A stretch of 64,000 bases of DNA from Synechococcus sp. CC9902 (GTDB lineage: Bacteria > Cyanobacteriota > Cyanobacteriia > PCC-6307 > Cyanobiaceae): contig NC_007513.1 in NCBI RefSeq assembly GCF_000012505.1, positions 1,922,001-1,986,000 of the forward strand, given 5' to 3'. The translations under genes and the position numbers were made by a program. Positions 1 to 64,000 of the stretch are shown here, piece after piece; position 1 is the stretch's first letter; the number at the start of each line of letters is the position of its first letter. The notes under the pieces were generated by a model. That model made no database searches, had not been told where the DNA came from, and worked only from the letters and a program-made list of their open reading frames with translations.

Positions 1-1832
1 TTTTTGCATAGATCGTTCAGAGCAGTGCCCAATCCGCCAGCACAGGCTTCAACGGCCACTTGAGTGGACAGCATCCTGACCGGAAGGCCTTGCTGAGAGA
101 GAGCCGCTAACTCAGTTTCATTGAGCACCGGGCTATCGAGGTGAATCACTGCAGCAGCCTTGGCCTCAGGCTTCAAGGCTGGGCGACGCTCACCCAGATG
201 CATTTCCAGACTCATCACCAACTTCTCGCGAAGCGGATCAATGGGCGGGTTCGTGACCTGTGCGAACCGTTGCTTGAAGTAGTCGTACAGCAAATGGGGG
301 CGGTCAGACAGAACTGCTAGTGGGATGTCGTCCCCCATGCAGTACGTGGGCTCCTTGCCAAGGCCAGCCATGTCTTCGATCACCAGATCGAGGTCTTCGG
401 CGGTGAAGCCCATCGCCGTCTGCAGACGCAACAGATCGAGCTCTCCCATGCAGCGCGCCTCAACCCACGGCTGCGCTGATACAGAGGAACGGTGTTGATG
501 CAACCAATCTGCATAAGGAAAACGTTGGGCAGCGTCTTCCTTTACAGCCCAATTATCGAGAAGTTGGCCGGTTTCTAAGTCGACGGCCAACATTTGACCA
601 GGGCCCAATCGACCTTTCTGGACGATGGTCTTGTCGGTTAAATCGACCACACCGGTTTCTGAGCCCATGATCACGAAACCATCGCTGGTGGTACACCAAC
701 GCGCTGGTCTCAAGCCATTGCGATCCAACGTCGCTCCAACCCGTTTGCCATCGGCAAACACCAGCAGCGCAGGGCCATCCCAGGGCTCCTGAATCCCCGC
801 ATTGAACTCATACATCGCGGTCACATCAGGACGGCGATCGAGGTCCGGCTGATTGCGGAAAGCCTCCGGCACCAACGTGATCAGGCTGTCCGTAATGGAA
901 CGGCCACTGCGGACCATCAACTCCAACGTTGCATCGAGATTCGCCGAATCACTGAACGCCGGATTCACGACAGGGATCAGATCAGCCGATGCCTCACCCC
1001 AAACGTTGTGGAGATTGGCTTCCGATGCTTTCGCCCAATTGAGATTGCCCAGAAGGGTATTGATTTCACCGTTATGACCCAGCATTCGCATGGGCTGCGC
1101 CAACGGCCAACGAGGAAGAGTGTTTGTACTGAAGCGACGGTGGTACACCGCAAAGCTCACTTCAAAGCGCGGATCACGAAGGTCGGCGTAATAACGCTCC
1201 AACACCTCTGAACGCACCATGCCCTTGTACACAACGGTGCGGCTGCTCAGGGAGGTGACATAGAAGTCTTGAACTTGGTCGGAGCCCAACTCCTGACGCG
1301 CCCGTGCACCGACTCGCCTGCGAAGGCGAAGTAAGAGAGCTTCAAGGGCATCTCCATCATCCGCTCCATCCAATGCCCACTGCTCAATAGCGGGGGCGGT
1401 CTGCCGTGCCAACTCCCCCAAAACCGATGGGTCGATCGGCACCTCACGCCATCCCAAGGGCGACAAGCCCAAAGCTTTTGCTTCGGCATCGCAACAGGCG
1501 CGCACAGCGGCGCGGCTGGCCGGATTGGTTGGCATGAACATCATGCCAAGGCCCTTAGCAGCACTGGCTTCTGGCCAGACCGCCCTGAGGTAATTCCATG
1601 GAATGCCACACAAGATTCCGGCGCCATCGCCGGAATCACCATCGCCGCCACAGCCACCGCGATGTTCCATACACCCAAGTCCTCGCAGGGCTTGTTGCAA
1701 CACCCAATGACTGGCTTTCCCTGACAGCTGAGCAAGAAAACCAACGCCGCACGCGTCCTTCTCACCAGCCACGGCATCAGGAGCAGCGCTGTCGCTGTAT
1801 GGCCAAGCTGAGGGACGGATGGCTTCAGACAT
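1..1832 (-). CDS. gltB: Ferredoxin-dependent glutamate synthase, 5' part (runs off left edge)
   Basis: The reverse strand reads open from an ATG at 1832 to the window edge, giving about 610 N-terminal residues of a family usually near 1,500 residues. The start reads MSEAIRPSAWPYSD and reaches KDACGVGF, where Cys28 is the expected N-terminal nucleophile of the class II glutamine amidotransferase domain after propeptide removal; CMEHRGGCGGDGDSGDGAG follows, as in the family. The enzyme makes two glutamates from glutamine and 2-oxoglutarate, completing the GS-GOGAT cycle. Ferredoxin dependence is inferred from the cyanobacterial setting, because the FMN and Fe-S regions lie outside. Only 17 bases separate its start from the divergent gene at 1850. 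Confidence 0.93.
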   Translation of the reverse strand, partial: MSEAIRPSAWPYSDSAAPDAVAGEKDACGVGFLAQLSGKASHWVLQQALRGLGCMEHRGGCGGDGDSGDGAGILCGIPWNYLRAVWPEASAAKGLGMMFMPTNPASRAAVRACCDAEAKALGLSPLGWREVPIDPSVLGELARQTAPAIEQWALDGADDGDALEALLLRLRRRVGARARQELGSDQVQDFYVTSLSSRTVVYKGMVRSEVLERYYADLRDPRFEVSFAVYHRRFSTNTLPRWPLAQPMRMLGHNGEINTLLGNLNWAKASEANLHNVWGEASADLIPVVNPAFSDSANLDATLELMVRSGRSITDSLITLVPEAFRNQPDLDRRPDVTAMYEFNAGIQEPWDGPALLVFADGKRVGATLDRNGLRPARWCTTSDGFVIMGSETGVVDLTDKTIVQKGRLGPGQMLAVDLETGQLLDNWAVKEDAAQRFPYADWLHQHRSSVSAQPWVEARCMGELDLLRLQTAMGFTAEDLDLVIEDMAGLGKEPTYCMGDDIPLAVLSDRPHLLYDYFKQRFAQVTNPPIDPLREKLVMSLEMHLGERRPALKPEAKAAAVIHLDSPVLNETELAALSQQGLPVRMLSTQVAVEACAGGLGTALNDLCK

Positions 1833-1849
1833 AAACATCAACTAGACAA

Positions 1850-3619
1850 ATGCGTGGACTGCAACGACGTCTCCTGCAGAAACCAGCGCGTTTGACGATC
1901 CTAGGCAGGCGACATTCCGCACCCAACCACCGCATGCTCCCCATCGCTCCGCCGCCAGAGCCTCTGCCGCAAATTCGTGCCGTCGCGCCAAGGAGAGGAA
2001 ATACGGTTGCGATTGACGGTGAACGCGTCAAAGCAATTTGGGAATGGCGTGGGAATAACAGCACTCAACCCGATCAGCTTTGGCTGCCGCTGGATCTTCT
2101 CGAGGCACGGATGGGGTTCAGACGCCAGGAAAGACCTGGTGGTGATGCATTGGAGTGGTTTGGCCGAACAGTGGCTTTGAGTCGGCTAGACAGCCGCTCC
2201 CTCGGCGACGAAGTCGGGTTCGACGTTGGAGATTGGTTGACCAGCGTTGGAGTTGACACCAAGCGCAAGGGAGGAACCTTGATCCTCAGCCTGCCCGCGC
2301 CTGCACTGCAAGGGTTAAGGCGGGGCAAAGGAGCCACCGCAAAGCGTCTCGTGCTGGATCTCGATGGGCCGGCTTTTGCGCAACGCATCGGGACTGATTG
2401 GGCCTTCGCGCTACAGACCACCTCTCGACAGCGCAACATCCTCAAGCAGCTCGGCTTACACCCTCTCCAAGAGGGGCGTCTCTTGAAACTCCGCGGCCAG
2501 GCCATTCGTCTACGCAGTTTGAGCTTGGCCACACCGTGGCGACTGGTGCTTGATGGGGTGGGGGGGCGATCAGTGGCGATACAGCCACGAAGAGAGCTTC
2601 CGATTAACAACCCAGCTCTTGCCCCCTACATACAACAGGGCCTCGTGATGGAGGAACGCACCATCAACGTTGGCGTCAAACCACTTCGAATTTTTCGCAT
2701 CGGAGGCAGGCTCAACGCACTGGGGCTAAGGCTCCAACCCCTGGCACAAGAAGACCGACAGCAAGGACTGAGCTTCCTTCCAGAACTCTCTAGATCTGCC
2801 AAGGCACTCGTCTCCATCAATGGCGGGTTTTTCAACCGCATCAATCAACTTCCCCTGGGAGCGCTGCGGCGCAATGGCACCTGGTTGTCCGGACCGATCC
2901 TGAACCGTGGCGTGATCGGCTGGAGCCGCAACAGCACCCTTCACTTCGGGCGGCTTGAGCTCCTGCAAGAACTCCAGGTGAACAGCTCCAAACGTTGGCG
3001 GCTTGGCTTTTTAAACAGTGGGTATGTACAAAAAGGTCTGAGCCGCTACACACCCAGCTGGGGATCGAAATATCGCGCCATCAGTGGCAAGGAGCAGGCC
3101 CTGCTGATTCGCAGAGGTGTTGTGGAACAAGAATGGGGGCATAACTCGCTGAGACAGGGCGTCCCCATCCCACCGGGAACGGATTTGATTGTTGCCCGAG
3201 GTGGTGCAGCACTCCCTGCAGGCGTTGGCGATCGGGTGAAGCTCTTTTTGTGGTCTCGCTCAGCGCTCGGCACACATCCCAACGTGCTGGGTGGAGGACC
3301 ACTCTTGATGCAACACGGTCGCATCGTGCTGAACGGCCGAAGCGAAGGGTTTAGTCCAGGCTTTCTGCGTCTCACGGCGCCTCGCACCGTGGTGGGGCAA
3401 GGCCGTGATGGCCAGTGGATGCTCACGGTGCATGGCGCGACGACCAGTGATCCCACGTTGCTCGAAACAGCCCTGGCAGCCCAACAACTTGGCTTCACAG
3501 ATGCTCTAAATCTGGATGGAGGAAGCTCCACAACCCTTGTGGTGAGCAACCAAACAGTCATGAATGGGCGGGGAAGCACCCCCAGGGTTCACAACGGCCT
3601 CGGACTCATACGGTCATGA
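1850..3619 (+). CDS. Phosphodiester glycosidase (NAGPA-like) family protein
   Basis: A 589-residue protein. Its C-terminal half (about residues 290-585) resembles the phosphodiester glycosidase/NAGPA domain often annotated 'exopolysaccharide biosynthesis protein': ALVSINGGFFN, a GGGPLLM stretch and the terminal signature LGFTDALNLDGGSSTTLVV are visible. The N-terminal half is cyanobacterial and unassigned; a Pro-rich stretch near residue 32 could follow an export signal, but none is clear. Family members cleave sugar phosphodiesters or act on envelope polysaccharides; the substrate here is unknown. The start is uncertain: ATG 1850 has no Shine-Dalgarno sequence, and ATG 1934 in frame is an alternative. 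Confidence 0.8.
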   Translation: MRGLQRRLLQKPARLTILGRRHSAPNHRMLPIAPPPEPLPQIRAVAPRRGNTVAIDGERVKAIWEWRGNNSTQPDQLWLPLDLLEARMGFRRQERPGGDALEWFGRTVALSRLDSRSLGDEVGFDVGDWLTSVGVDTKRKGGTLILSLPAPALQGLRRGKGATAKRLVLDLDGPAFAQRIGTDWAFALQTTSRQRNILKQLGLHPLQEGRLLKLRGQAIRLRSLSLATPWRLVLDGVGGRSVAIQPRRELPINNPALAPYIQQGLVMEERTINVGVKPLRIFRIGGRLNALGLRLQPLAQEDRQQGLSFLPELSRSAKALVSINGGFFNRINQLPLGALRRNGTWLSGPILNRGVIGWSRNSTLHFGRLELLQELQVNSSKRWRLGFLNSGYVQKGLSRYTPSWGSKYRAISGKEQALLIRRGVVEQEWGHNSLRQGVPIPPGTDLIVARGGAALPAGVGDRVKLFLWSRSALGTHPNVLGGGPLLMQHGRIVLNGRSEGFSPGFLRLTAPRTVVGQGRDGQWMLTVHGATTSDPTLLETALAAQQLGFTDALNLDGGSSTTLVVSNQTVMNGRGSTPRVHNGLGLIRS

Positions 3620-3656
3620 ACACCTGCAAAACTGTTTATCCATTGATTTGTTTTGC

Positions 3657-3983
3657 ATGGCTGCCAATCTGCGATTAACCGCAGCAGCAGCTGCCGAGCT
3701 GGGGCGCCAAGCAGCAGTGGCTGGAACCCCAGGGCAAATGCATTTGGATGTCATCCCCGGTGAGTGCGCGCAGCACATCATCCGAATCCGCCCTGGCCAC
3801 CTTGCGGGCATTGCCATTGCCCGGGCCGATGGCATCACCCTGCATGCACCGCAAGAGCAGGTCGGAGTTCTTAAAAATCTTTGTCTCGACTACCGAGGCG
3901 ACCTCAGCGGTGGTGGATTTCTGATCCGGGCCGCGAAGGGAATTGAGCCGTGCGCTTGTGGAAGTGCCTTCAGCCGTCGTTAA
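3657..3983 (+). CDS. HesB/IscA-family iron-sulfur assembly protein
   Basis: A 108-residue protein starting [18 protein letters not shown]. It aligns with A-type Fe-S carriers: the [14 protein letters not shown] strand and the C-terminal CACGSAF pair (Cys99, Cys101) are typical. The first ligand, usually in GCSG, appears here as GEC (Cys37), so three cysteines are kept in an altered setting. A-type carriers receive or pass on iron or Fe-S clusters. An open extension upstream to 3564 is rejected because it overlaps the previous gene and the family begins near LRLTAAAA. It lies in front of the str operon in the same direction. Confidence 0.85.
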
Positions 3984-4025
3984 CAATTGGCCCATCACCC
4001 GGTATCGTGATGGATTGTCGAATTA

Positions 4026-4053
4026 GGTCGGGGTGTCCGGCCGCACACCGACC
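4026..4053 (+). promoter_or_regulatory. Stem-loop in rpsL leader
   Basis: GGTCGGGGTGT (4026-4036) can pair with ACACCGACC (4045-4053) across a C/G-rich loop, with a two-base bulge, ending four bases before the rpsL ATG. No Shine-Dalgarno sequence lies between the hairpin and the start, so the structure would sit in the ribosome-loading area. It might serve autogenous control of the str operon, but that is inference. Confidence 0.35.
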
Positions 4054-4057
4054 CTCG

Positions 4058-4432
4058 ATGCCAACCATCCAACAGCTAATCCGCACTGAGCGCTCACGTC
4101 TCAAAGTCAAGACGAAATCGCCTGCTTTGAAGTCCTGCCCTGAGCGCCGCGGTGTCTGCACCCGCGTTTACACCTCCACGCCGAAAAAACCCAACTCGGC
4201 GCTTCGCAAGGTGGCTCGTGTGCGGCTCACCTCCGGTTTTGAGGTGACTGCTTATATCGGTGGCATCGGACACAACCTTCAAGAGCACTCTGTTGTGCTG
4301 ATTCGAGGAGGACGTGTCAAAGACCTGCCAGGGGTTCGATATCACATCATTCGCGGAACCCTCGACACATCTGGCGTCAAAGACCGCCGCCAATCCCGCT
4401 CCAAGTACGGCGCTAAAGCACCAAAAGAGTGA
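4058..4432 (+). CDS. rpsL: 30S ribosomal protein S12
   Basis: A 124-residue protein of normal S12 length. [16 protein letters not shown] is the standard N-terminus and fixes the ATG at 4058 against a longer open frame from 3950. The conserved [16 protein letters not shown] and [10 protein letters not shown] blocks lie near the decoding centre. KKPNSA carries the Lys where streptomycin-resistance substitutions usually occur, so the sequence looks wild type. It is the first gene of the str operon, followed by rpsG after 48 bases. Confidence 0.98.
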
Positions 4433-4480
4433 TCTGACATCACCCTCTATTCATTTCTGACCACAACGCTCTGAGTTTTC

Positions 4481-4951
4481 ATGTCCCGCCGTAACGCCGC
4501 TGTAAAGCGCCCAATTCTTCCTGATCCACAGTTCAACAGCCGGCTCGCAACGATGATGGTTGCTCGGCTGATGCAGCACGGGAAGAAATCAACGGCTCAG
4601 CGCATTCTTTCTGACGCCTTCGGTTTGATCAACGAGCGCACCGGTGGGGATCCACTGGAACTCTTTGAAACTGCCGTCAAGAACGCGACTCCCCTCGTTG
4701 AAGTGCGTGCACGACGTGTCGGTGGCGCCACCTACCAGGTGCCTATGGAAGTTCGTCAGGAGCGCGGTACCGCGATGGCTCTGCGCTGGCTCGTGAGCTT
4801 TTCACGCGCGCGTAACGGGCGCAGCATGTCTCAGAAGCTTGCTGGCGAACTGATGGATGCCGCCAATGAAGCTGGAAGTGCTGTTCGCAAACGCGAAGAG
4901 ACGCACAAAATGGCCGAAGCCAACAAAGCTTTCGCCCACTACCGCTACTGA
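4481..4951 (+). CDS. rpsG: 30S ribosomal protein S7
   Basis: A 156-residue protein, full length for S7, starting [17 protein letters not shown]7 starts assembly of the small-subunit head by binding the 3' domain of 16S rRNA and contacts tRNA at the E site. Family blocks are clear: [22 protein letters not shown]-type [12 protein letters not shown], and the C-terminal [20 protein letters not shown]. It sits between rpsL and fusA, in the usual order. S7 represses the str mRNA in enteric bacteria; whether that holds here cannot be read from the sequence. Confidence 0.98.
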
Positions 4952-5040
4952 GCCCTATTAGCCAGTCCATCAACACGATTGTTCATGGCTGACATGTAGA
5001 GTCGGCCCGCCTTTTCACGCTTCACCCCCGGAGTACTCCT

Positions 5041-7116
5041 GTGGCCCGCGCCTTTCCCCTGGAACGCGTCAGAAATATTGGTATCGCTGCGCACATTGAT
5101 GCCGGCAAAACCACCACGACAGAACGGATTTTGTTCTATTCAGGCGTGGTGCACAAAATCGGCGAGGTGCATGACGGTGCTGCCGTCACCGACTGGATGG
5201 CCCAGGAGCGGGAGAGAGGAATCACGATCACGGCAGCGGCCATTTCCACGAGCTGGAAAGACCACCGTGTGAACATCATCGACACCCCCGGACACGTCGA
5301 CTTCACCATCGAAGTTGAACGCTCCATGCGTGTTCTCGACGGAGTGATCGCAGTGTTCTGCGCCGTCGGCGGTGTTCAGCCCCAATCGGAAACAGTCTGG
5401 AGACAGGCCGATCGCTATTCCGTTCCTCGGATGGTGTTTGTGAACAAAATGGACCGCACTGGTGCGGACTTCCTCAAGGTTCACGGACAAATCCAGGATC
5501 GTTTGAAGGCCAATGCCGTGCCGATTCAGCTCCCAATCGGTGCTGAAGGTGAGTTGAGCGGCATCATCGACCTCGTCGAGAACAAAGCGCACATTTATAA
5601 GGACGACCTCGGGCAAGACATCGAAATCACCGATGTGCCTGAAGCGATGAAAGACCAGGTTGAGGAATGGCGCGCTTTCTTAATGGAGAAAGTTGCTGAG
5701 ACAGATGAAGCGCTGATTGAAAAATTTCTAGATACCGGCGAGCTCTCCAACGATGAGCTCAAGCAGGGGATCCGCACTGGCGTGGTGAAGCACGGTTTAG
5801 TTCCTGTGCTTTGTGGTTCAGCCTTTAAAAACAAGGGTGTACAGCTGGTGCTCGACGCTGTCGTCGACTACCTGCCAGCCCCCATTGATGTGCCTCCGAT
5901 TCAGGGAATTCTTCCCGATGGCACAGAAGCTGTGCGTCCTTCAGACGACAAAGCTCCATTCAGTGCCTTGGCCTTCAAAGTGATGGCTGATCCCTACGGC
6001 AAGCTCACCTTCGTTCGGATGTATTCGGGTGTCCTTGAAAAGGGCAGTTACGTGATGAACTCCACGAAGGGGATCAAAGAGCGCATCTCGCGTTTGGTTG
6101 TGCTTAAAGCCGACGATCGCGAAGAAGTGGATCAACTCCAGGCTGGCGATCTTGGTGCCGTGCTGGGCCTGAAAAACACCACGACCGGCGACACGCTTTG
6201 CTCAGCCGATGAACCCATTGTTCTCGAGACGTTGTTCGTCCCAGAACCGGTGATTTCCGTGGCGGTTGAGCCCAAGACCAAAGGTGATATGGAGAAACTC
6301 TCCAAAGCCCTGGTGTCTTTGGCGGAAGAAGATCCCACGTTCCGGGTTCGCACGGATCAAGAAACTGGCCAGACCGTGATTGCTGGCATGGGTGAGCTTC
6401 ACCTGGAGATCCTGGTGGACAGAATGATGCGTGAATTCAAGGTTGAAGCCAACATCGGCGCCCCTCAGGTGTCGTACAGAGAAACCATTCGTGGTTCTTC
6501 CAAAGGTGAAGGCAAGTTCTCCCGGCAAACGGGTGGTAAGGGCCAATACGGTCACGTTGTGATCGAAATGGAGCCCGGCGAACCCGAATCCGGATTCGTG
6601 TTCGTAAACAAAATTGTTGGTGGCATTGTTCCGAAGGAATTCATCAAACCTTCCGAGCAAGGGATGAAGGAAACCTGCGAATCAGGTGTGATCGCTGGAT
6701 TCCCCCTAATCGACGTCAAAGTCAGCATGGTTGATGGGTCTTACCACGATGTGGACTCATCTGAAATGGCCTTCAAAATTGCAGGCTCGATGGCCTTCAA
6801 AGATGCGGTCAGGAAGTGCAACCCTGTTCTTCTTGAACCGATGATGAAGGTGGAGGTCGAAGTCCCCGAGGATTTCCTTGGCTCCGTCATCGGCGACCTA
6901 TCCTCCCGACGAGGACAGGTCGAAGGTCAGGCAATTGACGATGGCACGTCAAAAGTCTCGGCCAAGGTGCCCCTGGCCGAGATGTTCGGCTACGCCACCG
7001 AACTCCGATCCATGACTCAGGGTCGGGGTATTTTCTCAATGGAGTTCAGCCACTATGAGGATGTTCCTCGCAATGTGGCCGAAGCCATCATCTCCAAGAA
7101 TCAGGGCAATTCCTGA
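5041..7116 (+). CDS. fusA: Translation elongation factor G
   Basis: A 691-residue GTPase that drives ribosomal translocation. G motifs are present: AHIDAGKTT (P-loop, about residues 18-26), the RGITI switch I segment, DTPGHVDF (G3) and NKMD (G4). Domain IV and V sequences such as GGKGQYGHV follow. It starts with GTG at 5041; the 10-base palindrome GGAGTACTCC just upstream contains the GGAG ribosome-binding core, so the site could fold on itself. It lies between rpsG (89-base gap) and tuf (42-base gap) and was probably transcribed with them. Confidence 0.98.
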
Positions 7117-7158
7117 TCTCTACAATCCTTTAATCCAACCCTCGATTCTTTAATTCAA

Positions 7159-8358
7159 ATGGCACGCGAGAAGTTCGAAAGGAACAAGCCCCACGTCAAC
7201 ATCGGCACCATCGGCCACGTTGACCACGGCAAAACCACGCTGACTGCAGCTATCACCAATGTGCTCGCCAAGAAAGGGCAAGCGCAGGTTCAAAACTATG
7301 CCGATATTGACGGTGCTCCAGAGGAGCGCGAGCGCGGTATCACCATCAACACTGCCCACGTTGAGTACGAAACCGAAAAGCGTCACTACGCCCACGTTGA
7401 CTGCCCTGGACACGCTGATTATGTGAAAAACATGATCACGGGTGCTGCCCAAATGGATGGCGCAATCCTGGTTTGTGCCGCCACAGATGGCCCGATGGCG
7501 CAAACCAAGGAGCACATCCTCCTAGCTAAGCAAGTTGGCGTGCCCGCACTGGTTGTTGCTTTAAACAAGTGCGACATGGTCGATGACGAAGAGATCATCG
7601 AGTTGGTGGAAATGGAAATTCGTGAGCTGCTGTCCAGCTACGACTTCCCCGGCGACGACATTCCCGTTATCCAGGTCTCTGGCTTGAAAGCCATTGAGGG
7701 AGAAGCTGAGTGGGAAGCCAAGATCGATGAGTTAATGGACGCTGTGGATGCAAGCATCCCCGAGCCCGAGCGCGAAGTCGATAAGCCGTTCTTGATGGCT
7801 ATTGAAGATGTGTTCTCCATCACGGGCCGAGGCACGGTTGCTACCGGTCGTATCGAGCGTGGCATCGTCAAAGTTGGCGAAGAAGTTGAAGTAGTCGGCA
7901 TCCGCGACCCCCGTAAAACCACCGTTACTGGTGTGGAAATGTTCCGCAAATTGCTCGATGAGGGCATGGCGGGTGACAACGTTGGTCTCCTGCTTCGCGG
8001 TATTCAGAAGGAAGACATCGAGCGCGGCATGGTGTTGGTGAAGCCTGGCTCCATCACACCTCACACCAAGTTCGAAGGTCAGGTGTACGTCTTGAAGAAA
8101 GAAGAAGGCGGTCGCCACACTCCTTTCTTTGCTGGCTATCGCCCGCAGTTCTACATCCGTACAACGGACGTGACTGGCCAAATCACCGCATTCACAGCGG
8201 AAGACGGCTCCAACGTGGAAATGGTGATGCCTGGTGACAACATCCAGATGACCGGTGAGCTGATCTGCCCAGTGGCCATGGAAATGGGCATGCGCTTCGC
8301 AATCCGTGAAGGCGGCCGCACCATCGGTGCTGGTGTGGTGTCCAAGATCATCGAATGA
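7159..8358 (+). CDS. tuf: Translation elongation factor Tu
   Basis: A 399-residue EF-Tu that delivers aminoacyl-tRNA to the ribosome as a GTP complex. Visible motifs are [10 protein letters not shown] (P-loop), [24 protein letters not shown] and NKCD. The barrel domains contain [13 protein letters not shown] and the C-terminal [10 protein letters not shown]. The start [20 protein letters not shown] matches cyanobacterial EF-Tu. It follows fusA closely and precedes rpsJ after 118 bases that hold two hairpins, so rpsJ may be only partly co-transcribed. Confidence 0.98.
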
Positions 8359-8409
8359 TCAGTTTCGACTGATGCCTTAACGGGATGGTGGGCTCCGGCC
8401 TGCCATCCC
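8358..8409 (+). other. Two hairpins in the tuf-rpsJ gap
   Basis: ATCAGT-TTCG-ACTGAT (8358-8373) is a perfect six-pair stem with a UUCG tetraloop beginning at the last base of the tuf stop. GGGATGG (8382-8388) pairs with CCATCCC (8403-8409). Neither has a clear U-run after it, so they look more like 3'-end stabilisers or processing sites than strong terminators. The rest of the gap to 8477 holds CCCTTACATT at 8407-8416, which could be a promoter element for rpsJ. Confidence 0.5.
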
Positions 8410-8476
8410 TTACATTGATTTCGAACCTCGACAACTGAATTCAGGGCTCCTCCCGGAACCTGTTCCCGCTTTCCTT

Positions 8477-8797
8477 ATGTCCACTGCAATTGCTCAGCAG
8501 AAGATCCGCATTCGCTTGAAAGCGTTTGACCGCCGAATGCTTGATCTCTCCTGCGACAAAATCATCGAAACGGCCGATACCACCGCTGCATCAGCGATCG
8601 GTCCGATTCCTCTCCCAACCAAACGCAAGATCTATTGCGTTTTGCGCTCTCCCCACGTTGATAAGGACTCTCGGGAGCACTTCGAAACGAGGACTCACCG
8701 TCGAATCATCGATATCTACAGCCCATCGGCAAAAACCATCGATGCGTTGATGAAGCTGGATCTTCCCAGTGGTGTAGACATCGAAGTGAAGCTCTGA
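8477..8797 (+). CDS. rpsJ: 30S ribosomal protein S10
   Basis: A 106-residue S10, starting [61 protein letters not shown] and the closing [11 protein letters not shown] are standard for the family. S10 packs into the 30S head; in other bacteria it also works in antitermination as NusE. In cyanobacteria it commonly ends the str cluster rather than opening the S10 operon, and that is its position here. Confidence 0.98.
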
Positions 8798-8807
8798 TCA
8801 CTTCGAT
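8780..8807 (+). terminator. Hairpin at the 3' end of rpsJ
   Basis: ATCGAAGTG (8780-8788) pairs perfectly with CACTTCGAT (8799-8807) around a ten-base loop that includes the rpsJ stop codon. No T-run follows, so termination strength is doubtful. It may instead mark the 3' end of the str transcript. Confidence 0.4.
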
Positions 8808-8839
8808 CAGATCAACCTCTTCCTAGGATTAGAGGATCC

Positions 8840-9493
8840 TTGAACACGGCGTCCGTGTCTGATTATTCGGTCAGGGAACTTCCCCTGTTCCCCCTGCCGG
8901 ACGTCGTGTTGTTCCCACAACAGCTTCTGCCCCTTCATATTTTTGAATCGCGCTACCGGATGTTGCTCCAATCTGTTTTGGAGTCCGATAAGCGCTTCGG
9001 CATTGTCCGAATCGATCCTGAAACCGGCGAAATGGCCGACATTGGCTGCTGCGCGGAAGTTCTTCAGCACCAAACCAGTGAGGACGGACGGAGCTACGTC
9101 GTAACCCTCGGGCAGCAACGTTTTCGGTTGCTGAACATCACTCGCGACACGCCCTACAGAACGGCAATGGTGAGCTGGATTGAAGATGGGCCAGTCGCAG
9201 ACATGGAATCGCTCACAAGCTTGAGAGATCAAGTGAGTGGGGCGCTCAACGACGTGGTGACTCTGACGGCGAAGTTACAAAATCGAGACGTTGAACTTCC
9301 CGACGACCTACCCGACCTGCCCCGAGAACTCTCCTTTTGGATTGGCGCCCATTTGGATAATCGCGCTGCTGCTGAACAACAAACCTTGCTCGAGCTCACC
9401 GACACGCACGACCGTCTTCATCGACAGTTCGAAATGCTTGATCACACCCGGCGGCAACTGGCCGCACGCACCGTTCTGATGGACCTGAAGTAA
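8840..9493 (+). CDS. LON substrate-binding domain protein
   Basis: A 217-residue stand-alone LON N-terminal domain with no AAA+ or protease domain. RELPLFPLPDVVLFPQQLLPLHIFESRYRMLLQ is recognisable near residues 12-44 and is the best-conserved stretch of the family; GCCAEVL and LGQQRFRLL follow. The Lon N-domain binds unfolded substrates, but the role of the free domain in cyanobacteria and plastids is not settled. The start is TTG 8840, or GTG 8855 five codons later. Its stop overlaps the next start as TAATG, which suggests translational coupling. Confidence 0.85.
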   Translation: MNTASVSDYSVRELPLFPLPDVVLFPQQLLPLHIFESRYRMLLQSVLESDKRFGIVRIDPETGEMADIGCCAEVLQHQTSEDGRSYVVTLGQQRFRLLNITRDTPYRTAMVSWIEDGPVADMESLTSLRDQVSGALNDVVTLTAKLQNRDVELPDDLPDLPRELSFWIGAHLDNRAAAEQQTLLELTDTHDRLHRQFEMLDHTRRQLAARTVLMDLK

Positions 9494-10425
9494 TGCTGGC
9501 GTCTCTACTCCTGCTAACTGGTGCCACAGCTGCCCTTAGTTGTTGGCTCTGGCTGAAACGTGATCGAAAATATCAATCATCGGAAAGTGTCGCTGCCGCT
9601 TACGACGCCTGGACGGATGACCGCTTGCTCGAACGGCTTTGGGGTGACCACGTGCATCTCGGCCACTACGGCGATCCACCACGACGTCAGGATTTCCGTG
9701 AAGCAAAAGCAGCGTTCGTTCATGAACTCGTGCGTTGGAGTGGGCTCGATCAGCTCCCGGCAGGTTCGAAAGTTCTCGATGTGGGGTGTGGCATTGGTGG
9801 CAGTGCGCGCATCCTTGCCCGGGATTACAACTTGGAGGTTGTCGGAATCAGCATCAGCCCTGCACAAATTGCTCGCGCCACAGAGCTGACACCCCAAGGG
9901 CTTCCTTGTCGTTTCGAGGTGATGGATGCCCTCGATTTGCAGCTAGCTGACCACAGTTTCGACGCGGTTTGGAGCGTGGAAGCAGGGCCTCACATGCCAG
10001 ACAAGCAGCAATATGCCGACGAACTCCTCAGAGTGCTGAAGCTCGGTGGCTTGCTGGCCGTAGCGGATTGGAACCGTCGAGACCCGTCTGATGGCGCCAT
10101 GACCAAAACAGAACGCAAGGTGATGCGCCAGCTCCTTAATCAGTGGGCCCATCCCGAGTTCGCCAGCATCGCTGGATTTCAACAAAACCTTGAAACCAGC
10201 CGATATGGCCAAGGTGGTATCAGTACAGGTGATTGGAGCCAAGCCACACTCCCCTCCTGGATTGATTCAATCGTGGAAGGTCTGCGACGTCCAAAAGCTG
10301 TGCTTGGACTGGGTCCCAAAGCGGTTATTCAAGGTTTAAGGGAAACTCCAACACTCCTTTTGATGCATTGGGCTTTTGCCACCGGACTGATGCAATTCGG
10401 CGTATTCAAGTTGAAACGTCACTGA
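9493..10425 (+). CDS. MPBQ/MSBQ methyltransferase (tocopherol/plastoquinone synthesis)
   Basis: A 310-residue protein closely similar to the Synechocystis sll0418 type, which methylates 2-methyl-6-phytyl- and 2-methyl-6-solanesyl-benzoquinone using SAM. It has one N-terminal hydrophobic segment (about residues 3-20), then the shared stretch YDAWTDDRLLERLWGDHVHL. The SAM-binding motif is VLDVGCGIGGSARILA, followed by VWSVEAGPHMPDK and VADWNRRD. The membrane anchor fits a thylakoid or envelope site. It is coupled to the LON gene and overlaps convergent pheA by 20 bases. Confidence 0.9.
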   Translation: MLASLLLLTGATAALSCWLWLKRDRKYQSSESVAAAYDAWTDDRLLERLWGDHVHLGHYGDPPRRQDFREAKAAFVHELVRWSGLDQLPAGSKVLDVGCGIGGSARILARDYNLEVVGISISPAQIARATELTPQGLPCRFEVMDALDLQLADHSFDAVWSVEAGPHMPDKQQYADELLRVLKLGGLLAVADWNRRDPSDGAMTKTERKVMRQLLNQWAHPEFASIAGFQQNLETSRYGQGGISTGDWSQATLPSWIDSIVEGLRRPKAVLGLGPKAVIQGLRETPTLLLMHWAFATGLMQFGVFKLKRH

Positions 10426-11254
10426 GTTCAGTGCTCGGATAAGCACCGAAATGGGAGAGGTGCTCACAAAAAGGCTCGAGTTGTGCGATCAACTCAGGCA
10501 GAGCCTCTGCTCGATTGCTCGGAAGATCAACATCGACAAAAAAGACGTATTCACCAAATTCACGCTTCGACGGTCGCGACTCAATGCGGCTCATGTTCAG
10601 TCCTCGATCCGCAAGACAAGCGAGAGCCTCCAATAAGGCCCCTGGGGCATTTCGATGGAGTGAGAAGGCCACACTGGCCACCGAGCCTTGTTCACGACGT
10701 TCACCACGCTTCAGCAAGAGGAAGCGGGTGCAATTTCCGGCCACATCATTCACCGGATACGCCAACTCCTCCAAGCCGTGTTCGATTCCGGCCACCCTGG
10801 AAGCAATGGCGGCTCGGAAATGACTCCCCACCACCAATCGTGCAGCTTCCGCAGTTGAGGACGTGGGGAGCTGCAATGCTTGCGGCACATGCTTGGCCAA
10901 CCAACCACTGCACTGGGCCAAAGCCTGTGGATGAGACAACACCTCATTAATCCCGGACAAATCCCCTTGGCCCAAGAGTGCATGACGGATGGGCAACACC
11001 AGAGCGCGACGAATACACAGGTCGCGATGAGACCACAACGCATCCAAGGTGGCCGTTACACCACCCTCCACAGAATTCTCAATCGGCACCACAGCCGCGT
11101 CGCACATCCCGCTTGCCAACTGCTCAACAACGGCGCGCAAGCCAATACAGGGAACGAATTGAACATCACCCATCGCTTCGAGTTGCACCAAAGCGCGGGC
11201 GGCTTGCTCTCCATAGGTCCCTGTTGGGCCGAGGTAAGCGAGACGTGTTGGCAT
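10406..11254 (-). CDS. pheA: Prephenate dehydratase
   Basis: A 282-residue protein starting MPTRLAYLGPTGTYGEQAA. It converts prephenate to phenylpyruvate in phenylalanine synthesis. The catalytic domain shows VPIENSVEGGV and the signature NCTRFLLL with the catalytic TRF. An ACT regulatory domain (about residues 190-270) carries NAPGALLEAL and the ESRPSK Phe-binding motif, so feedback inhibition by phenylalanine is expected. It is a stand-alone dehydratase with no chorismate mutase domain. Its 3' end overlaps the methyltransferase gene. Confidence 0.95.
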   Translation of the reverse strand: MPTRLAYLGPTGTYGEQAARALVQLEAMGDVQFVPCIGLRAVVEQLASGMCDAAVVPIENSVEGGVTATLDALWSHRDLCIRRALVLPIRHALLGQGDLSGINEVLSHPQALAQCSGWLAKHVPQALQLPTSSTAEAARLVVGSHFRAAIASRVAGIEHGLEELAYPVNDVAGNCTRFLLLKRGERREQGSVASVAFSLHRNAPGALLEALACLADRGLNMSRIESRPSKREFGEYVFFVDVDLPSNRAEALPELIAQLEPFCEHLSHFGAYPSTELSDVST

Positions 11255-11307
11255 GGAAAGCCTGGCCGCATGGACTCGATAGGATCATGCCGCGTCAAGT
11301 GATGCGC

Positions 11308-11841
11308 ATGTCCCTGGCCTTCGAAGCCAGTCAGAAGTTGGACCTTCCAGTCCGATGCCACGCAGAACGGTTGCCGGACTATCTGCAACAAGAGGAACGG
11401 GTTCTTGGAGCACTCCTTGATTCCCGGCAACTCACCAAGATCAGACCCGGGCACTACCGCTATCTCGTCACCAGCCTGCAGGTGTTTCAACTGCAGGTGA
11501 AACCGGTCGTCTCACTGCAAATAGAAACCGAATCCGACACGCTGGTGATGAAGGCGGTCGATTGCGAATTGGAGGGTCTTGGCCTCGTTGACGACTTCCA
11601 GTTATCGCTGGAATCCAGGCTCATCAGCGATGAACATGGATTGAGCGGCCATGCGCACTTGTCGGTTGAAGTGAGCCAACCACAGCTTCTCCGCTTGATT
11701 CCACGCCGTGTCTTGGAATCCACCGGTGAGTCGATCTTGAACGGGATTTTGATTGGCATTAAGGCTCGCGTTGGCAAGCAACTCATCAGCGATTTTCAGG
11801 ACTGGTGCAAACCTGTTCCATCCGACGCACTAACCCAATAA
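11308..11841 (+). CDS. DUF1997 family protein
   Basis: A 177-residue protein starting [15 protein letters not shown]. It matches the cyanobacterial/plant DUF1997 pattern: repeated LxVxVSQPxLLRLIP and [19 protein letters not shown] near the C-terminus. The function is unknown. ATG codons at 11287 and 11302 in frame are alternative starts; 11308 is chosen because relatives begin with a short MxLAF. It is divergent from pheA by about 53 bases, and its end overlaps convergent rnhB by 12 bases. Confidence 0.78.
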
Positions 11842-12429
11842 CCGTCGAAGAAAGCTTCGGCGATGTAGGGACGTAGGACCCAAGGCCAGCAAGGCTTTCT
11901 GATGCAGAGCCGTGCCATAGCCAGCATGGCGTTCAAGGCCATAGCCCGGAAATTGATCCGACAACCGCCGAATCAATGCATCACGCGCTTCCTTCGCCAA
12001 CACGCTGGCAGCAGCGATCGCGGCCGAGCGCGAGTCGCCTCCCACAACAGTTTGCTGTGACCCACTCCAAAGTCGAAGGGGAAGATTTCCATCAACAAGA
12101 ACAACATTTGGGGGATGCGCCAATTTCTGTAGAGCGCGAAGCATCGCCCGTTCTGTCGCCCCTCGAATCCCCACAGCATCAATTTCATGGGCCGATGCTT
12201 GACCCAGTCCCCTGGTTAAACAATGTTGCTCAATCAACGGCACCAATCCTGCGCGCCGCTTCGCAGACAATTTTTTACTGTCGGTTAGCCCCGCTTGCCA
12301 TAGCCGTTGCTCTGCGACCTCATCCAAAACCACGGCGGCAGCAAACACCGGACCGAACAAACAACCACGGCCGACTTCATCGACACCCGCAACCCGAGAA
12401 CCACTGGGGATTTCCTCCAGCCGCGTCAT
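11830..12429 (-). CDS. rnhB: Ribonuclease HII
   Basis: A 199-residue protein that cleaves RNA in RNA-DNA hybrids and nicks at single misincorporated ribonucleotides. The [14 protein letters not shown] motif supplies the first acidic pair, LVDGN the next Asp, and [19 protein letters not shown] the helix with the last one. ATG 12429 begins [10 protein letters not shown]; a TTG directly before it is possible. The start lies three bases past the rne stop, so the two genes are almost certainly co-transcribed. Confidence 0.95.
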
Positions 12430-12432
12430 CAA

Positions 12433-14373
12433 TCAGCTAGACGATGGGGCCGAAGAACGCCGACGACGGCGACGGGGCTCCTCAACATCCTCCGCCGGTT
12501 GCGTGGTCTCGACGACCTCAGCAACGGGCTCTTGATCCAGAACGACGGTAGCCGGAGAGACACTTTCCAAGGGCGTGATCTCCACCATTAGGGGCTGATC
12601 ATCCTCACGCTGCTGAGAGCGATCTGCCTCTGGCTTTAAAGAAACGGGTATGGGCTCGGGCGGTGCCGAGTCAGCACGGACCACACTTCGCCCCCCCGCA
12701 CCACGACTACCGCGACGGCGACGGCGTCCAGCACTGGCCGCTAATTGCTGACGTGCTTCTTCAAGGACCTCCGCCTCATCCTCGCCAGGACGAACAACGC
12801 GCACCACAACATTGTCCGATTCGGGTGGTTCGTCTAACAGAAGGGCCGGATTCAACCCAAGCCAGCTGTACACCTCCTGCTGTTCGTCTGTCATCGGCAC
12901 AGCAACAAGCTCTGGATCTTGACGCCTGGCAATTGCTGGCTCGTGCGCCTCTTCCGTGGAAACCTGTGGAGCTTCGCTTTCAGTGGGGAGTTCAACAAAG
13001 GAGGATCCTCCTTCTGTGGCGGTTCGACTACGACCGCCCCGTCGACGTCGATTGTTGTTGGCAGCGGTGTCAGCAGGCGAGACAACTTCAGAACGCGCCG
13101 ATGCAACCGAACGAACCAAACCTGTTTCAGCTGCCAACGGCTGTGAAAGATCTTTTCCAGGCAAAACGGCCACATGCCCAAGGCCACCACAACTGGGGCA
13201 GGCACGACCGAACAATTCATAGATGTTTTGACCCTGGCGCTTCCGGGTGAGTTCCACAAGACCCAGCTCGGTGAGTTGGGCAATTTGTGGACGAGCAGAG
13301 TCATCCCGCGTCGCCGTTGTGAAGTGCTCCAACAATTGGAGCTGATCACGGCGGGAGTCCATATCGATGAAATCGATAATGATCACGCCGCCGATGTTGC
13401 GCAGTTTCAACTGCCTTGCAATTTCGATCGCTGCCTCGACGTTGGTCCAGAGCACCGTCTCCCGAGCATTGGCAGATCGGGTAAACGAGCCGGAGTTCAC
13501 ATCAATCACGGTGAGTGCTTCCGTGGGCTCGATGATCACGTACCCACCCGAGGGCAAATCCACCCTGGGTCTCAATGCATCACGAATCGCGGCATTGATC
13601 TTGTAGTGCTCGAGCAGTTCCGTGGACTCGTCATGGCACTCCACCACAACGTTTCCGAGCTCAGAGCCAAGGAAACTCCCGACCCTTGAAACCGCTGCAG
13701 GTTCATCAACGACGACGCGCGCCAGGTCTGGACCCATGTGATCGCGAAGAATGCGATGAATGAAGTCCTCATCGCGATTCAACAGCACCGGCGGAACGGC
13801 TGTCTCTGCCGCTTGTTGGATGGCCTCCCATTGACGCAATAGCGCCTCTAAGTCGTCAATCAGAAGCTCTTCACTAATGCCCTCTGCTTCCGTTCGAATC
13901 AACAAACCAGCGCCTGGGGGCTTAATCAGAACTCCTAGGGCTCTGAGCCTGTTGCGTTCCGCTTCGGCGCTAATCCTGCGGGAAATATTCACCCCCAACC
14001 CATGGGGTTGAAGAACCAAATAACGGCCGGGGAGCGCGAGATTTCCGGTGAGTCTTGGCCCCTTGGTACCCGTTGGCTCCTTCATCACCTGCACCAGAAC
14101 TTTCTGGCGAGGTTCCAGCAATTCGGTAATTCCGGCAGATCCTTTTCTTAGACGTAACGGACCAAGATCAGTGACATGAATAAAACCATTTTTTTCACTT
14201 TCGCCGATATTGACAAACGCGGCATCAATCCCCGGAAGAACATTTTCAACCGTACCTAAATAAACATCGCCAATCTGATAACGACCTTGGGCGACGATGA
14301 GCTCATCAACTCGCTCATCGGAGAGCACAGCAGCGATGCGCAGCTGCTCCGCGATGACAATTTGTTGGGACAT
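12433..14373 (-). CDS. rne: Ribonuclease E/G
   Basis: A 646-residue endoribonuclease, short compared with enterobacterial RNase E but normal for cyanobacteria. An S1 RNA-binding domain (about residues 35-125) and the catalytic domain with VIDVNSGSFT and IIIDFIDMDSRRDQ are present. The Zn-link is CPSCGGLGH. The C-terminal third is low-complexity, and RRRRRRSSA lies close to the C-terminus; this arginine-rich nonapeptide is known in cyanobacterial RNase E to bind polynucleotide phosphorylase. It is followed directly by rnhB. Confidence 0.96.
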   Translation of the reverse strand: MSQQIVIAEQLRIAAVLSDERVDELIVAQGRYQIGDVYLGTVENVLPGIDAAFVNIGESEKNGFIHVTDLGPLRLRKGSAGITELLEPRQKVLVQVMKEPTGTKGPRLTGNLALPGRYLVLQPHGLGVNISRRISAEAERNRLRALGVLIKPPGAGLLIRTEAEGISEELLIDDLEALLRQWEAIQQAAETAVPPVLLNRDEDFIHRILRDHMGPDLARVVVDEPAAVSRVGSFLGSELGNVVVECHDESTELLEHYKINAAIRDALRPRVDLPSGGYVIIEPTEALTVIDVNSGSFTRSANARETVLWTNVEAAIEIARQLKLRNIGGVIIIDFIDMDSRRDQLQLLEHFTTATRDDSARPQIAQLTELGLVELTRKRQGQNIYELFGRACPSCGGLGHVAVLPGKDLSQPLAAETGLVRSVASARSEVVSPADTAANNNRRRRGGRSRTATEGGSSFVELPTESEAPQVSTEEAHEPAIARRQDPELVAVPMTDEQQEVYSWLGLNPALLLDEPPESDNVVVRVVRPGEDEAEVLEEARQQLAASAGRRRRRGSRGAGGRSVVRADSAPPEPIPVSLKPEADRSQQREDDQPLMVEITPLESVSPATVVLDQEPVAEVVETTQPAEDVEEPRRRRRRSSAPSSS

Positions 14374-14412
14374 AAAAGAACAGGCATGAGCCCACTCGAG
14401 GCTCTGATCCGA

Positions 14413-14604
14413 TCAGATGCCAGCCGGCAACCTGCATCGGGTTATTGGGTGAATTGGAGCGTCCTTGAAGGACTGAAATGATGCGGAGTCGAAACTCCTC
14501 TGAAAACGGGCTCGGGGTTCTAGTGGAACCGGCTCGCGAGCCATGGACCTCGATATCCAATGAAGGATCAGCAAGACCAGGATCAACCAGTGCAGTAATC
14601 GCAC
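14413..14604 (-). CDS. Possible small membrane protein between radical SAM gene and rne
   Basis: A 63-codon open frame lies in the 249-base gap between the radical SAM gene and rne, on the same strand and 18 bases after the upstream stop. It starts MRLLHWLILVLLILHWI, one good membrane span, followed by a basic soluble tail. I recognise no family. It may be real, or this may simply be the rne leader, which is long in other bacteria and is used for feedback control. A second open frame overlaps it (14315-14560, minus) and looks less protein-like. Confidence 0.3.
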   Translation of the reverse strand: MRLLHWLILVLLILHWISRSMAREPVPLEPRARFQRSFDSASFQSFKDAPIHPITRCRLPAGI

Positions 14605-14622
14605 TAGCTATCTGAAATCAAC

Positions 14623-17250
14623 TTAACACCGGGCAAGCTCTAACCGATCCCTTTTCAACGACTGCAGGGCAATGGGCGCCGACACTTGCTCTTCCAACCA
14701 ATGCTGAATTTGAGATGGGCGCAAACTTCGCCCCATGGAGTCCACGTCCGCCTCTAGCCGCAAACGCAACCGAGAATCACCTGGATCAGACACCACATCG
14801 AGGCGACGCAACACCGATCGACAATCACGGGAGCGAGGACGTCCTTTTTTATCTGTGTCGTGCCACATCAGCTCCTCTGCAGCCAGAAGATTGGCAATGG
14901 CAGAGGACCATTCCATCGTCCTGCCACTTTTGAGTTCCACATCAAAGCTCCACACTGCGGCTCGAATCTCCTGGGACAAACTGGGGCCACTTACAGGCAC
15001 CTCAGCCACTGAGAGCAAGGTGATTCCTGGAGGTAGAAGTGGCTGTAATCCCTGCTGCAGTTGAAGGGGATCCAGGGCTTTGGTGAATTCCATATCCATC
15101 CATTCACTGTCTGCTTCGGCCCCGAGAGGCAACGCCAAAGCAATTTGCACCCTGGGCAAGGGATGAAATCCACCGGTGAAGCTGATGGGGAGACCACTTC
15201 GACGTAAAGCTCTCTCCAACAACCGCATGAGATCGAGGTGGCTGAGCAATGCCATCGACCCCGTTTTTGAAAACTGAATGCGCAATCGGCAAACCCGTTC
15301 GCTGGGTGGTGCTTGCGTGGGTACCTGCGAAGGCACCACAGGCGCTTGCACCACCACGTTGTGACCGAGCTCAGGTCCACACACTCCGCAACTGCTGCAG
15401 CCATGGAATGAACAATCGGGAACAACCGAAGCAGCCAAAGCCTGTTGAAGGTCCTCCATCAGCCACGTTTTATCGATCCCGGTATCGATGTGATCCCAAG
15501 GCAGGGGCTGGCGACAAAACACTTCGAGATCTTTGCGATCCAAAGCATTTACAGCGCTCCAACTGCCAACTTCCATCTCCCGATATCGCCCCTCAAGGCC
15601 TGCTTCTGAAATCGCACCCGTCCAAGCCGCGTAGGTGCGATCCAACGATTCAAACCATGCATCCATGCCGGCCCCAGCGCGCCAAGCAGCCTCAATCACT
15701 GGGGCGAGGCGACGGTCGCCCCGGCCGACAAAATCCTCCATTGCGGAAAGACGCACATCCGTGAAATTCACCTTGAAGCCGCGCAGACGCTTAAACGCTC
15801 CGCGTAGGAGCTCTTGACGGCGCTGAAACTCTTCCGTCGAAACGCTGTGCCACTGGAACGGTGTATGCGGTTTCGGGGTGAAATTGCTGATGGTGATATT
15901 CAGATTGAGCCGTCCCAAATCACGGCAGCTCTGCTGCAACATCGTGCAAGTTTCAACAATTCCAAGAACGTCGGCGTCCGTCTCCCCGGGCAATCCGATC
16001 ATGAAATAGAGCTTCACTTTGCGGTAACCGTTTTGCATCGCAACACGGATGCCTTTTAGAAGGTCGTCATCGGTGAGGCCCTTATTCACAATGTCTCGCA
16101 AGCGCTGCGTGCCAGCTTCTGGGGCAAAGGTGAGCCCCGATTGGCGCGTCCCGCCGAGAATGTGGGCAATGTCGTCATCAAAACGATCCACCCGTTGGCT
16201 GGGCAGCTGCAAGGTGACGTTCTGATCGGCCAATCGATTCCGCAGCTCAACGCCGACGGCGGGCAAAGCCAAATAATCGCTGCAGCTCAAGGAAAGCAGC
16301 GAAAAATCGCTGTAGCCCGTCTGCTTCATCCCCGTCTCGACGGCCTCGATCACCGCTTCAGGCTCCACATCCCTTGCGGGGCGAGTGAGCATTCCGGGCT
16401 GACAAAAACGACAGCCTCGGGTGCAGCCCCGTCGAATTTCCACCGTGAGTCGGTCATGCACCGTTTCCACGTGGGGAACGAGGCCCATGGCGTAATGGGG
16501 CATCGGTGTCGCGACGCGACGAATCACCCGTGGTGGCAACTCTGAATGCAAGGGCTCTAGAGACACCCCATCAGTGGCAAAGCCATAGAGCGATGGCACA
16601 TAAACCCCTGGCACCTGGGCCAAATCCCTTAACAGCTGAGAACGAGACCATCCTTTGGATTTCGCCTCTGCCACCACCAAACCAATCTCTGGGAGTAGCT
16701 CCTCTCCATCCCCCAAAGCGATGAAGTCGAAAAAAGGCGAATAGGGCTCTGGATTACTGGTGGCGGTTGGACCGCCCGCAAAAATCAACGGAACTGAAGC
16801 CGGATCATTGAGGGGCAAATCAGCACGATCGGCCGCACGGATCGGAACCTGGCACAGGTCCAACATTTCAAGAATGTTGGTGGCCCCTAGCTCGTAGCTC
16901 AGGCTGAAACCAAGAACATCAAATGCCAATAAGGGACGACGACTTTCGACGGCAAACAACGGCTGTTCACGCTCCCGCAGGCGCTCCGCCAAATCTGGGG
17001 CAGGTAAATAGGCGCGATCACACAACTGACCCGGAACGGCATTGAGGATCGAATACAAAATGATGTGCCCCAGATTGCTGGAACCAACCTCATAAATTTC
17101 TGGATAGGTCAAGGCCCAACGCACGGAAGCCTGGTCCCAGTCCCGAGGAACCACCCCCAACTCGTGCCCCATGTACCGGGCGGGCTTGTTGATGCCTTGA
17201 TCAACCAGAGCGTGAAAATCAACTGGGTGGTCCACAGCAGATACGACCAC
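14623..17250 (-). CDS. Large radical SAM protein with C-terminal DUF2344 domain
   Basis: About 875 residues. The N-terminal two thirds match the uncharacterised radical SAM family with a B12-binding-like front: [12 protein letters not shown], then [18 protein letters not shown] with the CX3CX2C cluster motif, and [17 protein letters not shown]. The C-terminal part ([28 protein letters not shown]) is DUF2344, which is a separate protein in many bacteria. Genes of this pair often neighbour RNase E/G genes, as here. The start is uncertain: GTG 17250 has GAGG eight bases upstream; ATG 17307 would leave only 22 bases to divergent dapL, and GTG 17235 is also possible. Confidence 0.85.
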
Positions 17251-17329
17251 AACGATGACCTCGCTCCTCCCTTCATCGTATGGAGCTGTCGACACGGCAA
17301 AATGCATCGACAGAAACCCCCTCCGGTCC

Positions 17330-18556
17330 GTGGTGAAGGTCAACGGCAATTACCTCAAGCTCAAGGCGGGCTATCTCTTCCCCGAGATCGGACGACGGGT
17401 TAAAGCTTTCAGCGCTGCCAACCCTGAAGCCGCTTTAATTCGTCTCGGCATTGGCGATGTCACCGAACCGCTGCCTCTGGCCTGTCGCGAGGCGATGAAA
17501 ACAGCCATCGACGCGATGGGAACAGCGGAAGGATTTCACGGTTACGGACCAGAGCAGGGTTATGCCTGGCTCAGAGAAGCAATCGCTCAGCAAGATTTCC
17601 AATCCCGTGGGTGCGAGATCAATGCCGACGAAATTTTTGTTTCCGATGGCTCGAAATGCGATAGCAGCAACATCCTCGACATCCTTGGTGAAGGCAACAG
17701 AGTTGCTGTGACAGACCCGGTTTACCCCGTGTACGTCGATAGCAATGTGATGGCTGGCCGCACCGGTGATGCTGGTGCCGAGGGGCGCTACGCCGGTCTC
17801 ACCTATCTACCCATCAGCGCAGACAACAACTTCTCAGCGGAAATCCCCAGCGAACCGGTGGATTTGATCTACCTCTGCTTCCCGAACAACCCCACAGGTG
17901 CCGTAGCAACGAGGGCCCAACTAAAAGCATGGGTGGATTACGCCCGCAGCCATAACGCACTGATTTTGTTTGATGCCGCCTACGAGGCGTTCATTCAAGA
18001 TCCAGAGATACCGCATTCAATTTTTGAAATTGAAGGAGCTCGGGAGTGTGCGATCGAATTCCGCTCGTTCTCGAAAAATGCGGGATTCACCGGAACTCGC
18101 TGTGCTTTCACCGTTGTTCCCAAAGGCTTGAAAGGGACGGCAGCGAATGGAGAACTTGTGGAACTTTGGGGCTTGTGGAACCGTCGTCAGAGCACCAAGT
18201 TCAACGGCGTCAGCTACATCATTCAACGCGGTGCCGAAGCGGTTTACTCCACGGCAGGCCAAGCCGAGGTGAAGACTCTGGTGAGCTTCTACATGGAGAA
18301 CGCATCAATCATTCGCCAGGAGCTCACGTCGTTAGGTCTCCAGATTTATGGCGGCGAACACGCGCCCTACGTTTGGATCAAAACCCCAAATGGCATGGAC
18401 TCATGGGGATTCTTCGATCACCTTCTCAACAAGGCGAATGTGGTGGGAACACCGGGAAGCGGTTTTGGTGCGGCCGGCGAAGGCTATTTCCGTCTTTCCG
18501 CTTTCAACAGTCGAAAGAATGTCAATGAAGCCATGGCAAGAATCAAATCGCTTTGA
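17330..18556 (+). CDS. dapL: LL-diaminopimelate aminotransferase
   Basis: A 408-residue class I/II PLP aminotransferase. It converts tetrahydrodipicolinate directly to LL-diaminopimelate, the short lysine/peptidoglycan route used by cyanobacteria and plants. The start GTG 17330 gives [20 protein letters not shown] and the usual family length; an open extension to 17255 is rejected. [22 protein letters not shown] and [13 protein letters not shown] (with the PLP lysine) are clear. It shares a short divergent promoter region with the radical SAM gene. Confidence 0.96.
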
Positions 18557-18607
18557 ATCAGCTGTGATCAAATTTCCCTTACATTTCAACCAGTGAGTTG
18601 CCGAGTG

Positions 18608-18922
18608 ATGGCAGAGGAGACACCCACCCGCAGTCCAGGAGGGGCTGCGGTTCTCGATAAGGCGCCTGAGCGTGTTCGGAAACGTTCACCTCGATACAAG
18701 GTGCTGCTTCACAACGACCCTGTGAACAGCATGGAGTACGTCATGACGACATTGCGCCAAGTGGTTCCTCAGCTGAGTGAACAAGATGCAATGGCCGTGA
18801 TGTTGGAAGCCCACAACACCGGCGTTGGCTTGGTGATCGTCTGCGACATCGAACCGGCTGAGTTCTACTGCGAAACTTTGAAATCCAAGGGTCTAACGAG
18901 TTCCATCGAACCCGAGGACTGA
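18608..18922 (+). CDS. clpS: ClpS protease adaptor
   Basis: A 104-residue protein starting MAEETPTRSPGG. The core is typical ClpS: YKVLLHNDPVNSMEYVM contains the NDP motif at the ClpC/ClpA docking and N-degron pocket region, and AVMLEAHNTGVGLV follows. ClpS delivers N-end-rule substrates to the Clp protease. An in-frame GTG at 18593 is less likely. Upstream, 18576-18585 reads CCCTTACATT, a possible -10 region. The next gene starts three bases after its stop. Confidence 0.93.
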   Translation: MAEETPTRSPGGAAVLDKAPERVRKRSPRYKVLLHNDPVNSMEYVMTTLRQVVPQLSEQDAMAVMLEAHNTGVGLVIVCDIEPAEFYCETLKSKGLTSSIEPED

Positions 18923-18924
18923 GC

Positions 18925-19788
18925 TTGATTTCAGCGCTACTGGACAGGTGTCTCCTGGTTCGTCCGCGCTGGCTACCACTGGTTTTGCTTGTGCCAGTCC
19001 TTTACGGACTGGGTTGGCTAATTGCATCAGCACTCATTCCACTGGGAATCCCCAACAGCAGCGTGTCTCTTATTGGAACGCTGCTCAGTTTTTCATTGTT
19101 CCTCGTCGTGATGCCCCACTGGGTGCAACGTCGCTGGCAACGAAAACAATGCTGGATTGCCTTGGGAATCCTTCCATCCCGTAACCAAGCGTGGAAGGTT
19201 CCCGTCGTAGCGCTTTGGCGCGGTTTATGCCTGGCAGTTGGACTGTTGGGAATACTGGTTATTCCAATCCTGCTAAGTGGCTGGGGAACCTGGCGAGGCG
19301 ATTGGACTCTGACAACCGCAATGAATGCGCTCAGCCTCTGCCTTGGGGTGGGGATTGCCGAGGAAATAATTTTCAGGGCGTGGTTATGGACAGAACTCCA
19401 ACACCTCACTAGCCGGTTCGGTGCCGTCGTAGGCCAAGCACTGGTCTTCAGCGTGGTTCATACCCGCTTCAACCTTGGCGTCATGCCCATGCTGGGACTG
19501 TTAACAGGTCTTTTCCTGCTCGGGATGACGCTCGCCATACAGAGAAATCACGACCAGGGATCCCTTTGGGGATGCGTTGGAATGCACGGAGGCCTTGTCG
19601 GTGGCTGGTTTCTTTTAACGCAAGGACTCTTAGACCTCTCTGAAGCACCAGCGTTTCTCGTGGGCTACCCAACCGCACAACCCAATCCCCTCAGTGGGCT
19701 TATTGCAATCACAGCTTTAGGCCTGCTTCTGATCTGGCAATGGCCATCTGTACAGCGCATCAGCCAGCCAGAGAGATTGGGGTCGTAA
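18925..19788 (+). CDS. CPBP family intramembrane glutamic endopeptidase
   Basis: A 287-residue multi-pass membrane protein, start TTG 18925, almost touching clpS. The CPBP/Abi motifs are visible: EEIIFRAWLW with the paired glutamates (near residue 150), FSVVHTRFNLG with His, and a third motif GMHGGLVGGW. About seven or eight hydrophobic segments are present. Family members cleave within membranes (CAAX processing type); the substrate here is unknown. Its tie with clpS suggests only shared expression. Confidence 0.82.
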   Translation: MISALLDRCLLVRPRWLPLVLLVPVLYGLGWLIASALIPLGIPNSSVSLIGTLLSFSLFLVVMPHWVQRRWQRKQCWIALGILPSRNQAWKVPVVALWRGLCLAVGLLGILVIPILLSGWGTWRGDWTLTTAMNALSLCLGVGIAEEIIFRAWLWTELQHLTSRFGAVVGQALVFSVVHTRFNLGVMPMLGLLTGLFLLGMTLAIQRNHDQGSLWGCVGMHGGLVGGWFLLTQGLLDLSEAPAFLVGYPTAQPNPLSGLIAITALGLLLIWQWPSVQRISQPERLGS

Positions 19789-19816
19789 TGGAGACCTCAA
19801 GCTCCATTCAATCGGT

Positions 19817-21634
19817 ATGAGTTCAACCAACCAACCACTTCAAGCTCTCGAAGCTTCCATACAATTAGCCCGCCAAAACTATAAAGAAGCGAAAATCGAC
19901 TCAGCCCTCCAACACATCAAAGAAGGGCTACAGATTGATGAGCACAATGCCCAATTACTCGAGATTGCTGCCAGCACTCATCTTCGTTTCAATAATAACA
20001 ATGAAGCCATTAAATATGCTCAAGAATTAATCACACACCATCCAAGAAATCCGCATGGATACAGCAGATACGCACAAGCCCTGCTGCAACAGAAACAACC
20101 TTTTAATGCCAATCAAATGGCACTTAGCGGATTACAAGAAGCTCCACACAATCAACAGCTCCTGGCATTAACTAGCGAATCTTATCAAGCGCTAGAGCGC
20201 TGGGATCAATCACTAGAACTGGCAAATCAACTTATTGAATTCCATCCAAGCCTGCACATGGGATACCTCAAGGCAGCACAAAACCTTCTAAAACTCAACA
20301 AACCCAACGAGGCTTCTTCTATCGCAGAACGAGGCTTAAAAGCAAAGCCGAACCACCCTCATCTTCATAGCATTGCCAGCGAAGCCTACCGAGCCAGACA
20401 CCTACACAATCACTCACTCAATCACGCAAAAGCCTTAATTGAAAATCAACCAGACTCCATCGAAGGGCATAAACGAGCAGCCCAAGACTTACTGAAACTA
20501 GGGCTAAGGAATGAGGCAATTTTAATCATCGAGCAACTCATTCAACGAAACAAGTCCAAGAAAGCCGCGGCAATGGCCAGCAAGCTCTTCAAAGTAGCCG
20601 GACAAACATCAAGAAGCCTCGTTCTTACAACACAACTCGCCAAAGCAAACGATGCAACAGATGATGATCAACGGCAATGGATTAGCAATTTATTCTCATG
20701 TAGACAGATTGATCTTGCACTATCTAAAATTGAATGCAACAACCCAATCGATGCAGAAATACAGAGCAATACTCTTCGAGCTCTCCTCAGCCAACCACTC
20801 AATACATTTAAGAAACTATCAAAGCATGAGCGGAACTTAATCAGAGAATACGATATCTATTATCACCTATCTCTTCCTAACTTTAATCCAACTCTGGAAG
20901 ATTTAGAACAACGGCTCAAATCCACCAACAAGATCATCCTACTTGTGGTGCATGTTGGGAAATGCGCAGGCGAATCAATCATCACCGCACTAGAAGAAAC
21001 CTTCACCTCAAACGAAGTGGAAGTCATCGAATATCACACTTTTGATAGCAATATGCTGATCAGAGAAAGTCTTCCATTGCTCCACAAGCATTCCGATCGA
21101 ATCCACATTGTGACTTGCACTCGCAATCCTGTGGATCGCTGGATATCTGCTTTCAACTGGGACTACCACACATTTTTCTTATCAAGCCAATTCTATTGTC
21201 CAGACCACATCATTCAATTACATCGCCAATACTTCTCCGCCCTAGAATTAACCAATGGCTTGATGCGGAAGGAAATAGAGGCCCATGAATTGGCCACATT
21301 CAAACACCTTGCCTATGGACACATGGCGAAAGGAATCTCCTGGTACCTACCAGAAGAAATTATCGACAATCTTCCTAAGCAAGCAATATCGACAATCAAT
21401 GTTGAAACAATCCAAAATGACTTCAATCAATGCATTCATACAATCACAACAACTTTCAAACAAATAGGTAAACGGGAACCAACACCCATCCCAAAAACCA
21501 AGCAAAATTATCAACACTGGTACAAATCAGGGGCATTTAGTGCCGCCAGACAATTCAGCGATGCACAAAGACAGTTCCTCGAACAATTCCTAAATGAAGA
21601 TTACAAAGTAAACAATAAATTGAATAAGATTTAG
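19817..21634 (+). CDS. TPR-repeat protein with C-terminal sulfotransferase-like domain
   Basis: A 605-residue protein. Residues 1 to about 275 are TPR-like helical repeats of 34-residue period (for example EASIQLARQNYKEAKIDSAL, then repeated HPRNPHGYSRYAQALLQ-type units). From about residue 373, VVHVGKCAGESI resembles the 5'-phosphosulfate loop of PAPS sulfotransferases, and TCTRNPVDRWISAFNW near 431-446 the 3'-phosphate site. It may sulfate a surface glycan; the acceptor is unknown. The DNA is much AT-richer than its neighbours (21 G+C in the 60 bases from 20701), which suggests later arrival. There is no signal peptide. Confidence 0.75.
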   Translation: MSSTNQPLQALEASIQLARQNYKEAKIDSALQHIKEGLQIDEHNAQLLEIAASTHLRFNNNNEAIKYAQELITHHPRNPHGYSRYAQALLQQKQPFNANQMALSGLQEAPHNQQLLALTSESYQALERWDQSLELANQLIEFHPSLHMGYLKAAQNLLKLNKPNEASSIAERGLKAKPNHPHLHSIASEAYRARHLHNHSLNHAKALIENQPDSIEGHKRAAQDLLKLGLRNEAILIIEQLIQRNKSKKAAAMASKLFKVAGQTSRSLVLTTQLAKANDATDDDQRQWISNLFSCRQIDLALSKIECNNPIDAEIQSNTLRALLSQPLNTFKKLSKHERNLIREYDIYYHLSLPNFNPTLEDLEQRLKSTNKIILLVVHVGKCAGESIITALEETFTSNEVEVIEYHTFDSNMLIRESLPLLHKHSDRIHIVTCTRNPVDRWISAFNWDYHTFFLSSQFYCPDHIIQLHRQYFSALELTNGLMRKEIEAHELATFKHLAYGHMAKGISWYLPEEIIDNLPKQAISTINVETIQNDFNQCIHTITTTFKQIGKREPTPIPKTKQNYQHWYKSGAFSAARQFSDAQRQFLEQFLNEDYKVNNKLNKI

Positions 21635-21668
21635 CCAATATCAATCAATACTACTGAATCGAAACTCT

Positions 21669-23246
21669 CTATTTCACCGCATCAGCGATTGCAGCTCTGC
21701 CCAAGACAGGTGCCCTTAAGGCTTCTTTCAAGGGAGAAATGCCATAATCTCGCTCAAGAATATTCATCACAGTGCGGCCAAAATCGGCCGCATTTTGATC
21801 AAAAGCTTCCAAACAGACGCGGCCGAATGTACTACCCATCGGCTCAGGGTTCCATAGCAATTTTCTAGCGGTCCAGGGCATCATGCTCATAGGGTTATAA
21901 CCGGGTTTGATCAATCCTTGATCGAAGCCATATTGTTCAAGATGCGTATGAGGCTGTAATCCAATAAAGAAAATTGCCGGCTCAACTCGATCCGCACCAA
22001 AAATCTTTTCTAATTCTCTGTGATACGCCACGGTTTGGCGGATAGTTCCGGGCCTTTCGTCGATCACATTGAATGAATAATTGACTGATACGTGATCTTT
22101 AAAGCCAGCCTCCGCCAACATCCGACAACTCTCAAGAACAGTTCGGAGGTTGTAACCCATTCGCATCTTGCGAACCAACTCTTGGGAACCTGACGTAATA
22201 CCAATCTCGAAATAGCTCATCCCAGTTTCAACCATGAGTTGAGCGAGCTCAGGATCGAGGTTATCGGCGCGGATGTAAGCAGCCCAACGAATTCCAGTCA
22301 GTCCTTCAGCTTTAATCGCGCGTAACAGCTCTTTTGCATCTTCGATATAACGACGTGCTGGAATAAATTGAGCATCGGTGAACCAAAAGCCACGAACGCC
22401 ACGGTCATAAAGCTGGCGCATTTCAGCCACAACTTCATCAACCGGATTCAATCGAACCTGCTTTCCTTCCACAACGGTATAAATGCAATAGCAGCAGTTA
22501 TGGGGGCAACCACGCTTGGTTTGAACGCCAACGTAGAAATCACCAGCTTCTAAATACCAATCAAGTTGGGGCCAGATAGAAGCGATATAGGAATAATCGC
22601 AAGCCGTTTTGGGTCGACTCTCAGGCTGTTCATGGATTAGTCCTGAGCGAGGGGGCTCACCAACTTGAAAGCAGCGTTCGCCTTCGAGCGACTGACCCAG
22701 AAGAAGCTTTTCAAGTAGCGGCTCTCCCTCTCCCACAGAAACAATCGTTCCCTTCGGCAGGGAACGACTCAATTGCTCATAAAAGACACTGACGGCACCA
22801 CCGCCAAGCACCGCACGGGCTTCTGGATGATGGCGGCACGCACGTTTCAGGCCACGACGAACAAGCGACTGATTGCGATGCAACTCGCCGTAATGGCTGG
22901 TCATCAAGCGCAAACCCCCAAGGGCACCATGGAGGCGCTTTAGGGGATTGCGGGCATAAAAGACCTCAAAGGAATTTTGAAGAGGGTTACCGCCGCGACC
23001 ATCAACCGGGGCATAAATCTGAATATCCCGCCAGGAAAACACCAACAAGGTGGGTCGAAACTGATCCACGGTGGCCAGAAGAACCCTCTGCACATCCAGC
23101 ACAGGAAGTGCCGCCAAATCAAGGATGCGCTGGGGCATCCCTGGAAAACATTTGTGCAGGTGGTCGGCCAAATACACGGGGCCGATCGGGAAAATTGGAT
23201 TGCACGGCAGCCGCACCAGCAGCACCCGTTCCTGTTGTGGAGACAA
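21669..23246 (-). CDS. B12-binding-domain radical SAM protein
   Basis: A 525-residue protein divergent from psbA. The N-terminal 200 residues look like a cobalamin-binding-type Rossmann domain (VLLVRLPCNPIFPIGPVYLAD and VLGGGAVSVFYE), followed by the radical SAM cluster motif GCPHNCCYCIY (CX3CX2C) at about residue 243. FTDAQFIPARRYIEDAK and ISYFEIG-like SYFEIGITSGSQELV follow. The family includes methylases and cyclases of lipids and pigments; I cannot name the reaction. No ATG lies in frame near the 5' end, so the start is TTG 23246 or a GTG just inside. Its position beside psbA is suggestive only. Confidence 0.82.
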   Translation of the reverse strand: MSPQQERVLLVRLPCNPIFPIGPVYLADHLHKCFPGMPQRILDLAALPVLDVQRVLLATVDQFRPTLLVFSWRDIQIYAPVDGRGGNPLQNSFEVFYARNPLKRLHGALGGLRLMTSHYGELHRNQSLVRRGLKRACRHHPEARAVLGGGAVSVFYEQLSRSLPKGTIVSVGEGEPLLEKLLLGQSLEGERCFQVGEPPRSGLIHEQPESRPKTACDYSYIASIWPQLDWYLEAGDFYVGVQTKRGCPHNCCYCIYTVVEGKQVRLNPVDEVVAEMRQLYDRGVRGFWFTDAQFIPARRYIEDAKELLRAIKAEGLTGIRWAAYIRADNLDPELAQLMVETGMSYFEIGITSGSQELVRKMRMGYNLRTVLESCRMLAEAGFKDHVSVNYSFNVIDERPGTIRQTVAYHRELEKIFGADRVEPAIFFIGLQPHTHLEQYGFDQGLIKPGYNPMSMMPWTARKLLWNPEPMGSTFGRVCLEAFDQNAADFGRTVMNILERDYGISPLKEALRAPVLGRAAIADAVK

Positions 23247-23352
23247 AGCAGCTGCTGCAGGGCTTCCGGGACGCTAACAAGCCCATCCGCTAGTGGCGCG
23301 CCCCGCCTCTTTACAAATGCTTCGTAAAGCCATGATCACAGAACTCAATATT

Positions 23353-23412
23353 CCTTTACATTGGTGGGAGGCAGGGATTCCTGTCCCTTCCATAAACCGT
23401 CCCCTCGGGGGC
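23353..23412 (+). promoter_or_regulatory. psbA upstream region: possible -10 and leader hairpin
   Basis: The 182-base gap between the divergent radical SAM gene and psbA holds CCTTTACATT at 23353-23362, whose TACATT could serve as a -10 element; no good -35 is seen. GTCCCCTCGGGGGC at 23399-23412 can form a compact GC hairpin 16 bases before the psbA ATG. Leader structures of this kind would fit post-transcriptional control of D1, but this is inference. Confidence 0.35.
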
Positions 23413-23428
23413 ATTTCTTTCCGTTCTC

Positions 23429-24508
23429 ATGACCACCACCATCCAGCAGCGCTCCGGCGCTTCTAGCTGGCAGTCCTTCTGCGAGTGGGTCACCTCCACC
23501 AACAACCGTCTGTATGTCGGTTGGTTCGGTGTGCTGATGATCCCAACTCTGTTGGCTGCCACCATCTGCTTCGTCATCGCATTCGTCGCCGCTCCTCCGG
23601 TTGACATCGATGGCATCCGCGAGCCTGTCGCTGGCTCCTTGATGTACGGCAACAACATCATCTCTGGTGCTGTTGTTCCTTCCAGCAACGCCATTGGCTT
23701 GCACTTCTATCCCATCTGGGAAGCAGCTTCACTCGACGAGTGGCTGTACAACGGCGGTCCTTTCCAGCTCGTCGTCTTCCACTTCCTCATCGGCATCTAC
23801 GCCTACATGGGTCGTGAGTGGGAACTCTCTTACCGCTTGGGCATGCGCCCTTGGATCTGTGTTGCATACAGCGCACCTGTCGCTGCTGCATCTGCAGTCT
23901 TCCTCGTCTACCCCTTCGGTCAGGGTTCGTTCTCTGATGCAATGCCCCTGGGCATCTCTGGAACCTTCAACTACATGTTGGTGTTCCAGGCTGAGCACAA
24001 CATCCTGATGCACCCCTTCCACATGCTGGGTGTTGCAGGCGTCTTCGGCGGCAGCTTGTTCTCCGCCATGCACGGCTCACTGGTGACCTCCTCCTTGGTG
24101 CGTGAAACCACCGAAAGCGAGTCCCAGAACTACGGCTACAAATTCGGCCAAGAAGAAGAGACGTACAACATCGTGGCTGCTCACGGCTACTTCGGTCGCC
24201 TGATCTTCCAATACGCCTCCTTCAACAACAGCCGTAGCCTCCACTTCTTCCTGGCTGCCTGGCCCGTTGTCGGCATCTGGTTCACCGCCCTTGGCGTGTC
24301 AACCATGGCCTTCAACCTGAACGGCTTCAACTTCAACCAGTCCATCCTTGATGGTCAGGGCCGCGTCCTGAACACCTGGGCCGACGTGTTGAACCGTGCA
24401 GGCCTCGGCATGGAAGTCATGCACGAGCGCAACGCTCACAACTTCCCCCTCGACCTGGCAGCTGCTGAGTCCACACCTGTGGCACTGCAAGCACCTGCAA
24501 TCGGTTGA
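23429..24508 (+). CDS. psbA: Photosystem II D1 protein, D1:2-type
   Basis: A 359-residue D1 protein of the PSII reaction centre. It binds P680, pheophytin, QB and the Mn4CaO5 cluster. [16 protein letters not shown] places Glu at residue 130 by direct count, the mark of high-light D1:2 forms; D1:1 forms have Gln. [12 protein letters not shown] and the QB loop around [11 protein letters not shown] are intact. The tail after [15 protein letters not shown] would be removed by CtpA. Marine Synechococcus usually carry several psbA copies; only one is in this window. It is monocistronic, with a terminator behind it. Confidence 0.97.
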
Positions 24509-24520
24509 TCTGGAATCAAC

Positions 24521-24596
24521 CTGTTCCTTCTGGAACAGCAAAAACGATTCAGATCAACTGAATCGCAAAGCCCCCGCCTCACAGCGGGGGCTTTTT
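24521..24596 (+). terminator. psbA 3' hairpin and intrinsic terminator
   Basis: Two structures lie behind psbA. CTGTTCC-TTCT-GGAACAG (24521-24538) is a perfect seven-pair stem just after the stop. AAAGCCCCCGC (24567-24577) pairs with GCGGGGGCTTT (24584-24594), followed by more T, a classic rho-independent terminator. The first hairpin may protect the 3' end of the mRNA. Confidence 0.9.
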
Positions 24597-24677
24597 GTTG
24601 CTGCCTCTACAGCAACATTGATCTGAGTTTTCGCGAGACACTTCTGAACGAACGCTCAAACCAAAGCCGTCCACCCC

Positions 24678-25643
24678 ATGGATCACGCTCTCAAATGCGC
24701 CATGCAGGAACAAGCCAAGGCGGCGGTTCTTGATGGCAAATGGGAGCAACTGCGCTTTCTTGGCAACCGGTTTGAACGCGCCGGTTGTTACGCCGAGGCA
24801 TGGAATGCTCTCGCTGAAAAAGTTGAAAAAACATCCACTCAGACCCTGCCGATCTGGCCAGGGCCTAAAGAAATCAGTAACGGAGTGCTCGTGCTGCCAA
24901 GGTCTCGTGACTTGGGAGATGAACTGCGCATTCTTCGCTATCTGGGCAACCTCCAGGCCCACACCCAACGGGTGACGGCCCTCGTCGATCCACGTTTAGC
25001 GCCACTCCTCGAGCGAAGTTTTCCTGGTTTGGTGTGTACGGACCCAGCTCAACCTCCACCACTTCATGGAATCACGCACATGGCGGCACAGGAACGCCTA
25101 GCCCTGTGGTTTGGTGCCAACGCAGAGCAAATCAAAGCTGATTTTCGTCCCTTGATTTCGAAGAAAGAACCACAGCAAAAGTGTCGTGGCATTGGCATTA
25201 GCTGGTTCTCTCGGTCAAAAAACAAAAGCTTCCCAAGCATCGAAGACTGGTCAGTCCTGCTCAAAAACGTTCGTCAACCCATCCGTTCCCTCCAATACCT
25301 GGAGAAGCCTGCTCGGATTCGCCAACTCCAAGAACTCAGCGAACAACGAATTCAGAGCTCGCGACCCATCGATCAGCTCAACGATCTCGATGGTTTTGCT
25401 GAGCAAGTCAGTGAGGTTCGTGGGGTGCTGACGATTAGCAACACGACCGCTCATATGGCTGGGGTCTTGGGTGTGCCATGCGTGGTGATCCTCGACAACG
25501 GCTCGATTACGAACTGGCCAGACATTGGCGACCAATCACCGCTTTATCCACACACCCGTCTCGTACGGCGGGGGAACGACCCATGGGTGACAACCCTGCA
25601 ACGGGGATGGGCCGCCCTGAAACCCATGCTGCAGAAACGCTGA
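24678..25643 (+). CDS. Glycosyltransferase family 9-like protein
   Basis: A 321-residue protein. The C-terminal part, VLTISNTTAHMAGVLGVPCVV (residues about 250-270, split here by description), resembles the nucleotide-sugar-binding end of GT9/heptosyltransferase-fold proteins, where ISxxTxxAHLAGxLG is typical. The N-terminal 50 residues may be a short TPR-like helical pair. In marine cyanobacteria such domains are often attached to TPR proteins, so catalytic activity is not certain. It follows the psbA terminator and sits almost directly against the next gene. Confidence 0.6.
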   Translation: MDHALKCAMQEQAKAAVLDGKWEQLRFLGNRFERAGCYAEAWNALAEKVEKTSTQTLPIWPGPKEISNGVLVLPRSRDLGDELRILRYLGNLQAHTQRVTALVDPRLAPLLERSFPGLVCTDPAQPPPLHGITHMAAQERLALWFGANAEQIKADFRPLISKKEPQQKCRGIGISWFSRSKNKSFPSIEDWSVLLKNVRQPIRSLQYLEKPARIRQLQELSEQRIQSSRPIDQLNDLDGFAEQVSEVRGVLTISNTTAHMAGVLGVPCVVILDNGSITNWPDIGDQSPLYPHTRLVRRGNDPWVTTLQRGWAALKPMLQKR

Positions 25644-25689
25644 GGTGAATCCGATCTGCAAAGCTCCAGGGATCACAGAGGCTCGGTCG

Positions 25690-26472
25690 ATGCTCACCTC
25701 GCCAGATGACGCGACAACCCCAAAGCAGCGCCGAAAGCGAAAGCGGTCGACGATCGAACGTGTTATCCGCTGGGGGCCTTGGCACTATCGCTTTTGGCGA
25801 GAAATCGCCCGTTGGTGTTACGAACAATCCCTCCACAATCCTGCTGTGGTGGACGAGGCTCTTGGGTTTCCTAACCATGTGGAACTCCTACAGAGCTACG
25901 ACGCCATTCGTCGAGAAACCTTGGAGATCGCGCTTTCAGGTCGGCTACCGGCCAACCACGAAATCATGGAGCAGCAACGCACCCTGTACGAATTTGATCG
26001 CAAAGCTTGGGGAATGCTGCCACTACGGGGCTACGGCTACAACTACCCGGCCAATCAAGACCTCATCCCGACGCTCAAATCTTTTTTAAAACGGCACCCC
26101 GATGTGGTGTCTGCTGCAGTAAGCCTGTTCCCACCTGGAAAAATATTGCGGCCACACAAAGGACCGTTCAAAGGAGTGTGGCGTTTTCACCTTCCCCTGT
26201 ATGTGGAAACGCTTGAGAACGAAACAACATCCTGTGAACTGATGATCGATGGAGTGACGTATTACCTCCAGGAAGGCGAGGGATTCCTCTGGGACGACAC
26301 GTTTCTCCACTCCGCAGTCAATCGTTCTGAACAACCTCGGGTGGTTCTGTTATTTGATGTCTTCCGGCATGACCAGCCGTTTTGGTTGGTCGGCATGAGT
26401 TGGGTCTTCCTCTGGGTCGCCCAAATTTGGCAACACCTTCAAAACATGCGCGAGCGTGCCCTATTGCGATGA
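25690..26472 (+). CDS. Aspartyl/asparaginyl beta-hydroxylase family protein
   Basis: A 260-residue protein with an Asp_Arg_Hydrox-type 2-oxoglutarate/Fe(II) oxygenase domain. SLFPPGKILRPHKGPFKG supplies the first His (HxG form, as in aspartyl beta-hydroxylase) and GEGFLWDDTFLHSAVNRS the second. A hydrophobic stretch (FWLVGMSWVFLWVAQIW) lies near the C-terminus and may anchor it to a membrane. The substrate, protein or lipid, is unknown. ATG 25690 is preceded by AGAGG; GTG 25645 is an alternative start. Its stop overlaps the next ATG (ATGA). Confidence 0.8.
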   Translation: MLTSPDDATTPKQRRKRKRSTIERVIRWGPWHYRFWREIARWCYEQSLHNPAVVDEALGFPNHVELLQSYDAIRRETLEIALSGRLPANHEIMEQQRTLYEFDRKAWGMLPLRGYGYNYPANQDLIPTLKSFLKRHPDVVSAAVSLFPPGKILRPHKGPFKGVWRFHLPLYVETLENETTSCELMIDGVTYYLQEGEGFLWDDTFLHSAVNRSEQPRVVLLFDVFRHDQPFWLVGMSWVFLWVAQIWQHLQNMRERALLR

Positions 26473-26927
26473 ACAACCTTGAGGGACTCATCCAACAACA
26501 CCAGCTCAAACGCCATCCAGAGGGAGGTTGGTATCGAGAACTGCATCGCAGCACAGCGCTCGTCCAACGGCCTGATGCGGCGAAACGCCCTGGTTTAACC
26601 GCCATTTTGTTCCTACTACCAAAAGACGAAATCAGTTGCTGGCATCGGGTAGTCGGCGCTGATGAAGCATGGATCCATATCGATGGCGCTGATCTCAACC
26701 TGTTCCAATGCAAGCCAGATGGTTCAGGACTGCAGGAGACCAGTCTGAACAGGAACAATCCACTCCATGTAGTGCCTGGTGGATGCTGGCAGGCAGCTCG
26801 ATGCGACGGCTCTTACGCCTTGGTGAGCTGCTGCGTCGGTCCAGGTTTCGACTTCGCCGACTTTGAAATGTTGCGGCAACAGTTGGAATCGAAACGTCCG
26901 GTGTTGCCCCATCCAGAACTGATCTGA
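26469..26927 (+). CDS. Cupin, DUF985 family
   Basis: A 152-residue single-domain cupin. HPEGGWYRELHRS opens the fold, as in DUF985/cupin_5 proteins, and the WHRV, DEAWIHIDG and VVPGGCWQAAR segments continue it. No enzymatic function is established for the family. The start ATG overlaps the hydroxylase stop by four bases (ATGA), so the two are translationally coupled and may act on related substrates. Confidence 0.85.
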   Translation: MNNLEGLIQQHQLKRHPEGGWYRELHRSTALVQRPDAAKRPGLTAILFLLPKDEISCWHRVVGADEAWIHIDGADLNLFQCKPDGSGLQETSLNRNNPLHVVPGGCWQAARCDGSYALVSCCVGPGFDFADFEMLRQQLESKRPVLPHPELI

Positions 26928-26991
26928 GGCCGTCACAAGGTGAGCGGAGCAGTCGACGGCTTCGTAGCCTCTATTTGACCGACTATCAGCC

Positions 26992-28086
26992 ATGGGCAGC
27001 AGCTTCGGCGATCTCTTCCGCATCAGCACCTTCGGTGAATCCCACGGCGGAGGCGTTGGTGTGATTGTGGAGGGCTGCCCGCCAAGGCTGGAACTGGATT
27101 TAGACGAAATCCAAGCAGAACTCAACCGTCGCAAACCAGGACAAAGTCACATCACCACACCCCGAAAAGAAGCCGATCAGGTGGAGATTCTGAGTGGCCT
27201 GCTGGACGGAAAAACCACCCTGGGCACCCCCATTGCCATGTTGGTGCGTAATAAAGATCAGCGACCCGGGGATTACTCGGACATGGCCGTGGCCTTTCGA
27301 CCCTCCCATGCAGATGCCACCTATCAATCCAAATACGGCATCCAAGCCCGTAGCGGTGGCGGACGAGCATCAGCCCGAGAAACCATTGGCAGAGTGGCGG
27401 CTGGCGCCATTGCCAAACAACTTTTGCGTAAAGCAGCTGGAACTGAAATCCTGGCGTGGGTGAAGCAGATTCACACAATCGAAGCCCATGGCATCGACCC
27501 ATCCACGGTTTCCATGAATGACATTGAAGCCAACATTGTGCGCTGTCCAGAAGCCTCCGTGGCCAACCAGATGATCGAGCGCATTGAGGCGATTGGCCGA
27601 GAAGGCGATTCCTGCGGTGGAGTGATCGAGTGCGTTGTCAGGCAGCCTGCCGTGGGACTAGGGATGCCGGTCTTCGACAAATTGGAAGCCGATCTCGCCA
27701 AGGCGGTGATGTCGCTACCAGCCACGAAGGGATTTGAGATCGGCTCAGGGTTTAGTGGAACCCTCTTAAAAGGCAGCGAACACAATGACGCCTTCATCCC
27801 AGGAGACGATGGCCGCCTCCATACCGCCACGAACAACTCCGGGGGCATCCAAGGCGGGATCAGCAACGGAGAACCGATCGTGATCAGAGTGGGATTCAAA
27901 CCAACGGCCACCATTCGCAAAGAACAGCAGACCATCGACTCTGATGGCAATGCGACAACCCTGGCCGCAAAAGGGCGTCACGACCCCTGCGTACTGCCTC
28001 GGGCCGTACCCATGGTGGAAGCGATGGTGGCCCTGACGCTGGCAGATCATCTGCTCAGACAACAGGGCCAATGCAGCCTGTGGTGA
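26992..28086 (+). CDS. aroC: Chorismate synthase
   Basis: A 364-residue enzyme. It makes chorismate from 5-enolpyruvylshikimate-3-phosphate using reduced FMN, the last step of the shikimate pathway. The three family signatures are present: [34 protein letters not shown] and [19 protein letters not shown]. It feeds pheA in this window and tocopherol/plastoquinone synthesis through homogentisate. It faces the next gene tail to tail with three bases between. Confidence 0.97.
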
Positions 28087-28089
28087 ACG

Positions 28090-28533
28090 TCAGCCAGCCT
28101 TCGATGCAACAGCTTTATCGCGCGTTGCAGACGGCGAATCAGCCATTTTTTTCACGGATTTAGACGAGCTACGCGTCCGCGTACGACGTGCTGGTTTCTT
28201 AGTAGCAAGCTTCTTGTTCACCGTCTTCCGCGAACGAGAGGCAGTTGACCGGCTGCGATGACTCAGCACTAACGCCCACTCTTCATCGGTGAGGGTAGAG
28301 GGCTTGCTGCCATGGGCATACGCCAACTTGGCGGCCTTCTCGATGTCTTTAATCAAGTTGGTCCAGGACGTGGCAAACCTCTTGTCGGATTGCGACTTAG
28401 CTCCACTCTCCACAAGCGTTTCAACGACCCCTGCAGCAGTGACCTTTTTGCGGCGTCGGTTGAAGATTTCCTTCTGAAGCTGAGCAATCAGAGCATCAGC
28501 CTTATCGCTGAGCTTGATCGTGATCTGAGACAT
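28090..28533 (-). CDS. Small protein with histone-H1-like basic tail, unknown function
   Basis: A 147-residue protein that I do not recognise beyond marine picocyanobacteria. Residues 1-60 (MSQITIKLSDKADALIAQLQ, then RRRKKVTAAGVVETLVESG) resemble a ribbon-helix-helix-type or small helical DNA-binding module. From about residue 95 the chain is Lys/Arg/Ser/Ala/Thr-rich (KKLATKKPARRTRTRSSSKS), like bacterial histone-H1-like proteins. A nucleic-acid-binding role is inferred. ATG 28533 is chosen over the GTG just before it. Confidence 0.7.
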   Translation of the reverse strand: MSQITIKLSDKADALIAQLQKEIFNRRRKKVTAAGVVETLVESGAKSQSDKRFATSWTNLIKDIEKAAKLAYAHGSKPSTLTDEEWALVLSHRSRSTASRSRKTVNKKLATKKPARRTRTRSSSKSVKKMADSPSATRDKAVASKAG

Positions 28534-28595
28534 CACACCATGAATCGACTATCTCATCTGTAGCATTCCGGACTCACTGCGACCACCAGGCGCCT

Positions 28596-29297
28596 TCAGG
28601 CTGAAGACGGCGACCGGGTCAGCCAGCCGAGCAGCGCGGGATCGACGCACTGATCGCCGAAACCGTGATCGCCGATGGCTCGACGCCCAAGAGCAACAGC
28701 GTCGTGGCCCGCACCGAGCCAATCGGAAAGATCATTGGTCGTCAGGCCACCTGCTGCAACCACAAAGGGCAACGGCCCCAGCGGGGCCTCAAGCCTTTTC
28801 CAGTAGGCAACACCAACCGTGACCGCTGGGAATAACTTCACGAGACGACAACCAAATGCTGCGGTCTGATGAACCTCAGTGGGACTCAAGACGCCTGGAA
28901 TAATCAACTGGCCTAAATCCCGAGCTTCACTTACCAACGAAGGGTCCCAACAGGGGGCCATCGCATAGGAAAGATCAAGCAACTGCAGGTCTTGAAGAGC
29001 CTCACTCCCCACAACCGAAGCAACTCCAAGATGAAAGCGGGGACAACACCCTTGGATTTCCCGCACAAAAGATTTCCAACCCGCATGGGAGCTCCAAGCC
29101 ACCTCGACATGACGCAGGCCTGCATCATGAAGAACTTTCAGCTGATCAAGAAGCCTTTGGGAGCTCAAGGCATCGTCCAACAAAGGACGCACTACCAATA
29201 AAAAAGGCTGACACCGCAAGGAGGCAATGATTGCCTCTTGCCGTGTCAGCCACTTGGAATGATTGGAATCAGACGTATTCAGCAACTCGTACGTCAC
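28596..29297 (-). CDS. eda: KDPG/KHG aldolase
   Basis: A 233-residue class I aldolase of the KDPG family (Entner-Doudoroff cleavage of 2-keto-3-deoxy-6-phosphogluconate, or 4-hydroxy-2-oxoglutarate). HVEVAW carries the catalytic Glu and RLVKLFPA the Schiff-base Lys; VAAGGLTTNDL and ALGRRAIG bind phosphate. The start is problematic: ATG 29297 lies 29 bases inside ftsH, and the DNA for residues about 16-32, including strand beta-1, coincides with a strong terminator on the same strand. Later start codons would remove beta-1. Expression may depend on readthrough from ftsH. Confidence 0.87.
   Translation of the reverse strand: MTYELLNTSDSNHSKWLTRQEAIIASLRCQPFLLVVRPLLDDALSSQRLLDQLKVLHDAGLRHVEVAWSSHAGWKSFVREIQGCCPRFHLGVASVVGSEALQDLQLLDLSYAMAPCWDPSLVSEARDLGQLIIPGVLSPTEVHQTAAFGCRLVKLFPAVTVGVAYWKRLEAPLGPLPFVVAAGGLTTNDLSDWLGAGHDAVALGRRAIGDHGFGDQCVDPALLGWLTRSPSSA
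29201..29251 (-). terminator. Intrinsic terminator behind ftsH, inside the eda 5' coding region
   Basis: On the minus strand the arms GGCTGACAC plus GGCAAGAGGCAA (29251-29231) pair with TTGCCTCCTTGCGGTGTCAGCC's complement region (29227-29206), with one mismatch and one bulged base over about 21 pairs, a three-base loop, and then TTTTTT. It begins 18 bases past the ftsH stop. It would end most ftsH transcripts within the first codons of eda. Confidence 0.88.
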
Positions 29298-31122
29298 GCT
29301 TGATCAAGAGCTCCTGAAGCTCCTCCGCATCAACAGTTTCCTGCTCGATCAACATTCCCGCAAGCTCATCGAGAACAGAGCGGTTATCCACCAAAACCTT
29401 GGTGGCACGCTTGTAGGCGACGTCCACAAGTTCGGAGACTTCCTGGTCGATCGTGGCGGCAGTTTCCTCAGAGAAATCTCGTTCAGCAGCGATATCTCGG
29501 CCTAGGAACATCCCTCCTTGGGCACGGCCGAGGGCCACTGGTCCGAGAACATCACTCATGCCAAAACGCGTGATCATCTGACGGGCTGTGGAAGCCACCT
29601 GTTGAAGGTCGTTCGAAGCACCTGTGGTGACTTCGTCTTCGCCGTAGACAATCTCTTCAGCAACGCGACCACCCAGGGCAACCGCCATTTGATTTTGGAG
29701 ATAAGCGCGGGAGTACAAACCTGATTCCATCCGTTCTTCACTTGGCGTGAAGAACGTGAGACCGCCGGCATTGCCGCGAGGAATGATCGAAATCTTTTGA
29801 ACGGGGTCGTAATCAGGCATCAGAGCACCGACGAGGGCATGGCCTGCCTCGTGATAAGCCACCAAGCGTGCACGGCGTTCACTCATGACCCGATCCTTTT
29901 TCTCAGGACCGGCCATAACGCGCTCAATTGCATCACTGATCTCGTCGTTGCTGACTTCCGTCAACTCACGGCGAGCCGCCAAAATTGCGGCTTCATTTAA
30001 GAGGTTCGCAAGATCAGCACCGGTGTACCCGGGTGTACGACGCGCAACTTTGTCGAGGTCAACGTCCTTCGCCAAGGTTTTTCCACGGGCATGGACCCCC
30101 AAGATCTGGAGACGCCCGGAATAGTCAGGGCGATCGACGGTCACCTGACGGTCGAAGCGACCTGGGCGCATGAGTGCTGCGTCGAGTACGTCAGGTCGGT
30201 TGGTGGCAGCAACGATGATGATGCCGGTGTTCCCCTCAAAACCATCCATCTCAGTCAGGAGCTGGTTGAGGGTTTGTTCGCGTTCGTCATTACCACCGCC
30301 AAGGCCGGCACCACGCTGGCGTCCAACCGCATCGATCTCGTCGATAAAGACGATGCAAGGAGCATTCTTTTTCGCCTGTTCGAACAAGTCGCGCACGCGG
30401 CTTGCACCAACGCCAACGAACATTTCGACAAATTCTGAACCGGAAATCGAGAAGAAGGGAACCCCAGCTTCACCAGCGACGGCTTTGGCGAGCAACGTTT
30501 TACCAGTACCTGGAGGGCCGACTAACAAAACGCCTTTGGGGATTTTGGCTCCAACGGCGGTAAAGCGATCGGGATTTTTAAGGAAGTCGACGACCTCTGT
30601 GAGCTCGAGCTTGGCGCCCTCGATCCCGGCAACATCGCTGAATGTGATTTGCGTTGACGGCTCCATTTGGACCCGTGCCTTGCTTTTCCCAAACTGCATG
30701 GCGGGATTGCCACCACCGCCACCCTGGGCACGGCGGAACAAGAAAAACAAGCCACCAAGTAGGAGAAGCGGGAAAACCAGACTTCCCGCCGCCTGCTGCC
30801 AACCCGGTGTTTGACGGGAGGGCTGGACAGCAATGTCGACGTTGTGCTGAGTCAGCAGACCAAGCAACTCACGATCGGGGGCAAGGTTGACTTGAGCCCG
30901 GCGACCGTCGTTCTCAACCACTTGGGCTGTGCCTTGATCGGGTGCGATCAGCACACGGCTGATCTGGTCATCCTTGACGGCCTCAACAAATTCGCTGTAG
31001 CGAATGGTGTTGACCTGGGGCTGATTTCCACCGCCGCCACCGCCAAAGAAGGCTGGTGCAATCACGACAATGGCCAAGACCAATAGGGCACCAAGCCCGA
31101 TGTTTCGCCAACGCTTGTTCAC
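29269..31122 (-). CDS. ftsH: ATP-dependent zinc metalloprotease FtsH
   Basis: A 617-residue membrane AAA+ protease. Two membrane spans (about residues 8-25 and 110-130) frame a lumenal domain. Then come Walker A GPPGTGKT, Walker B IVFIDEID, the second region of homology [20 protein letters not shown], and the zinc site HEAGH. The sequence is of the thylakoid type that degrades damaged D1 in PSII repair, which fits a genome region with psbA and psbO. It lies 45 bases after sat, probably on one transcript, and its tail overlaps eda. Confidence 0.97.
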
Positions 31123-31167
31123 AGGTTGCCTCTACAAGATGAAGGAATGTTAAACGGGGTTAGCGAA

Positions 31168-32340
31168 TCATGAGGAACGGAGCACCTCAACGACGCTCTT
31201 GAAGGCAAACCACTCAGGAATCTCCTCACCACCACGCAGCATCTTGCGGAACTGTGTGCCGCTGAGCTTTTTCACATGGAGTCCACGCGCTTCCGCATGT
31301 TCAGCGGTGACGTAGCCCTCCTCCTGCGTGTAAACAAGATTCAGAGAAGGCACCGTCTCCATGGTGAGCTCTGGTGCACACTCCTTCGCAAAGTTCTGAG
31401 CGTCATAGGGGCCGTAAAAATCGTCGCCAGTCAGAGAGGACTTACAACCCGCCATATCGCGGCCAATGATGAAATGGGTGCACCCATAATTCCTGCGAAT
31501 AATCATGTGCTGGAGGGCTTCCCGTGGCCCTGCCATGTGCATGGCATAGGGGAGATAAGCCCACCGAATTCGATCATTGTTCACCTCGGCCGCCAAGCGC
31601 TCGTAGGTCTCAAAACGAACCGACCCTGGGATGTCGTCCTGCTGGGTTGGTCCACAGGTGGGGTGCACTAACACCACGGCGTTCTCGCTCACATTTTGGG
31701 CATGTAGAGCCCGGGTAAACAGTTCGTAGTGGGCGCGGTGAATGGGGTTACGGCATTGGAAGGCCACCACGTCTTCGCCATGGGGCAAATCAGAACGAAC
31801 TTCGGCCGGGGTTTTGCAGGGGAAAACGCGGCTTGGCAGCTCCAAACCCTTCAGCGTGCCGCCTAGATAGAAGCATTTGCGTTCCATCGCGATCATGCGC
31901 ACAGCGGGGTGTTCAAGCGATGTCGTGCCGTAACACCCCTGGGCCTCAACCACCTTGTTGGGTTCCCACTTGTCCTCAACCTCGAGAAGAGCAAGCTCTT
32001 GCCCCTTGTAAGTCAGCAAGAGTTTGTCTCCCACCACCACGTCGTCGCGATCGGTGTCCATCACGATTGGCAAACCGAATAAATGGCCTGCTGACGTGCG
32101 ATGACCGGACACAACAGCGTCGTAGTCCTCCTGGTGCATAAAGCCGCGTAAAGGGGAAAACCCTCCGACCACCAGCAATTCCACGTCACAGGCGTTGCGG
32201 TCTGAGCATTCCAACGTTTTGGTAGCTGATGCCTTCAACGCAGGTTGATCCGCGCTCGGCACCATGAGATCCACCAGCGTGCCGCCATAGGGAGCGATCA
32301 CTCCGGATCTCTTGGCTGAGGCAGAAGCACTGGCGGTCAT
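31168..32340 (-). CDS. sat: Sulfate adenylyltransferase (ATP sulfurylase)
   Basis: A 390-residue enzyme that activates sulfate to APS with ATP, the first step of sulfate assimilation. The catalytic QCRNPIHRAHYEL (QxRNPxHxxH) and GRDMAGCKS motifs are clear, with no fused APS kinase. It precedes ftsH on the same strand, and the psbO terminator separates it from psbO upstream, so it has its own promoter in 32341-32396. PAPS made downstream of this step could also serve the sulfotransferase-like protein at 19.8 kb (inference). Confidence 0.96.
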   Translation of the reverse strand: MTASASASAKRSGVIAPYGGTLVDLMVPSADQPALKASATKTLECSDRNACDVELLVVGGFSPLRGFMHQEDYDAVVSGHRTSAGHLFGLPIVMDTDRDDVVVGDKLLLTYKGQELALLEVEDKWEPNKVVEAQGCYGTTSLEHPAVRMIAMERKCFYLGGTLKGLELPSRVFPCKTPAEVRSDLPHGEDVVAFQCRNPIHRAHYELFTRALHAQNVSENAVVLVHPTCGPTQQDDIPGSVRFETYERLAAEVNNDRIRWAYLPYAMHMAGPREALQHMIIRRNYGCTHFIIGRDMAGCKSSLTGDDFYGPYDAQNFAKECAPELTMETVPSLNLVYTQEEGYVTAEHAEARGLHVKKLSGTQFRKMLRGGEEIPEWFAFKSVVEVLRSS

Positions 32341-32396
32341 GGAAACTCACTAAGACCGCGCGATTCTCACAGATGATCGCTGAAACGCACAGCCCC

Positions 32397-32454
32397 AAAA
32401 AAAAAGGGGGCTTTCGCCCCCCCAAGATTGCTTGATCAAACCCAGCGATCAAGC
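32397..32454 (-). terminator. psbO terminator and adjacent palindrome
   Basis: On the minus strand GGGGGC-GAAA-GCCCCC is followed by nine T (plus-strand A-run 32397-32405, stem 32406-32421), a strong rho-independent terminator for psbO. Just ahead of it GCTTGATC/GATCAAGC (32430-32454) forms an eight-pair stem reaching into the psbO stop. Confidence 0.92.
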
Positions 32455-33276
32455 CTCTTCTAAACGGCCATAAAGTTCGCCAACCACTTTGATATCAACC
32501 ACTTCACGACCACCCATGTCGGAGTCGGAGGGCTGGATCGCAGTGAAGACACCTGCAAACTCACCGGTTTCGGGATCCACCTTGGTGATCGACATGCTCA
32601 TCGTGCCGATCCCATCGATGTAACGCTTGTTGTTGTCTTTCTCGAGATCTTTCTCATCTCCGCCAAGAGCAATCAGTCCTTGGGCGTACTGAACACCAGT
32701 GGTGAGAGCACGTCCCTTGGGATCGATGAAGTTGCTCGTGCGATAGCTCGGGGTGCGATAAGTGCCTTCGAAATCGGTGCTGGTGGTGATTGCGGCACCA
32801 TCAGCCAGGGCTTTCAAAGACTTGCTAGAGAACGAGAACGGGAATTCTTCACCGCCGGGAACAAGCACCGTGATGGGCTGAAAGTCGATCCCACCTTTTT
32901 CCTGAAACTGAAGGCCAGATTCAGTCACCGTCAGATCGCCATACACCTCATCAAGGCTGGAGGTGTAACGGGTGAGAATTTTGCCCTCAACGAATTCAGC
33001 CTGCTGGCGAGCATTTTTAGGCTCTTCCTTGGCATAAACCTGAACGGGATGCATGCAGATCCCGCGAAGTTCGTATTTCTGACCAGCGGTTAGAGGGATG
33101 GAGCCACGGGCAGCGTCGCCGATCGTGGGGCAATCATTGGCTTTACCAGTGTTGCGAATGTCGTCATAGGTGACGTTGGACTCACCACGGTTTGCATCAG
33201 TGCCACCGCTGCAAGCCGTAGTGAAGAAAGTGAGGCATAACGCCAGCACAACGGCCAGCAGGGAACGAATGCGCAT
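32449..33276 (-). CDS. psbO: Photosystem II manganese-stabilizing protein
   Basis: A 275-residue extrinsic lumenal PSII subunit that protects the Mn4CaO5 cluster. MRIRSLLAVVLALCLTFFTT followed by ACSGG is an export signal with a lipobox-like Cys, so it may be lipidated. Mature features are NDCPTIGDAARGSI and LRGICMHP (the two disulfide cysteines) and KGRALTTGVQYAQGL. ATG 33276 is chosen over 33315 because the signal peptide starts there. It is a single-gene unit with a strong terminator. Confidence 0.96.
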   Translation of the reverse strand: MRIRSLLAVVLALCLTFFTTACSGGTDANRGESNVTYDDIRNTGKANDCPTIGDAARGSIPLTAGQKYELRGICMHPVQVYAKEEPKNARQQAEFVEGKILTRYTSSLDEVYGDLTVTESGLQFQEKGGIDFQPITVLVPGGEEFPFSFSSKSLKALADGAAITTSTDFEGTYRTPSYRTSNFIDPKGRALTTGVQYAQGLIALGGDEKDLEKDNNKRYIDGIGTMSMSITKVDPETGEFAGVFTAIQPSDSDMGGREVVDIKVVGELYGRLEEA

Positions 33277-33376
33277 GGGAGGAGCCTGACGACTTAACGC
33301 TATGAGGAACGGCACTGCCGTCGATTCTTGATCTTACAGGGCTTGAAACTCGAGCCAGAGCCAGCTTTTGCAGGTC

Positions 33377-34669
33377 TCAACAACTCGTTTGATTACTACC
33401 GTCCACCGGGGCTATCGCAGCGATGTGGGACTGATGCATCGCATCGAGAAGCTGGTGAGCCATCGACAATTTGGACATCAATGGCATCTCACGAATCGTG
33501 TCACGGTCCAATAGCCACCCACCATTGGCCTGGTCACCAAAGCCTTGGCCAAGGCGATCGATGGGATTCACCATCAATAAGTCGCACCCCTTCGCACTGA
33601 GCTTGGCCTTGCCTTGAGCAATCAAGGCTGCGTCCTCGCCTGCCAACGCGGCAAAACCAAGCAGGATCTGTCCTTGGGGTCGACGCTTCGAAAGCGACGC
33701 CAACAAGTCTGGGACCTGACTCCAGCCCGAGGCCAGCAATTCGGGCAATCGCTGTTTTGACACCTTGGTTTCTGAGCTCTCCACACGTCGCAGATCAGCC
33801 ACAGCAGCCACCATCGCAATCGCATCCATGGACGGCTGTCGATCAACAAGCACCCGCGCCATGTCATCAGCTGTGGTGACAGGAATGCACTCAATCCCTT
33901 CGCACCATGGCTCAGGCACAGAGAGCGGCCCATGAACCAGTTGAACGATGGCTCCCCGCAAACGCGCAACCTGGGCCAGTAAGACCCCCATATGCCCGGT
34001 ACTTCGATTGGTAAGAACCCTGGCTTGATCAATGGGCTCATGGGTGGCCCCAGCGGTGACCAACAGATGCTTTCCTTCCCAATCACGTTCAGGAACGACA
34101 CACTCTTGACCCCGGCTGAACAAGGCTGCCGCCGCCAATTCGATCAAGATTGGATCTGCCATCCGGCCATCCCCTCGGCGATCACAAGCCAACAATCCAG
34201 ACGATGGAAGAAGGGGAACAACCCCCGGGAAAGCCTGAACCAATTGCCAATTCTGCTGAACAGCGGGGTGACTCCACATCGCCGTATTCATCGCTGCGGC
34301 GACCAAAACCGGCACCTCAGTTGCCAAAAGCACGCTGGCCAGTAGCCCGTCACCCGATCCCTGTGACCAACGGCTCAGCGTGCTGGCACTCATCGGAGCG
34401 ACAACGACTAGTTCCGCCCATTCAGCCAGTTCAATGTGCAGTGGTCGGCTTCTGGAGGGATCCCATTGATCCCCATCGCAATAGCAGGGATGGCGACTCA
34501 AGCTTGCGAGGGCGACTGCACTCACTAAGCGTTCAGCACTTGGGGTGACCAAACAGCGCACAACAGCCCCAGCCTTAACCAGAGCACTCACCAATAACGG
34601 TGTTTTCACCGCAGCGATACTTCCGCTGGCCGCCACGAGCACATGCCGCCCAGCCAACGGACCAGGCAT
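33377..34669 (-). CDS. coaBC: Phosphopantothenoylcysteine decarboxylase / phosphopantothenate-cysteine ligase
   Basis: A 430-residue bifunctional enzyme for two steps of coenzyme A synthesis. The CoaC part (about residues 1-180) is an FMN flavoprotein: GRHVLVAASGSIAAVKTP, LVVVAPMSASTLSRWSQG and AAAMNTAMWSHPAVQQN. The CoaB part has LLVTAGATHEPIDQARVLTNRSTGHMG. ATG 34669 has GAGG nine bases upstream and matches relatives starting MPGPL; ATG 34684 and 34705 are upstream alternatives that would overlap the DUF2555 gene. It is in one operon with that gene. Confidence 0.94.
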   Translation of the reverse strand: MPGPLAGRHVLVAASGSIAAVKTPLLVSALVKAGAVVRCLVTPSAERLVSAVALASLSRHPCYCDGDQWDPSRSRPLHIELAEWAELVVVAPMSASTLSRWSQGSGDGLLASVLLATEVPVLVAAAMNTAMWSHPAVQQNWQLVQAFPGVVPLLPSSGLLACDRRGDGRMADPILIELAAAALFSRGQECVVPERDWEGKHLLVTAGATHEPIDQARVLTNRSTGHMGVLLAQVARLRGAIVQLVHGPLSVPEPWCEGIECIPVTTADDMARVLVDRQPSMDAIAMVAAVADLRRVESSETKVSKQRLPELLASGWSQVPDLLASLSKRRPQGQILLGFAALAGEDAALIAQGKAKLSAKGCDLLMVNPIDRLGQGFGDQANGGWLLDRDTIREMPLMSKLSMAHQLLDAMHQSHIAAIAPVDGSNQTSC

Positions 34670-34673
34670 TGAG

Positions 34674-34874
34674 TCAGTCCTCATCGAACGGTTCCTGATC
34701 CACAAGATGGTGATACGGAAGGGTCAACTCAGGCCGATGAATGGCCAAGGCTCGCAACAGATGCCAATCCTTGAGGCTGTCGAAGGGGGTGGGGTAATCG
34801 TCGTCTTCAAGACGCCGTGCCAGCGCCGCCGTCGTGGCGTCATCAAATGCTTCGAGCTGTTCCGGCGTAACCAT
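34674..34874 (-). CDS. DUF2555 family protein
   Basis: A 66-residue protein starting MVTPEQLEAFDDATTAALA and ending YHHLVDQEPFDED. The pattern RRLEDDDYPTPF, then WHLLRALAIHRPEL, is the small cyanobacterial DUF2555 family of unknown function. It is acidic, with no membrane span. ATG 34874 is preferred to an in-frame TTG at 34886. It lies four bases before coaBC and is divergent from tRNA-Ala. Confidence 0.85.
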   Translation of the reverse strand: MVTPEQLEAFDDATTAALARRLEDDDYPTPFDSLKDWHLLRALAIHRPELTLPYHHLVDQEPFDED

Positions 34875-34936
34875 CAGCTTTCGCAAAGCGCCATGCTCCA
34901 GTTTGACGCAATCCCTGACAGCTAGCGTTTGCTGGC

Positions 34937-35009
34937 GGGGAATTAGCTCAGCTGGTAGAGCGCTGCGATCGCACCGCAGAGGTCAGGGGTTCGAGTCCCC
35001 TATTCTCCA
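34937..35009 (+). tRNA. tRNA-Ala(CGC)
   Basis: A 73-base cloverleaf. Acceptor GGGGAAT pairs with ATTCTCC; the D stem is GCTC/GAGC, anticodon stem CTGCG/CGCAG with loop ATCGCAC (anticodon CGC), and T stem AGGGG/CCCCT with TTCGAGT. The acceptor stem contains the G3-U70 wobble pair, the alanine identity element. CCA is not encoded. It reads GCG codons. Confidence 0.97.
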
Positions 35010-35014
35010 CTCAA

Positions 35015-35155
35015 ATGAGACGCCATATCCCCCTCCTGCTGGCGCTCGGCTCTGTGGTGTTTCTGAGCACCTTGGCCCGCCCAGCAGCACTGCTGACCTT
35101 CACAGCGCTGGCTATGGCTTGGGCTGTTGGTCACCAACAAATCCGACGTCCTTAA
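35015..35155 (+). CDS. Possible 46-residue membrane protein behind tRNA-Ala
   Basis: An ATG five bases after the tRNA opens a 46-codon frame: MRRHIPLLLALGSVVFLSTL, then a second hydrophobic stretch AALLTFTALAMAWAVG and a basic end HQQIRRP. It looks like a two-span hairpin protein with positive-inside ends, which supports a real gene, but I recognise no family. It would be co-transcribed with the tRNA. Confidence 0.5.
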   Translation: MRRHIPLLLALGSVVFLSTLARPAALLTFTALAMAWAVGHQQIRRP

Positions 35156-35192
35156 CCCCCTATGGGGTAAAAGGGGGGTAAGTATCCCCCCC
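35156..35192 (+). promoter_or_regulatory. Tandem G/C-run hairpins with alternative pairings
   Basis: Between the two small genes lie CCCC-TAT-GGGG (35157-35167) and GGGGGG-TAAGTAT-CCCCCC (35173-35191). The first C-run can also pair with the second G-run, and the first G-run with the last C-run, so two exclusive folds exist. The last stem ends about nine bases before the ATG at 35201. No T-run follows. Confidence 0.5.
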
Positions 35193-35200
35193 TGTGATCG

Positions 35201-35401
35201 ATGTCGCAGTCGAAACGCGAGCAGGTCGTGAGTCACCTGCGCTACATCCGGCAGGAGCTTCGTGAAATGCATCAAGGCGTGATGGAAGACGGTCTCTTGC
35301 CTGAAGCGGGAGAAGTTCGCGGCGTAATGGCACAAATGGAAGCTCTCTTAGAGCTTCTCGAAGGCAAATCATCACGCAAAGCGAAAGCTGAGTCCAAATA
35401 G
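35201..35401 (+). CDS. Conserved 66-residue hypothetical protein
   Basis: A 66-residue helical, charged protein starting MSQSKREQVVSHLRYIRQEL, with MEALLELLEGKSSRKAKAES at the end. Heptad-like spacing suggests a short coiled coil or helical hairpin with a basic tail. I recognise no characterised family. It has its own downstream terminator, which supports it as a real expressed gene. Confidence 0.65.
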   Translation: MSQSKREQVVSHLRYIRQELREMHQGVMEDGLLPEAGEVRGVMAQMEALLELLEGKSSRKAKAESK

Positions 35402-35423
35402 GGCCGAACACATCGCGATGCTC

Positions 35424-35448
35424 AAGCCCTGTCAGGACCAGGGCTTTT
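35424..35448 (+). terminator. Intrinsic terminator
   Basis: AAGCCCTG (35424-35431) pairs with CAGGGCTT (35439-35446) around TCAGGAC and is followed by a short T-run. It ends the transcript of the 66-residue gene. The remaining 140 bases to 35588 hold only the GGGAG ribosome site for the next gene. Confidence 0.85.
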
Positions 35449-35588
35449 GGGGTGGAATTGTCGTTCAGTCGGGCATGAAACCGGTCAGGTCCAAACGTTT
35501 GAGGTAAACAGGGTTCGAAACGTTGGCCAGGTGATGGGGATCCCTGGTTCCTGCCTCATGGGCTTCACCTGAATCGGGAGTGTGACCC

Positions 35589-35921
35589 TTGCGACGACTC
35601 CAATCCACTCGACTTCAAACCCAGTGGGGTGAAGCGATCAATCGTCTTGAGCAGTGGACGCAAAATCCATGGCGGAGATTGTCGCTCCTCGCCATTGCAC
35701 TTTTCAGCGGCTTTTTGTTGGGTAGTGCTGTGACTTCCGTCGCAGGTGTTCTCTCCCAAATGGATCCCGTGGCATCGCTGATTGTGGTTCTTGGAACCGA
35801 ATTCACCCTGCGCCGCGTTCGCAGGTCGGGAGCGTCATGGACGCTCCCAGAACAACTGCTAGACCTCAGCCGAATCGGCTTTTTGTATGGCCTCTTTCTT
35901 GAGGCCTTCAAGCTGCTTTAA
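35589..35921 (+). CDS. ycf20: DUF565 / Ycf20 family membrane protein
   Basis: A 110-residue protein with two hydrophobic segments, LSLLAIALFSGFLLGSAVTS and the later FLYGLFLEAFKLL. The arrangement fits DUF565 (Ycf20), conserved in cyanobacteria and plastids; an algal/plant relative has been linked to non-photochemical quenching. It starts with TTG at 35589, supported by GGGAG eight bases upstream. No partner gene is evident nearby. Confidence 0.75.
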   Translation: MRRLQSTRLQTQWGEAINRLEQWTQNPWRRLSLLAIALFSGFLLGSAVTSVAGVLSQMDPVASLIVVLGTEFTLRRVRRSGASWTLPEQLLDLSRIGFLYGLFLEAFKLL

Positions 35922-35995
35922 CAGCACACCACGCGTAACGCAGACAAATTCATTAGAGCTCCATACCCTTCGGATTGGCTCCTCTGCTGCCATCT

Positions 35996-37528
35996 ATGGC
36001 CGGCGATCACTACTTTCTGGAACTTGAACCGCCTGAAGAGCGGCTTCGCCATGCGCCCCATGTGGTGATTGTTGGTGGTGGCTTTGCTGGAATTCAGGCT
36101 TGTCGAGCCTTAGCTCAATCAGAGGTGCGCATCACCCTGATCGACAAACGCAATTTCAATTTGTTCCAGCCGTTGCTCTATCAAGTGGCAACGGGATTGG
36201 TCGCCAGTGGCGATATCGCAACACCCCTACGCGAGCTCGTGGGGAAGCAACCAAATGTGCAAATCCTGCTCGGCGAAGTCACCGAATTGATCCCCGATGA
36301 ACACCAAATCGTTTTCAACGGAAAGACCCTGAGCTACGACCATCTCGTACTCGCGACGGGATCTGGCAGCAGCTTTTTCGGAAAAGACCAGTGGCGCACA
36401 TTTGCGCCACCGATGAAAATCCTTGAGCACGCCGAAGAAATCCGCAGACGCCTGCTCATGGCGATGGAGCAAGCGGAGCAAACTCCTAATCCCGAAGCAC
36501 GGCAATTTCTTCAAACCGTTGTTGTGATCGGCAGTGGTCCCAGTGGCTGCGAAATGGCCGGCGCAGCTTCTCGAATGCTGCGATGGTCCCTGAAGGATGC
36601 CTACCAGCAGCTGGATCCAACCAAAACCCGAATTCTCCTCATTGACCCGGGCGAGACAGTGCTGCGAAGCATGCCTGAGGAGCTCTCCAAAGAAGCCCTA
36701 CAAGCACTGCAAAAAGCGGGCGTGGAATTCCTGCAGCAAAGTCGTGTGCAAAGCATGCGCCCAGGGGAAGTGGTGGTGAGCACTCCTCATGGAGAGCAAT
36801 GCATTCGAGCCGCCACTGTGATCTGGACCGCAGGAGTTCGTGCCTCACACCTTGGTCAAGCATTAGAAGCCGCAACAGGTTGCAGCGTGGATCGTGGCGG
36901 ACGTGTTGTGGTGGAACCTGACTTTTCCATTGCCAGCCATCCTGAAATTCGCATCGCCGGTGATCTCTGCAGCTACAGCCACACCCAAGATGGCCACACC
37001 CTTCCAGGCATGGCAGCACCCGCCAAACAGGCAGGCAGCTTTATTGGCAAAGACATTGCCGCAATGGTGACCGGTCGTTCACGCCCGAAGTTTCGATATT
37101 TAGATCTTGGGAGCATGGCCATTGTCGATGGGTCGAGCGCAGTTGCCGACTTGCGAGGCCTCAAATTCTCAGGACTGATTGGAGTGCTGCTTTGGGCTGG
37201 AGTGCATTTAGGGCTCATCCACGACATGCAGCAACGGGTCTCCCTCGCCACAAAGTGGATTTTTGCTCTGCTAACTCGGCAGCGGGCGTCCATGTTGCTA
37301 ACGGGCATGCCAAGCCAGCACATGGCTCTCAATGCAGCGGACGCCCACTTTCCAATGCGCGCCGGGGAAGGGCCTTCCATTGCTTCACCAGATGCGGCCT
37401 TGCAAGCGGCTATGGAGTACTACTCCAAGGAAATCTCAGGCCTATCGACTACTCAAATGTCGAACACTCAAGAGCTGATCGATACCAATGAGGATTCCGC
37501 GGCGGACTCAGCTGCTGCCATCAAATAA
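35996..37528 (+). CDS. Type II NADH dehydrogenase (FAD-dependent)
   Basis: A 510-residue single-subunit quinone reductase. The FAD-binding motif [19 protein letters not shown] comes first, then the NAD-binding [29 protein letters not shown] and [11 protein letters not shown] belong to the pyridine nucleotide-disulfide oxidoreductase fold, and [20 protein letters not shown] is typical of NDH-2. A C-terminal amphipathic/hydrophobic region ([18 protein letters not shown]) would attach to the membrane. The acidic tail overlaps convergent pyrB by 61 bases. ATG 35996 is preferred to TTG 35975. Confidence 0.92.
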
Positions 37529-38517
37529 AGCAGCGCCATGCGAACAGGAACCCCATTCCTGACTTGCTCTTCCACAAGGCATATGGTTGGGTCATCCAAC
37601 AACTGACTCGTCATCTCAACGCCCCGGTTTACAGGTCCTGGATGAAGAACGGGAACCTGTCGACCACACAATTGAAGGCGCGCATGGCTCAAGCCATAGT
37701 CACGGTGGTAGCGCTCGAGACTGGTCAACAACTGCTGTGTCATGCGCTCCTTCTGGAGTCGCAGTGTCATCACTGCATCTGCACCGGGCAAGGCTTGTTC
37801 AAGACGGCGTTCAACGGTGACCTTTCCGCGCTGAGCGACGGGATCGCACGACAGCCCTGGCGGTGGGGCATCAACAAACGCAGCAAACTCCTCTGGCAAC
37901 AAACTGGTTGGCCCACACAGCACCACATCCGCGCCACAACCAGTCAGTGCCCAAAGATTGGAGCGGGCCACGCGGGAATGCAGGATGTCTCCAACAATCA
38001 CGATTTTTTTACCGTCCAAAGCTTGTGGGGTTGGCTTCTGGGCATCGAAGTAACGGGCCAGGGTGAGCAGATCCAACAAACCCTGACTTGGATGGCTATG
38101 AAGACCATCTCCTCCATTCAGCACCACGGTGCGCTCCCCCAGCTGATCCAAATCAGCGGCAAGTTGCTGAGGAACGGATGTGGAGCGATGACGAACCACC
38201 AACACGTCAGCACCCATAGCGACGTAGGTGCGAGCGGTATCCAAAACGCTTTCTCCCTTACTCAGCGAACTACTTGAGGGAGAAAAACTCATGACATCGG
38301 CTGAGAGCCGCTTTGCCGCTAATTCGAAACTGCTTCGCGTGCGAGTACTGGGCTCAAAAAACAGCGTGGCCACTAGACGTCCCTGCAGCGCCGGCAACTT
38401 GCGTACACCCGTGACGGGAAGGGATCGAAACCGTTGAGCCAGCTCAAGGATCGAGGCAAAATCGTCCCGAGAGAATGAGGCCAGATCAAGGATGTGACGG
38501 TGATGCCAACCGCTCAT
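37468..38517 (-). CDS. pyrB: Aspartate carbamoyltransferase catalytic chain
   Basis: A 349-residue enzyme. It joins carbamoyl phosphate and aspartate in pyrimidine synthesis. [13 protein letters not shown] binds carbamoyl phosphate; HPSQGLLD and [11 protein letters not shown] are also diagnostic. It is longer than the 310-residue E. coli chain, with a Ser/Ala-rich tail that overlaps the NADH dehydrogenase gene. Its ATG overlaps the stop of the upstream glycosylase (ATGA), indicating coupled translation. Confidence 0.96.
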
Positions 38518-39182
38518 AACGTCCCCTCATCACACGGTGACCAAGCCTGATCAAGGGATGGCTGGCGATTCCCGATGGCACGACGACTAATGCTGCGACT
38601 CAGCTGTAAGTACCAACGCCAGGGGAGCTCCTGCCCCTGAGAGATTCCAATTCGCGTTGTGGTCACAAGCACTGGGCTAGCGAGGGATGCCGGTCTTGGT
38701 GCCAGCCAAACGTCATGTTCGCCCGTCACCGGACAACTGTCATCTCCCCGATCAAGACCAAAACGCCGAGCCAGCAGCCCTGGACCAGCGGCAACGCGCT
38801 CGAGCTCACCTGGCATCGCGATCGCCCGAAGCAAAACGCCGTTGGCCCAATCAGAGCGATCCGTCACCACATTGACGCAGTGATGAATGCCATAGCTCAC
38901 ATACACATAAAACCGCCCCGGCTCACCAAACAGTGTTTCGTTGCTTGGGGTACGGCGGCGGAAGCCATGGCAAGCAGGCTCTTCCTGCGAATACGCCTCC
39001 GTCTCCACAATCACACCCCACAACAACGTTCCATCCGTCTGCCGTTTCACCAACCTGCAGCCCACCAATTCAGGTCCCACCACTTCTGCTGCACGGGAGA
39101 AGAACGAAAACGGGAGAGCTTGCGTGATGTCGCTCTGGATAACGATGCCAATTTCAATTGATCCGCCTTTAAAACTAGACAT
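38514..39182 (-). CDS. DNA-3-methyladenine glycosylase (AAG/MPG family)
   Basis: A 222-residue DNA repair enzyme that removes alkylated purines. [20 protein letters not shown] holds the catalytic Glu; [21 protein letters not shown] and GVLLRAI are typical of the MPG fold. The first 20 residues are poorly conserved and the start is not certain. It is in a two-gene operon with pyrB, an unusual pairing with no evident functional logic. Confidence 0.92.
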
Positions 39183-39292
39183 CTGTGCAAAGGGGAAGTC
39201 AGCACAAACGTTGAGTCAATGTTTTTTGAAGAACACAATGGCGTAGGGCCGACCAGCGATTCAGCCACGACGCCCCTTAACTCTCCGAGCGC

Positions 39293-40033
39293 ATGCCCGC
39301 CTCAACCGATCACACATCCAGAACACTTCAAGCCCGAAGGGACAGCACTTTTTTAGTGCTGGCGGGACTGTTCTTGGGAACACTAGGGATGCTCAACATC
39401 CTGGGACTCACCCGCTTCCTACAACTCGGGCACATCGGCACATGGCCAATCGTTGTAGCCATTGGTGCGCTCCCATACCCAATCACGTTTCTCTGCACAG
39501 ACCTGATCAGTGAGTTGTGGGGAGAAGAGAAAGCCAACCAGTTGGTGTGGGTGGGGTTACTGCTCAATGGCTGGGTTGTGCTCATTCTCTGGCTTGGAGG
39601 CTTACTCCCGGGCTTACCAGGGAGCGACGACAGCACCTTCCGCACCATCCAAGAACTCAGCTTTGGCGCGATTGGGGCCTCCATGGCGGCGTACCTCACG
39701 GCTCAATTCATTGATGTGCGCCTGTTCCATTTTTGGAAACAGCTCACCAACGGCAAAGCCCTTTGGCTCCGCAACAATGGCTCCACTTTGGTGAGTCAAC
39801 TCGTCGATACAACTGCCGTGGTGTTAATCAGCCACTACGGAGCCCATGTTCTACCCATCGATACGGAGAGTCCACTCATTCCACAACTTGGCAGCTTCAT
39901 CGTGGGCGGATATTTGTTCAAAGTATTAGCTGCCCTTGCCGACACGTTGCCCTTCATCTGGCTCACGGGATGGCTGAGAAAATGGCTTGAAATGAGCGAC
40001 ACCACAATGAGTACAAGCCAATCAAGCTCGTAA
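39293..40033 (+). CDS. Queuosine precursor transporter (VUT/YhhQ family)
   Basis: A 246-residue membrane protein with about six hydrophobic segments. Family features are PIVVAIGALPYPITFLCTDLISE near residue 60 and LVSQLVDTTAVVLI near 165. YhhQ proteins import the deazaguanine precursors of the tRNA base queuosine. No queuosine gene lies in this window. It is divergent from the glycosylase gene, with a 110-base gap in which I see no defined site. Confidence 0.88.
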   Translation: MPASTDHTSRTLQARRDSTFLVLAGLFLGTLGMLNILGLTRFLQLGHIGTWPIVVAIGALPYPITFLCTDLISELWGEEKANQLVWVGLLLNGWVVLILWLGGLLPGLPGSDDSTFRTIQELSFGAIGASMAAYLTAQFIDVRLFHFWKQLTNGKALWLRNNGSTLVSQLVDTTAVVLISHYGAHVLPIDTESPLIPQLGSFIVGGYLFKVLAALADTLPFIWLTGWLRKWLEMSDTTMSTSQSSS

Positions 40034-40073
40034 GCTTTAAACGATCGCTAGATGCCATATCAGGCCAGAACTT

Positions 40074-41267
40074 ATGCGACCATTCGGCATCCAGAAACTT
40101 TACCTCAAAGACGAACCTACGAACATAGTTCAAGCTGCTTCTGCACGATTAAGAAACAGACAAACAATCACACCAAATAGTTGCGATATCATCACAATTA
40201 CAGGTAACGAAGAATGCTATATCGCCCAGTTTATTCACCACTATCTTTACTTGGGATTCAGCAATATATTTATCGGGATCAATAATTGCCAGGACAAAAC
40301 TCCAGCCATTCTCAAGAAAATTGCCAAGATATATCCGAAAATTTTTATCTTCAACACCGATCAACCGCAACGCCTCCATCGGCAAAGCGGCTCCTATGCG
40401 GCACTGATCGATGAGGCATCTCATCGCACTAAGTCGAGCCATTGCCTCGTGGTCGATATCGACGAATACTGGTTCTCCAACAAGCCGAACCGATCGATTG
40501 CGAGCTACCTCAGACAATTCGATCGATTTGATTTGATGTTTACCAATTGGCTTTGCACCTATGGGCAAAGCTATCAGACATGTTTTACAGACCTAACAAA
40601 GGCCAAGATTGAACTAAAAAAATCACAGGGGAAAAGTATTTTCAACTACTCAGTACCACTACGCAAACTTCGAGCACATGTGCCCGATGTGGAATCTCCA
40701 GAGAGAGCCGTTTTTGTTGGCAACAATGGCAAAAAAATTAATTGGATGAATGAAGCCAACAAACTGCATGTAAATCCATCCCTGCCTCAACACCTAAGAA
40801 CAGTGAATAAATTGCACCAACATCTCGAGGAATCACAAAACTCGGCATGGATTCTGCATCAGATTGTTCGCAGCGAGCTGGAATATTCATTAAGACTCTT
40901 TGAACCTAGGGTTGCCAAGCATCCAGAACCATTTAAAACCAATCGCCACGGCTGGATCATGCCGAAAGAGAGTCGACAAGAGCGACAATTTTTCAAATTA
41001 ATCCTTTCAAAAAAATCTTTCAACAAACGCTACATAAAAACCTATGAGAAATTCCTTCGTCAATGTCAAATCAAGAATATTGTCGAAAAAAGCTTTAACC
41101 GCATCACCGAGAGACAAGTCTTTTGTAAAATTAACCAGCTAAATCATCAAAAAATTGAAGCTTATCAGTCTATTTGGAGAGAAATATTTCAAGGAACCCG
41201 CTTTCTCCCCTATCTAGAGCTGCGCCTAAAAACAAAAAAGCGACTCCGAATCAACGATTGTTCTTGA
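40074..41267 (+). CDS. Glycosyltransferase family 2-like protein
   Basis: A 397-residue protein. ITGNEECYIAQFIHHYLYLG near residue 42 is the opening of the GT2_4/GT92-like group, where a glutamate-rich NEE precedes a helix, and VVDIDEYWF near 126 supplies the DxD metal site. The C-terminal 150 residues are basic and unassigned. The acceptor is unknown. The DNA is strongly AT-rich (20 G+C in the 60 bases from 41041, against 39 in the 60 from 45001), which suggests transfer. No mobility gene is nearby. Confidence 0.75.
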   Translation: MRPFGIQKLYLKDEPTNIVQAASARLRNRQTITPNSCDIITITGNEECYIAQFIHHYLYLGFSNIFIGINNCQDKTPAILKKIAKIYPKIFIFNTDQPQRLHRQSGSYAALIDEASHRTKSSHCLVVDIDEYWFSNKPNRSIASYLRQFDRFDLMFTNWLCTYGQSYQTCFTDLTKAKIELKKSQGKSIFNYSVPLRKLRAHVPDVESPERAVFVGNNGKKINWMNEANKLHVNPSLPQHLRTVNKLHQHLEESQNSAWILHQIVRSELEYSLRLFEPRVAKHPEPFKTNRHGWIMPKESRQERQFFKLILSKKSFNKRYIKTYEKFLRQCQIKNIVEKSFNRITERQVFCKINQLNHQKIEAYQSIWREIFQGTRFLPYLELRLKTKKRLRINDCS

Positions 41268-41332
41268 GTTCCTAAAAGTCGGCCCACAAAGCCTGGAACA
41301 GCCCCAAAATGGTTGGAGATGGGTGCACATTG

Positions 41333-41476
41333 ATGGAAGCTGCTTTAGCTGGGTTCAATCTCGGAACAGTGCTCTTGGCCAGCATTGTGCTGTTTCCCTT
41401 GGCCTGCTTGTTCTTTGGCACCCGGGGCGGTTACTACAACACCGATAAGTACGACGGCAACGGCACGGCCCACTAG
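41333..41476 (+). CDS. 47-residue conserved-looking membrane protein
   Basis: The frame reads MEAALAGFNLGTVLLASIVL, then FPLACLFFGTRGGYYNTDKY and a short DGNGTAH end. One membrane span is followed by a polar tail with a GTRGGYY motif. The form resembles small photosynthetic or NDH subunits, but it does not match any Psb, Psa, Pet or Ndh small subunit I can recall. An in-frame ATG at 41309 is an alternative start. Clean codon use and the N-out/C-in topology support a real gene. Confidence 0.65.
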   Translation: MEAALAGFNLGTVLLASIVLFPLACLFFGTRGGYYNTDKYDGNGTAH

Positions 41477-41529
41477 TTGTATTTCAGGGCCTAATAACCC
41501 GATCGATCAACACGCCACCATCCCTTGAG

Positions 41530-42318
41530 ATGCCTGCTTCGCTTCCCAACCCTGCTGACAGCACGGACAACATCCGCTTAGCACTGCGAAGTTGGCCTGA
41601 AGTGGAAACGTATCTCCAAACCTGCAAAGGCGTGATTATTCCTCTGGGATCCACGGAGCAACACGGTCCAACGGGCGCCATCGGAACTGATGCGTTAACT
41701 GCGGAAGCCATCGCCCTCGAAGTCGGCCGGCGAACCGGTGTTCTTGTCACGCCGGCCCAAGCTTTTGGCATGGCTGAGCATCATCTGGGATTTGCCGGAA
41801 CGATGAGCTTGCAACCCGCCACGCTGCTGGCGGTCATGCAAGACCTCGTCTTGTCGCTAGCGCGCCATGGCTTTGAACGGGTGTTCGTGATCAATGGCCA
41901 CGGTGGAAACATTGCTACCACCAAAGCTGCCTTTGCCCAGGCCCACGGCACAGCAGCAAGTCGCGGCCTGCCTGCATCGCCACACCTGCGCTGTCGTCTC
42001 TCAAATTGGTTTATGGCAGGCCCAGTGATGCGGCAAGCCCGTGATCTTTATGGCGACAAAGAAGGTCATCACGCCACACCAAGTGAAATCGCCGTCACGC
42101 TTCAGGTTGAACCAAGCTTGCAAAGCAAACAGCGCCCCTTGGAGGATCCAGCACCGGCTGGACCCATCCATGGTCCTGATGACTTTCGTCGCCGCCATCC
42201 AGACGGCCGTATGGGATCCCATCCATCGCTGGCAACAGCAGACCATGGAGCGGCCATCATCGAGACAGCTGCCACCGCGTTGAGCGAAGATCTTCGTAGT
42301 TTTTTGAGCGACCCATGA
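41530..42318 (+). CDS. Creatininase family protein
   Basis: A 262-residue metal-dependent amidohydrolase-fold protein. [11 protein letters not shown], the GFAGTMSL region and VINGHGGN are the family's metal-binding motifs. Relatives hydrolyse creatinine or formamidopyrimidines (ArfB-like steps of riboflavin and deazaflavin synthesis); mycofactocin MftE is also in the family. The substrate here cannot be named. It overlaps gatC by four bases (ATGA). Confidence 0.87.
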
Positions 42319-42608
42319 GCCATATCTCCGCCGATGACGTCCGCAAGGTCGCCAAATTGGCCCGCCTCAATCTTCCCGACGACAAAATCGCCACCTACAC
42401 GGGGCAACTGGAATCAATCCTGGGCTACGTGAGTCAACTGGAGCAGGTCGATACAACCGGCGTACCAGAAACCACTCGGGCCGTGGAAGTCACCAACGTG
42501 ACGCGTCAAGACGGCGTGGATCCGACGCCTGTGCGCGAAGAAATTCTAAATCAAGCTCCACAAAGGGAAGGAGACTTTTTCCGAGTACCTAAAATTTTGG
42601 CTGATTAA
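42315..42608 (+). CDS. gatC: Asp/Glu-tRNA amidotransferase subunit C
   Basis: A 97-residue small subunit of GatCAB, which converts Glu-tRNA(Gln) to Gln-tRNA(Gln). [18 protein letters not shown] and the downstream LDQVDT-like [12 protein letters not shown] are standard. GatC stabilises GatA; gatA and gatB are not in the window, as is common in cyanobacteria where the three are scattered. It is convergent with crtR, with nine bases between. Confidence 0.95.
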
Positions 42609-42617
42609 ACCAATTTC

Positions 42618-43649
42618 TCAAAACGATTTCCAGCGTTTTGGTTCGGTTTTAATCGCCAGGGAATCAACAAATGAAAGCCAGCCACGCTGCATACGTCGAT
42701 CTGGCAACACTTTTGCAACACGACGCATCTTTCCACGACGTCGTTTGTGACTTCTCACACCAACCAAAATGTCGTAGAGAAAATTGTATCCATCCCGTTG
42801 GGTTTCAAAAATACCTAAGCGTTGCGGAGAACCTTTTGAATCAAGTAGTGGCTTCGTTGCTTCATAGGCTGGCTTATATTCAAACCACGGAATAGAAGGC
42901 CAAAGATGATGAACTAAGTGATAATTTTGGCCCATAATCAACCAATTCATCAGTTGACCGGGATAAATCCTCGCATTGGTCCAGCGGTTTCTAGATGTGA
43001 AGGGTCGGTGGGGCAAATAGTCGAAGAAAAGCCCAAGAGTGACGCCCACCATTAGGGCCGGAGCGAACCAGCAATTAAAAACAAATGGAAGGAAATCGAA
43101 GCGAATCGCAGCCAGAACAATCACCAAAAAGATGCTGCGTTCAAAACCCCACTGCATTAACTCCCAGCGCTTCCAAAGGCGACGCTGAAAGAAAAACCAT
43201 TCGTGATAGAAAAAACGAGGAGCAATGAGCCAAAGAGGTCCGAACGTACTAACGATGTGATCTGGGTCGTTATGGGGATCATTCACATGGGAATGATGCT
43301 CAAGATGGACGCGCGTAAAAACAGGAAAACTAAAACCCAATAACAACGCAGAACCGTGGCCCATGAGTTGGTTGATCCAACGATTCGGATGGGCTGCGTT
43401 GTGGCAGGCATCGTGGATGACCGTGCCTTCAAGGTGCAGCGCTAAGAAGCCTGTACACAACAACAGGGGCAAGGGCCACCCCCCTTGAAACCAGCCCCAA
43501 ATGGTGAGTGCGGCAAGGGCATATCCACCGAAAAACAACCCCACCGTGGGGTTCCAAGCCGATGGCGGATCAACAAATTCGCGAGGAACAGAGCGATACC
43601 CAGCTCCGGCCAGACGTGTCTCCTGTTTTTGAGCAGGGGTCTGGGTCAT
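42618..43649 (-). CDS. crtR: Beta-carotene hydroxylase (CrtR type)
   Basis: A 343-residue di-iron membrane hydroxylase that adds the 3-hydroxyl groups of zeaxanthin. The His boxes are HDACHNAAH, HLEHHSH and HLVHHLWP, as in the fatty-acid-desaturase-like CrtR family. Several hydrophobic segments surround them. ATG 43649 is chosen: the open frame extends to 43742, but that stretch is the tRNA-Leu gene. Zeaxanthin is a main carotenoid of marine Synechococcus, which fits. Confidence 0.93.
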   Translation of the reverse strand: MTQTPAQKQETRLAGAGYRSVPREFVDPPSAWNPTVGLFFGGYALAALTIWGWFQGGWPLPLLLCTGFLALHLEGTVIHDACHNAAHPNRWINQLMGHGSALLLGFSFPVFTRVHLEHHSHVNDPHNDPDHIVSTFGPLWLIAPRFFYHEWFFFQRRLWKRWELMQWGFERSIFLVIVLAAIRFDFLPFVFNCWFAPALMVGVTLGLFFDYLPHRPFTSRNRWTNARIYPGQLMNWLIMGQNYHLVHHLWPSIPWFEYKPAYEATKPLLDSKGSPQRLGIFETQRDGYNFLYDILVGVRSHKRRRGKMRRVAKVLPDRRMQRGWLSFVDSLAIKTEPKRWKSF

Positions 43650-43703
43650 CCGGTGGTCAGGCAACGCATGAAAACTTTCCTCCAACACAACGTAGGTAAG
43701 AAA

Positions 43704-43785
43704 TGCCCACCGCGAGACTTGAACTCGCACAACCGAAGTCACTGGTACCTAAAACCAGCGCGTCTACCAATTCCGCCAGGTGGGC
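43704..43785 (-). tRNA. tRNA-Leu(UAG)
   Basis: An 82-base class II tRNA on the minus strand. Acceptor GCCCACC pairs with GGTGGGC, discriminator A. The anticodon stem is CTGGT/ACCAG with loop TTTAGGT (anticodon TAG); a long variable arm TGACTTCGGTTG and T loop TTCAAGT follow. It reads CUN leucine codons. CCA is not encoded. Confidence 0.97.
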
Positions 43786-43843
43786 AATGCACACACTTTA
43801 AGGAGCGCCGCAGAATGGGGGAAGCGATTCGCAGCGTCGAACC

Positions 43844-44386
43844 ATGCTCGCAACCCTCAGTGGAGACATTTGCCTGCTGTTCGGCCTCGCCTTACTTCTC
43901 CTCCCACTGCTCGCTGTAGAGCTAAGCCGTCCACGAGACGGGGTCTGGGGAGCGGTTGTGCTGATCCTCGGCCTTGTGCTGGTCACCAGCAGCGACCGGA
44001 TGCGAGGAGCTCCGATGCTTGCCGTGCTTTGCGGCAGCCTCTTGATCAGCCGCCTCAGTGCCGAAGTGGGGCAATCCCGGTGGCGAGCGTTAAGTGATGA
44101 GGAGCAAAAAAAACTTGGATCACCAGATCACTGGCTCAACAACCTGCAGCAACTTGGCTCCGCTGTGGCAAGCCTGGGGGAAGGCCTGACCGGGATCGTC
44201 AAACAACTGAAACCGGCCGGAAAATCAGGAGTCACCTCAAAAAAATGGGTTCGACCCGAGCTGGAACCCTCCAACGCTGCTGAAGCTGAACCTGGGCCCA
44301 GCTCCTCCTCTGAGGCCCCAGCCGAAGAAACACCTGAAACCACACCGGCCACAAGCGCACCAGAGAGTGAAGGCGAAGCCCGATAA
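43844..44386 (+). CDS. Ycf66-like membrane protein
   Basis: A 180-residue protein. Three hydrophobic segments fill residues 5-75 (LLFGLALLLLPLLAVELSRP and VWGAVVLILGLVLV), an arrangement like Ycf66 of cyanobacteria and some plastids. The C-terminal half is a soluble linker ending in a Pro/Ser/Glu-rich disordered tail. Its function is unknown. It lies 24 bases before ileS, the same neighbour seen in related picocyanobacteria as I recall, so shared transcription is likely. Confidence 0.65.
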   Translation: MLATLSGDICLLFGLALLLLPLLAVELSRPRDGVWGAVVLILGLVLVTSSDRMRGAPMLAVLCGSLLISRLSAEVGQSRWRALSDEEQKKLGSPDHWLNNLQQLGSAVASLGEGLTGIVKQLKPAGKSGVTSKKWVRPELEPSNAAEAEPGPSSSSEAPAEETPETTPATSAPESEGEAR

Positions 44387-44410
44387 TTCTTTAATCAGAC
44401 CAGAGAGCCT

Positions 44411-47332
44411 GTGAATAAAGAAACACGCGGTGCCGCTGAGGAACGTCCCTCTTACAAAAACACCCTCAACTTGCTGCAAACCAGTTTTGGGATGCGTGCC
44501 AATGCCGTCACCCGGGAGCCTGAACTTCAGAGCTTTTGGGCGGAACACGGGATTGATTTCAAGCTTGGCGTAACCAACAAAGGGCCGACCTTCACCCTCC
44601 ACGACGGGCCTCCCTATGCCAATGGCGCCTTACACATGGGCCACGCTCTTAACAAGGTGCTCAAAGACATCGTCAACAAGCACCAAATTTTGAAGGGGCG
44701 CCGGGTTCGGTTTGTCCCAGGTTGGGACTGCCATGGCCTACCCATCGAACTGAAAGTGCTGCAGTCGATGGATCAGGAGCAACGACAGGCGCTGACTCCA
44801 ATCAAGCTGCGCAAAAAGGCTGCTGCTTACGCCCGAAAGCAAGTGGAGGGGCAAATGAAAGGCTTCCAGCGCTGGGGGATCTGGGCCGACTGGGATCAGC
44901 CGTACCTCAGCCTGCAAAAGGACTACGAAGCCGCTCAGATCCGGGTCTTCGGCGACATGGTTTTGAAGGGACATATTTATCGCGGCTTGAAACCTGTGCA
45001 TTGGAGCCCCAGCTCCCGCACAGCCCTCGCCGAAGCGGAACTGGAATATCCCGATGGCCACACCAGTCCAAGCGTTTACGCCACATTCCCCGCCGTCGAA
45101 CTTCCAGCGGTCCTGCGCGACGCTTTGCAAACAGACGGCATCGTTCTCCCCAGCCAAGCCGAGGAACTTGGCAAAACCCTTCACGTTGCGATCTGGACCA
45201 CAACCCCTTGGACCCTCCCCGCCAATCTGGCGGTGTCCGTCAACGAGCGACTCGACTACGCCCTCGCCGATGACGGCAGCGGTCGTCTGCTCCTCGTCGC
45301 AGCAGAACTGATTGAGTCCCTGAGTGGAACCCTCGCCCTCCCTTTAAAGCGAAAAGCCACGGTCAAAGGTGCGTTGTTGGCTGGCCTGATCTATCGCCAT
45401 CCCCTCCTGGACCGGACAAGCCCCATCGTGATTGGCGGCGAATACATCACCACCGAATCAGGGACTGGCCTCGTGCACACCGCACCGGGCCATGGCGTGG
45501 ATGACTTCCATACCGGCCAGAAAAATGGCTTGCCGGTGCTTTGTCCTGTCGACGAGGCGGGCACCCTCACCGAGGAAGCCGGGCCGTTTGCCGGCCTCAA
45601 CGTGCTGAAGGATGCCAACCCAGCCATCATCGAGGCCCTTCAGCAGGCTGACGCTCTGCTGAAACATGAGCCCTACGGCCATCGCTACCCCTACGACTGG
45701 CGCACCAAAAAACCAACGATCTTCCGCGCTACCGAGCAGTGGTTCGCCTCCATTGATGGATTCCGTGACGATGCACTCGACGCCATCGACAAGGTGAATT
45801 GGACGCCTGCATCAGGTCGAAACCGGATCGAATCGATGGTGAAAGAGCGCGGAGACTGGTGCATCTCCCGCCAGCGCACCTGGGGCGTTCCGATTCCGGT
45901 TTTCTACAACCGCACCAATGGGGAGGTATTGCTCAACGCCGACACCTTGGCTCATATCCAGGGCCTCATTGCTGACCATGGCGCAGATGTTTGGTGGGAA
46001 AAAGATGAATCGGAGCTCCTACCAGCGGCCTACGCAAGCGAAGCCGACCAATGGCGGAAAGGCACGGACACGATGGATGTGTGGTTCGACTCAGGCTCCA
46101 GTTGGGCCGCTGTTGCAAGCCAACGCGACAACCTCAGTTACCCAGCAGATCTTTACTTAGAGGGTTCCGACCAGCACCGTGGCTGGTTCCAGAGCTCTCT
46201 TCTCACCTCTGTGGCCGTTAATGGCCATGCTCCCTATCAACGCGTTCTCACCCATGGCTTCGCCCTGGATGAGAAAGGTCGCAAAATGAGCAAATCATTG
46301 GGCAATGTGGTGGACCCAATGGTGATCATTGCTGGGGGTAAAAATCAAAAACAAGACCCTCCCTACGGCGCAGATGTTTTGCGTCTTTGGGTGAGTTCAG
46401 TGGATTATTCAGCCGACGTTCCGATCGGAGCAGGAATCCTGCGACAGCTGGCTGACGTGTACCGAAAAGTCCGCAATACCAGCCGCTATCTACTCGGCAA
46501 TCTGCATGATTTCAATCCAAGCCGTGACGGGATTCCAGTCCATGAGCTACCCCTACTCGATCGATGGATGCTTCAACGCTCAGCGGAAGTTATGGACGAC
46601 ATCAATGCAGCATTTGAGAATTTTGAATTTTATCGCTTCTTTCAACTGCTCCAGAACTATTGCGTTTCCGACTTATCAAACTTTTATCTAGATATCGCCA
46701 AGGATCGTCTTTATGTAAGCGCGCCTGATGATCGGCGCCGGCGAAGCTGTCAAACAGTCATGGCCTTAATTATTGAACGCCTGGCTGGCCTAATCGCTCC
46801 CGTCCTCTGCCACATGGCAGAAGACATTTGGCAAAACCTTCCCTATCCAGTAGCCCATACGTCGGTGTTCCAAAACGGCTGGCCCAGTGTTCCTGCCGAT
46901 TGGCGAGACCCCGCACTGACAGCTCCAGTGCAGCAACTTCGCCAGCTCCGAACAGCGGTAAACAAGGTGCTGGAGGACTGCCGAAACCAACAAGAACTCG
47001 GCGCTTCTCTGGAAGCAGCCGTTCGTTTAGAAGCCCACAGCCCTGAACTCCAAACCGCTCTGCAATGGCTCGATGAGCACGGCGACGCTGAAGTTGATGG
47101 CCTACGCGATTGGCTGCTGGTCTCTCAACTCCAAATTGGCGGTGAGCCATGGGCAGAACTCTTGGCCAGTCAAGACAATGAACAAGCTTTGATTGAAGTG
47201 GCCCATGCCCGCGGCAGCAAGTGCAGTCGCTGCTGGCACTACGAAGCCGACGTTGGTCAGCACACCGACCATCCCGACCTATGCGGACGTTGCATTGAAG
47301 TGCTGAAGAGAGGCGATTACCAACTGGCTTGA
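44411..47332 (+). CDS. ileS: Isoleucyl-tRNA synthetase
   Basis: A 973-residue class I synthetase. [15 protein letters not shown] carries the HIGH-type motif (HMGH) and [11 protein letters not shown] the KMSKS loop. The editing domain (CP1) includes [12 protein letters not shown], and the C-terminal zinc finger is [12 protein letters not shown] with LCGRC. The start is GTG 44411. It is the bacterial-type enzyme with a C-terminal Zn site. Its stop overlaps the convergent small gene by 16 bases. Confidence 0.98.
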
Positions 47333-47610
47333 GTTAGCAACTCAGCCGGAGGCATCGGTCCTGCCAAGACACGCTCATCGCCAGGCATGATCGGCCCCAT
47401 CAACAGCTCAGCACGATCAAGCACGGCGCCATCCGGAAGCACCGAAGCATCCGGATCGAATCGTGTGGGATGGGTTGTGCTGCTACTAAAACCACGAAAA
47501 ATCAGCAATTCAAAGGGCTCCGCTCCCACGACACCCATCAGGCGCAACACCCGATCCCCATGGCTCCGACTGCGCTCTTCAAGCTGAGAAACCAGTTCGA
47601 CATCGGTCAT
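47317..47610 (-). CDS. Conserved small cyanobacterial protein
   Basis: A 97-residue soluble protein starting [40 protein letters not shown] and [14 protein letters not shown] are strongly patterned, and I recall similar proteins in cyanobacteria and plastid-bearing organisms, without a known function. The start is set by the TGATG overlap with the upstream DUF3177 gene; an open extension to 47661 inside that gene is rejected. Confidence 0.75.
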
Positions 47611-48245
47611 CAAAAATCCCCTGCTACGCGTCCATAGCGCGGTAGACGGATCAACAGCCACTGCAGCAAGCCAGCCAAGTAAGCCACCAACGCCACATAG
47701 CCCACAAAAGCAGCAAAGGCTTCAGTCCACTGCCCGCCAAAAATGAAATCAAACACCGTTGCCGCGAGACCGTGCAAACCCTGAGGCGCCTCAAGCCATG
47801 CCAAACAGTTGGTCGTTTGCCCCCCTTGAAGACAGCTGAGGCCCGTGGTGGTCATCGCCACGCTGATGACACCAAAGCCACTCAACGCCCAGCGCCACAA
47901 GCGAACAGTGAGCGGTAGAGCTTTCCACGCCGGCTGATCAGCAAGTTCTTCATTGAGATCCACCCAGAACCACACACTCACCACCATCAGCACTGGAGCC
48001 ACAACTGCCGTGAGATATCCGAGCGGTCGCTCGTCCACCAGCAGCAGCACACTGATTCCCATCAAGCTGGCCACTTTCCAGTACAGGCCAAGCAAACGCA
48101 AAACCATGGCATCGCGCCGCCATGCAGACCAAACCAACAAAACGAAGGGCAAACCCACCGCAAACGTGGCAGCCAGCCGGTAAGTCAGCCACACCAATGC
48201 GCGGTAAGACAGCTCGTTCACAGATGGGTTTGAAGTTGGCGCCAT
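47610..48245 (-). CDS. DUF3177 family membrane protein
   Basis: A 211-residue protein with about five hydrophobic segments, starting MAPTSNPSVNELSYRALVWL. WRRDAMVLRLLGLYWKVASLMG and WFWVDLNEELAD are characteristic of the cyanobacterial DUF3177 family, function unknown. ATG 48245 is used; the extension to 48344 would run into the divergent FIST gene. It is coupled to the 97-residue gene after it. Confidence 0.82.
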   Translation of the reverse strand: MAPTSNPSVNELSYRALVWLTYRLAATFAVGLPFVLLVWSAWRRDAMVLRLLGLYWKVASLMGISVLLLVDERPLGYLTAVVAPVLMVVSVWFWVDLNEELADQPAWKALPLTVRLWRWALSGFGVISVAMTTTGLSCLQGGQTTNCLAWLEAPQGLHGLAATVFDFIFGGQWTEAFAAFVGYVALVAYLAGLLQWLLIRLPRYGRVAGDF

Positions 48246-48290
48246 TATCGACGCACCCGGCTGCCCTGCAGGATTGATAAGGTCCAAACC

Positions 48291-49568
48291 ATGCCGACGT
48301 TCTCTCCCTTCAGCTGGTTGCAGGGCGCTTCCCCAGCGCCCCAATGCCGCACTGGCTTGTCATGCAAACCATCCCTCGATGAGGCGGTTCGTGATGTGGT
48401 GAATCAGGTGGGTCGCCGTGGCGAGGCGGATCTAGCCCTCGTCTTCGTTTCAACTGGCTACGCCAGCGACTTGCCCCGTTTGCTGCCGATGCTCCAAAAC
48501 GGCCTACGTGCCAAACACTGGTTTGGATGTGCAGGCGGAGGTGTGGTCGGAACCAACGCGGATGGCAATGCCTCCGAGCTTGAACAGGGGCCGGCCCTCA
48601 GCGTGACGCTGATGTGTCTCCCAGGTGCTGACATTCAAACCAGCGTTCTCAGTACCGATCAATTACCAGACCTGGATGGAGCCTCCATCGACTGGCAGGA
48701 CTGGGTGGGCATTCGTCCCGATGCAAGCCGCAGCCAAATCGTTCTGATCGATCCCAGCTGCCGAGGCATCAACGACCTGATCAGTGGTTTGGATTACGCC
48801 TACCCAGAAGCAGAAAAGATCGGTGGCATCGCAGCTCCCCATAACGCGCCCCATGGCTCGCTTCTAGTCGACCAAAACGTGGTGACGGGTGCAGCGGTCT
48901 GCTCAATCGGCGGCGACTGGTTGTTCGACACCGTGGTCGCCCAAGGATGTCGTCCGATTGGGCCAGTCTTCGCCATCGAACAGGTTCAACGCAATGTTCT
49001 GCTCGAGCTCAACGACGGGACCACAACGTCGAGTCCAGTGGCCTGTCTGCAACGAGTTCTTGCCGACCTGAGCGAACCGGAACGGGAGTTGGTGCGGCAC
49101 TCGCTCTTTCTTGGCATTGAGCGCCGCAACCTCCAACTACCAACCGCAGGCGTTCAACCCAAAGACAGCGCGTTTTTGATTCGCAACTTGATTGGTGTCG
49201 ACCCCAACAATGGAGCCGTGGCTGTAGCCGAACGGGTGCGGGCTGGCCAGAACGTTCAGTTTCATTTGCGGGAAGCCGAAGCCTCCCGTCAAGAGGCCCT
49301 TGCGCTGCTCAACCAACACTTGGGTGAGGTAGAGGAACCGATCAGGTTCGGACTGCTGATGGCTTGCCTCGGCCGCGGCCAAGGACTGTTCGGCTCCCCG
49401 GACGGTGATGTGAACCTGGGCCGCAGCGTGATGCCTGACTTACCCGTAGCTGGTGCCTTCTGCAACGGTGAGATCGGCCCCGTGGCGGGAACCACCCATT
49501 TGCATGGCTACACCGCCTGCTGGGGGCTGCTTCGTTATGCCCCCATCTCAGGCTCGAGCAACCAATAG
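48291..49568 (+). CDS. FIST signal-transduction domain protein
   Basis: A 425-residue protein made of FIST N (about residues 40-230) and FIST C domains. [20 protein letters not shown] is the usual FIST glycine-rich start, and [21 protein letters not shown] closes it, with the GEIGP motif. FIST domains are predicted small-ligand sensors, perhaps for amino acids. No output domain is fused. trmB begins four bases downstream, so expression is linked. Confidence 0.9.
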
Positions 49569-49572
49569 GCCC

Positions 49573-50283
49573 TTGCGACAGCACGTCAATCCCCTCAGTC
49601 GTTCTTTTCAGCTACCCCTGCGGTTGCCCCCACCCAGCGAACTTTTCACTCACCCTGAGCACCCCATCCATCTCGACATCGGTTGCGCACGGGGCCGCTG
49701 CATTCTCGACTTGGCCGACCGCCATCCGAATTGGAACCACATCGGGGTTGAAATTCGTCGCCCCTTGGTGATCCCTGCCGATCGCGAAGCACTTGAGAGC
49801 CCCCACGGGAACGTTCGGGTGTTGTTTTGCAACGCCAACATCAGCCTGGAAGGGTGGATGGAAACGCTGCCCAAAGATCGTCTGCAACGGGTCTCCATTC
49901 AGTTTCCAGACCCTTGGTTCAAGCGACGCCATCGCAAACGGCGGGTCTTACAACCCCGCCTTCTCATGGCAATCGCCTCGGCCCTTCAGCCCGGAAAAGA
50001 CTTTTTTATTCAGAGTGATGTGCGGGAGGTGATTGATCCGATGGTGGCCCTCACAGAACTGTCTGGTTGTTTCGACCGCCCTGAAAATGATGCGCACCCC
50101 TGGCGCAGAACGAACCCCTTAACGGTGCCAACCGAGCGAGAGCGTTATGTGATGGATCAGCAGCTTCCTGTGTATCGAGTGCTCTTTCGTCGCAACCACA
50201 CCCATCAACCTCCAATCGAAGAGTTTGAGCAGCACTGGCAGGAGATCGATAATCCAGGCAATGCTCCAACGCCAGACGCCTGA
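49573..50283 (+). CDS. trmB: tRNA (guanine-N7)-methyltransferase
   Basis: A 236-residue SAM methyltransferase that makes m7G46 in the tRNA variable loop. [16 protein letters not shown] is the SAM motif, VEIRRPLV follows, and [17 protein letters not shown] is the diagnostic TrmB signature. The start is TTG 49573 ([10 protein letters not shown] form), four bases after the FIST stop. An open frame upstream to 49453 lies inside the FIST gene and is not used. The next gene begins four bases on. Confidence 0.93.
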
Positions 50284-50286
50284 AGG

Positions 50287-51603
50287 ATGCCCGCAACGGA
50301 TGTGTCCAGTCACTTGCTACCACTTCTGTTGCGCTGGCAGGGCCTCCTGAAGGCAGGCCCTTCAACTCTGCACAGATTGGAGCCACTAGCAGGCTGCATT
50401 TTGTTCGTTCTGCTCGGCGGTCTCCCGTTCTTCACGCGTTCGGGGCTCGCACTTTTGTTGTTGAGCAGCGGCCTTCTCTGGGTGCTTTGGAGCCTCGCCA
50501 CGCCGGCCGCTGCGATCGACAAAATCACTATGTGGCTCCTGATCATTTTGGGAGTGGCCGTTCTGGCCACAGGGTTTTCAGCTGTACCGATCGCAGCGAC
50601 AAAAGGACTGTTGAAACTCCTGAGCTACCTCGGGGTTTATGCCTTAACCCACAAGCTGCTGATCCATCATCAGAAGTGGTGGGACCGCCTCCTGGCTGGC
50701 TTGCTCTGCGGTGGACTCCTCAGCAGTGTTCTTGCTCTCAGGCAGCTCTATGCCAGCACTGAAGAACTGGCGCGTTGGGCTGATCCGAACTCCATGAGTG
50801 CCGGCACTATCCGGATCTACGGACCACTTGGCAACCCAAATCTGCTGGCCGGCTACTTGCTGCCCTTGCTGCCGTTCGCGGCTATTGCCCTCTTGCGCTG
50901 GAAAGGGTTTGGTTGCCGGCTCTTTGCAGGTGTCACCTTGGTGCTCACCACCGTGGCCACAATGTTCACCTACAGCCGCGGAGGGTGGTTAGGGCTCATC
51001 GCAGGCCTTTCCGTTGTTGTGCTTTTGCTCTTGGTGCGCAGCACACAAACATGGCCGTTGATCTGGCGACGGTTACTCCCGCCAACCGTTCTGCTCCTCG
51101 GTGTTGTTGTGCTTGTTGTCGCCGCCACTCAATTCGAGCCCATCCGCACAAGAATCAGCAGTCTTCTGGCTGGTCGGGGGGACAGCTCCAACAATTTCCG
51201 CATCAACGTTTGGTTCGCTGCTGCTGAGATGGTGCGCGACCATCCCTGGCTGGGCATCGGTCCTGGCAATGCCGCTTTTAACAGTATTTATCCGCTGTAT
51301 CAGCAGCCCAAGTTCAACGCTCTCAGCGCCTATTCAGTACCCCTAGAAATCCTGGTAGAGATGGGAATCCCAGGCCTAATCGCCTGCTTTGGGCTTCTCA
51401 ATGCTGCGGTACGCAAAGGCTTGGCCAGCCTTCACCTTGATCGACCAGAAGCCCTTGCCGGCATCGCATGCCTAGCTGCCATTAGTGGAATGTTGGTGCA
51501 AGGCATCACCGACACGATCTTCTTTCGTCCAGAAGTCCAACTCACTGGCTGGTTTGCCCTGGCGACCCTATCCAGCCAGGGCGGACAGTCCAAGGAGGCG
51601 TAA
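50287..51603 (+). CDS. IctB-like / O-antigen ligase family membrane protein
   Basis: A 438-residue polytopic protein with ten or more hydrophobic segments. It resembles cyanobacterial IctB: IRIYGPLGNPNLLAGYLLPL and the Wzy/WaaL-type periplasmic region DHPWLGIGPGNAAF. IctB was first described as a bicarbonate-related protein, but the fold is that of O-antigen ligases and polymerases, so a glycan role is equally possible. It is coupled to the following kinase by TAATG. Confidence 0.82.
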   Translation: MPATDVSSHLLPLLLRWQGLLKAGPSTLHRLEPLAGCILFVLLGGLPFFTRSGLALLLLSSGLLWVLWSLATPAAAIDKITMWLLIILGVAVLATGFSAVPIAATKGLLKLLSYLGVYALTHKLLIHHQKWWDRLLAGLLCGGLLSSVLALRQLYASTEELARWADPNSMSAGTIRIYGPLGNPNLLAGYLLPLLPFAAIALLRWKGFGCRLFAGVTLVLTTVATMFTYSRGGWLGLIAGLSVVVLLLLVRSTQTWPLIWRRLLPPTVLLLGVVVLVVAATQFEPIRTRISSLLAGRGDSSNNFRINVWFAAAEMVRDHPWLGIGPGNAAFNSIYPLYQQPKFNALSAYSVPLEILVEMGIPGLIACFGLLNAAVRKGLASLHLDRPEALAGIACLAAISGMLVQGITDTIFFRPEVQLTGWFALATLSSQGGQSKEA

Positions 51604-52541
51604 TGCTGCTCGCAGGATTTGACGCCGGACAGACCAGTACGCGTTGCCGCATCGGTCGATGGCAAGACGGTCGATGGGAGCCGGTCGGTGATGGGTATGG
51701 CCCGGGTGTTTGTCACCTGGCATCAGCCGGAGGTGTGGACCGTTTCCAGGACGCCATCCGCGTTAGTAGCGCAGAAGCAATGAACGTCCACCCGGACTTA
51801 ACCCTCGATGGCGCTGTGATGGGCGCTAGCGGCATCGAGCAAGGATCCATCGTCCAAGAGCAAGCAACGGATCTACTCGCCAGAACCCTGGCCCTGCCAA
51901 CGGCTCAGGTGCTGGCCACCGGTGATGAACGGACGGCTCTACGCGGAGCTTTTCCAAACCATGCCGGCATCGTTGTGATCAGTGGCACAGGAATGATCTG
52001 CTTAGGGCGAAACGATCAAGGTGTGGAGCATCGCTGCGGGGGGTGGGGCTGGCTCTTGGATGGGGCTGGCTCCGCTTTTGATATTGGTCATCAGGGTCTG
52101 CAACTGACCCTTCAAATGGCAGATAGCAGGAGACCCGACCATCCCTTGCGCAACCAAATCTGGACAGCCCTCGATTGCACAACCAGCGCAGACGTGAAAG
52201 CCAGAGTGGTTCAGCCAAACTTTGGGGCTGCAGATTTTGCAGCACTGGCACCTTTTGTCGCCGCAGCTGCAGTGCAAGACCTGGCTGAAGCCCACTGCAT
52301 TCTTGAGCGGTCAGCCCTGGCCTTAGCAACGTCCATCCGCATGGTGGCTGTGAAGCTCCAACTCGATCGTCCAAATCTGGTGGGCCATGGTGGAGCTCTC
52401 GAGCATCTCGATGGCTTCAGCAGTTTGGTCAAAACAGCCGTAGAAACCGTTCTCCCATCAAGCCGATGGATGCCGGCCGCAGGAGATGCCTGTCACGGCG
52501 CCTTGGTGATGGCCCAAGAACGCATCGTTAAGCAGCGTTGA
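51603..52541 (+). CDS. BadF/BadG-type ATPase, GlcNAc kinase-like
   Basis: A 312-residue ASKHA-fold kinase. FDAGQTSTRCRIGRW binds phosphate (phosphate 1 motif), VISGTGMICLGRND and GWGWLLDGAGSAFDIG are typical of N-acetylglucosamine kinases, and LVGHGGALEH is the adenosine motif. It may phosphorylate an amino sugar from wall recycling. It faces glmM (amino-sugar phosphomutase) tail to tail with a 14-base overlap, which supports that reading without proving it. Confidence 0.82.
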   Translation: MLLAGFDAGQTSTRCRIGRWQDGRWEPVGDGYGPGVCHLASAGGVDRFQDAIRVSSAEAMNVHPDLTLDGAVMGASGIEQGSIVQEQATDLLARTLALPTAQVLATGDERTALRGAFPNHAGIVVISGTGMICLGRNDQGVEHRCGGWGWLLDGAGSAFDIGHQGLQLTLQMADSRRPDHPLRNQIWTALDCTTSADVKARVVQPNFGAADFAALAPFVAAAAVQDLAEAHCILERSALALATSIRMVAVKLQLDRPNLVGHGGALEHLDGFSSLVKTAVETVLPSSRWMPAAGDACHGALVMAQERIVKQR

Positions 52542-53922
52542 GGGATTGATCAACCACGGATGCCAGGTGGTCAGCCCAGTGATCGACAAGGGAAGCATCA
52601 GCAGCCTCGACCATCACTCGCACCAAGGGCTCCGTGCCACTCGCTCGAACCAGAACACGACCATCTGAGCCCATGGTTTCCTCAGCAGACCTGATCGCAG
52701 CCACTAACGGCTCACAACTCGACCACGCCTTGCGGCGAGCTTGACTTGGCACCGTGACATTCACCAACTTCTGCGGGAAGGGCTGAAAACTGCGATCCAA
52801 CCAATCACCCAGGGTGATTCCCTTGGCATGACACAACGTGGAGAGCTGCAAGGCAGTGAGCACCCCATCCCCACACAAGCCATGGGATGCCGCAAGGATG
52901 TGACCCGATTGCTCTCCGCCAAGGGCTGCTCCACTCGCCACCATCGCGGCATGGACATGTTGATCTCCAACGGGGGTGCGCTCGAGGATGCCGCCCCGCT
53001 GTTCCCAAGCGCGCTGAAAGCCGAGGTTCGACATCACGGTTGCAACAAGCCGTTGATCCGGAAGAGCTTGTTGTTCCTGAAGAACCGATCCCCAGAGGAA
53101 CATCACGTGATCACCATCCACGATCCGACCCCGACCATCCACGGCCAACATCCGATCCGCATCGCCATCAAAGGCAAAACCCATCACAGCGCCTCGCTCT
53201 TTCACGGCTTCTTGCAACGGACCTAGGGCTGTTGAGCCACAGCCCACATTGATGCGGGAGCCATCGGGCTCACCATGCAAAACAGTCAGATCCGCGCCAA
53301 GAGCTTGAAATGCATCCGCCGCACAAGCTGTGGCAGACCCCCAACAGAGATCCAAGACGATCGGGACCCCATCGAGGCGATGGCTCCCAACAGCGGAGAG
53401 GAGCAACTCTCGATAATCCGCCATGAGGTCGGAGCTTTGCCGCAATCCTGCACAAAGTGAGTGGTCATGGTCGGAATGGTCGATCTCACCACGGAGCCCA
53501 GCCTCGATCCGTGCCTGCCGCTCAGGGGCCAACTTCGCCCCATTCGCACCAAAAACCTTGATGCCATTGTCCGCTGGTGGATTGTGGCTCGCCGAAACCA
53601 TCAGGCCGCCTGCTGCGCCGAACTTTCGGATCAACAACGGAACGGCTGGGGTGGGACACAAGCCCAGATTCCAAACCTCACGCCCAGCGGCGGTAAGTCC
53701 AGCGGTTAACGCTGATGCAACCATGCTGCCGCTGGTGCGCGAATCCATCCCAATCAAGACAGGCCCTTCGACGGCCAACACCCGTCCAACCCAGTAACCC
53801 ACTTGCAAACAAAGGGCTGGTGTCACGACGCTGCCCACGCGACCACGAATGCCATCAGTGCCAAAACCAGGGATGGCATCCCCAAGGGTCGGACCAACAG
53901 GAGAAAACGCCGCTTGAACCAT
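52528..53922 (-). CDS. glmM: Phosphoglucosamine mutase
   Basis: A 464-residue enzyme. It interconverts glucosamine-6-P and glucosamine-1-P toward UDP-GlcNAc. GFGTDGIRGRVG opens domain 1; the phosphoserine loop is SASHNPPADNGIKVFG; FDGDADRML binds Mg and RASGTEPLVRVMVE is the phosphate-binding end. ATG 53922 is chosen because the family starts shortly before FGTDGIRG; the open frame reaches 53985. Confidence 0.96.
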   Translation of the reverse strand: MVQAAFSPVGPTLGDAIPGFGTDGIRGRVGSVVTPALCLQVGYWVGRVLAVEGPVLIGMDSRTSGSMVASALTAGLTAAGREVWNLGLCPTPAVPLLIRKFGAAGGLMVSASHNPPADNGIKVFGANGAKLAPERQARIEAGLRGEIDHSDHDHSLCAGLRQSSDLMADYRELLLSAVGSHRLDGVPIVLDLCWGSATACAADAFQALGADLTVLHGEPDGSRINVGCGSTALGPLQEAVKERGAVMGFAFDGDADRMLAVDGRGRIVDGDHVMFLWGSVLQEQQALPDQRLVATVMSNLGFQRAWEQRGGILERTPVGDQHVHAAMVASGAALGGEQSGHILAASHGLCGDGVLTALQLSTLCHAKGITLGDWLDRSFQPFPQKLVNVTVPSQARRKAWSSCEPLVAAIRSAEETMGSDGRVLVRASGTEPLVRVMVEAADASLVDHWADHLASVVDQSLNAA

Positions 53923-53975
53923 GGGCCTCAATCGTGGACAGCAGATTACGGAGGCGCCGCCCTCACTCCTCAGCT

Positions 53976-54167
53976 TCAACGCCAACGATGGGGGTGGCGC
54001 AGCAAAACGATGAGTTCAAGGCCAGACCAAATCACAAGACTCACCACCACCCAGCCTGGAACCAGCTGAAGGGGCCATAACCAGCGAAATCCCCACACCA
54101 CGCCACACATCACTACCGCCAACCCTGTGCGCCTTCGCTGCCAGCACCCTGGTCGAGAAGACGGCAT
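53976..54167 (-). CDS. Possible small two-span membrane protein upstream of glmM
   Basis: A 63-residue frame: MPSSRPGCWQRRRTGLAVVM, then two hydrophobic segments (VVWGFRWLWPLQLVPGWVVV and LVIWSGLELIVLL) and a basic end RHPHRWR. The topology looks natural. I recognise no family. It lies 53 bases before glmM on the same strand and 48 bases from the divergent transglycosylase start. The open frame extends to 54317, inside the other gene. Confidence 0.5.
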   Translation of the reverse strand: MPSSRPGCWQRRRTGLAVVMCGVVWGFRWLWPLQLVPGWVVVSLVIWSGLELIVLLRHPHRWR

Positions 54168-54215
54168 TACTGATCTGAGTAGAACCCACAGAATGACAGC
54201 AGCATCAGGACGCGC

Positions 54216-56318
54216 TTGAACGCAGGCCCCCGACTTGGGACCCTTCTCCTGCTGGGGACCACAGCCCTGAGTGGCTTCGCCGCCTGGGGTGGGCAGCGGC
54301 TTCTCGTGCATAGGCATCAGCCCTTAACGCCGGATCAATCTGCAGCGCAACTTTGGACGACCTACCGCTGGGCGATTGATCCCCAACAGCGCCGCGAAGC
54401 CGCGCTGTTGATGGCTGCTCAAACGGGTTCATTCGACGCCTTACAAAGCCAGGCTTGGGGAACGAATCCACTGGGAGCGGTGGCCTTAGAACAAGAGGCG
54501 GAGACGGCCACCAGACGGGGAGATCAAAGCCACGCCCGCAAGCTTTGGCACGATCTGCTCAAACGTTTCCCATACGCAGCTGCATCCGCATCGGCCCGCC
54601 ACGTTCTCGGGGACCAAAACCCAGCACTGCATCAAGACTTACTGAAGCAACAGCCGAGCCATCCAGCGGCGTTGAGTGTGGCGGCATCCATGGATCCAAA
54701 TCCAAACACGGGCCATCAGGGAGCGATTCACCTCGCCCGCTGGGGAGCACGTTGGCCAGGTGCGTTCAAGCGCATCAGCCAGGCATGCAACGACACCAGT
54801 TCGATCGCTCCAGCAACCAAGGATCGCGACGTACTGGCTCGGGGCCTAGCCAGCCTGGGGGATGGCCCAGGAGCACTGGAGTGCCTTCAACGCCAACAAC
54901 CTGGGGCAACGTCCCAACGTTCCAGTGATCCCTCCACGCAACTCGCGATTGGACGAGCCTTACTTCGAGGCGGACAGACCGAAGAAGGCACGGAACTGCT
55001 TTTGAGCCTCACCCGTGATCACCCACAGGCTTCGGCCAGCATTGAGGCTGCTCGCCTGCTGAGCGAACCCTTGCGACCCTCGAGGGAGGTGCTCGATGCC
55101 ATTCCGGTATCTGTCAAAAAGCGTTCCGCCGCCCTAGCGGCAGCCCGCGTTCGGCTGGCCAACGGTGAAGGTGCGGGGGAGGTTCTGCAGCAATGGCCGG
55201 ATGATCCAGACGTTTGGCAACTGCAATGGGACCTCGCCAGAGAAGCCCTGCTGGCGGAGAACTGGGACCGGGCCAAAACCATCCTGACCCGTGAGCCAAG
55301 CTCACAAGCCTTGCCCGATCCGCTGGAAACTCGACGGCTGTACTGGCTTGGCTGGAGCGAAGCACAACTGGGGAATCAAGACCGGAGCAGAGCGATCTGG
55401 CAGCTGCTGACCAGCCAATTCCCCCCTGGCTATTACCACTGGCTTGCAAGCGAAGCGCTTGGAGATGCCGAACCCCTCAACCTGACCAAAGCCTCAACGC
55501 CAAGGCCATCACAGGAGATGTCCTGGGCCCCCTTGAACAGTGACAAGTCCTTCGTCAATACGCTCTGGCGTCTTGGGCTCGAGCGCCAAGCCTGGGAGAC
55601 CTGGCGCAGCGGGATTGATCCCAGCACACCACAACCCAAGCCAGAACAATTGGTCGAAGGCAGGCTTCGCTTGGCCGTTGGAGACAGCTGGATGGCTCTC
55701 GATCAATTGCGGTGGCTCAACCTGCGCTGGCGGTCAGCCAACTGCCGTGCACGAATCGACCTTCAACACAGCCAACACCCGCGCATCTTTGAAGAGGTCC
55801 TCCGTCCAGCAGCGAACTCCCAAAAACTGCCTCTCGAGCTGCTCTTCGCCGTCAGCAAACAAGAATCTCGATTCGCATCAGGCGTGACCTCCACTGCGGG
55901 AGCGATTGGCCTCATGCAATTAATGCCAGCCACCGCCAGAGAACTCGCGGGAGCTCAGCTGACAGAGGACGAAATCAGAGAGCCGAAGCAAAACGCCGAA
56001 CTGGGTGCGACCTACCTACGGCAACTACTTCAGCAATGGCAAGGAGATCCCTTTCGCAGCATCGCTAGCTACAACGCTGGCCCCGGAGCTGTGGGGTCAT
56101 GGTCGACTCAAGATCTCAACGATGCACCTGCCCTATGGGTGGAGCGCATTCCCTATCCGGAAACGCGCTACTACACCAAAAAAGTTCTCGACAATTTGTT
56201 TGGCTACTTAGGTAGGGACAAGGTTTTTTGCAAACCAACCCTGGGCGGGGTTGGGCAACAAATGACCCAGACCAATGCCCGTGAACACAATGAAGGCCAT
56301 CAAGAACATCGACGTTGA
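54216..56318 (+). CDS. Soluble lytic transglycosylase (SLT family)
   Basis: A 700-residue protein, start TTG 54216, with an N-terminal hydrophobic signal (LGTLLLLGTTALSGFAAW). The middle is an alpha-superhelical/TPR-like U-domain. The catalytic SLT domain lies at about residues 540-670: FAVSKQESRFASGV has the catalytic Glu, then GAIGLMQLMPATARELA and FRSIASYNAGPGAVGSW. It cuts peptidoglycan glycan strands to 1,6-anhydro ends. The last 37 codons are unlike the family and overlap a convergent gene by 111 bases. Confidence 0.93.
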   Translation: MNAGPRLGTLLLLGTTALSGFAAWGGQRLLVHRHQPLTPDQSAAQLWTTYRWAIDPQQRREAALLMAAQTGSFDALQSQAWGTNPLGAVALEQEAETATRRGDQSHARKLWHDLLKRFPYAAASASARHVLGDQNPALHQDLLKQQPSHPAALSVAASMDPNPNTGHQGAIHLARWGARWPGAFKRISQACNDTSSIAPATKDRDVLARGLASLGDGPGALECLQRQQPGATSQRSSDPSTQLAIGRALLRGGQTEEGTELLLSLTRDHPQASASIEAARLLSEPLRPSREVLDAIPVSVKKRSAALAAARVRLANGEGAGEVLQQWPDDPDVWQLQWDLAREALLAENWDRAKTILTREPSSQALPDPLETRRLYWLGWSEAQLGNQDRSRAIWQLLTSQFPPGYYHWLASEALGDAEPLNLTKASTPRPSQEMSWAPLNSDKSFVNTLWRLGLERQAWETWRSGIDPSTPQPKPEQLVEGRLRLAVGDSWMALDQLRWLNLRWRSANCRARIDLQHSQHPRIFEEVLRPAANSQKLPLELLFAVSKQESRFASGVTSTAGAIGLMQLMPATARELAGAQLTEDEIREPKQNAELGATYLRQLLQQWQGDPFRSIASYNAGPGAVGSWSTQDLNDAPALWVERIPYPETRYYTKKVLDNLFGYLGRDKVFCKPTLGGVGQQMTQTNAREHNEGHQEHRR

Positions 56319-56711
56319 TGGCCGAAAGGAAATCCCAATACGAGCTAGATCAAGGCGAGCCAAAAGCACCGCAGATGCCAGCACCAAAAGGTCACTGAGC
56401 ATGTTGAGAAACAGCACATAAATGCCCACTGTCACCACAACCAAAAGATTGACCATCAAGGTCATGACCCGGCTGTAGGCCATCAACAACGAAAACTGCC
56501 GCATCACCAGGGACGGCATTGTGCACACCACCACAACAGTGAGTACCTGGATCAGCTCCAGAGACCAAAAGAGTTCTGGGGTGATGCCCCGAGCGTTGCT
56601 GAACAAGGGTTGGACAAGGTTCCAGTGATTGCCCAAGACCACGGCAACACAAAACAGCAACGTCAGGAACGGTGCCCGCACCGGCAGGCTCAGCAAACGC
56701 AACAAAGCCAT
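56208..56711 (-). CDS. Hypothetical membrane protein
   Basis: A 167-residue protein with four to five hydrophobic spans (FLTLLFCVAVVLGNHWNLVQ, then VLTVVVVCTMPSLVM and LMVNLLVVVTVGIYVLFLN). I recognise no family. Its hydrophobic pattern runs into the C-terminus (FLMAFIVFTGIGLGHLLP), which overlaps the transglycosylase tail, so this frame rather than the tail looks selected there. Function unknown. Confidence 0.72.
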   Translation of the reverse strand: MALLRLLSLPVRAPFLTLLFCVAVVLGNHWNLVQPLFSNARGITPELFWSLELIQVLTVVVVCTMPSLVMRQFSLLMAYSRVMTLMVNLLVVVTVGIYVLFLNMLSDLLVLASAVLLARLDLARIGISFRPSTSMFLMAFIVFTGIGLGHLLPNPAQGWFAKNLVPT

Positions 56712-56774
56712 GGGCTCACGCTAAGCCCGTTGCCTTGAAGTAGCTGCCAAAGTGACGTCACTTGCACACGACTG

Positions 56775-57332
56775 ATGACCGGTAGCCCTCAGCCCATGCC
56801 GCTGGGCCGGCTTCAGCAGGTTGTCCTCGTGGTGATCGCAGTCGCACTGGCCATTGGACTTCTATTCATGCGGGGAGGAATCCAAAGTGAAACCCCGATG
56901 GAACAACTTGCCCGACGCTCGGTTGAACCGGAGGTTGCTCTCACCAACGGCAAACCAACGATGATCGAGTTCTACGCCGATTGGTGCCAAGTGTGTCGGG
57001 AGATGGCCCCAGCGATGCTGGAGCTTGAGCGATCGACGCAAAACCGTCTTGACGTTGTTTTGGTGAATGTTGATAACCCCCGTTGGCAAGACCTGGTGAA
57101 TCGCTACGAAGTGAATGGGATACCGCAACTCAATTTGTTTTCGGCAGACGGCCAACCCCGCGGCAAATCGATTGGCCTACGAAAACCAGAGGAACTACAA
57201 GCCATCAGTGCAGCACTGATGAATGATCAACCGCTACCGCAACTTCGAGGCGTGGGAAGCGTCAGCAGCCTCGAAGGTGAGAACACATTTCAAGCATCGG
57301 TGGTGCAAACCGGTCCTCGAAGCCACAGCTGA
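56775..57332 (+). CDS. txlA: TxlA/HCF164-like thioredoxin-domain protein
   Basis: A 185-residue membrane-anchored thioredoxin. One N-terminal span (VVLVVIAVALAIGLLFM) is followed by the redox motif in FYADWCQVCREMAP (CxxC, about residues 76-79) and the cis-Pro NGIPQLN. The plant relative HCF164 is a thylakoid-lumen thiol reductase needed for cytochrome b6f assembly; TxlA of Synechococcus is its cyanobacterial form. No b6f gene is in the window. Confidence 0.88.
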   Translation: MTGSPQPMPLGRLQQVVLVVIAVALAIGLLFMRGGIQSETPMEQLARRSVEPEVALTNGKPTMIEFYADWCQVCREMAPAMLELERSTQNRLDVVLVNVDNPRWQDLVNRYEVNGIPQLNLFSADGQPRGKSIGLRKPEELQAISAALMNDQPLPQLRGVGSVSSLEGENTFQASVVQTGPRSHS

Positions 57333-57390
57333 CTTGAGAGAGTTCGGCTCTGTCGCCATGATCAGTACACAATGACAATCTGCTAGCTCC

Positions 57391-58116
57391 ATGGATCCCC
57401 GCTTCCGGGTCGACCTCATCGCGGCAACCCCAAATCCCCAACAGTGCGTCTACGTGGGGATGCACCAGGACTACAGCGAGGGTTTTGTTGCAGCCGACCG
57501 CGAACAATGGCCCGACGAAACCAAAGCGGGCGAAGTCTGCGTCAAGCGTCTGCTGGCTGGGGAGCGAGGCCACTACGGCCCCATGGAACATGCCCAGATC
57601 GTTTTAAACGTGGGCTGGTTTCCTCATTCAGTGATGCAACAGGCGCGGACCCACCGGGTGGGTGTGAGCTTTGATGTGCAGTCGATGCGATACACCGGCG
57701 AACGCATCTGCAGGGCTGCAGCTGGTGAACTCGACCTTGAGGAGGTGTTCTATTTGCGCCCGGTGGGGCAATACAGCAACCGCCAAGGCAAGAAATATGC
57801 ATACAGCCAAGCTGAACGGGATAAAGATCTCCATCACTGCAAAATCAGCGCTGATCGATACCAAGAATTACTCGAAGCAGGCTTCGCAGAAGAACATGCA
57901 CGCGGGATTCTTCCTTTCGATTATCGACAGCATTTTGTGGTGAGCTTCACGCTCAGAGCTTTCCTACATTTCATGGATCTAAGGGCCAAACTCGATGCCC
58001 AACAGGAAATCCGCGAGCTTTGTGATCTGATGTGGCCCCATCTCCAAGCCTGGACGCCAGAATTTGCCGCTTGGTATGAAAAAACAAGGCTGCACAAAGC
58101 CCGTCTCGCTCCATAA
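57391..58116 (+). CDS. thyX: FAD-dependent thymidylate synthase
   Basis: A 241-residue flavin enzyme that methylates dUMP with methylene-THF, unrelated to ThyA. The ThyX motif is QARTHRVGVSFDVQSMRYTG, the RHR(x)S(x)R signature in slightly extended form. HYGPMEHAQ is also typical. It faces dcd, the source of dUTP for dUMP, across an AT-rich 55-base gap containing a weak AATTTT/AAAATT hairpin. Confidence 0.95.
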   Translation: MDPRFRVDLIAATPNPQQCVYVGMHQDYSEGFVAADREQWPDETKAGEVCVKRLLAGERGHYGPMEHAQIVLNVGWFPHSVMQQARTHRVGVSFDVQSMRYTGERICRAAAGELDLEEVFYLRPVGQYSNRQGKKYAYSQAERDKDLHHCKISADRYQELLEAGFAEEHARGILPFDYRQHFVVSFTLRAFLHFMDLRAKLDAQQEIRELCDLMWPHLQAWTPEFAAWYEKTRLHKARLAP

Positions 58117-58171
58117 AAACAGATAAGTAGCGAAGTTAATTAATAATTTTTAGTTGAAAATTGAAGCATTA

Positions 58172-58765
58172 TTACACCTTGGCTAAGGTGACACGTTCAG
58201 GCTGATGTTGATATTTTCCTTGACGATCGCTGTAGGTAGTAGAACAAGGCTCGCCTTCAAAAAATAGCAACTGACAGATGCCCTCATCTGCATAAATACG
58301 GCAATCAGCCCCTGAACTATTGCTGAATTCAAGGGTGAGGTGACCTTCCCAACCCGCCTCTGCAGGCGTGGTGTTCACGATAATTCCGAGCCGAGCATAA
58401 GTACTTTTTCCAAGACAAATAACTGTGATATTGGGAGGAACTTTCATCTTCTCTAAAGCCACACCGAGGCCATAGGAATGGGCCGGAAGAATGAAATAAC
58501 GACCGTCTTCATCTTCATGCAACGGTGTGGGTTCAAGGTTGGCTGGATTGAACCGTTTCGGATTCATCACCGTGCCAGGTACGTGCCTAAAAATCAAAAA
58601 CTCTTGCGGCGACAGCCGAAGGTCATAGCCATAGGACGAACACCCAAAACTGAGCACAGGGCTTTCGCGCTTATCGGGATCAAGGTGGCGAACCAGCCCC
58701 GACTGGAATGGCTCGAGCATGCCCTGCCCGGCTTGTTCCGTAATCCAACGATCACACTTGAGCAT
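58172..58765 (-). CDS. dcd: dCTP deaminase
   Basis: A 197-residue trimeric dUTPase-fold enzyme. It makes dUTP from dCTP. CGY-type SFGCSSYGYDLRLSPQEF, GKSTYARLGIIVNTTPAEAGWEGH and TLEFSN are diagnostic, including the catalytic Glu. It acts two steps before ThyX, convergent beside it. The ATG overlaps the previous gene's stop as TGATG. Confidence 0.95.
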   Translation of the reverse strand: MLKCDRWITEQAGQGMLEPFQSGLVRHLDPDKRESPVLSFGCSSYGYDLRLSPQEFLIFRHVPGTVMNPKRFNPANLEPTPLHEDEDGRYFILPAHSYGLGVALEKMKVPPNITVICLGKSTYARLGIIVNTTPAEAGWEGHLTLEFSNSSGADCRIYADEGICQLLFFEGEPCSTTYSDRQGKYQHQPERVTLAKV

Positions 58766-59376
58766 CAGAAACCTCGGCGTAGTTCCGTGACTTGATCAGC
58801 CATCGCCACAACATTGGAAGGGATGGCGGGCCCAGTGATGATCACATCCATCGAGCCTGGTCGTTGCTCAAGAGCTGAAAGCACTTCAGCTTCATCGATG
58901 TAGCCAAAGCCGATGGCCAGGCCAATCTCATCAAGAACGAGCTGATCAAGATCTCCAATCATGAGGTGCTGACGACAAATCGCCCAGACCGCTTGCACCG
59001 CATCACGGCAACCATCCAAGTTCGGCTCCGCTACGCAAGCGGGAACATCAGGGCGCAGCCAGACAAGTCCTCCACATAACTGCACATGGCCCGATGGGCC
59101 CTGTTGCACACCCCCCTTCAAAAACTGACTTATCAAAACGCGGCTACCGAGCCCAGCTGCTCGCACCGCCTGGCTCAGCACATTGGAAAAACTGCCGCGA
59201 TAAGGAGCTGTATGCACCTGAAGCTGACCCTCTGGAGCGACTAGATGCAGGGCTGGCGGCGGCGGTTGCGTTGCATTCGGAACTGGCCTCAAACCAACTC
59301 GTTCTGTGGAACGCTGATCGCCATCGAGAGAACGAATCTCTTGGGATTGATGGCGGTCGGTCAGGCTTGCGATCAT
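58765..59376 (-). CDS. CobO-like P-loop-fold protein with degenerate P-loop
   Basis: A 203-residue protein with the layout of cob(I)alamin adenosyltransferase CobO: RAAGLGSRVLISQFLKGG, LVLDEIGLAIGFGYI and MDVIITGPAIPSNVVAMADQ are equivalent to CobO's blocks. Where CobO has TGDGKGKTTAA, this one has TAPYRGSFSNVL, without the Gly-Lys-Thr of the P-loop. I recall the same loss in other cyanobacterial relatives, so it is probably a conserved, non-classical member. ATP use is doubtful. It is coupled to dcd (TGATG). Confidence 0.78.
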   Translation of the reverse strand: MIASLTDRHQSQEIRSLDGDQRSTERVGLRPVPNATQPPPPALHLVAPEGQLQVHTAPYRGSFSNVLSQAVRAAGLGSRVLISQFLKGGVQQGPSGHVQLCGGLVWLRPDVPACVAEPNLDGCRDAVQAVWAICRQHLMIGDLDQLVLDEIGLAIGFGYIDEAEVLSALEQRPGSMDVIITGPAIPSNVVAMADQVTELRRGF

Positions 59377-59517
59377 CGGCTCAGGTCACGCCGGGACAAC
59401 CCGGAAGACCTTGAATGTAGCGGCGTTATGCCATTCCACAAGGCAATCGACACTACCCATGGTGGCTCAAGCGCAAAGCGGAGGGAACTGCGAGGCTGAC
59501 GTCACTTCTTCTGAGCC

Positions 59518-60249
59518 ATGAGCGATCCATCCCAGTCCCGAGCCGATGGCCGCTGCCGCAATGCTCTGCGCCCGTTTTCCGTGACTTGGGATCCAATGGG
59601 ATTCGCCTTGAGTTCAGTCACTGTGAGAACCGGTCGAACAACTGTTCTCTGCAGCGTTTGCCTCGATGACAACGTGCCGCGCTGGCGTCGAGGCGAAGGG
59701 CTCGGGTGGCTCAGTGCTGAGTACCGCCTCCTACCCGGGTCAACACCGCAACGGCAAGGGCGTGAGTTGATGAAGCTGTCCGGCCGCACCCAAGAAATTC
59801 AACGTTTGATCGGGCGCAGCCTTCGGGCCGCCGTTGACATGGCACAACTGGGAGAGCGAACCTTGCTGATCGACTGCGACGTGATCCAAGCGGATGCAGG
59901 CACCCGCACAGCGGCCATCACCGGGGCCTGGCTGGCGTTGCACCGGGCCTGTAGCCGCCTCGTTTCCCAGGGGATTCTTGAGAACTCCCCTCTTCAAAGC
60001 CAAGTTGCTGCTGTCTCCGTTGGGTTAGTGGACAGCCAGGCGCTGCTAGACCTCGACTACAGCGAAGACAGTCGAGCTGAGGTCGATCTCAATGTGGTGC
60101 AAGCGGACGATGGCCGACTGCTTGAAGTTCAGGGAACCGCCGAGGGCGCGCCATTCAGCCGTGCCCAGCTGGATGCACTCCTGGACCTGGCTGAACCCGG
60201 CCTCCGACAACTGATGGAGGCTCAGCGGCAGGCCCTTGTATCTGAGTGA
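59518..60249 (+). CDS. rph: Ribonuclease PH
   Basis: A 243-residue phosphorolytic 3' exonuclease that trims tRNA ends. SRADGRCRNALRPF opens the protein, GRTTVLCSV and GWLSAEYRLLPGSTPQRQ follow, and CDVIQADAGTRTAAITGAWLAL is the active-site region with the Asp pair. QGTAEGAPFSR closes the phosphate site. It is divergent from the CobO-like gene; the 141-base gap shows nothing definite. Confidence 0.95.
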   Translation: MSDPSQSRADGRCRNALRPFSVTWDPMGFALSSVTVRTGRTTVLCSVCLDDNVPRWRRGEGLGWLSAEYRLLPGSTPQRQGRELMKLSGRTQEIQRLIGRSLRAAVDMAQLGERTLLIDCDVIQADAGTRTAAITGAWLALHRACSRLVSQGILENSPLQSQVAAVSVGLVDSQALLDLDYSEDSRAEVDLNVVQADDGRLLEVQGTAEGAPFSRAQLDALLDLAEPGLRQLMEAQRQALVSE

Positions 60250-60260
60250 ACACTCAATGC

Positions 60261-60302
60261 GTAATAACCGCTACAGGACACATCCAGGCAGATCCGTAAC
60301 TT
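60261..60302 (+). promoter_or_regulatory. NtcA-activated promoter of ntcA
   Basis: GTA (60261-60263), eight bases, TAC (60272-60274) is a perfect GTAN8TAC NtcA site. Exactly 22 bases later TAACTT (60297-60302) matches the TAN3T -10 box. This is the canonical spacing of NtcA-dependent promoters, in which the box replaces the -35. The ntcA ATG follows 22 bases after the -10, so positive autoregulation is predicted. Confidence 0.88.
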
Positions 60303-60324
60303 TCAAAGCAATCGCGAGCCAGTC

Positions 60325-61041
60325 ATGAGCACCAGCACTGGTTTTACCCGCTATGCACCTCTTAGTAACGCCGTAGCGAACACTCAGCCCTCAGGTCCTC
60401 GATCGTTGATGGAGGTGATCCGTGGGCTGGAAGGTGCCAGCACGGAGATGGTGGAGCGAAATAAAACAATTTTTTTCCCGGGAGACCCGGCGGAACGCGT
60501 TTATCTGATTCGACGGGGCGCTGTGCGCCTTTCAAGGGTTTACGAATCTGGTGAAGAAATCACGGTTGCTCTCCTCAGGGAAAACAGCCTGTTCGGTGTG
60601 CTGTCTTTACTCACTGGTCAACGCTCGGATCGCTTTTATCACGCAGTCGCCTTCACCCGCGTTGAGATGGTGACGGCACCTGCCACCTCAGTGCGCAACG
60701 CGATTGAAGCGGATACGGCTGTTGGACTCAGGCTTTTACAAGGCCTCTCCAGCAGGATCCTGCAAACCGAAACGATGATCGAAACGCTCACGCATCGGGA
60801 TATGTCGTCCCGGCTGGTGAGCTTTTTACTGGTGCTTTGCCGAGACTTCGGAGTGCCTGATGAACTAGGAATCACGATTGATCTTCGGCTGTCTCATCAA
60901 GCGATCGCTGAAGCCATTGGCTCAACCCGCGTAACAATCACGCGTCTGCTGGGAGACTTGCGTCAATCCGGTCTCGTACAGATTGACCGCAAGAAAATCA
61001 CCGTTCTCGATCCGATCGCCTTGGCCAAACGGTTCAGCTGA
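60325..61041 (+). CDS. ntcA: Global nitrogen regulator NtcA
   Basis: A 238-residue CRP/FNR-family activator that senses 2-oxoglutarate. [26 protein letters not shown]-type sequence forms the effector domain, with [21 protein letters not shown], and [21 protein letters not shown] is the near-invariant NtcA helix-turn-helix. The N-terminus is somewhat longer than in Synechocystis, as in other marine forms. Targets include GS-GOGAT; gltB is 58 kb away in this window. Confidence 0.97.
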
Positions 61042-61068
61042 TCGCATCTGCAGCCGAGGGCTAATGCC

Positions 61069-62220
61069 ATGAGTGGCTGGCTGCTGATTCTGTCCCTCCT
61101 AATCCTCGGGGGCATTCTGTCCACCCTCGGCGATCGCCTTGGCAGTCGAGTCGGTAAAGCTCGTTTGAGCTTGTTCAACATGCGACCCCGGCGCACTGCT
61201 GTGGTGATCACGGTGCTGACGGGCAGCCTGATCAGCGCCCTCTCGCTTGGCCTCATGCTTTTGGTGAGTCGGCAACTGCGGGTTGGGCTATTCGAACTCG
61301 ATACCCTCCAAGCGCGACTGAAAGACAGCCGTGAGCAACTCGATGCCGCCGAACGCGAGCGCGTCGAAACCCGCAGAGCAACCGTACGGATCGAAGCAGA
61401 GCTCAAGGCAGCGGAACAACGGGCCAACACCCTTCGGCAGGAGTTGGCTCCTTTACAGAAGCAACGTCAAACCCTCGAGGCCGACAGAGATCGCCTCAGC
61501 CGCGACATCGCTGCTCGAGATCTGGATATCCAAAGAACCGAAGCCGAACTCAACACGGTGCGCAACCGCATCAAGTTGGGGGAACGAGAATTGAAGGATC
61601 TGGAACGCAATCTTGTCGCCCTTCGCCGCGGTGCTGTTGTTCTGCGCAGTGGGCAAATACTTGCAACCGCGACCGTGCGGATGGAATCACCCGATCAGGC
61701 CAAACAAGTGGTCGATCGCCTGCTGCAAGAAGCCAATTTCAATGCCTACGGCAAAGTCTTGCCAGGCCAAGCCCCTGATCAACAAATCATTCGTGTTCCT
61801 CGTAGCGACGTGAACCGCTTACAGGGAATCATCAGCAAGCCAGGAACTTGGGTGATCTCGCTGCGATCCGCCACCAACGTTCTTAGAGGAGAAACGGTGG
61901 TTTACGCCTTCCCGGAGGTTCATCCCAACCGTTTAGTCACCAAAAAAGGAGATGTGCTCGCCTCCGTCAGGCTTGACCCCAGCGAACGCAGTAATGCGGC
62001 CATTCGCACCCGACTCAATTTGTTGCTGGCCTCGGCCTACGCAGAAGCCAAACGACGAGGCTCGCTTACCGCTGGTTTGCAATTCGATGGCCAAGCCCTA
62101 GCGCAACTTGGCCAAACACTGATGGAGCGGTCGGAGCAGGGAATCACCTTGCAAGCCATCTCCACCCGCGACAGCAACAGTGCTGACCCAATCTTCGTCG
62201 CCGTGGAGTCCAACCCTTGA
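61069..62220 (+). CDS. DUF3084 family protein (membrane anchor plus coiled coil)
   Basis: A 383-residue protein. Two N-terminal membrane spans (WLLILSLLILGGILSTLGDRL and AVVITVLTGSLISALSLGLM) lead to a long coiled coil (about residues 70-185: LKDSREQLDAAERERVETRR and similar). A globular C-terminal domain contains GAVVLRSGQILATATV. This is the cyanobacterial DUF3084 type, function unknown; the form suggests an envelope or thylakoid scaffold. It overlaps the next gene's TTG start by four bases. Confidence 0.82.
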   Translation: MSGWLLILSLLILGGILSTLGDRLGSRVGKARLSLFNMRPRRTAVVITVLTGSLISALSLGLMLLVSRQLRVGLFELDTLQARLKDSREQLDAAERERVETRRATVRIEAELKAAEQRANTLRQELAPLQKQRQTLEADRDRLSRDIAARDLDIQRTEAELNTVRNRIKLGERELKDLERNLVALRRGAVVLRSGQILATATVRMESPDQAKQVVDRLLQEANFNAYGKVLPGQAPDQQIIRVPRSDVNRLQGIISKPGTWVISLRSATNVLRGETVVYAFPEVHPNRLVTKKGDVLASVRLDPSERSNAAIRTRLNLLLASAYAEAKRRGSLTAGLQFDGQALAQLGQTLMERSEQGITLQAISTRDSNSADPIFVAVESNP

Positions 62221-62663
62221 GCCGTCTGGTTGCACTGGATCCAGGACGCAGCAAATGCGGATTGGTGTTGATTGACAGCGAACACAATCGTGTGTTGGCC
62301 GGCAAGGTGGTGCCACCTGAAGCCGTTATGGCGTGGGTGGATCATTGGCACGAGCAACACAACCTGGATCAAATCATCGTTGGCGACGGCACAAGCAGTG
62401 CCCAGTGGGTTCAAGACTTCAACGGATTTGCCAATGTTCAGTCAGTCAATGAGCACGGCACCACCTTGAGGGCTCGCGACCGGTATTGGGCTTTGTGGCC
62501 AGCCAAAGGCTGGCAACGTCTTCTCCCAAAAGGGTTAAGGCTGCCCCCCCACGAACTGGATGCAATCGCCGCCCTCGTGATGGCAGAAGACCACCTCAAG
62601 CAACGCTGTTCATGGTCTGGGCCACCCCCAAATTTCTCACTTAGAACTTGGCCCGAACCGTAA
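62217..62663 (+). CDS. RuvC/YqgF-like RNase H-fold protein
   Basis: A 148-residue protein starting at TTG 62217 (TTGA overlap with the DUF3084 stop). RLVALDPGRSKCGLVLID carries the first catalytic Asp of the YqgF/RuvC fold; DQIIVGDGT supplies another acidic site; LPPHELDAIAALVMAED closes with Asp. It is distinct from the usual YqgF of 16S rRNA maturation. A nuclease role is plausible but unproven. Its end overlaps DUF3146 by 23 bases. Confidence 0.78.
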   Translation: MSRLVALDPGRSKCGLVLIDSEHNRVLAGKVVPPEAVMAWVDHWHEQHNLDQIIVGDGTSSAQWVQDFNGFANVQSVNEHGTTLRARDRYWALWPAKGWQRLLPKGLRLPPHELDAIAALVMAEDHLKQRCSWSGPPPNFSLRTWPEP

Positions 62664-62898
62664 AGCTGTAATCACCACCGGGCTCGAGGCGGTAATCGGT
62701 GCGCACCAAAAAACGAAACAGGGCATCTTGAATCAAGGCTCGTCCGAGCGATGGTTCCACCGTGAGTTCTCCACGATCAAACGCCCAATAGAACTGCCAC
62801 TGAAAACCACCAGCAGCGACCTCGCCTTCCACACACTGGTCTTGAAAGCACTGACGCAAAACGCGGAGATGGGCTGTTGTGGCAGGGAGGGCCGCCAT
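62641..62898 (-). CDS. DUF3146 family protein
   Basis: An 85-residue protein starting MAALPATTAHLRVLRQCF. GEVAAGGFQWQFYWAFDRGELTVEPSLGRALI is the recognisable centre (two beta-rich halves); DYSFTVRAKF ends it. This is the cyanobacterial DUF3146 group, function unknown. Its ATG overlaps the pth stop (TGATG), so it is the last gene of a psbH-tatA-pth direction run. Confidence 0.78.
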   Translation of the reverse strand: MAALPATTAHLRVLRQCFQDQCVEGEVAAGGFQWQFYWAFDRGELTVEPSLGRALIQDALFRFLVRTDYRLEPGGDYSFTVRAKF

Positions 62899-63515
62899 CA
62901 AGTTGCAGAAGGGGATTCATACCGGAACCCATTGATCCAGGTGCCAGCCCGTTCCATGCCCTGCGTTTTCAGGCGATCTAAACCATCCAAAACTGCATCC
63001 AACACTGCATCAACACAGGGCTGTTCAGCTCGACTGAAGGGACCAAGCACATGGGACACCGTGCGAGCTCGTCGTTCCGCTGGATTCTCTGCGGGGGCAC
63101 CGATTCCAATTCGTAATCGAGGGAAGACTTGCGTTCCAAGATGCTGGATCGTGCTGCGGAGACCGTTGTGTCCCCCGGCACTTCCCTGCGCACGCAGCCG
63201 TAACCGTCCAAGAGGGAGGTCCATATCGTCGACAAGCAACACGATTTCTTCTGGCTGAAAGCCATACCAATCGAGAGCTGCGCGCACGGAACGTCCACTG
63301 TCGTTCATGAACGTTTGAGGCATGAGCAAGCGCAAGCGCTGATCCCCAAAGCCTTTATCAGCCGATAGTCCATGCAACTTGGCCTGTTGCCGAAAACTGA
63401 AGCCTTCTCTGCGCGCCAAACGCTCGAGGGCCATGAAACCAATGTTGTGTCGGGTGCCGTCGTACTTCGACCCAGGGTTTCCCAAACCAACCACAAGGCT
63501 GAGCTGATGGGGCAT
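62898..63515 (-). CDS. pth: Peptidyl-tRNA hydrolase
   Basis: A 205-residue enzyme that frees tRNA from prematurely released peptidyl-tRNA. LVVGLGNPGSKYDGTRHNIG contains the catalytic His and flanking Asn; PQTFMNDSG, DDMDLPLGRLRLR and GSAGGHNGLRS are the other conserved blocks. ATG 63515 is chosen over the GTG before it. It follows tatA after nine bases. Confidence 0.96.
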   Translation of the reverse strand: MPHQLSLVVGLGNPGSKYDGTRHNIGFMALERLARREGFSFRQQAKLHGLSADKGFGDQRLRLLMPQTFMNDSGRSVRAALDWYGFQPEEIVLLVDDMDLPLGRLRLRAQGSAGGHNGLRSTIQHLGTQVFPRLRIGIGAPAENPAERRARTVSHVLGPFSRAEQPCVDAVLDAVLDGLDRLKTQGMERAGTWINGFRYESPSAT

Positions 63516-63524
63516 CACGACGGA

Positions 63525-63758
63525 TCAAGCTCCCGGAGGTCGCTCATCGTTGGGCTGTTGTTCCGCCGAGGGAAGAGCTTCTGGCTCAGCCATTGCTTTA
63601 TTAATTTCACGCTCAAATTCCTTGGAAGCAGATTGAAATCCCTTCAAGGTTTTGCCGAGGGTTTTGCCGAGCTCAGGCAGTCGCTTCGGACCAAATACCA
63701 ATAAGGCCACGGCGCCGATCACCGCCATTTCGGGAAGGCCGACGCCGAACACGTTCAT
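63525..63758 (-). CDS. tatA: Sec-independent translocase subunit TatA/E
   Basis: A 77-residue protein of the Tat pore. One short N-terminal span (FGVGLPEMAVIGAVALLVFG) is followed by the hinge FGPKRLPELGKTLGK, an amphipathic helix and a charged disordered tail, the normal TatA form. It exports folded proteins to thylakoid lumen or periplasm. It lies between psbH and pth on the same strand. Confidence 0.95.
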   Translation of the reverse strand: MNVFGVGLPEMAVIGAVALLVFGPKRLPELGKTLGKTLKGFQSASKEFEREINKAMAEPEALPSAEQQPNDERPPGA

Positions 63759-63767
63759 GGTGTCTTG

Positions 63768-63968
63768 TTAACCCAAGCCGTTCCAATTGACATTGATGCC
63801 TTCGAGGATCAATGACTTGTTGTACAGCTGAAGGATCACGAGAAGGAACACAAGGAAGAGCACCATGAAGATGCCCATCACTGGCGTGGTGCCCCAACCG
63901 GGAACGACCTTGCCGTACTCGGAGTTCAGAGGGCGGAGGAGGTCTCCCAGACGGGTGCGTTGGGCCAT
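63768..63968 (-). CDS. psbH: Photosystem II protein H
   Basis: A 66-residue PSII subunit beside CP47. [20 protein letters not shown] leads to one membrane span ([20 protein letters not shown]) and the short lumenal end [10 protein letters not shown]. It aids QB-site function and assembly. In cyanobacteria psbN usually lies divergently just upstream, which would be past the right edge. tatA follows after nine bases. Confidence 0.96.
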
Positions 63969-64000
63969 GGCGACGCTTGGGTCTCGGGTTAAAGGAAGTG

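Follow-up and report, generated by a model that had tools for sequence, protein, structure and literature searches.

Marine Synechococcus is a major primary producer, and to our knowledge the variation of surface chemistry among its close relatives is poorly known. In Synechococcus sp. CC9902, a strikingly AT-rich gene lies between two conserved core genes, and it raises the question of what kind of enzyme it encodes and how it came to be at that site. A preliminary description had read it as a recently acquired enzyme that sulfates a surface glycan, with N-terminal repeats choosing the acceptor. We examined it within the whole stretch of 64,000 nucleotides analyzed here (the window), whose genome is designated G000, and against samples of 34 genomes of the genus and 400 of the family. 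The reading that we favor, and to which we would give about an even chance, is a TPR-armed PAPS sulfotransferase that acts on a surface glycan and is carried, together with the preceding CPBP gene, in a block swapped at one slot. A literature search that left most subscription journals and supplements outside its reach found nothing on this gene, the clpS–rSAM slot, a 68-residue TPR module or TPR-sulfotransferases.

The gene and its neighbors

The TPR-sulfotransferase gene runs from 19817 to 21634 on the plus strand, starts with ATG and encodes 605 amino acids. The assignment is based on the open reading frame and on homologs at the same site in three other genomes of the genus (G022, G013 and G010), with a contig-end fragment in a fourth (G011). 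Its GC content is 0.423, against a mean of 0.553 (sd 0.033) for 1818-base windows across the 64 kb; the minimum of these, 0.424, starts at 19901. The gene is thus the lowest-GC gene-length stretch of the window, as the preliminary description had indicated in placing its composition far from that of its neighbors. No membrane helix is apparent in the protein, the highest 19-residue hydropathy being 1.65. The genome encodes APS kinase (E 2.2e-70), which makes PAPS. There is no glycan cluster adjoining the gene.

The left conserved anchor of the site is clpS (18593 to 18922, plus strand), which has 85–97% amino acid identity in 27 other genomes. The right anchor is the convergent rSAM_slr0320 gene (21669 to 23246, minus strand; NF045585, 971.7 bits). 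The names clpS, LL-diaminopimelate aminotransferase and psbA are assumed ones, in part taken over from the preliminary description. Between the anchors and ahead of the sulfotransferase gene is a CPBP (Rce1-like) membrane protease gene (18925 to 19788, plus strand; PF02517, E 3.5e-13). CPBP is divergent even among close relatives, and the motifs EE..FR and H are kept across 28 sequences.

The preliminary description had the sulfotransferase gene sitting alone, with no mobility gene in the vicinity, and the second half of that statement holds, the first only in part. The gene reads in the same direction as CPBP, and its start is 29 nt past the CPBP stop. In G013 and G011, which carry the same kind of gene, the overlap of the following frame with CPBP is 4 nt and 17 nt, respectively; in G014 and G021, where that frame encodes a sulfatase, it is 7 nt. 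Between clpS and the radical SAM gene, the ORF list of the window has only CPBP, the TPR-sulfotransferase gene and small overlapping frames, and no mobility gene is evident there; an integrase-borne genomic island would carry one inside the slot. Farther along, a 321-amino-acid protein encoded downstream of psbA (24678 to 25643, plus strand) has no Pfam match up to E 1, and by eye a similar ORF is also present in the psbA region of G022.

The repeat arm and the C-terminal domain

Residues 6–275 (19832 to 20641, plus strand) form eight TPR-like helical hairpins, amounting to about four 68-residue double-TPR units, as judged by Pfam, model helices and periodicity. TPR_14 scores 39.7 bits (cut-off 23.5) and TPR_19 36.4 bits (cut-off 25). 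The full-length model has 16 helices over this span, and the 10-residue blocks from 11 to 280 have mean pLDDT of 81–97. The 275 or so residues of TPR-like repeats described before were therefore correctly recognized. The repeat unit is 68 rather than 34 residues: the self-offset score is 0.77 at 68 and −0.15 at 34, and 100 shuffles gave at most −0.16. A self-score that is positive and highest at an offset of 68 or 69 characterizes 14 of 20 proteins compared, one of which is a fragment of another TPR protein of the same genome; shuffle controls for this periodicity cover four of the 20.

A four-row profile of the TPR part matches 14 of the 400 family genomes at E <= 1e-12, distributed over 4 of 59 genera, and the 14 loci reduce to 13 distinct proteins outside the genus. 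With a seven-row profile on a phylum sample of 259 genomes, 4 genomes match at E <= 1e-25, all in the same family. The C-terminal domains of ten of these proteins were scanned. Two are DUF1796 (L126 and L120), two resemble Gly_transf_sug, one is Glyco_tranf_2_4 (L129), and five have none that is clear. The two Gly_transf_sug scores (L119, 22.9 bits; L122, 15.8 bits) are both under the cut-off of 23. L116 consists of TPRs only. The 68-residue period is clear in L115, L116, L118, L119, L120, L126 and L131, and it is not shown by L122, L129, L134 and L136, nor by a TPR–WcbI fusion in G006. The 68-residue TPR module is common to picocyanobacterial proteins with varied C-terminal domains.

Whether the module also goes with glycan enzymes is a separate matter. 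Among the glycosyltransferase-type and WcbI fusions, only L119 has the 68-residue period. For the others, the E values against the TPR profile are no better than 1e-13 to 1e-17, and matches near 1e-13 are close to background because L123 (in G291), which is one of the 13 proteins and an ordinary TPR plus Sulfotransfer_3 protein, reaches that value. The link to glycan enzymes comes mainly from L119, and as a hint about glycans, it is thin.

Several of these fusions are of interest in themselves. The G006 protein (L090:4891-6405) joins TPRs to a domain of the WcbI family of polysaccharide biosynthesis enzymes (PF18588, E 3.7e-20). In L126 (G328) and L120 (G251), the 68-residue module is fused to DUF1796, a putative papain-like peptidase. 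In a second AT-rich stretch of the window (40074 to 41267, plus strand), there is a stand-alone Glyco_tranf_2_4 protein (E 2.4e-13) with 33% identity over 356 residues to the C-terminal part of L129, a TPR-containing glycosyltransferase from another genus.

Following the repeats is a helical linker of mostly low confidence (residues 276–355; 20642 to 20881, plus strand), with a mean pLDDT of 44–67 for the 10-residue blocks between 291 and 360. The remainder, residues 356–605 (20882 to 21631, plus strand), is predicted, with good support, to take the PAPS-sulfotransferase fold. A model of residues 338–605 built from a seven-row alignment has pLDDT 83.8 and pTM 0.83. The full-length model has pLDDT 80.9 and pTM 0.56, with the low-confidence linker between the halves. 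VIA-align, applied to 1000 Foldseek candidates, listed 50 entries, and all 50 are sulfotransferases or SULT-family retinol dehydratase. The best (3bd9) has Z 11.3 with rmsd 4.1 over 196 aligned residues, where models lacking a clear match give best Z values of 7 to 8. The best 17 rows are all heparan-sulfate sulfotransferases (Z 11.3–9.8, rmsd 3.7–5.5, 188–210 residues aligned). Foldseek itself found no match in the PDB at E <= 0.001, its first three rows being beta-carbonic anhydrases with TM 0.21–0.23. Against viral models, it gave 8 matches at E <= 0.001, of which 4 are named sulfotransferase, 2 are unnamed, 1 is a capsular polysaccharide protein and 1 a glycosyltransferase. The preliminary description had left its reading to stand or fall with a fold prediction for this domain, and the fold that emerges is the one it proposed.

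By sequence, the domain matches the PHROGs entry phrog_3347, "Galactose-3-O-sulfotransferase", at E 3.4e-6. Pfam Sulfotransfer_2 (PF03567) reaches 15.7 bits over residues 375–447 (E 0.017), which is under the cut-off of 22, and membership in that family was rejected on this score; the family was not reported at E <= 0.1 in four relatives scanned. A search of the whole G000 genome found two PF03567 matches, both elsewhere. The usual partner of TPRs in TPR-sulfotransferases is Sulfotransfer_3 (PF13469), and it is absent from the 15 families listed for the window protein up to E 1, in a search where the HMMER filters drop most matches above about E 0.1. NCBIfam gave nothing useful for the C-terminal part, and a PDB search by sequence gave one match only, at E 2.1.

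The 5'-phosphosulfate loop, H379 to S387 (HVGKCAGES; 20951 to 20977, plus strand), is identical in a four-sequence alignment at all positions except V380. The 3'-phosphate motif, R436 to D449 (21122 to 21163, plus strand), reads R436-NPVDRWISAFNWD, and R436, S444, N447, W448 and D449 are invariant in the same alignment. R436 and S444 are eight residues apart, the spacing expected for a 3'-phosphate motif. In the model, both motifs fall where they should, behind strand 1 and strand 3, respectively: HVGKCAGES follows the strand at 373–379, and R436 and S444 follow the strand at 429–435. The 5' loop, but for its one residue, and the key 3' residues are thus constant among relatives that otherwise share about 30–40%, and the earlier claim that both motifs occur in one chain with the repeats is correct. 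Also invariant is E405-x-H407-x-F409-D410-x-N412 after strand 2 (21029 to 21052, plus strand), which is a possible acceptor or base site.

The slot and its exchange among strains

The distribution of the gene in the genus, which the preliminary description had wanted checked, is patchy. The whole protein finds matches at E <= 0.001 in 16 of 34 genomes, most by the TPR part only. The near-full-length relatives are those of G022, G013 and G010, and in G011, the TPR half is present at a contig end. The C-terminal domain alone matches 8 of 400 family genomes at E <= 0.001, and in a phylum sample of 386 genomes, 3 do so at E <= 1e-8, every one from the same family. The best C-terminal match outside the genus is a stand-alone 275-amino-acid protein in G168; by eye, the stretch around it has several transposase-like ORFs. 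The enzyme domains of the alleles are almost equidistant, at 37–43% pairwise identity, and in the TPR part, G013 and G011 are the closest pair (44.9%). No phage copy was found by tblastn at E <= 0.01 in 50,697 phage records or in two scans of viral contigs. Phages do carry sulfotransferases of similar fold, as seen in the viral models. Of 31 candidate stretches obtained from genome contigs with the single protein, none was confirmed; an alignment-based scan confirmed 2 of 46, both Synechococcus records.

A search at E <= 1e-100 recovered the rSAM_slr0320 gene from 27 of the 34 genus genomes, among them all 19 high-quality ones, and these 27 make up a census of the slot. Four have the TPR-sulfotransferase (G000, G022, G013 and G010); G011, with its fragment cut at the contig end, is a 28th genome. 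Three others (G002, G021 and G014) pair a small Sulfotransfer_2 enzyme with a type I sulfatase. Eighteen have no insert: in 17 of these, CPBP and rSAM overlap by an identical 61 nt, and in G003, they are separated by 1 nt. The remaining two have short gaps (178 nt in G007 and 398 nt in G029), in which searches for relics of either cargo gave chance-level matches only (E 2.2 or worse). In the 17 overlapping cases (e.g., L066, L067 and L070), the last 20 or so residues of CPBP are read from rSAM antisense.

The three cassettes of sulfotransferase and type I sulfatase, with the motif CSPYR, are at L062:258-2331, L069:313-2396 and L077:4906-6991. The sulfatase matches Pfam Sulfatase at E 2.8e-49 in G002 and is confined to the slot: at E <= 1e-20, three of the 34 genus genomes have it, and at E <= 1e-60, three of the 400 in the family. 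By eye, neither the sulfotransferase nor the sulfatase has an obvious signal peptide. A search of nine genus genomes for FGE-sulfatase (PF03781) gave a strong match in G021 (E 5.7e-74) and only matches near 1e-25, in 397- and 400-amino-acid frames, in G002 and G014, so that maturation of the sulfatase is less evident in these two.

Alignment of the window to its close relatives delimits what has been replaced. To G002, the blastn alignment breaks off at 18929 and picks up again at 21698; to G013, these points are 18972 and 21721. Identity to both is about 0.9 up to clpS and about 0.4–0.6 through CPBP. From these alignment ends and the drop in identity, the exchanged block of CPBP plus cargo extends approximately from 18930 to 21700. 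Over the whole flanks, identity to G002 and G013 is 91.0 and 89.5% on the left and 87.7 and 85.2% on the right. For comparison, Dufresne et al. (2008, PMC2441476) give an ANI of 91.3% for Synechococcus CC9902 and BL107, a value near the 91.0% of the left flank. In the comparison with G002, identity is mostly near 0.8 over rSAM and 0.99–1.0 where psbA begins; therefore, the tract could extend to psbA. The C-terminal half of rSAM (21669 to 22460) is unusually AT-rich in the window and in G013 (GC 0.475 and 0.466), less markedly in G010 (0.502), and G022 lacks this bias (0.567); an imported tract may reach into it.

The histories of the flanks and of CPBP conflict. A core tree of four flanking core proteins (28 rows, G019 having only 32% of the columns) groups G000, G002 and G013 (SH-aLRT 96). 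The CPBP tree instead places G002 with G007, G013 with G011 and G000 with G029. The CPBP data reject the group of G000, G002 and G013 (AU p 7.6e-5) and the same clade with G029 added (1.8e-5), and they also reject both pairs tested (p 0.002 and 0.007). The core data reject G013 with G011 and G002 with G007 (p below 1e-38). The tested groups were named after the trees had been seen, the closeness of the G000, G002 and G013 flanks having been plain beforehand, and the trees are of a quick kind, with long branches for CPBP. On the core tree, the slot states show no significant clustering, as expected under exchange: they need 9 changes, a number that 81 of 200 shuffles equal or undercut, and 28 tips afford little power. 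Clustering is stronger on the CPBP tree (7 changes, equaled or undercut in 2 of 200 shuffles), where no cargo type is one clade and the minimum would be 3 changes. Because of the tree conflict and the drop in identity at the block ends, CPBP plus cargo behaves as an exchangeable block, and this behavior of the slot is well supported.

Function, alternatives and known systems

Starting from the observed gene, repeats, conserved motifs, slot contents and tree conflict, we infer the activity, the acceptor, the role of the TPR arm, a functional link with CPBP and the means of exchange as follows. The gene would encode a cytoplasmic PAPS-dependent sulfotransferase, in which the 68-residue double-TPR modules form an N-terminal superhelix for docking or scaffolding. 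With PAPS as donor, the enzyme would most likely sulfate a sugar, either in a surface glycan or in its lipid-linked precursor, before export. That heparan-sulfate sulfotransferases occupy the 17 best structural rows makes a glycan acceptor plausible, and a glycan is our best guess. The gene and the preceding CPBP gene would form the exchangeable unit of a slot arranged as clpS, then CPBP plus cargo, then rSAM_slr0320. Marine Synechococcus strains would swap this unit for a very divergent allele, for the sulfotransferase and sulfatase cassette or for a version free of cargo, probably by homologous recombination in the conserved flanks.

A broader proposal is that the slot is a surface-chemistry switch. 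Cassettes coupled to CPBP would add sulfate, add and remove it, or do neither, on one class of surface glycan, and the 68-residue double-TPR module would be a docking arm found on many picocyanobacterial enzymes with the same job. We offer this tentatively and consider it unlikely as a whole. If true, the arrangement would be akin to serotype switching, with phages or grazers perhaps exerting the selection. The slot might instead be a neutral, insertion-tolerant gap between convergent core genes, into which two unrelated sulfotransferases were inserted by coincidence, and this we regard as a serious possibility, though we lean against it. Convergent gene ends generally tolerate inserts, Sulfotransfer_2 genes are common in the genus (30 of 34 genomes, compared with 0 of 14 controls), and profile comparison of the two slot sulfotransferases aligns only a short motif (17 columns, probability 33%). 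A neutral gap does not so readily account for the cargo in the eight genomes with a slot gene, which is only TPR-sulfotransferase or sulfotransferase plus sulfatase with no third type, or for the frames that overlap CPBP in two genomes with each kind of cargo.

The exchange of a CPBP-plus-cargo block, as preferred here, also has to be set against the history in the preliminary description, a single recent insert from an AT-rich donor unrelated to its neighbors. That gene is in the lowest-GC stretch of the window, its distribution is patchy, no mobility gene is evident, and the close relative G002 has other slot contents. Low GC is no sign of recent arrival, however, because all five alleles at the site are AT-rich and the homologs share that one site (G022, G013, G010 and the G011 fragment), and dating by AT-richness was rejected. 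In addition, CPBP changed along with the gene, and the enzyme domains are almost equally far apart. We consider the single insert improbable. What survives of a recent lone acquisition is that the gene looks exchanged between close relatives, as a block with CPBP and not alone. As to function, a PAPS sulfotransferase acting on protein tyrosine, a peptide, a lipid or a small metabolite, with the TPR arm binding the protein substrate or a partner, seems somewhat unlikely to us. In VIA-align, the heparan-sulfate enzymes are followed at no great distance by SULT enzymes (up to Z 9.5) and by a tyrosylprotein sulfotransferase (Z 7.9), and TPR superhelices usually bind peptides or proteins; the nearest co-directional gene, moreover, encodes a membrane protease, and where the 68-residue module is clearest in other proteins, what follows it is DUF1796 or an unassigned domain and no clear glycan enzyme. 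Against these stand the heparan-sulfate enzymes that fill the top 17 structural rows and the galactose-3-O-sulfotransferase name of phrog_3347. Finally, a degenerate domain limited to binding PAP or PAPS, for instance to sense sulfur status, would fit the sub-threshold Pfam score and the strong divergence of the alleles. It is very improbable given that both cofactor motifs and ExHxFDxN are invariant in relatives at only about 30–40% identity.

With the glycan sulfotransferase in an exchanged block as the preferred reading, the value of the locus is that one small core-bounded slot holds different sulfate-ester enzymes in strains whose flanks are 85–91% identical. Differences in sulfation between sister strains, and their relevance to phages or grazers, thereby become testable, and the common 68-residue TPR module provides a handle on several unannotated picocyanobacterial proteins.

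Among known systems, the closest listed folds to the window model are the solved structures of the heparan-sulfate 3-O-, N-, 2-O- and 6-O-sulfotransferases (Z 11.3 to 9.8), which are animal secretory-path enzymes and have 8–14% identity to the window domain over 188–210 residues. The Sulfotransfer_2 family, including the small enzymes of G002, G021 and G014, shares with the window protein the 5' and 3' phosphosulfate motifs, and those small enzymes share its slot; they score 58.7, 52.8 and 57.8 bits, respectively (the last value from the genome search), above the PF03567 cut-off that the window protein fails to reach. XssA and XssE of the synechan system in Synechocystis 6803 are, like the window gene product, cyanobacterial sulfotransferases, and theirs serve a sulfated exopolysaccharide (PMC8205485). 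Comparing by description, they belong to a full polysaccharide cluster on a plasmid, and the window gene has no such cluster beside it. The same paper reports that cyanobacterial sulfotransferase genes are mostly in putative extracellular polysaccharide synthesis clusters (PMC8205485), and the window gene, lying outside one, differs from that majority. According to the Cyanorak paper, TPR proteins and glycosyltransferases are among the most abundant annotated unique genes (PMC7779031). The fusion of TPR and Sulfotransfer_3 in L123 is like the window protein in having a TPR superhelix before a PAPS-sulfotransferase domain in one chain. It differs in having ordinary TPRs (best offset 102, a multiple of 34) and a clear PF13469 match (E 4e-25); the window protein is built on the 68-residue unit, and PF13469 is not among its matches. 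Among TPR-sulfotransferase fusions, the window gene draws its interest from the swappable slot and the shared repeat module.
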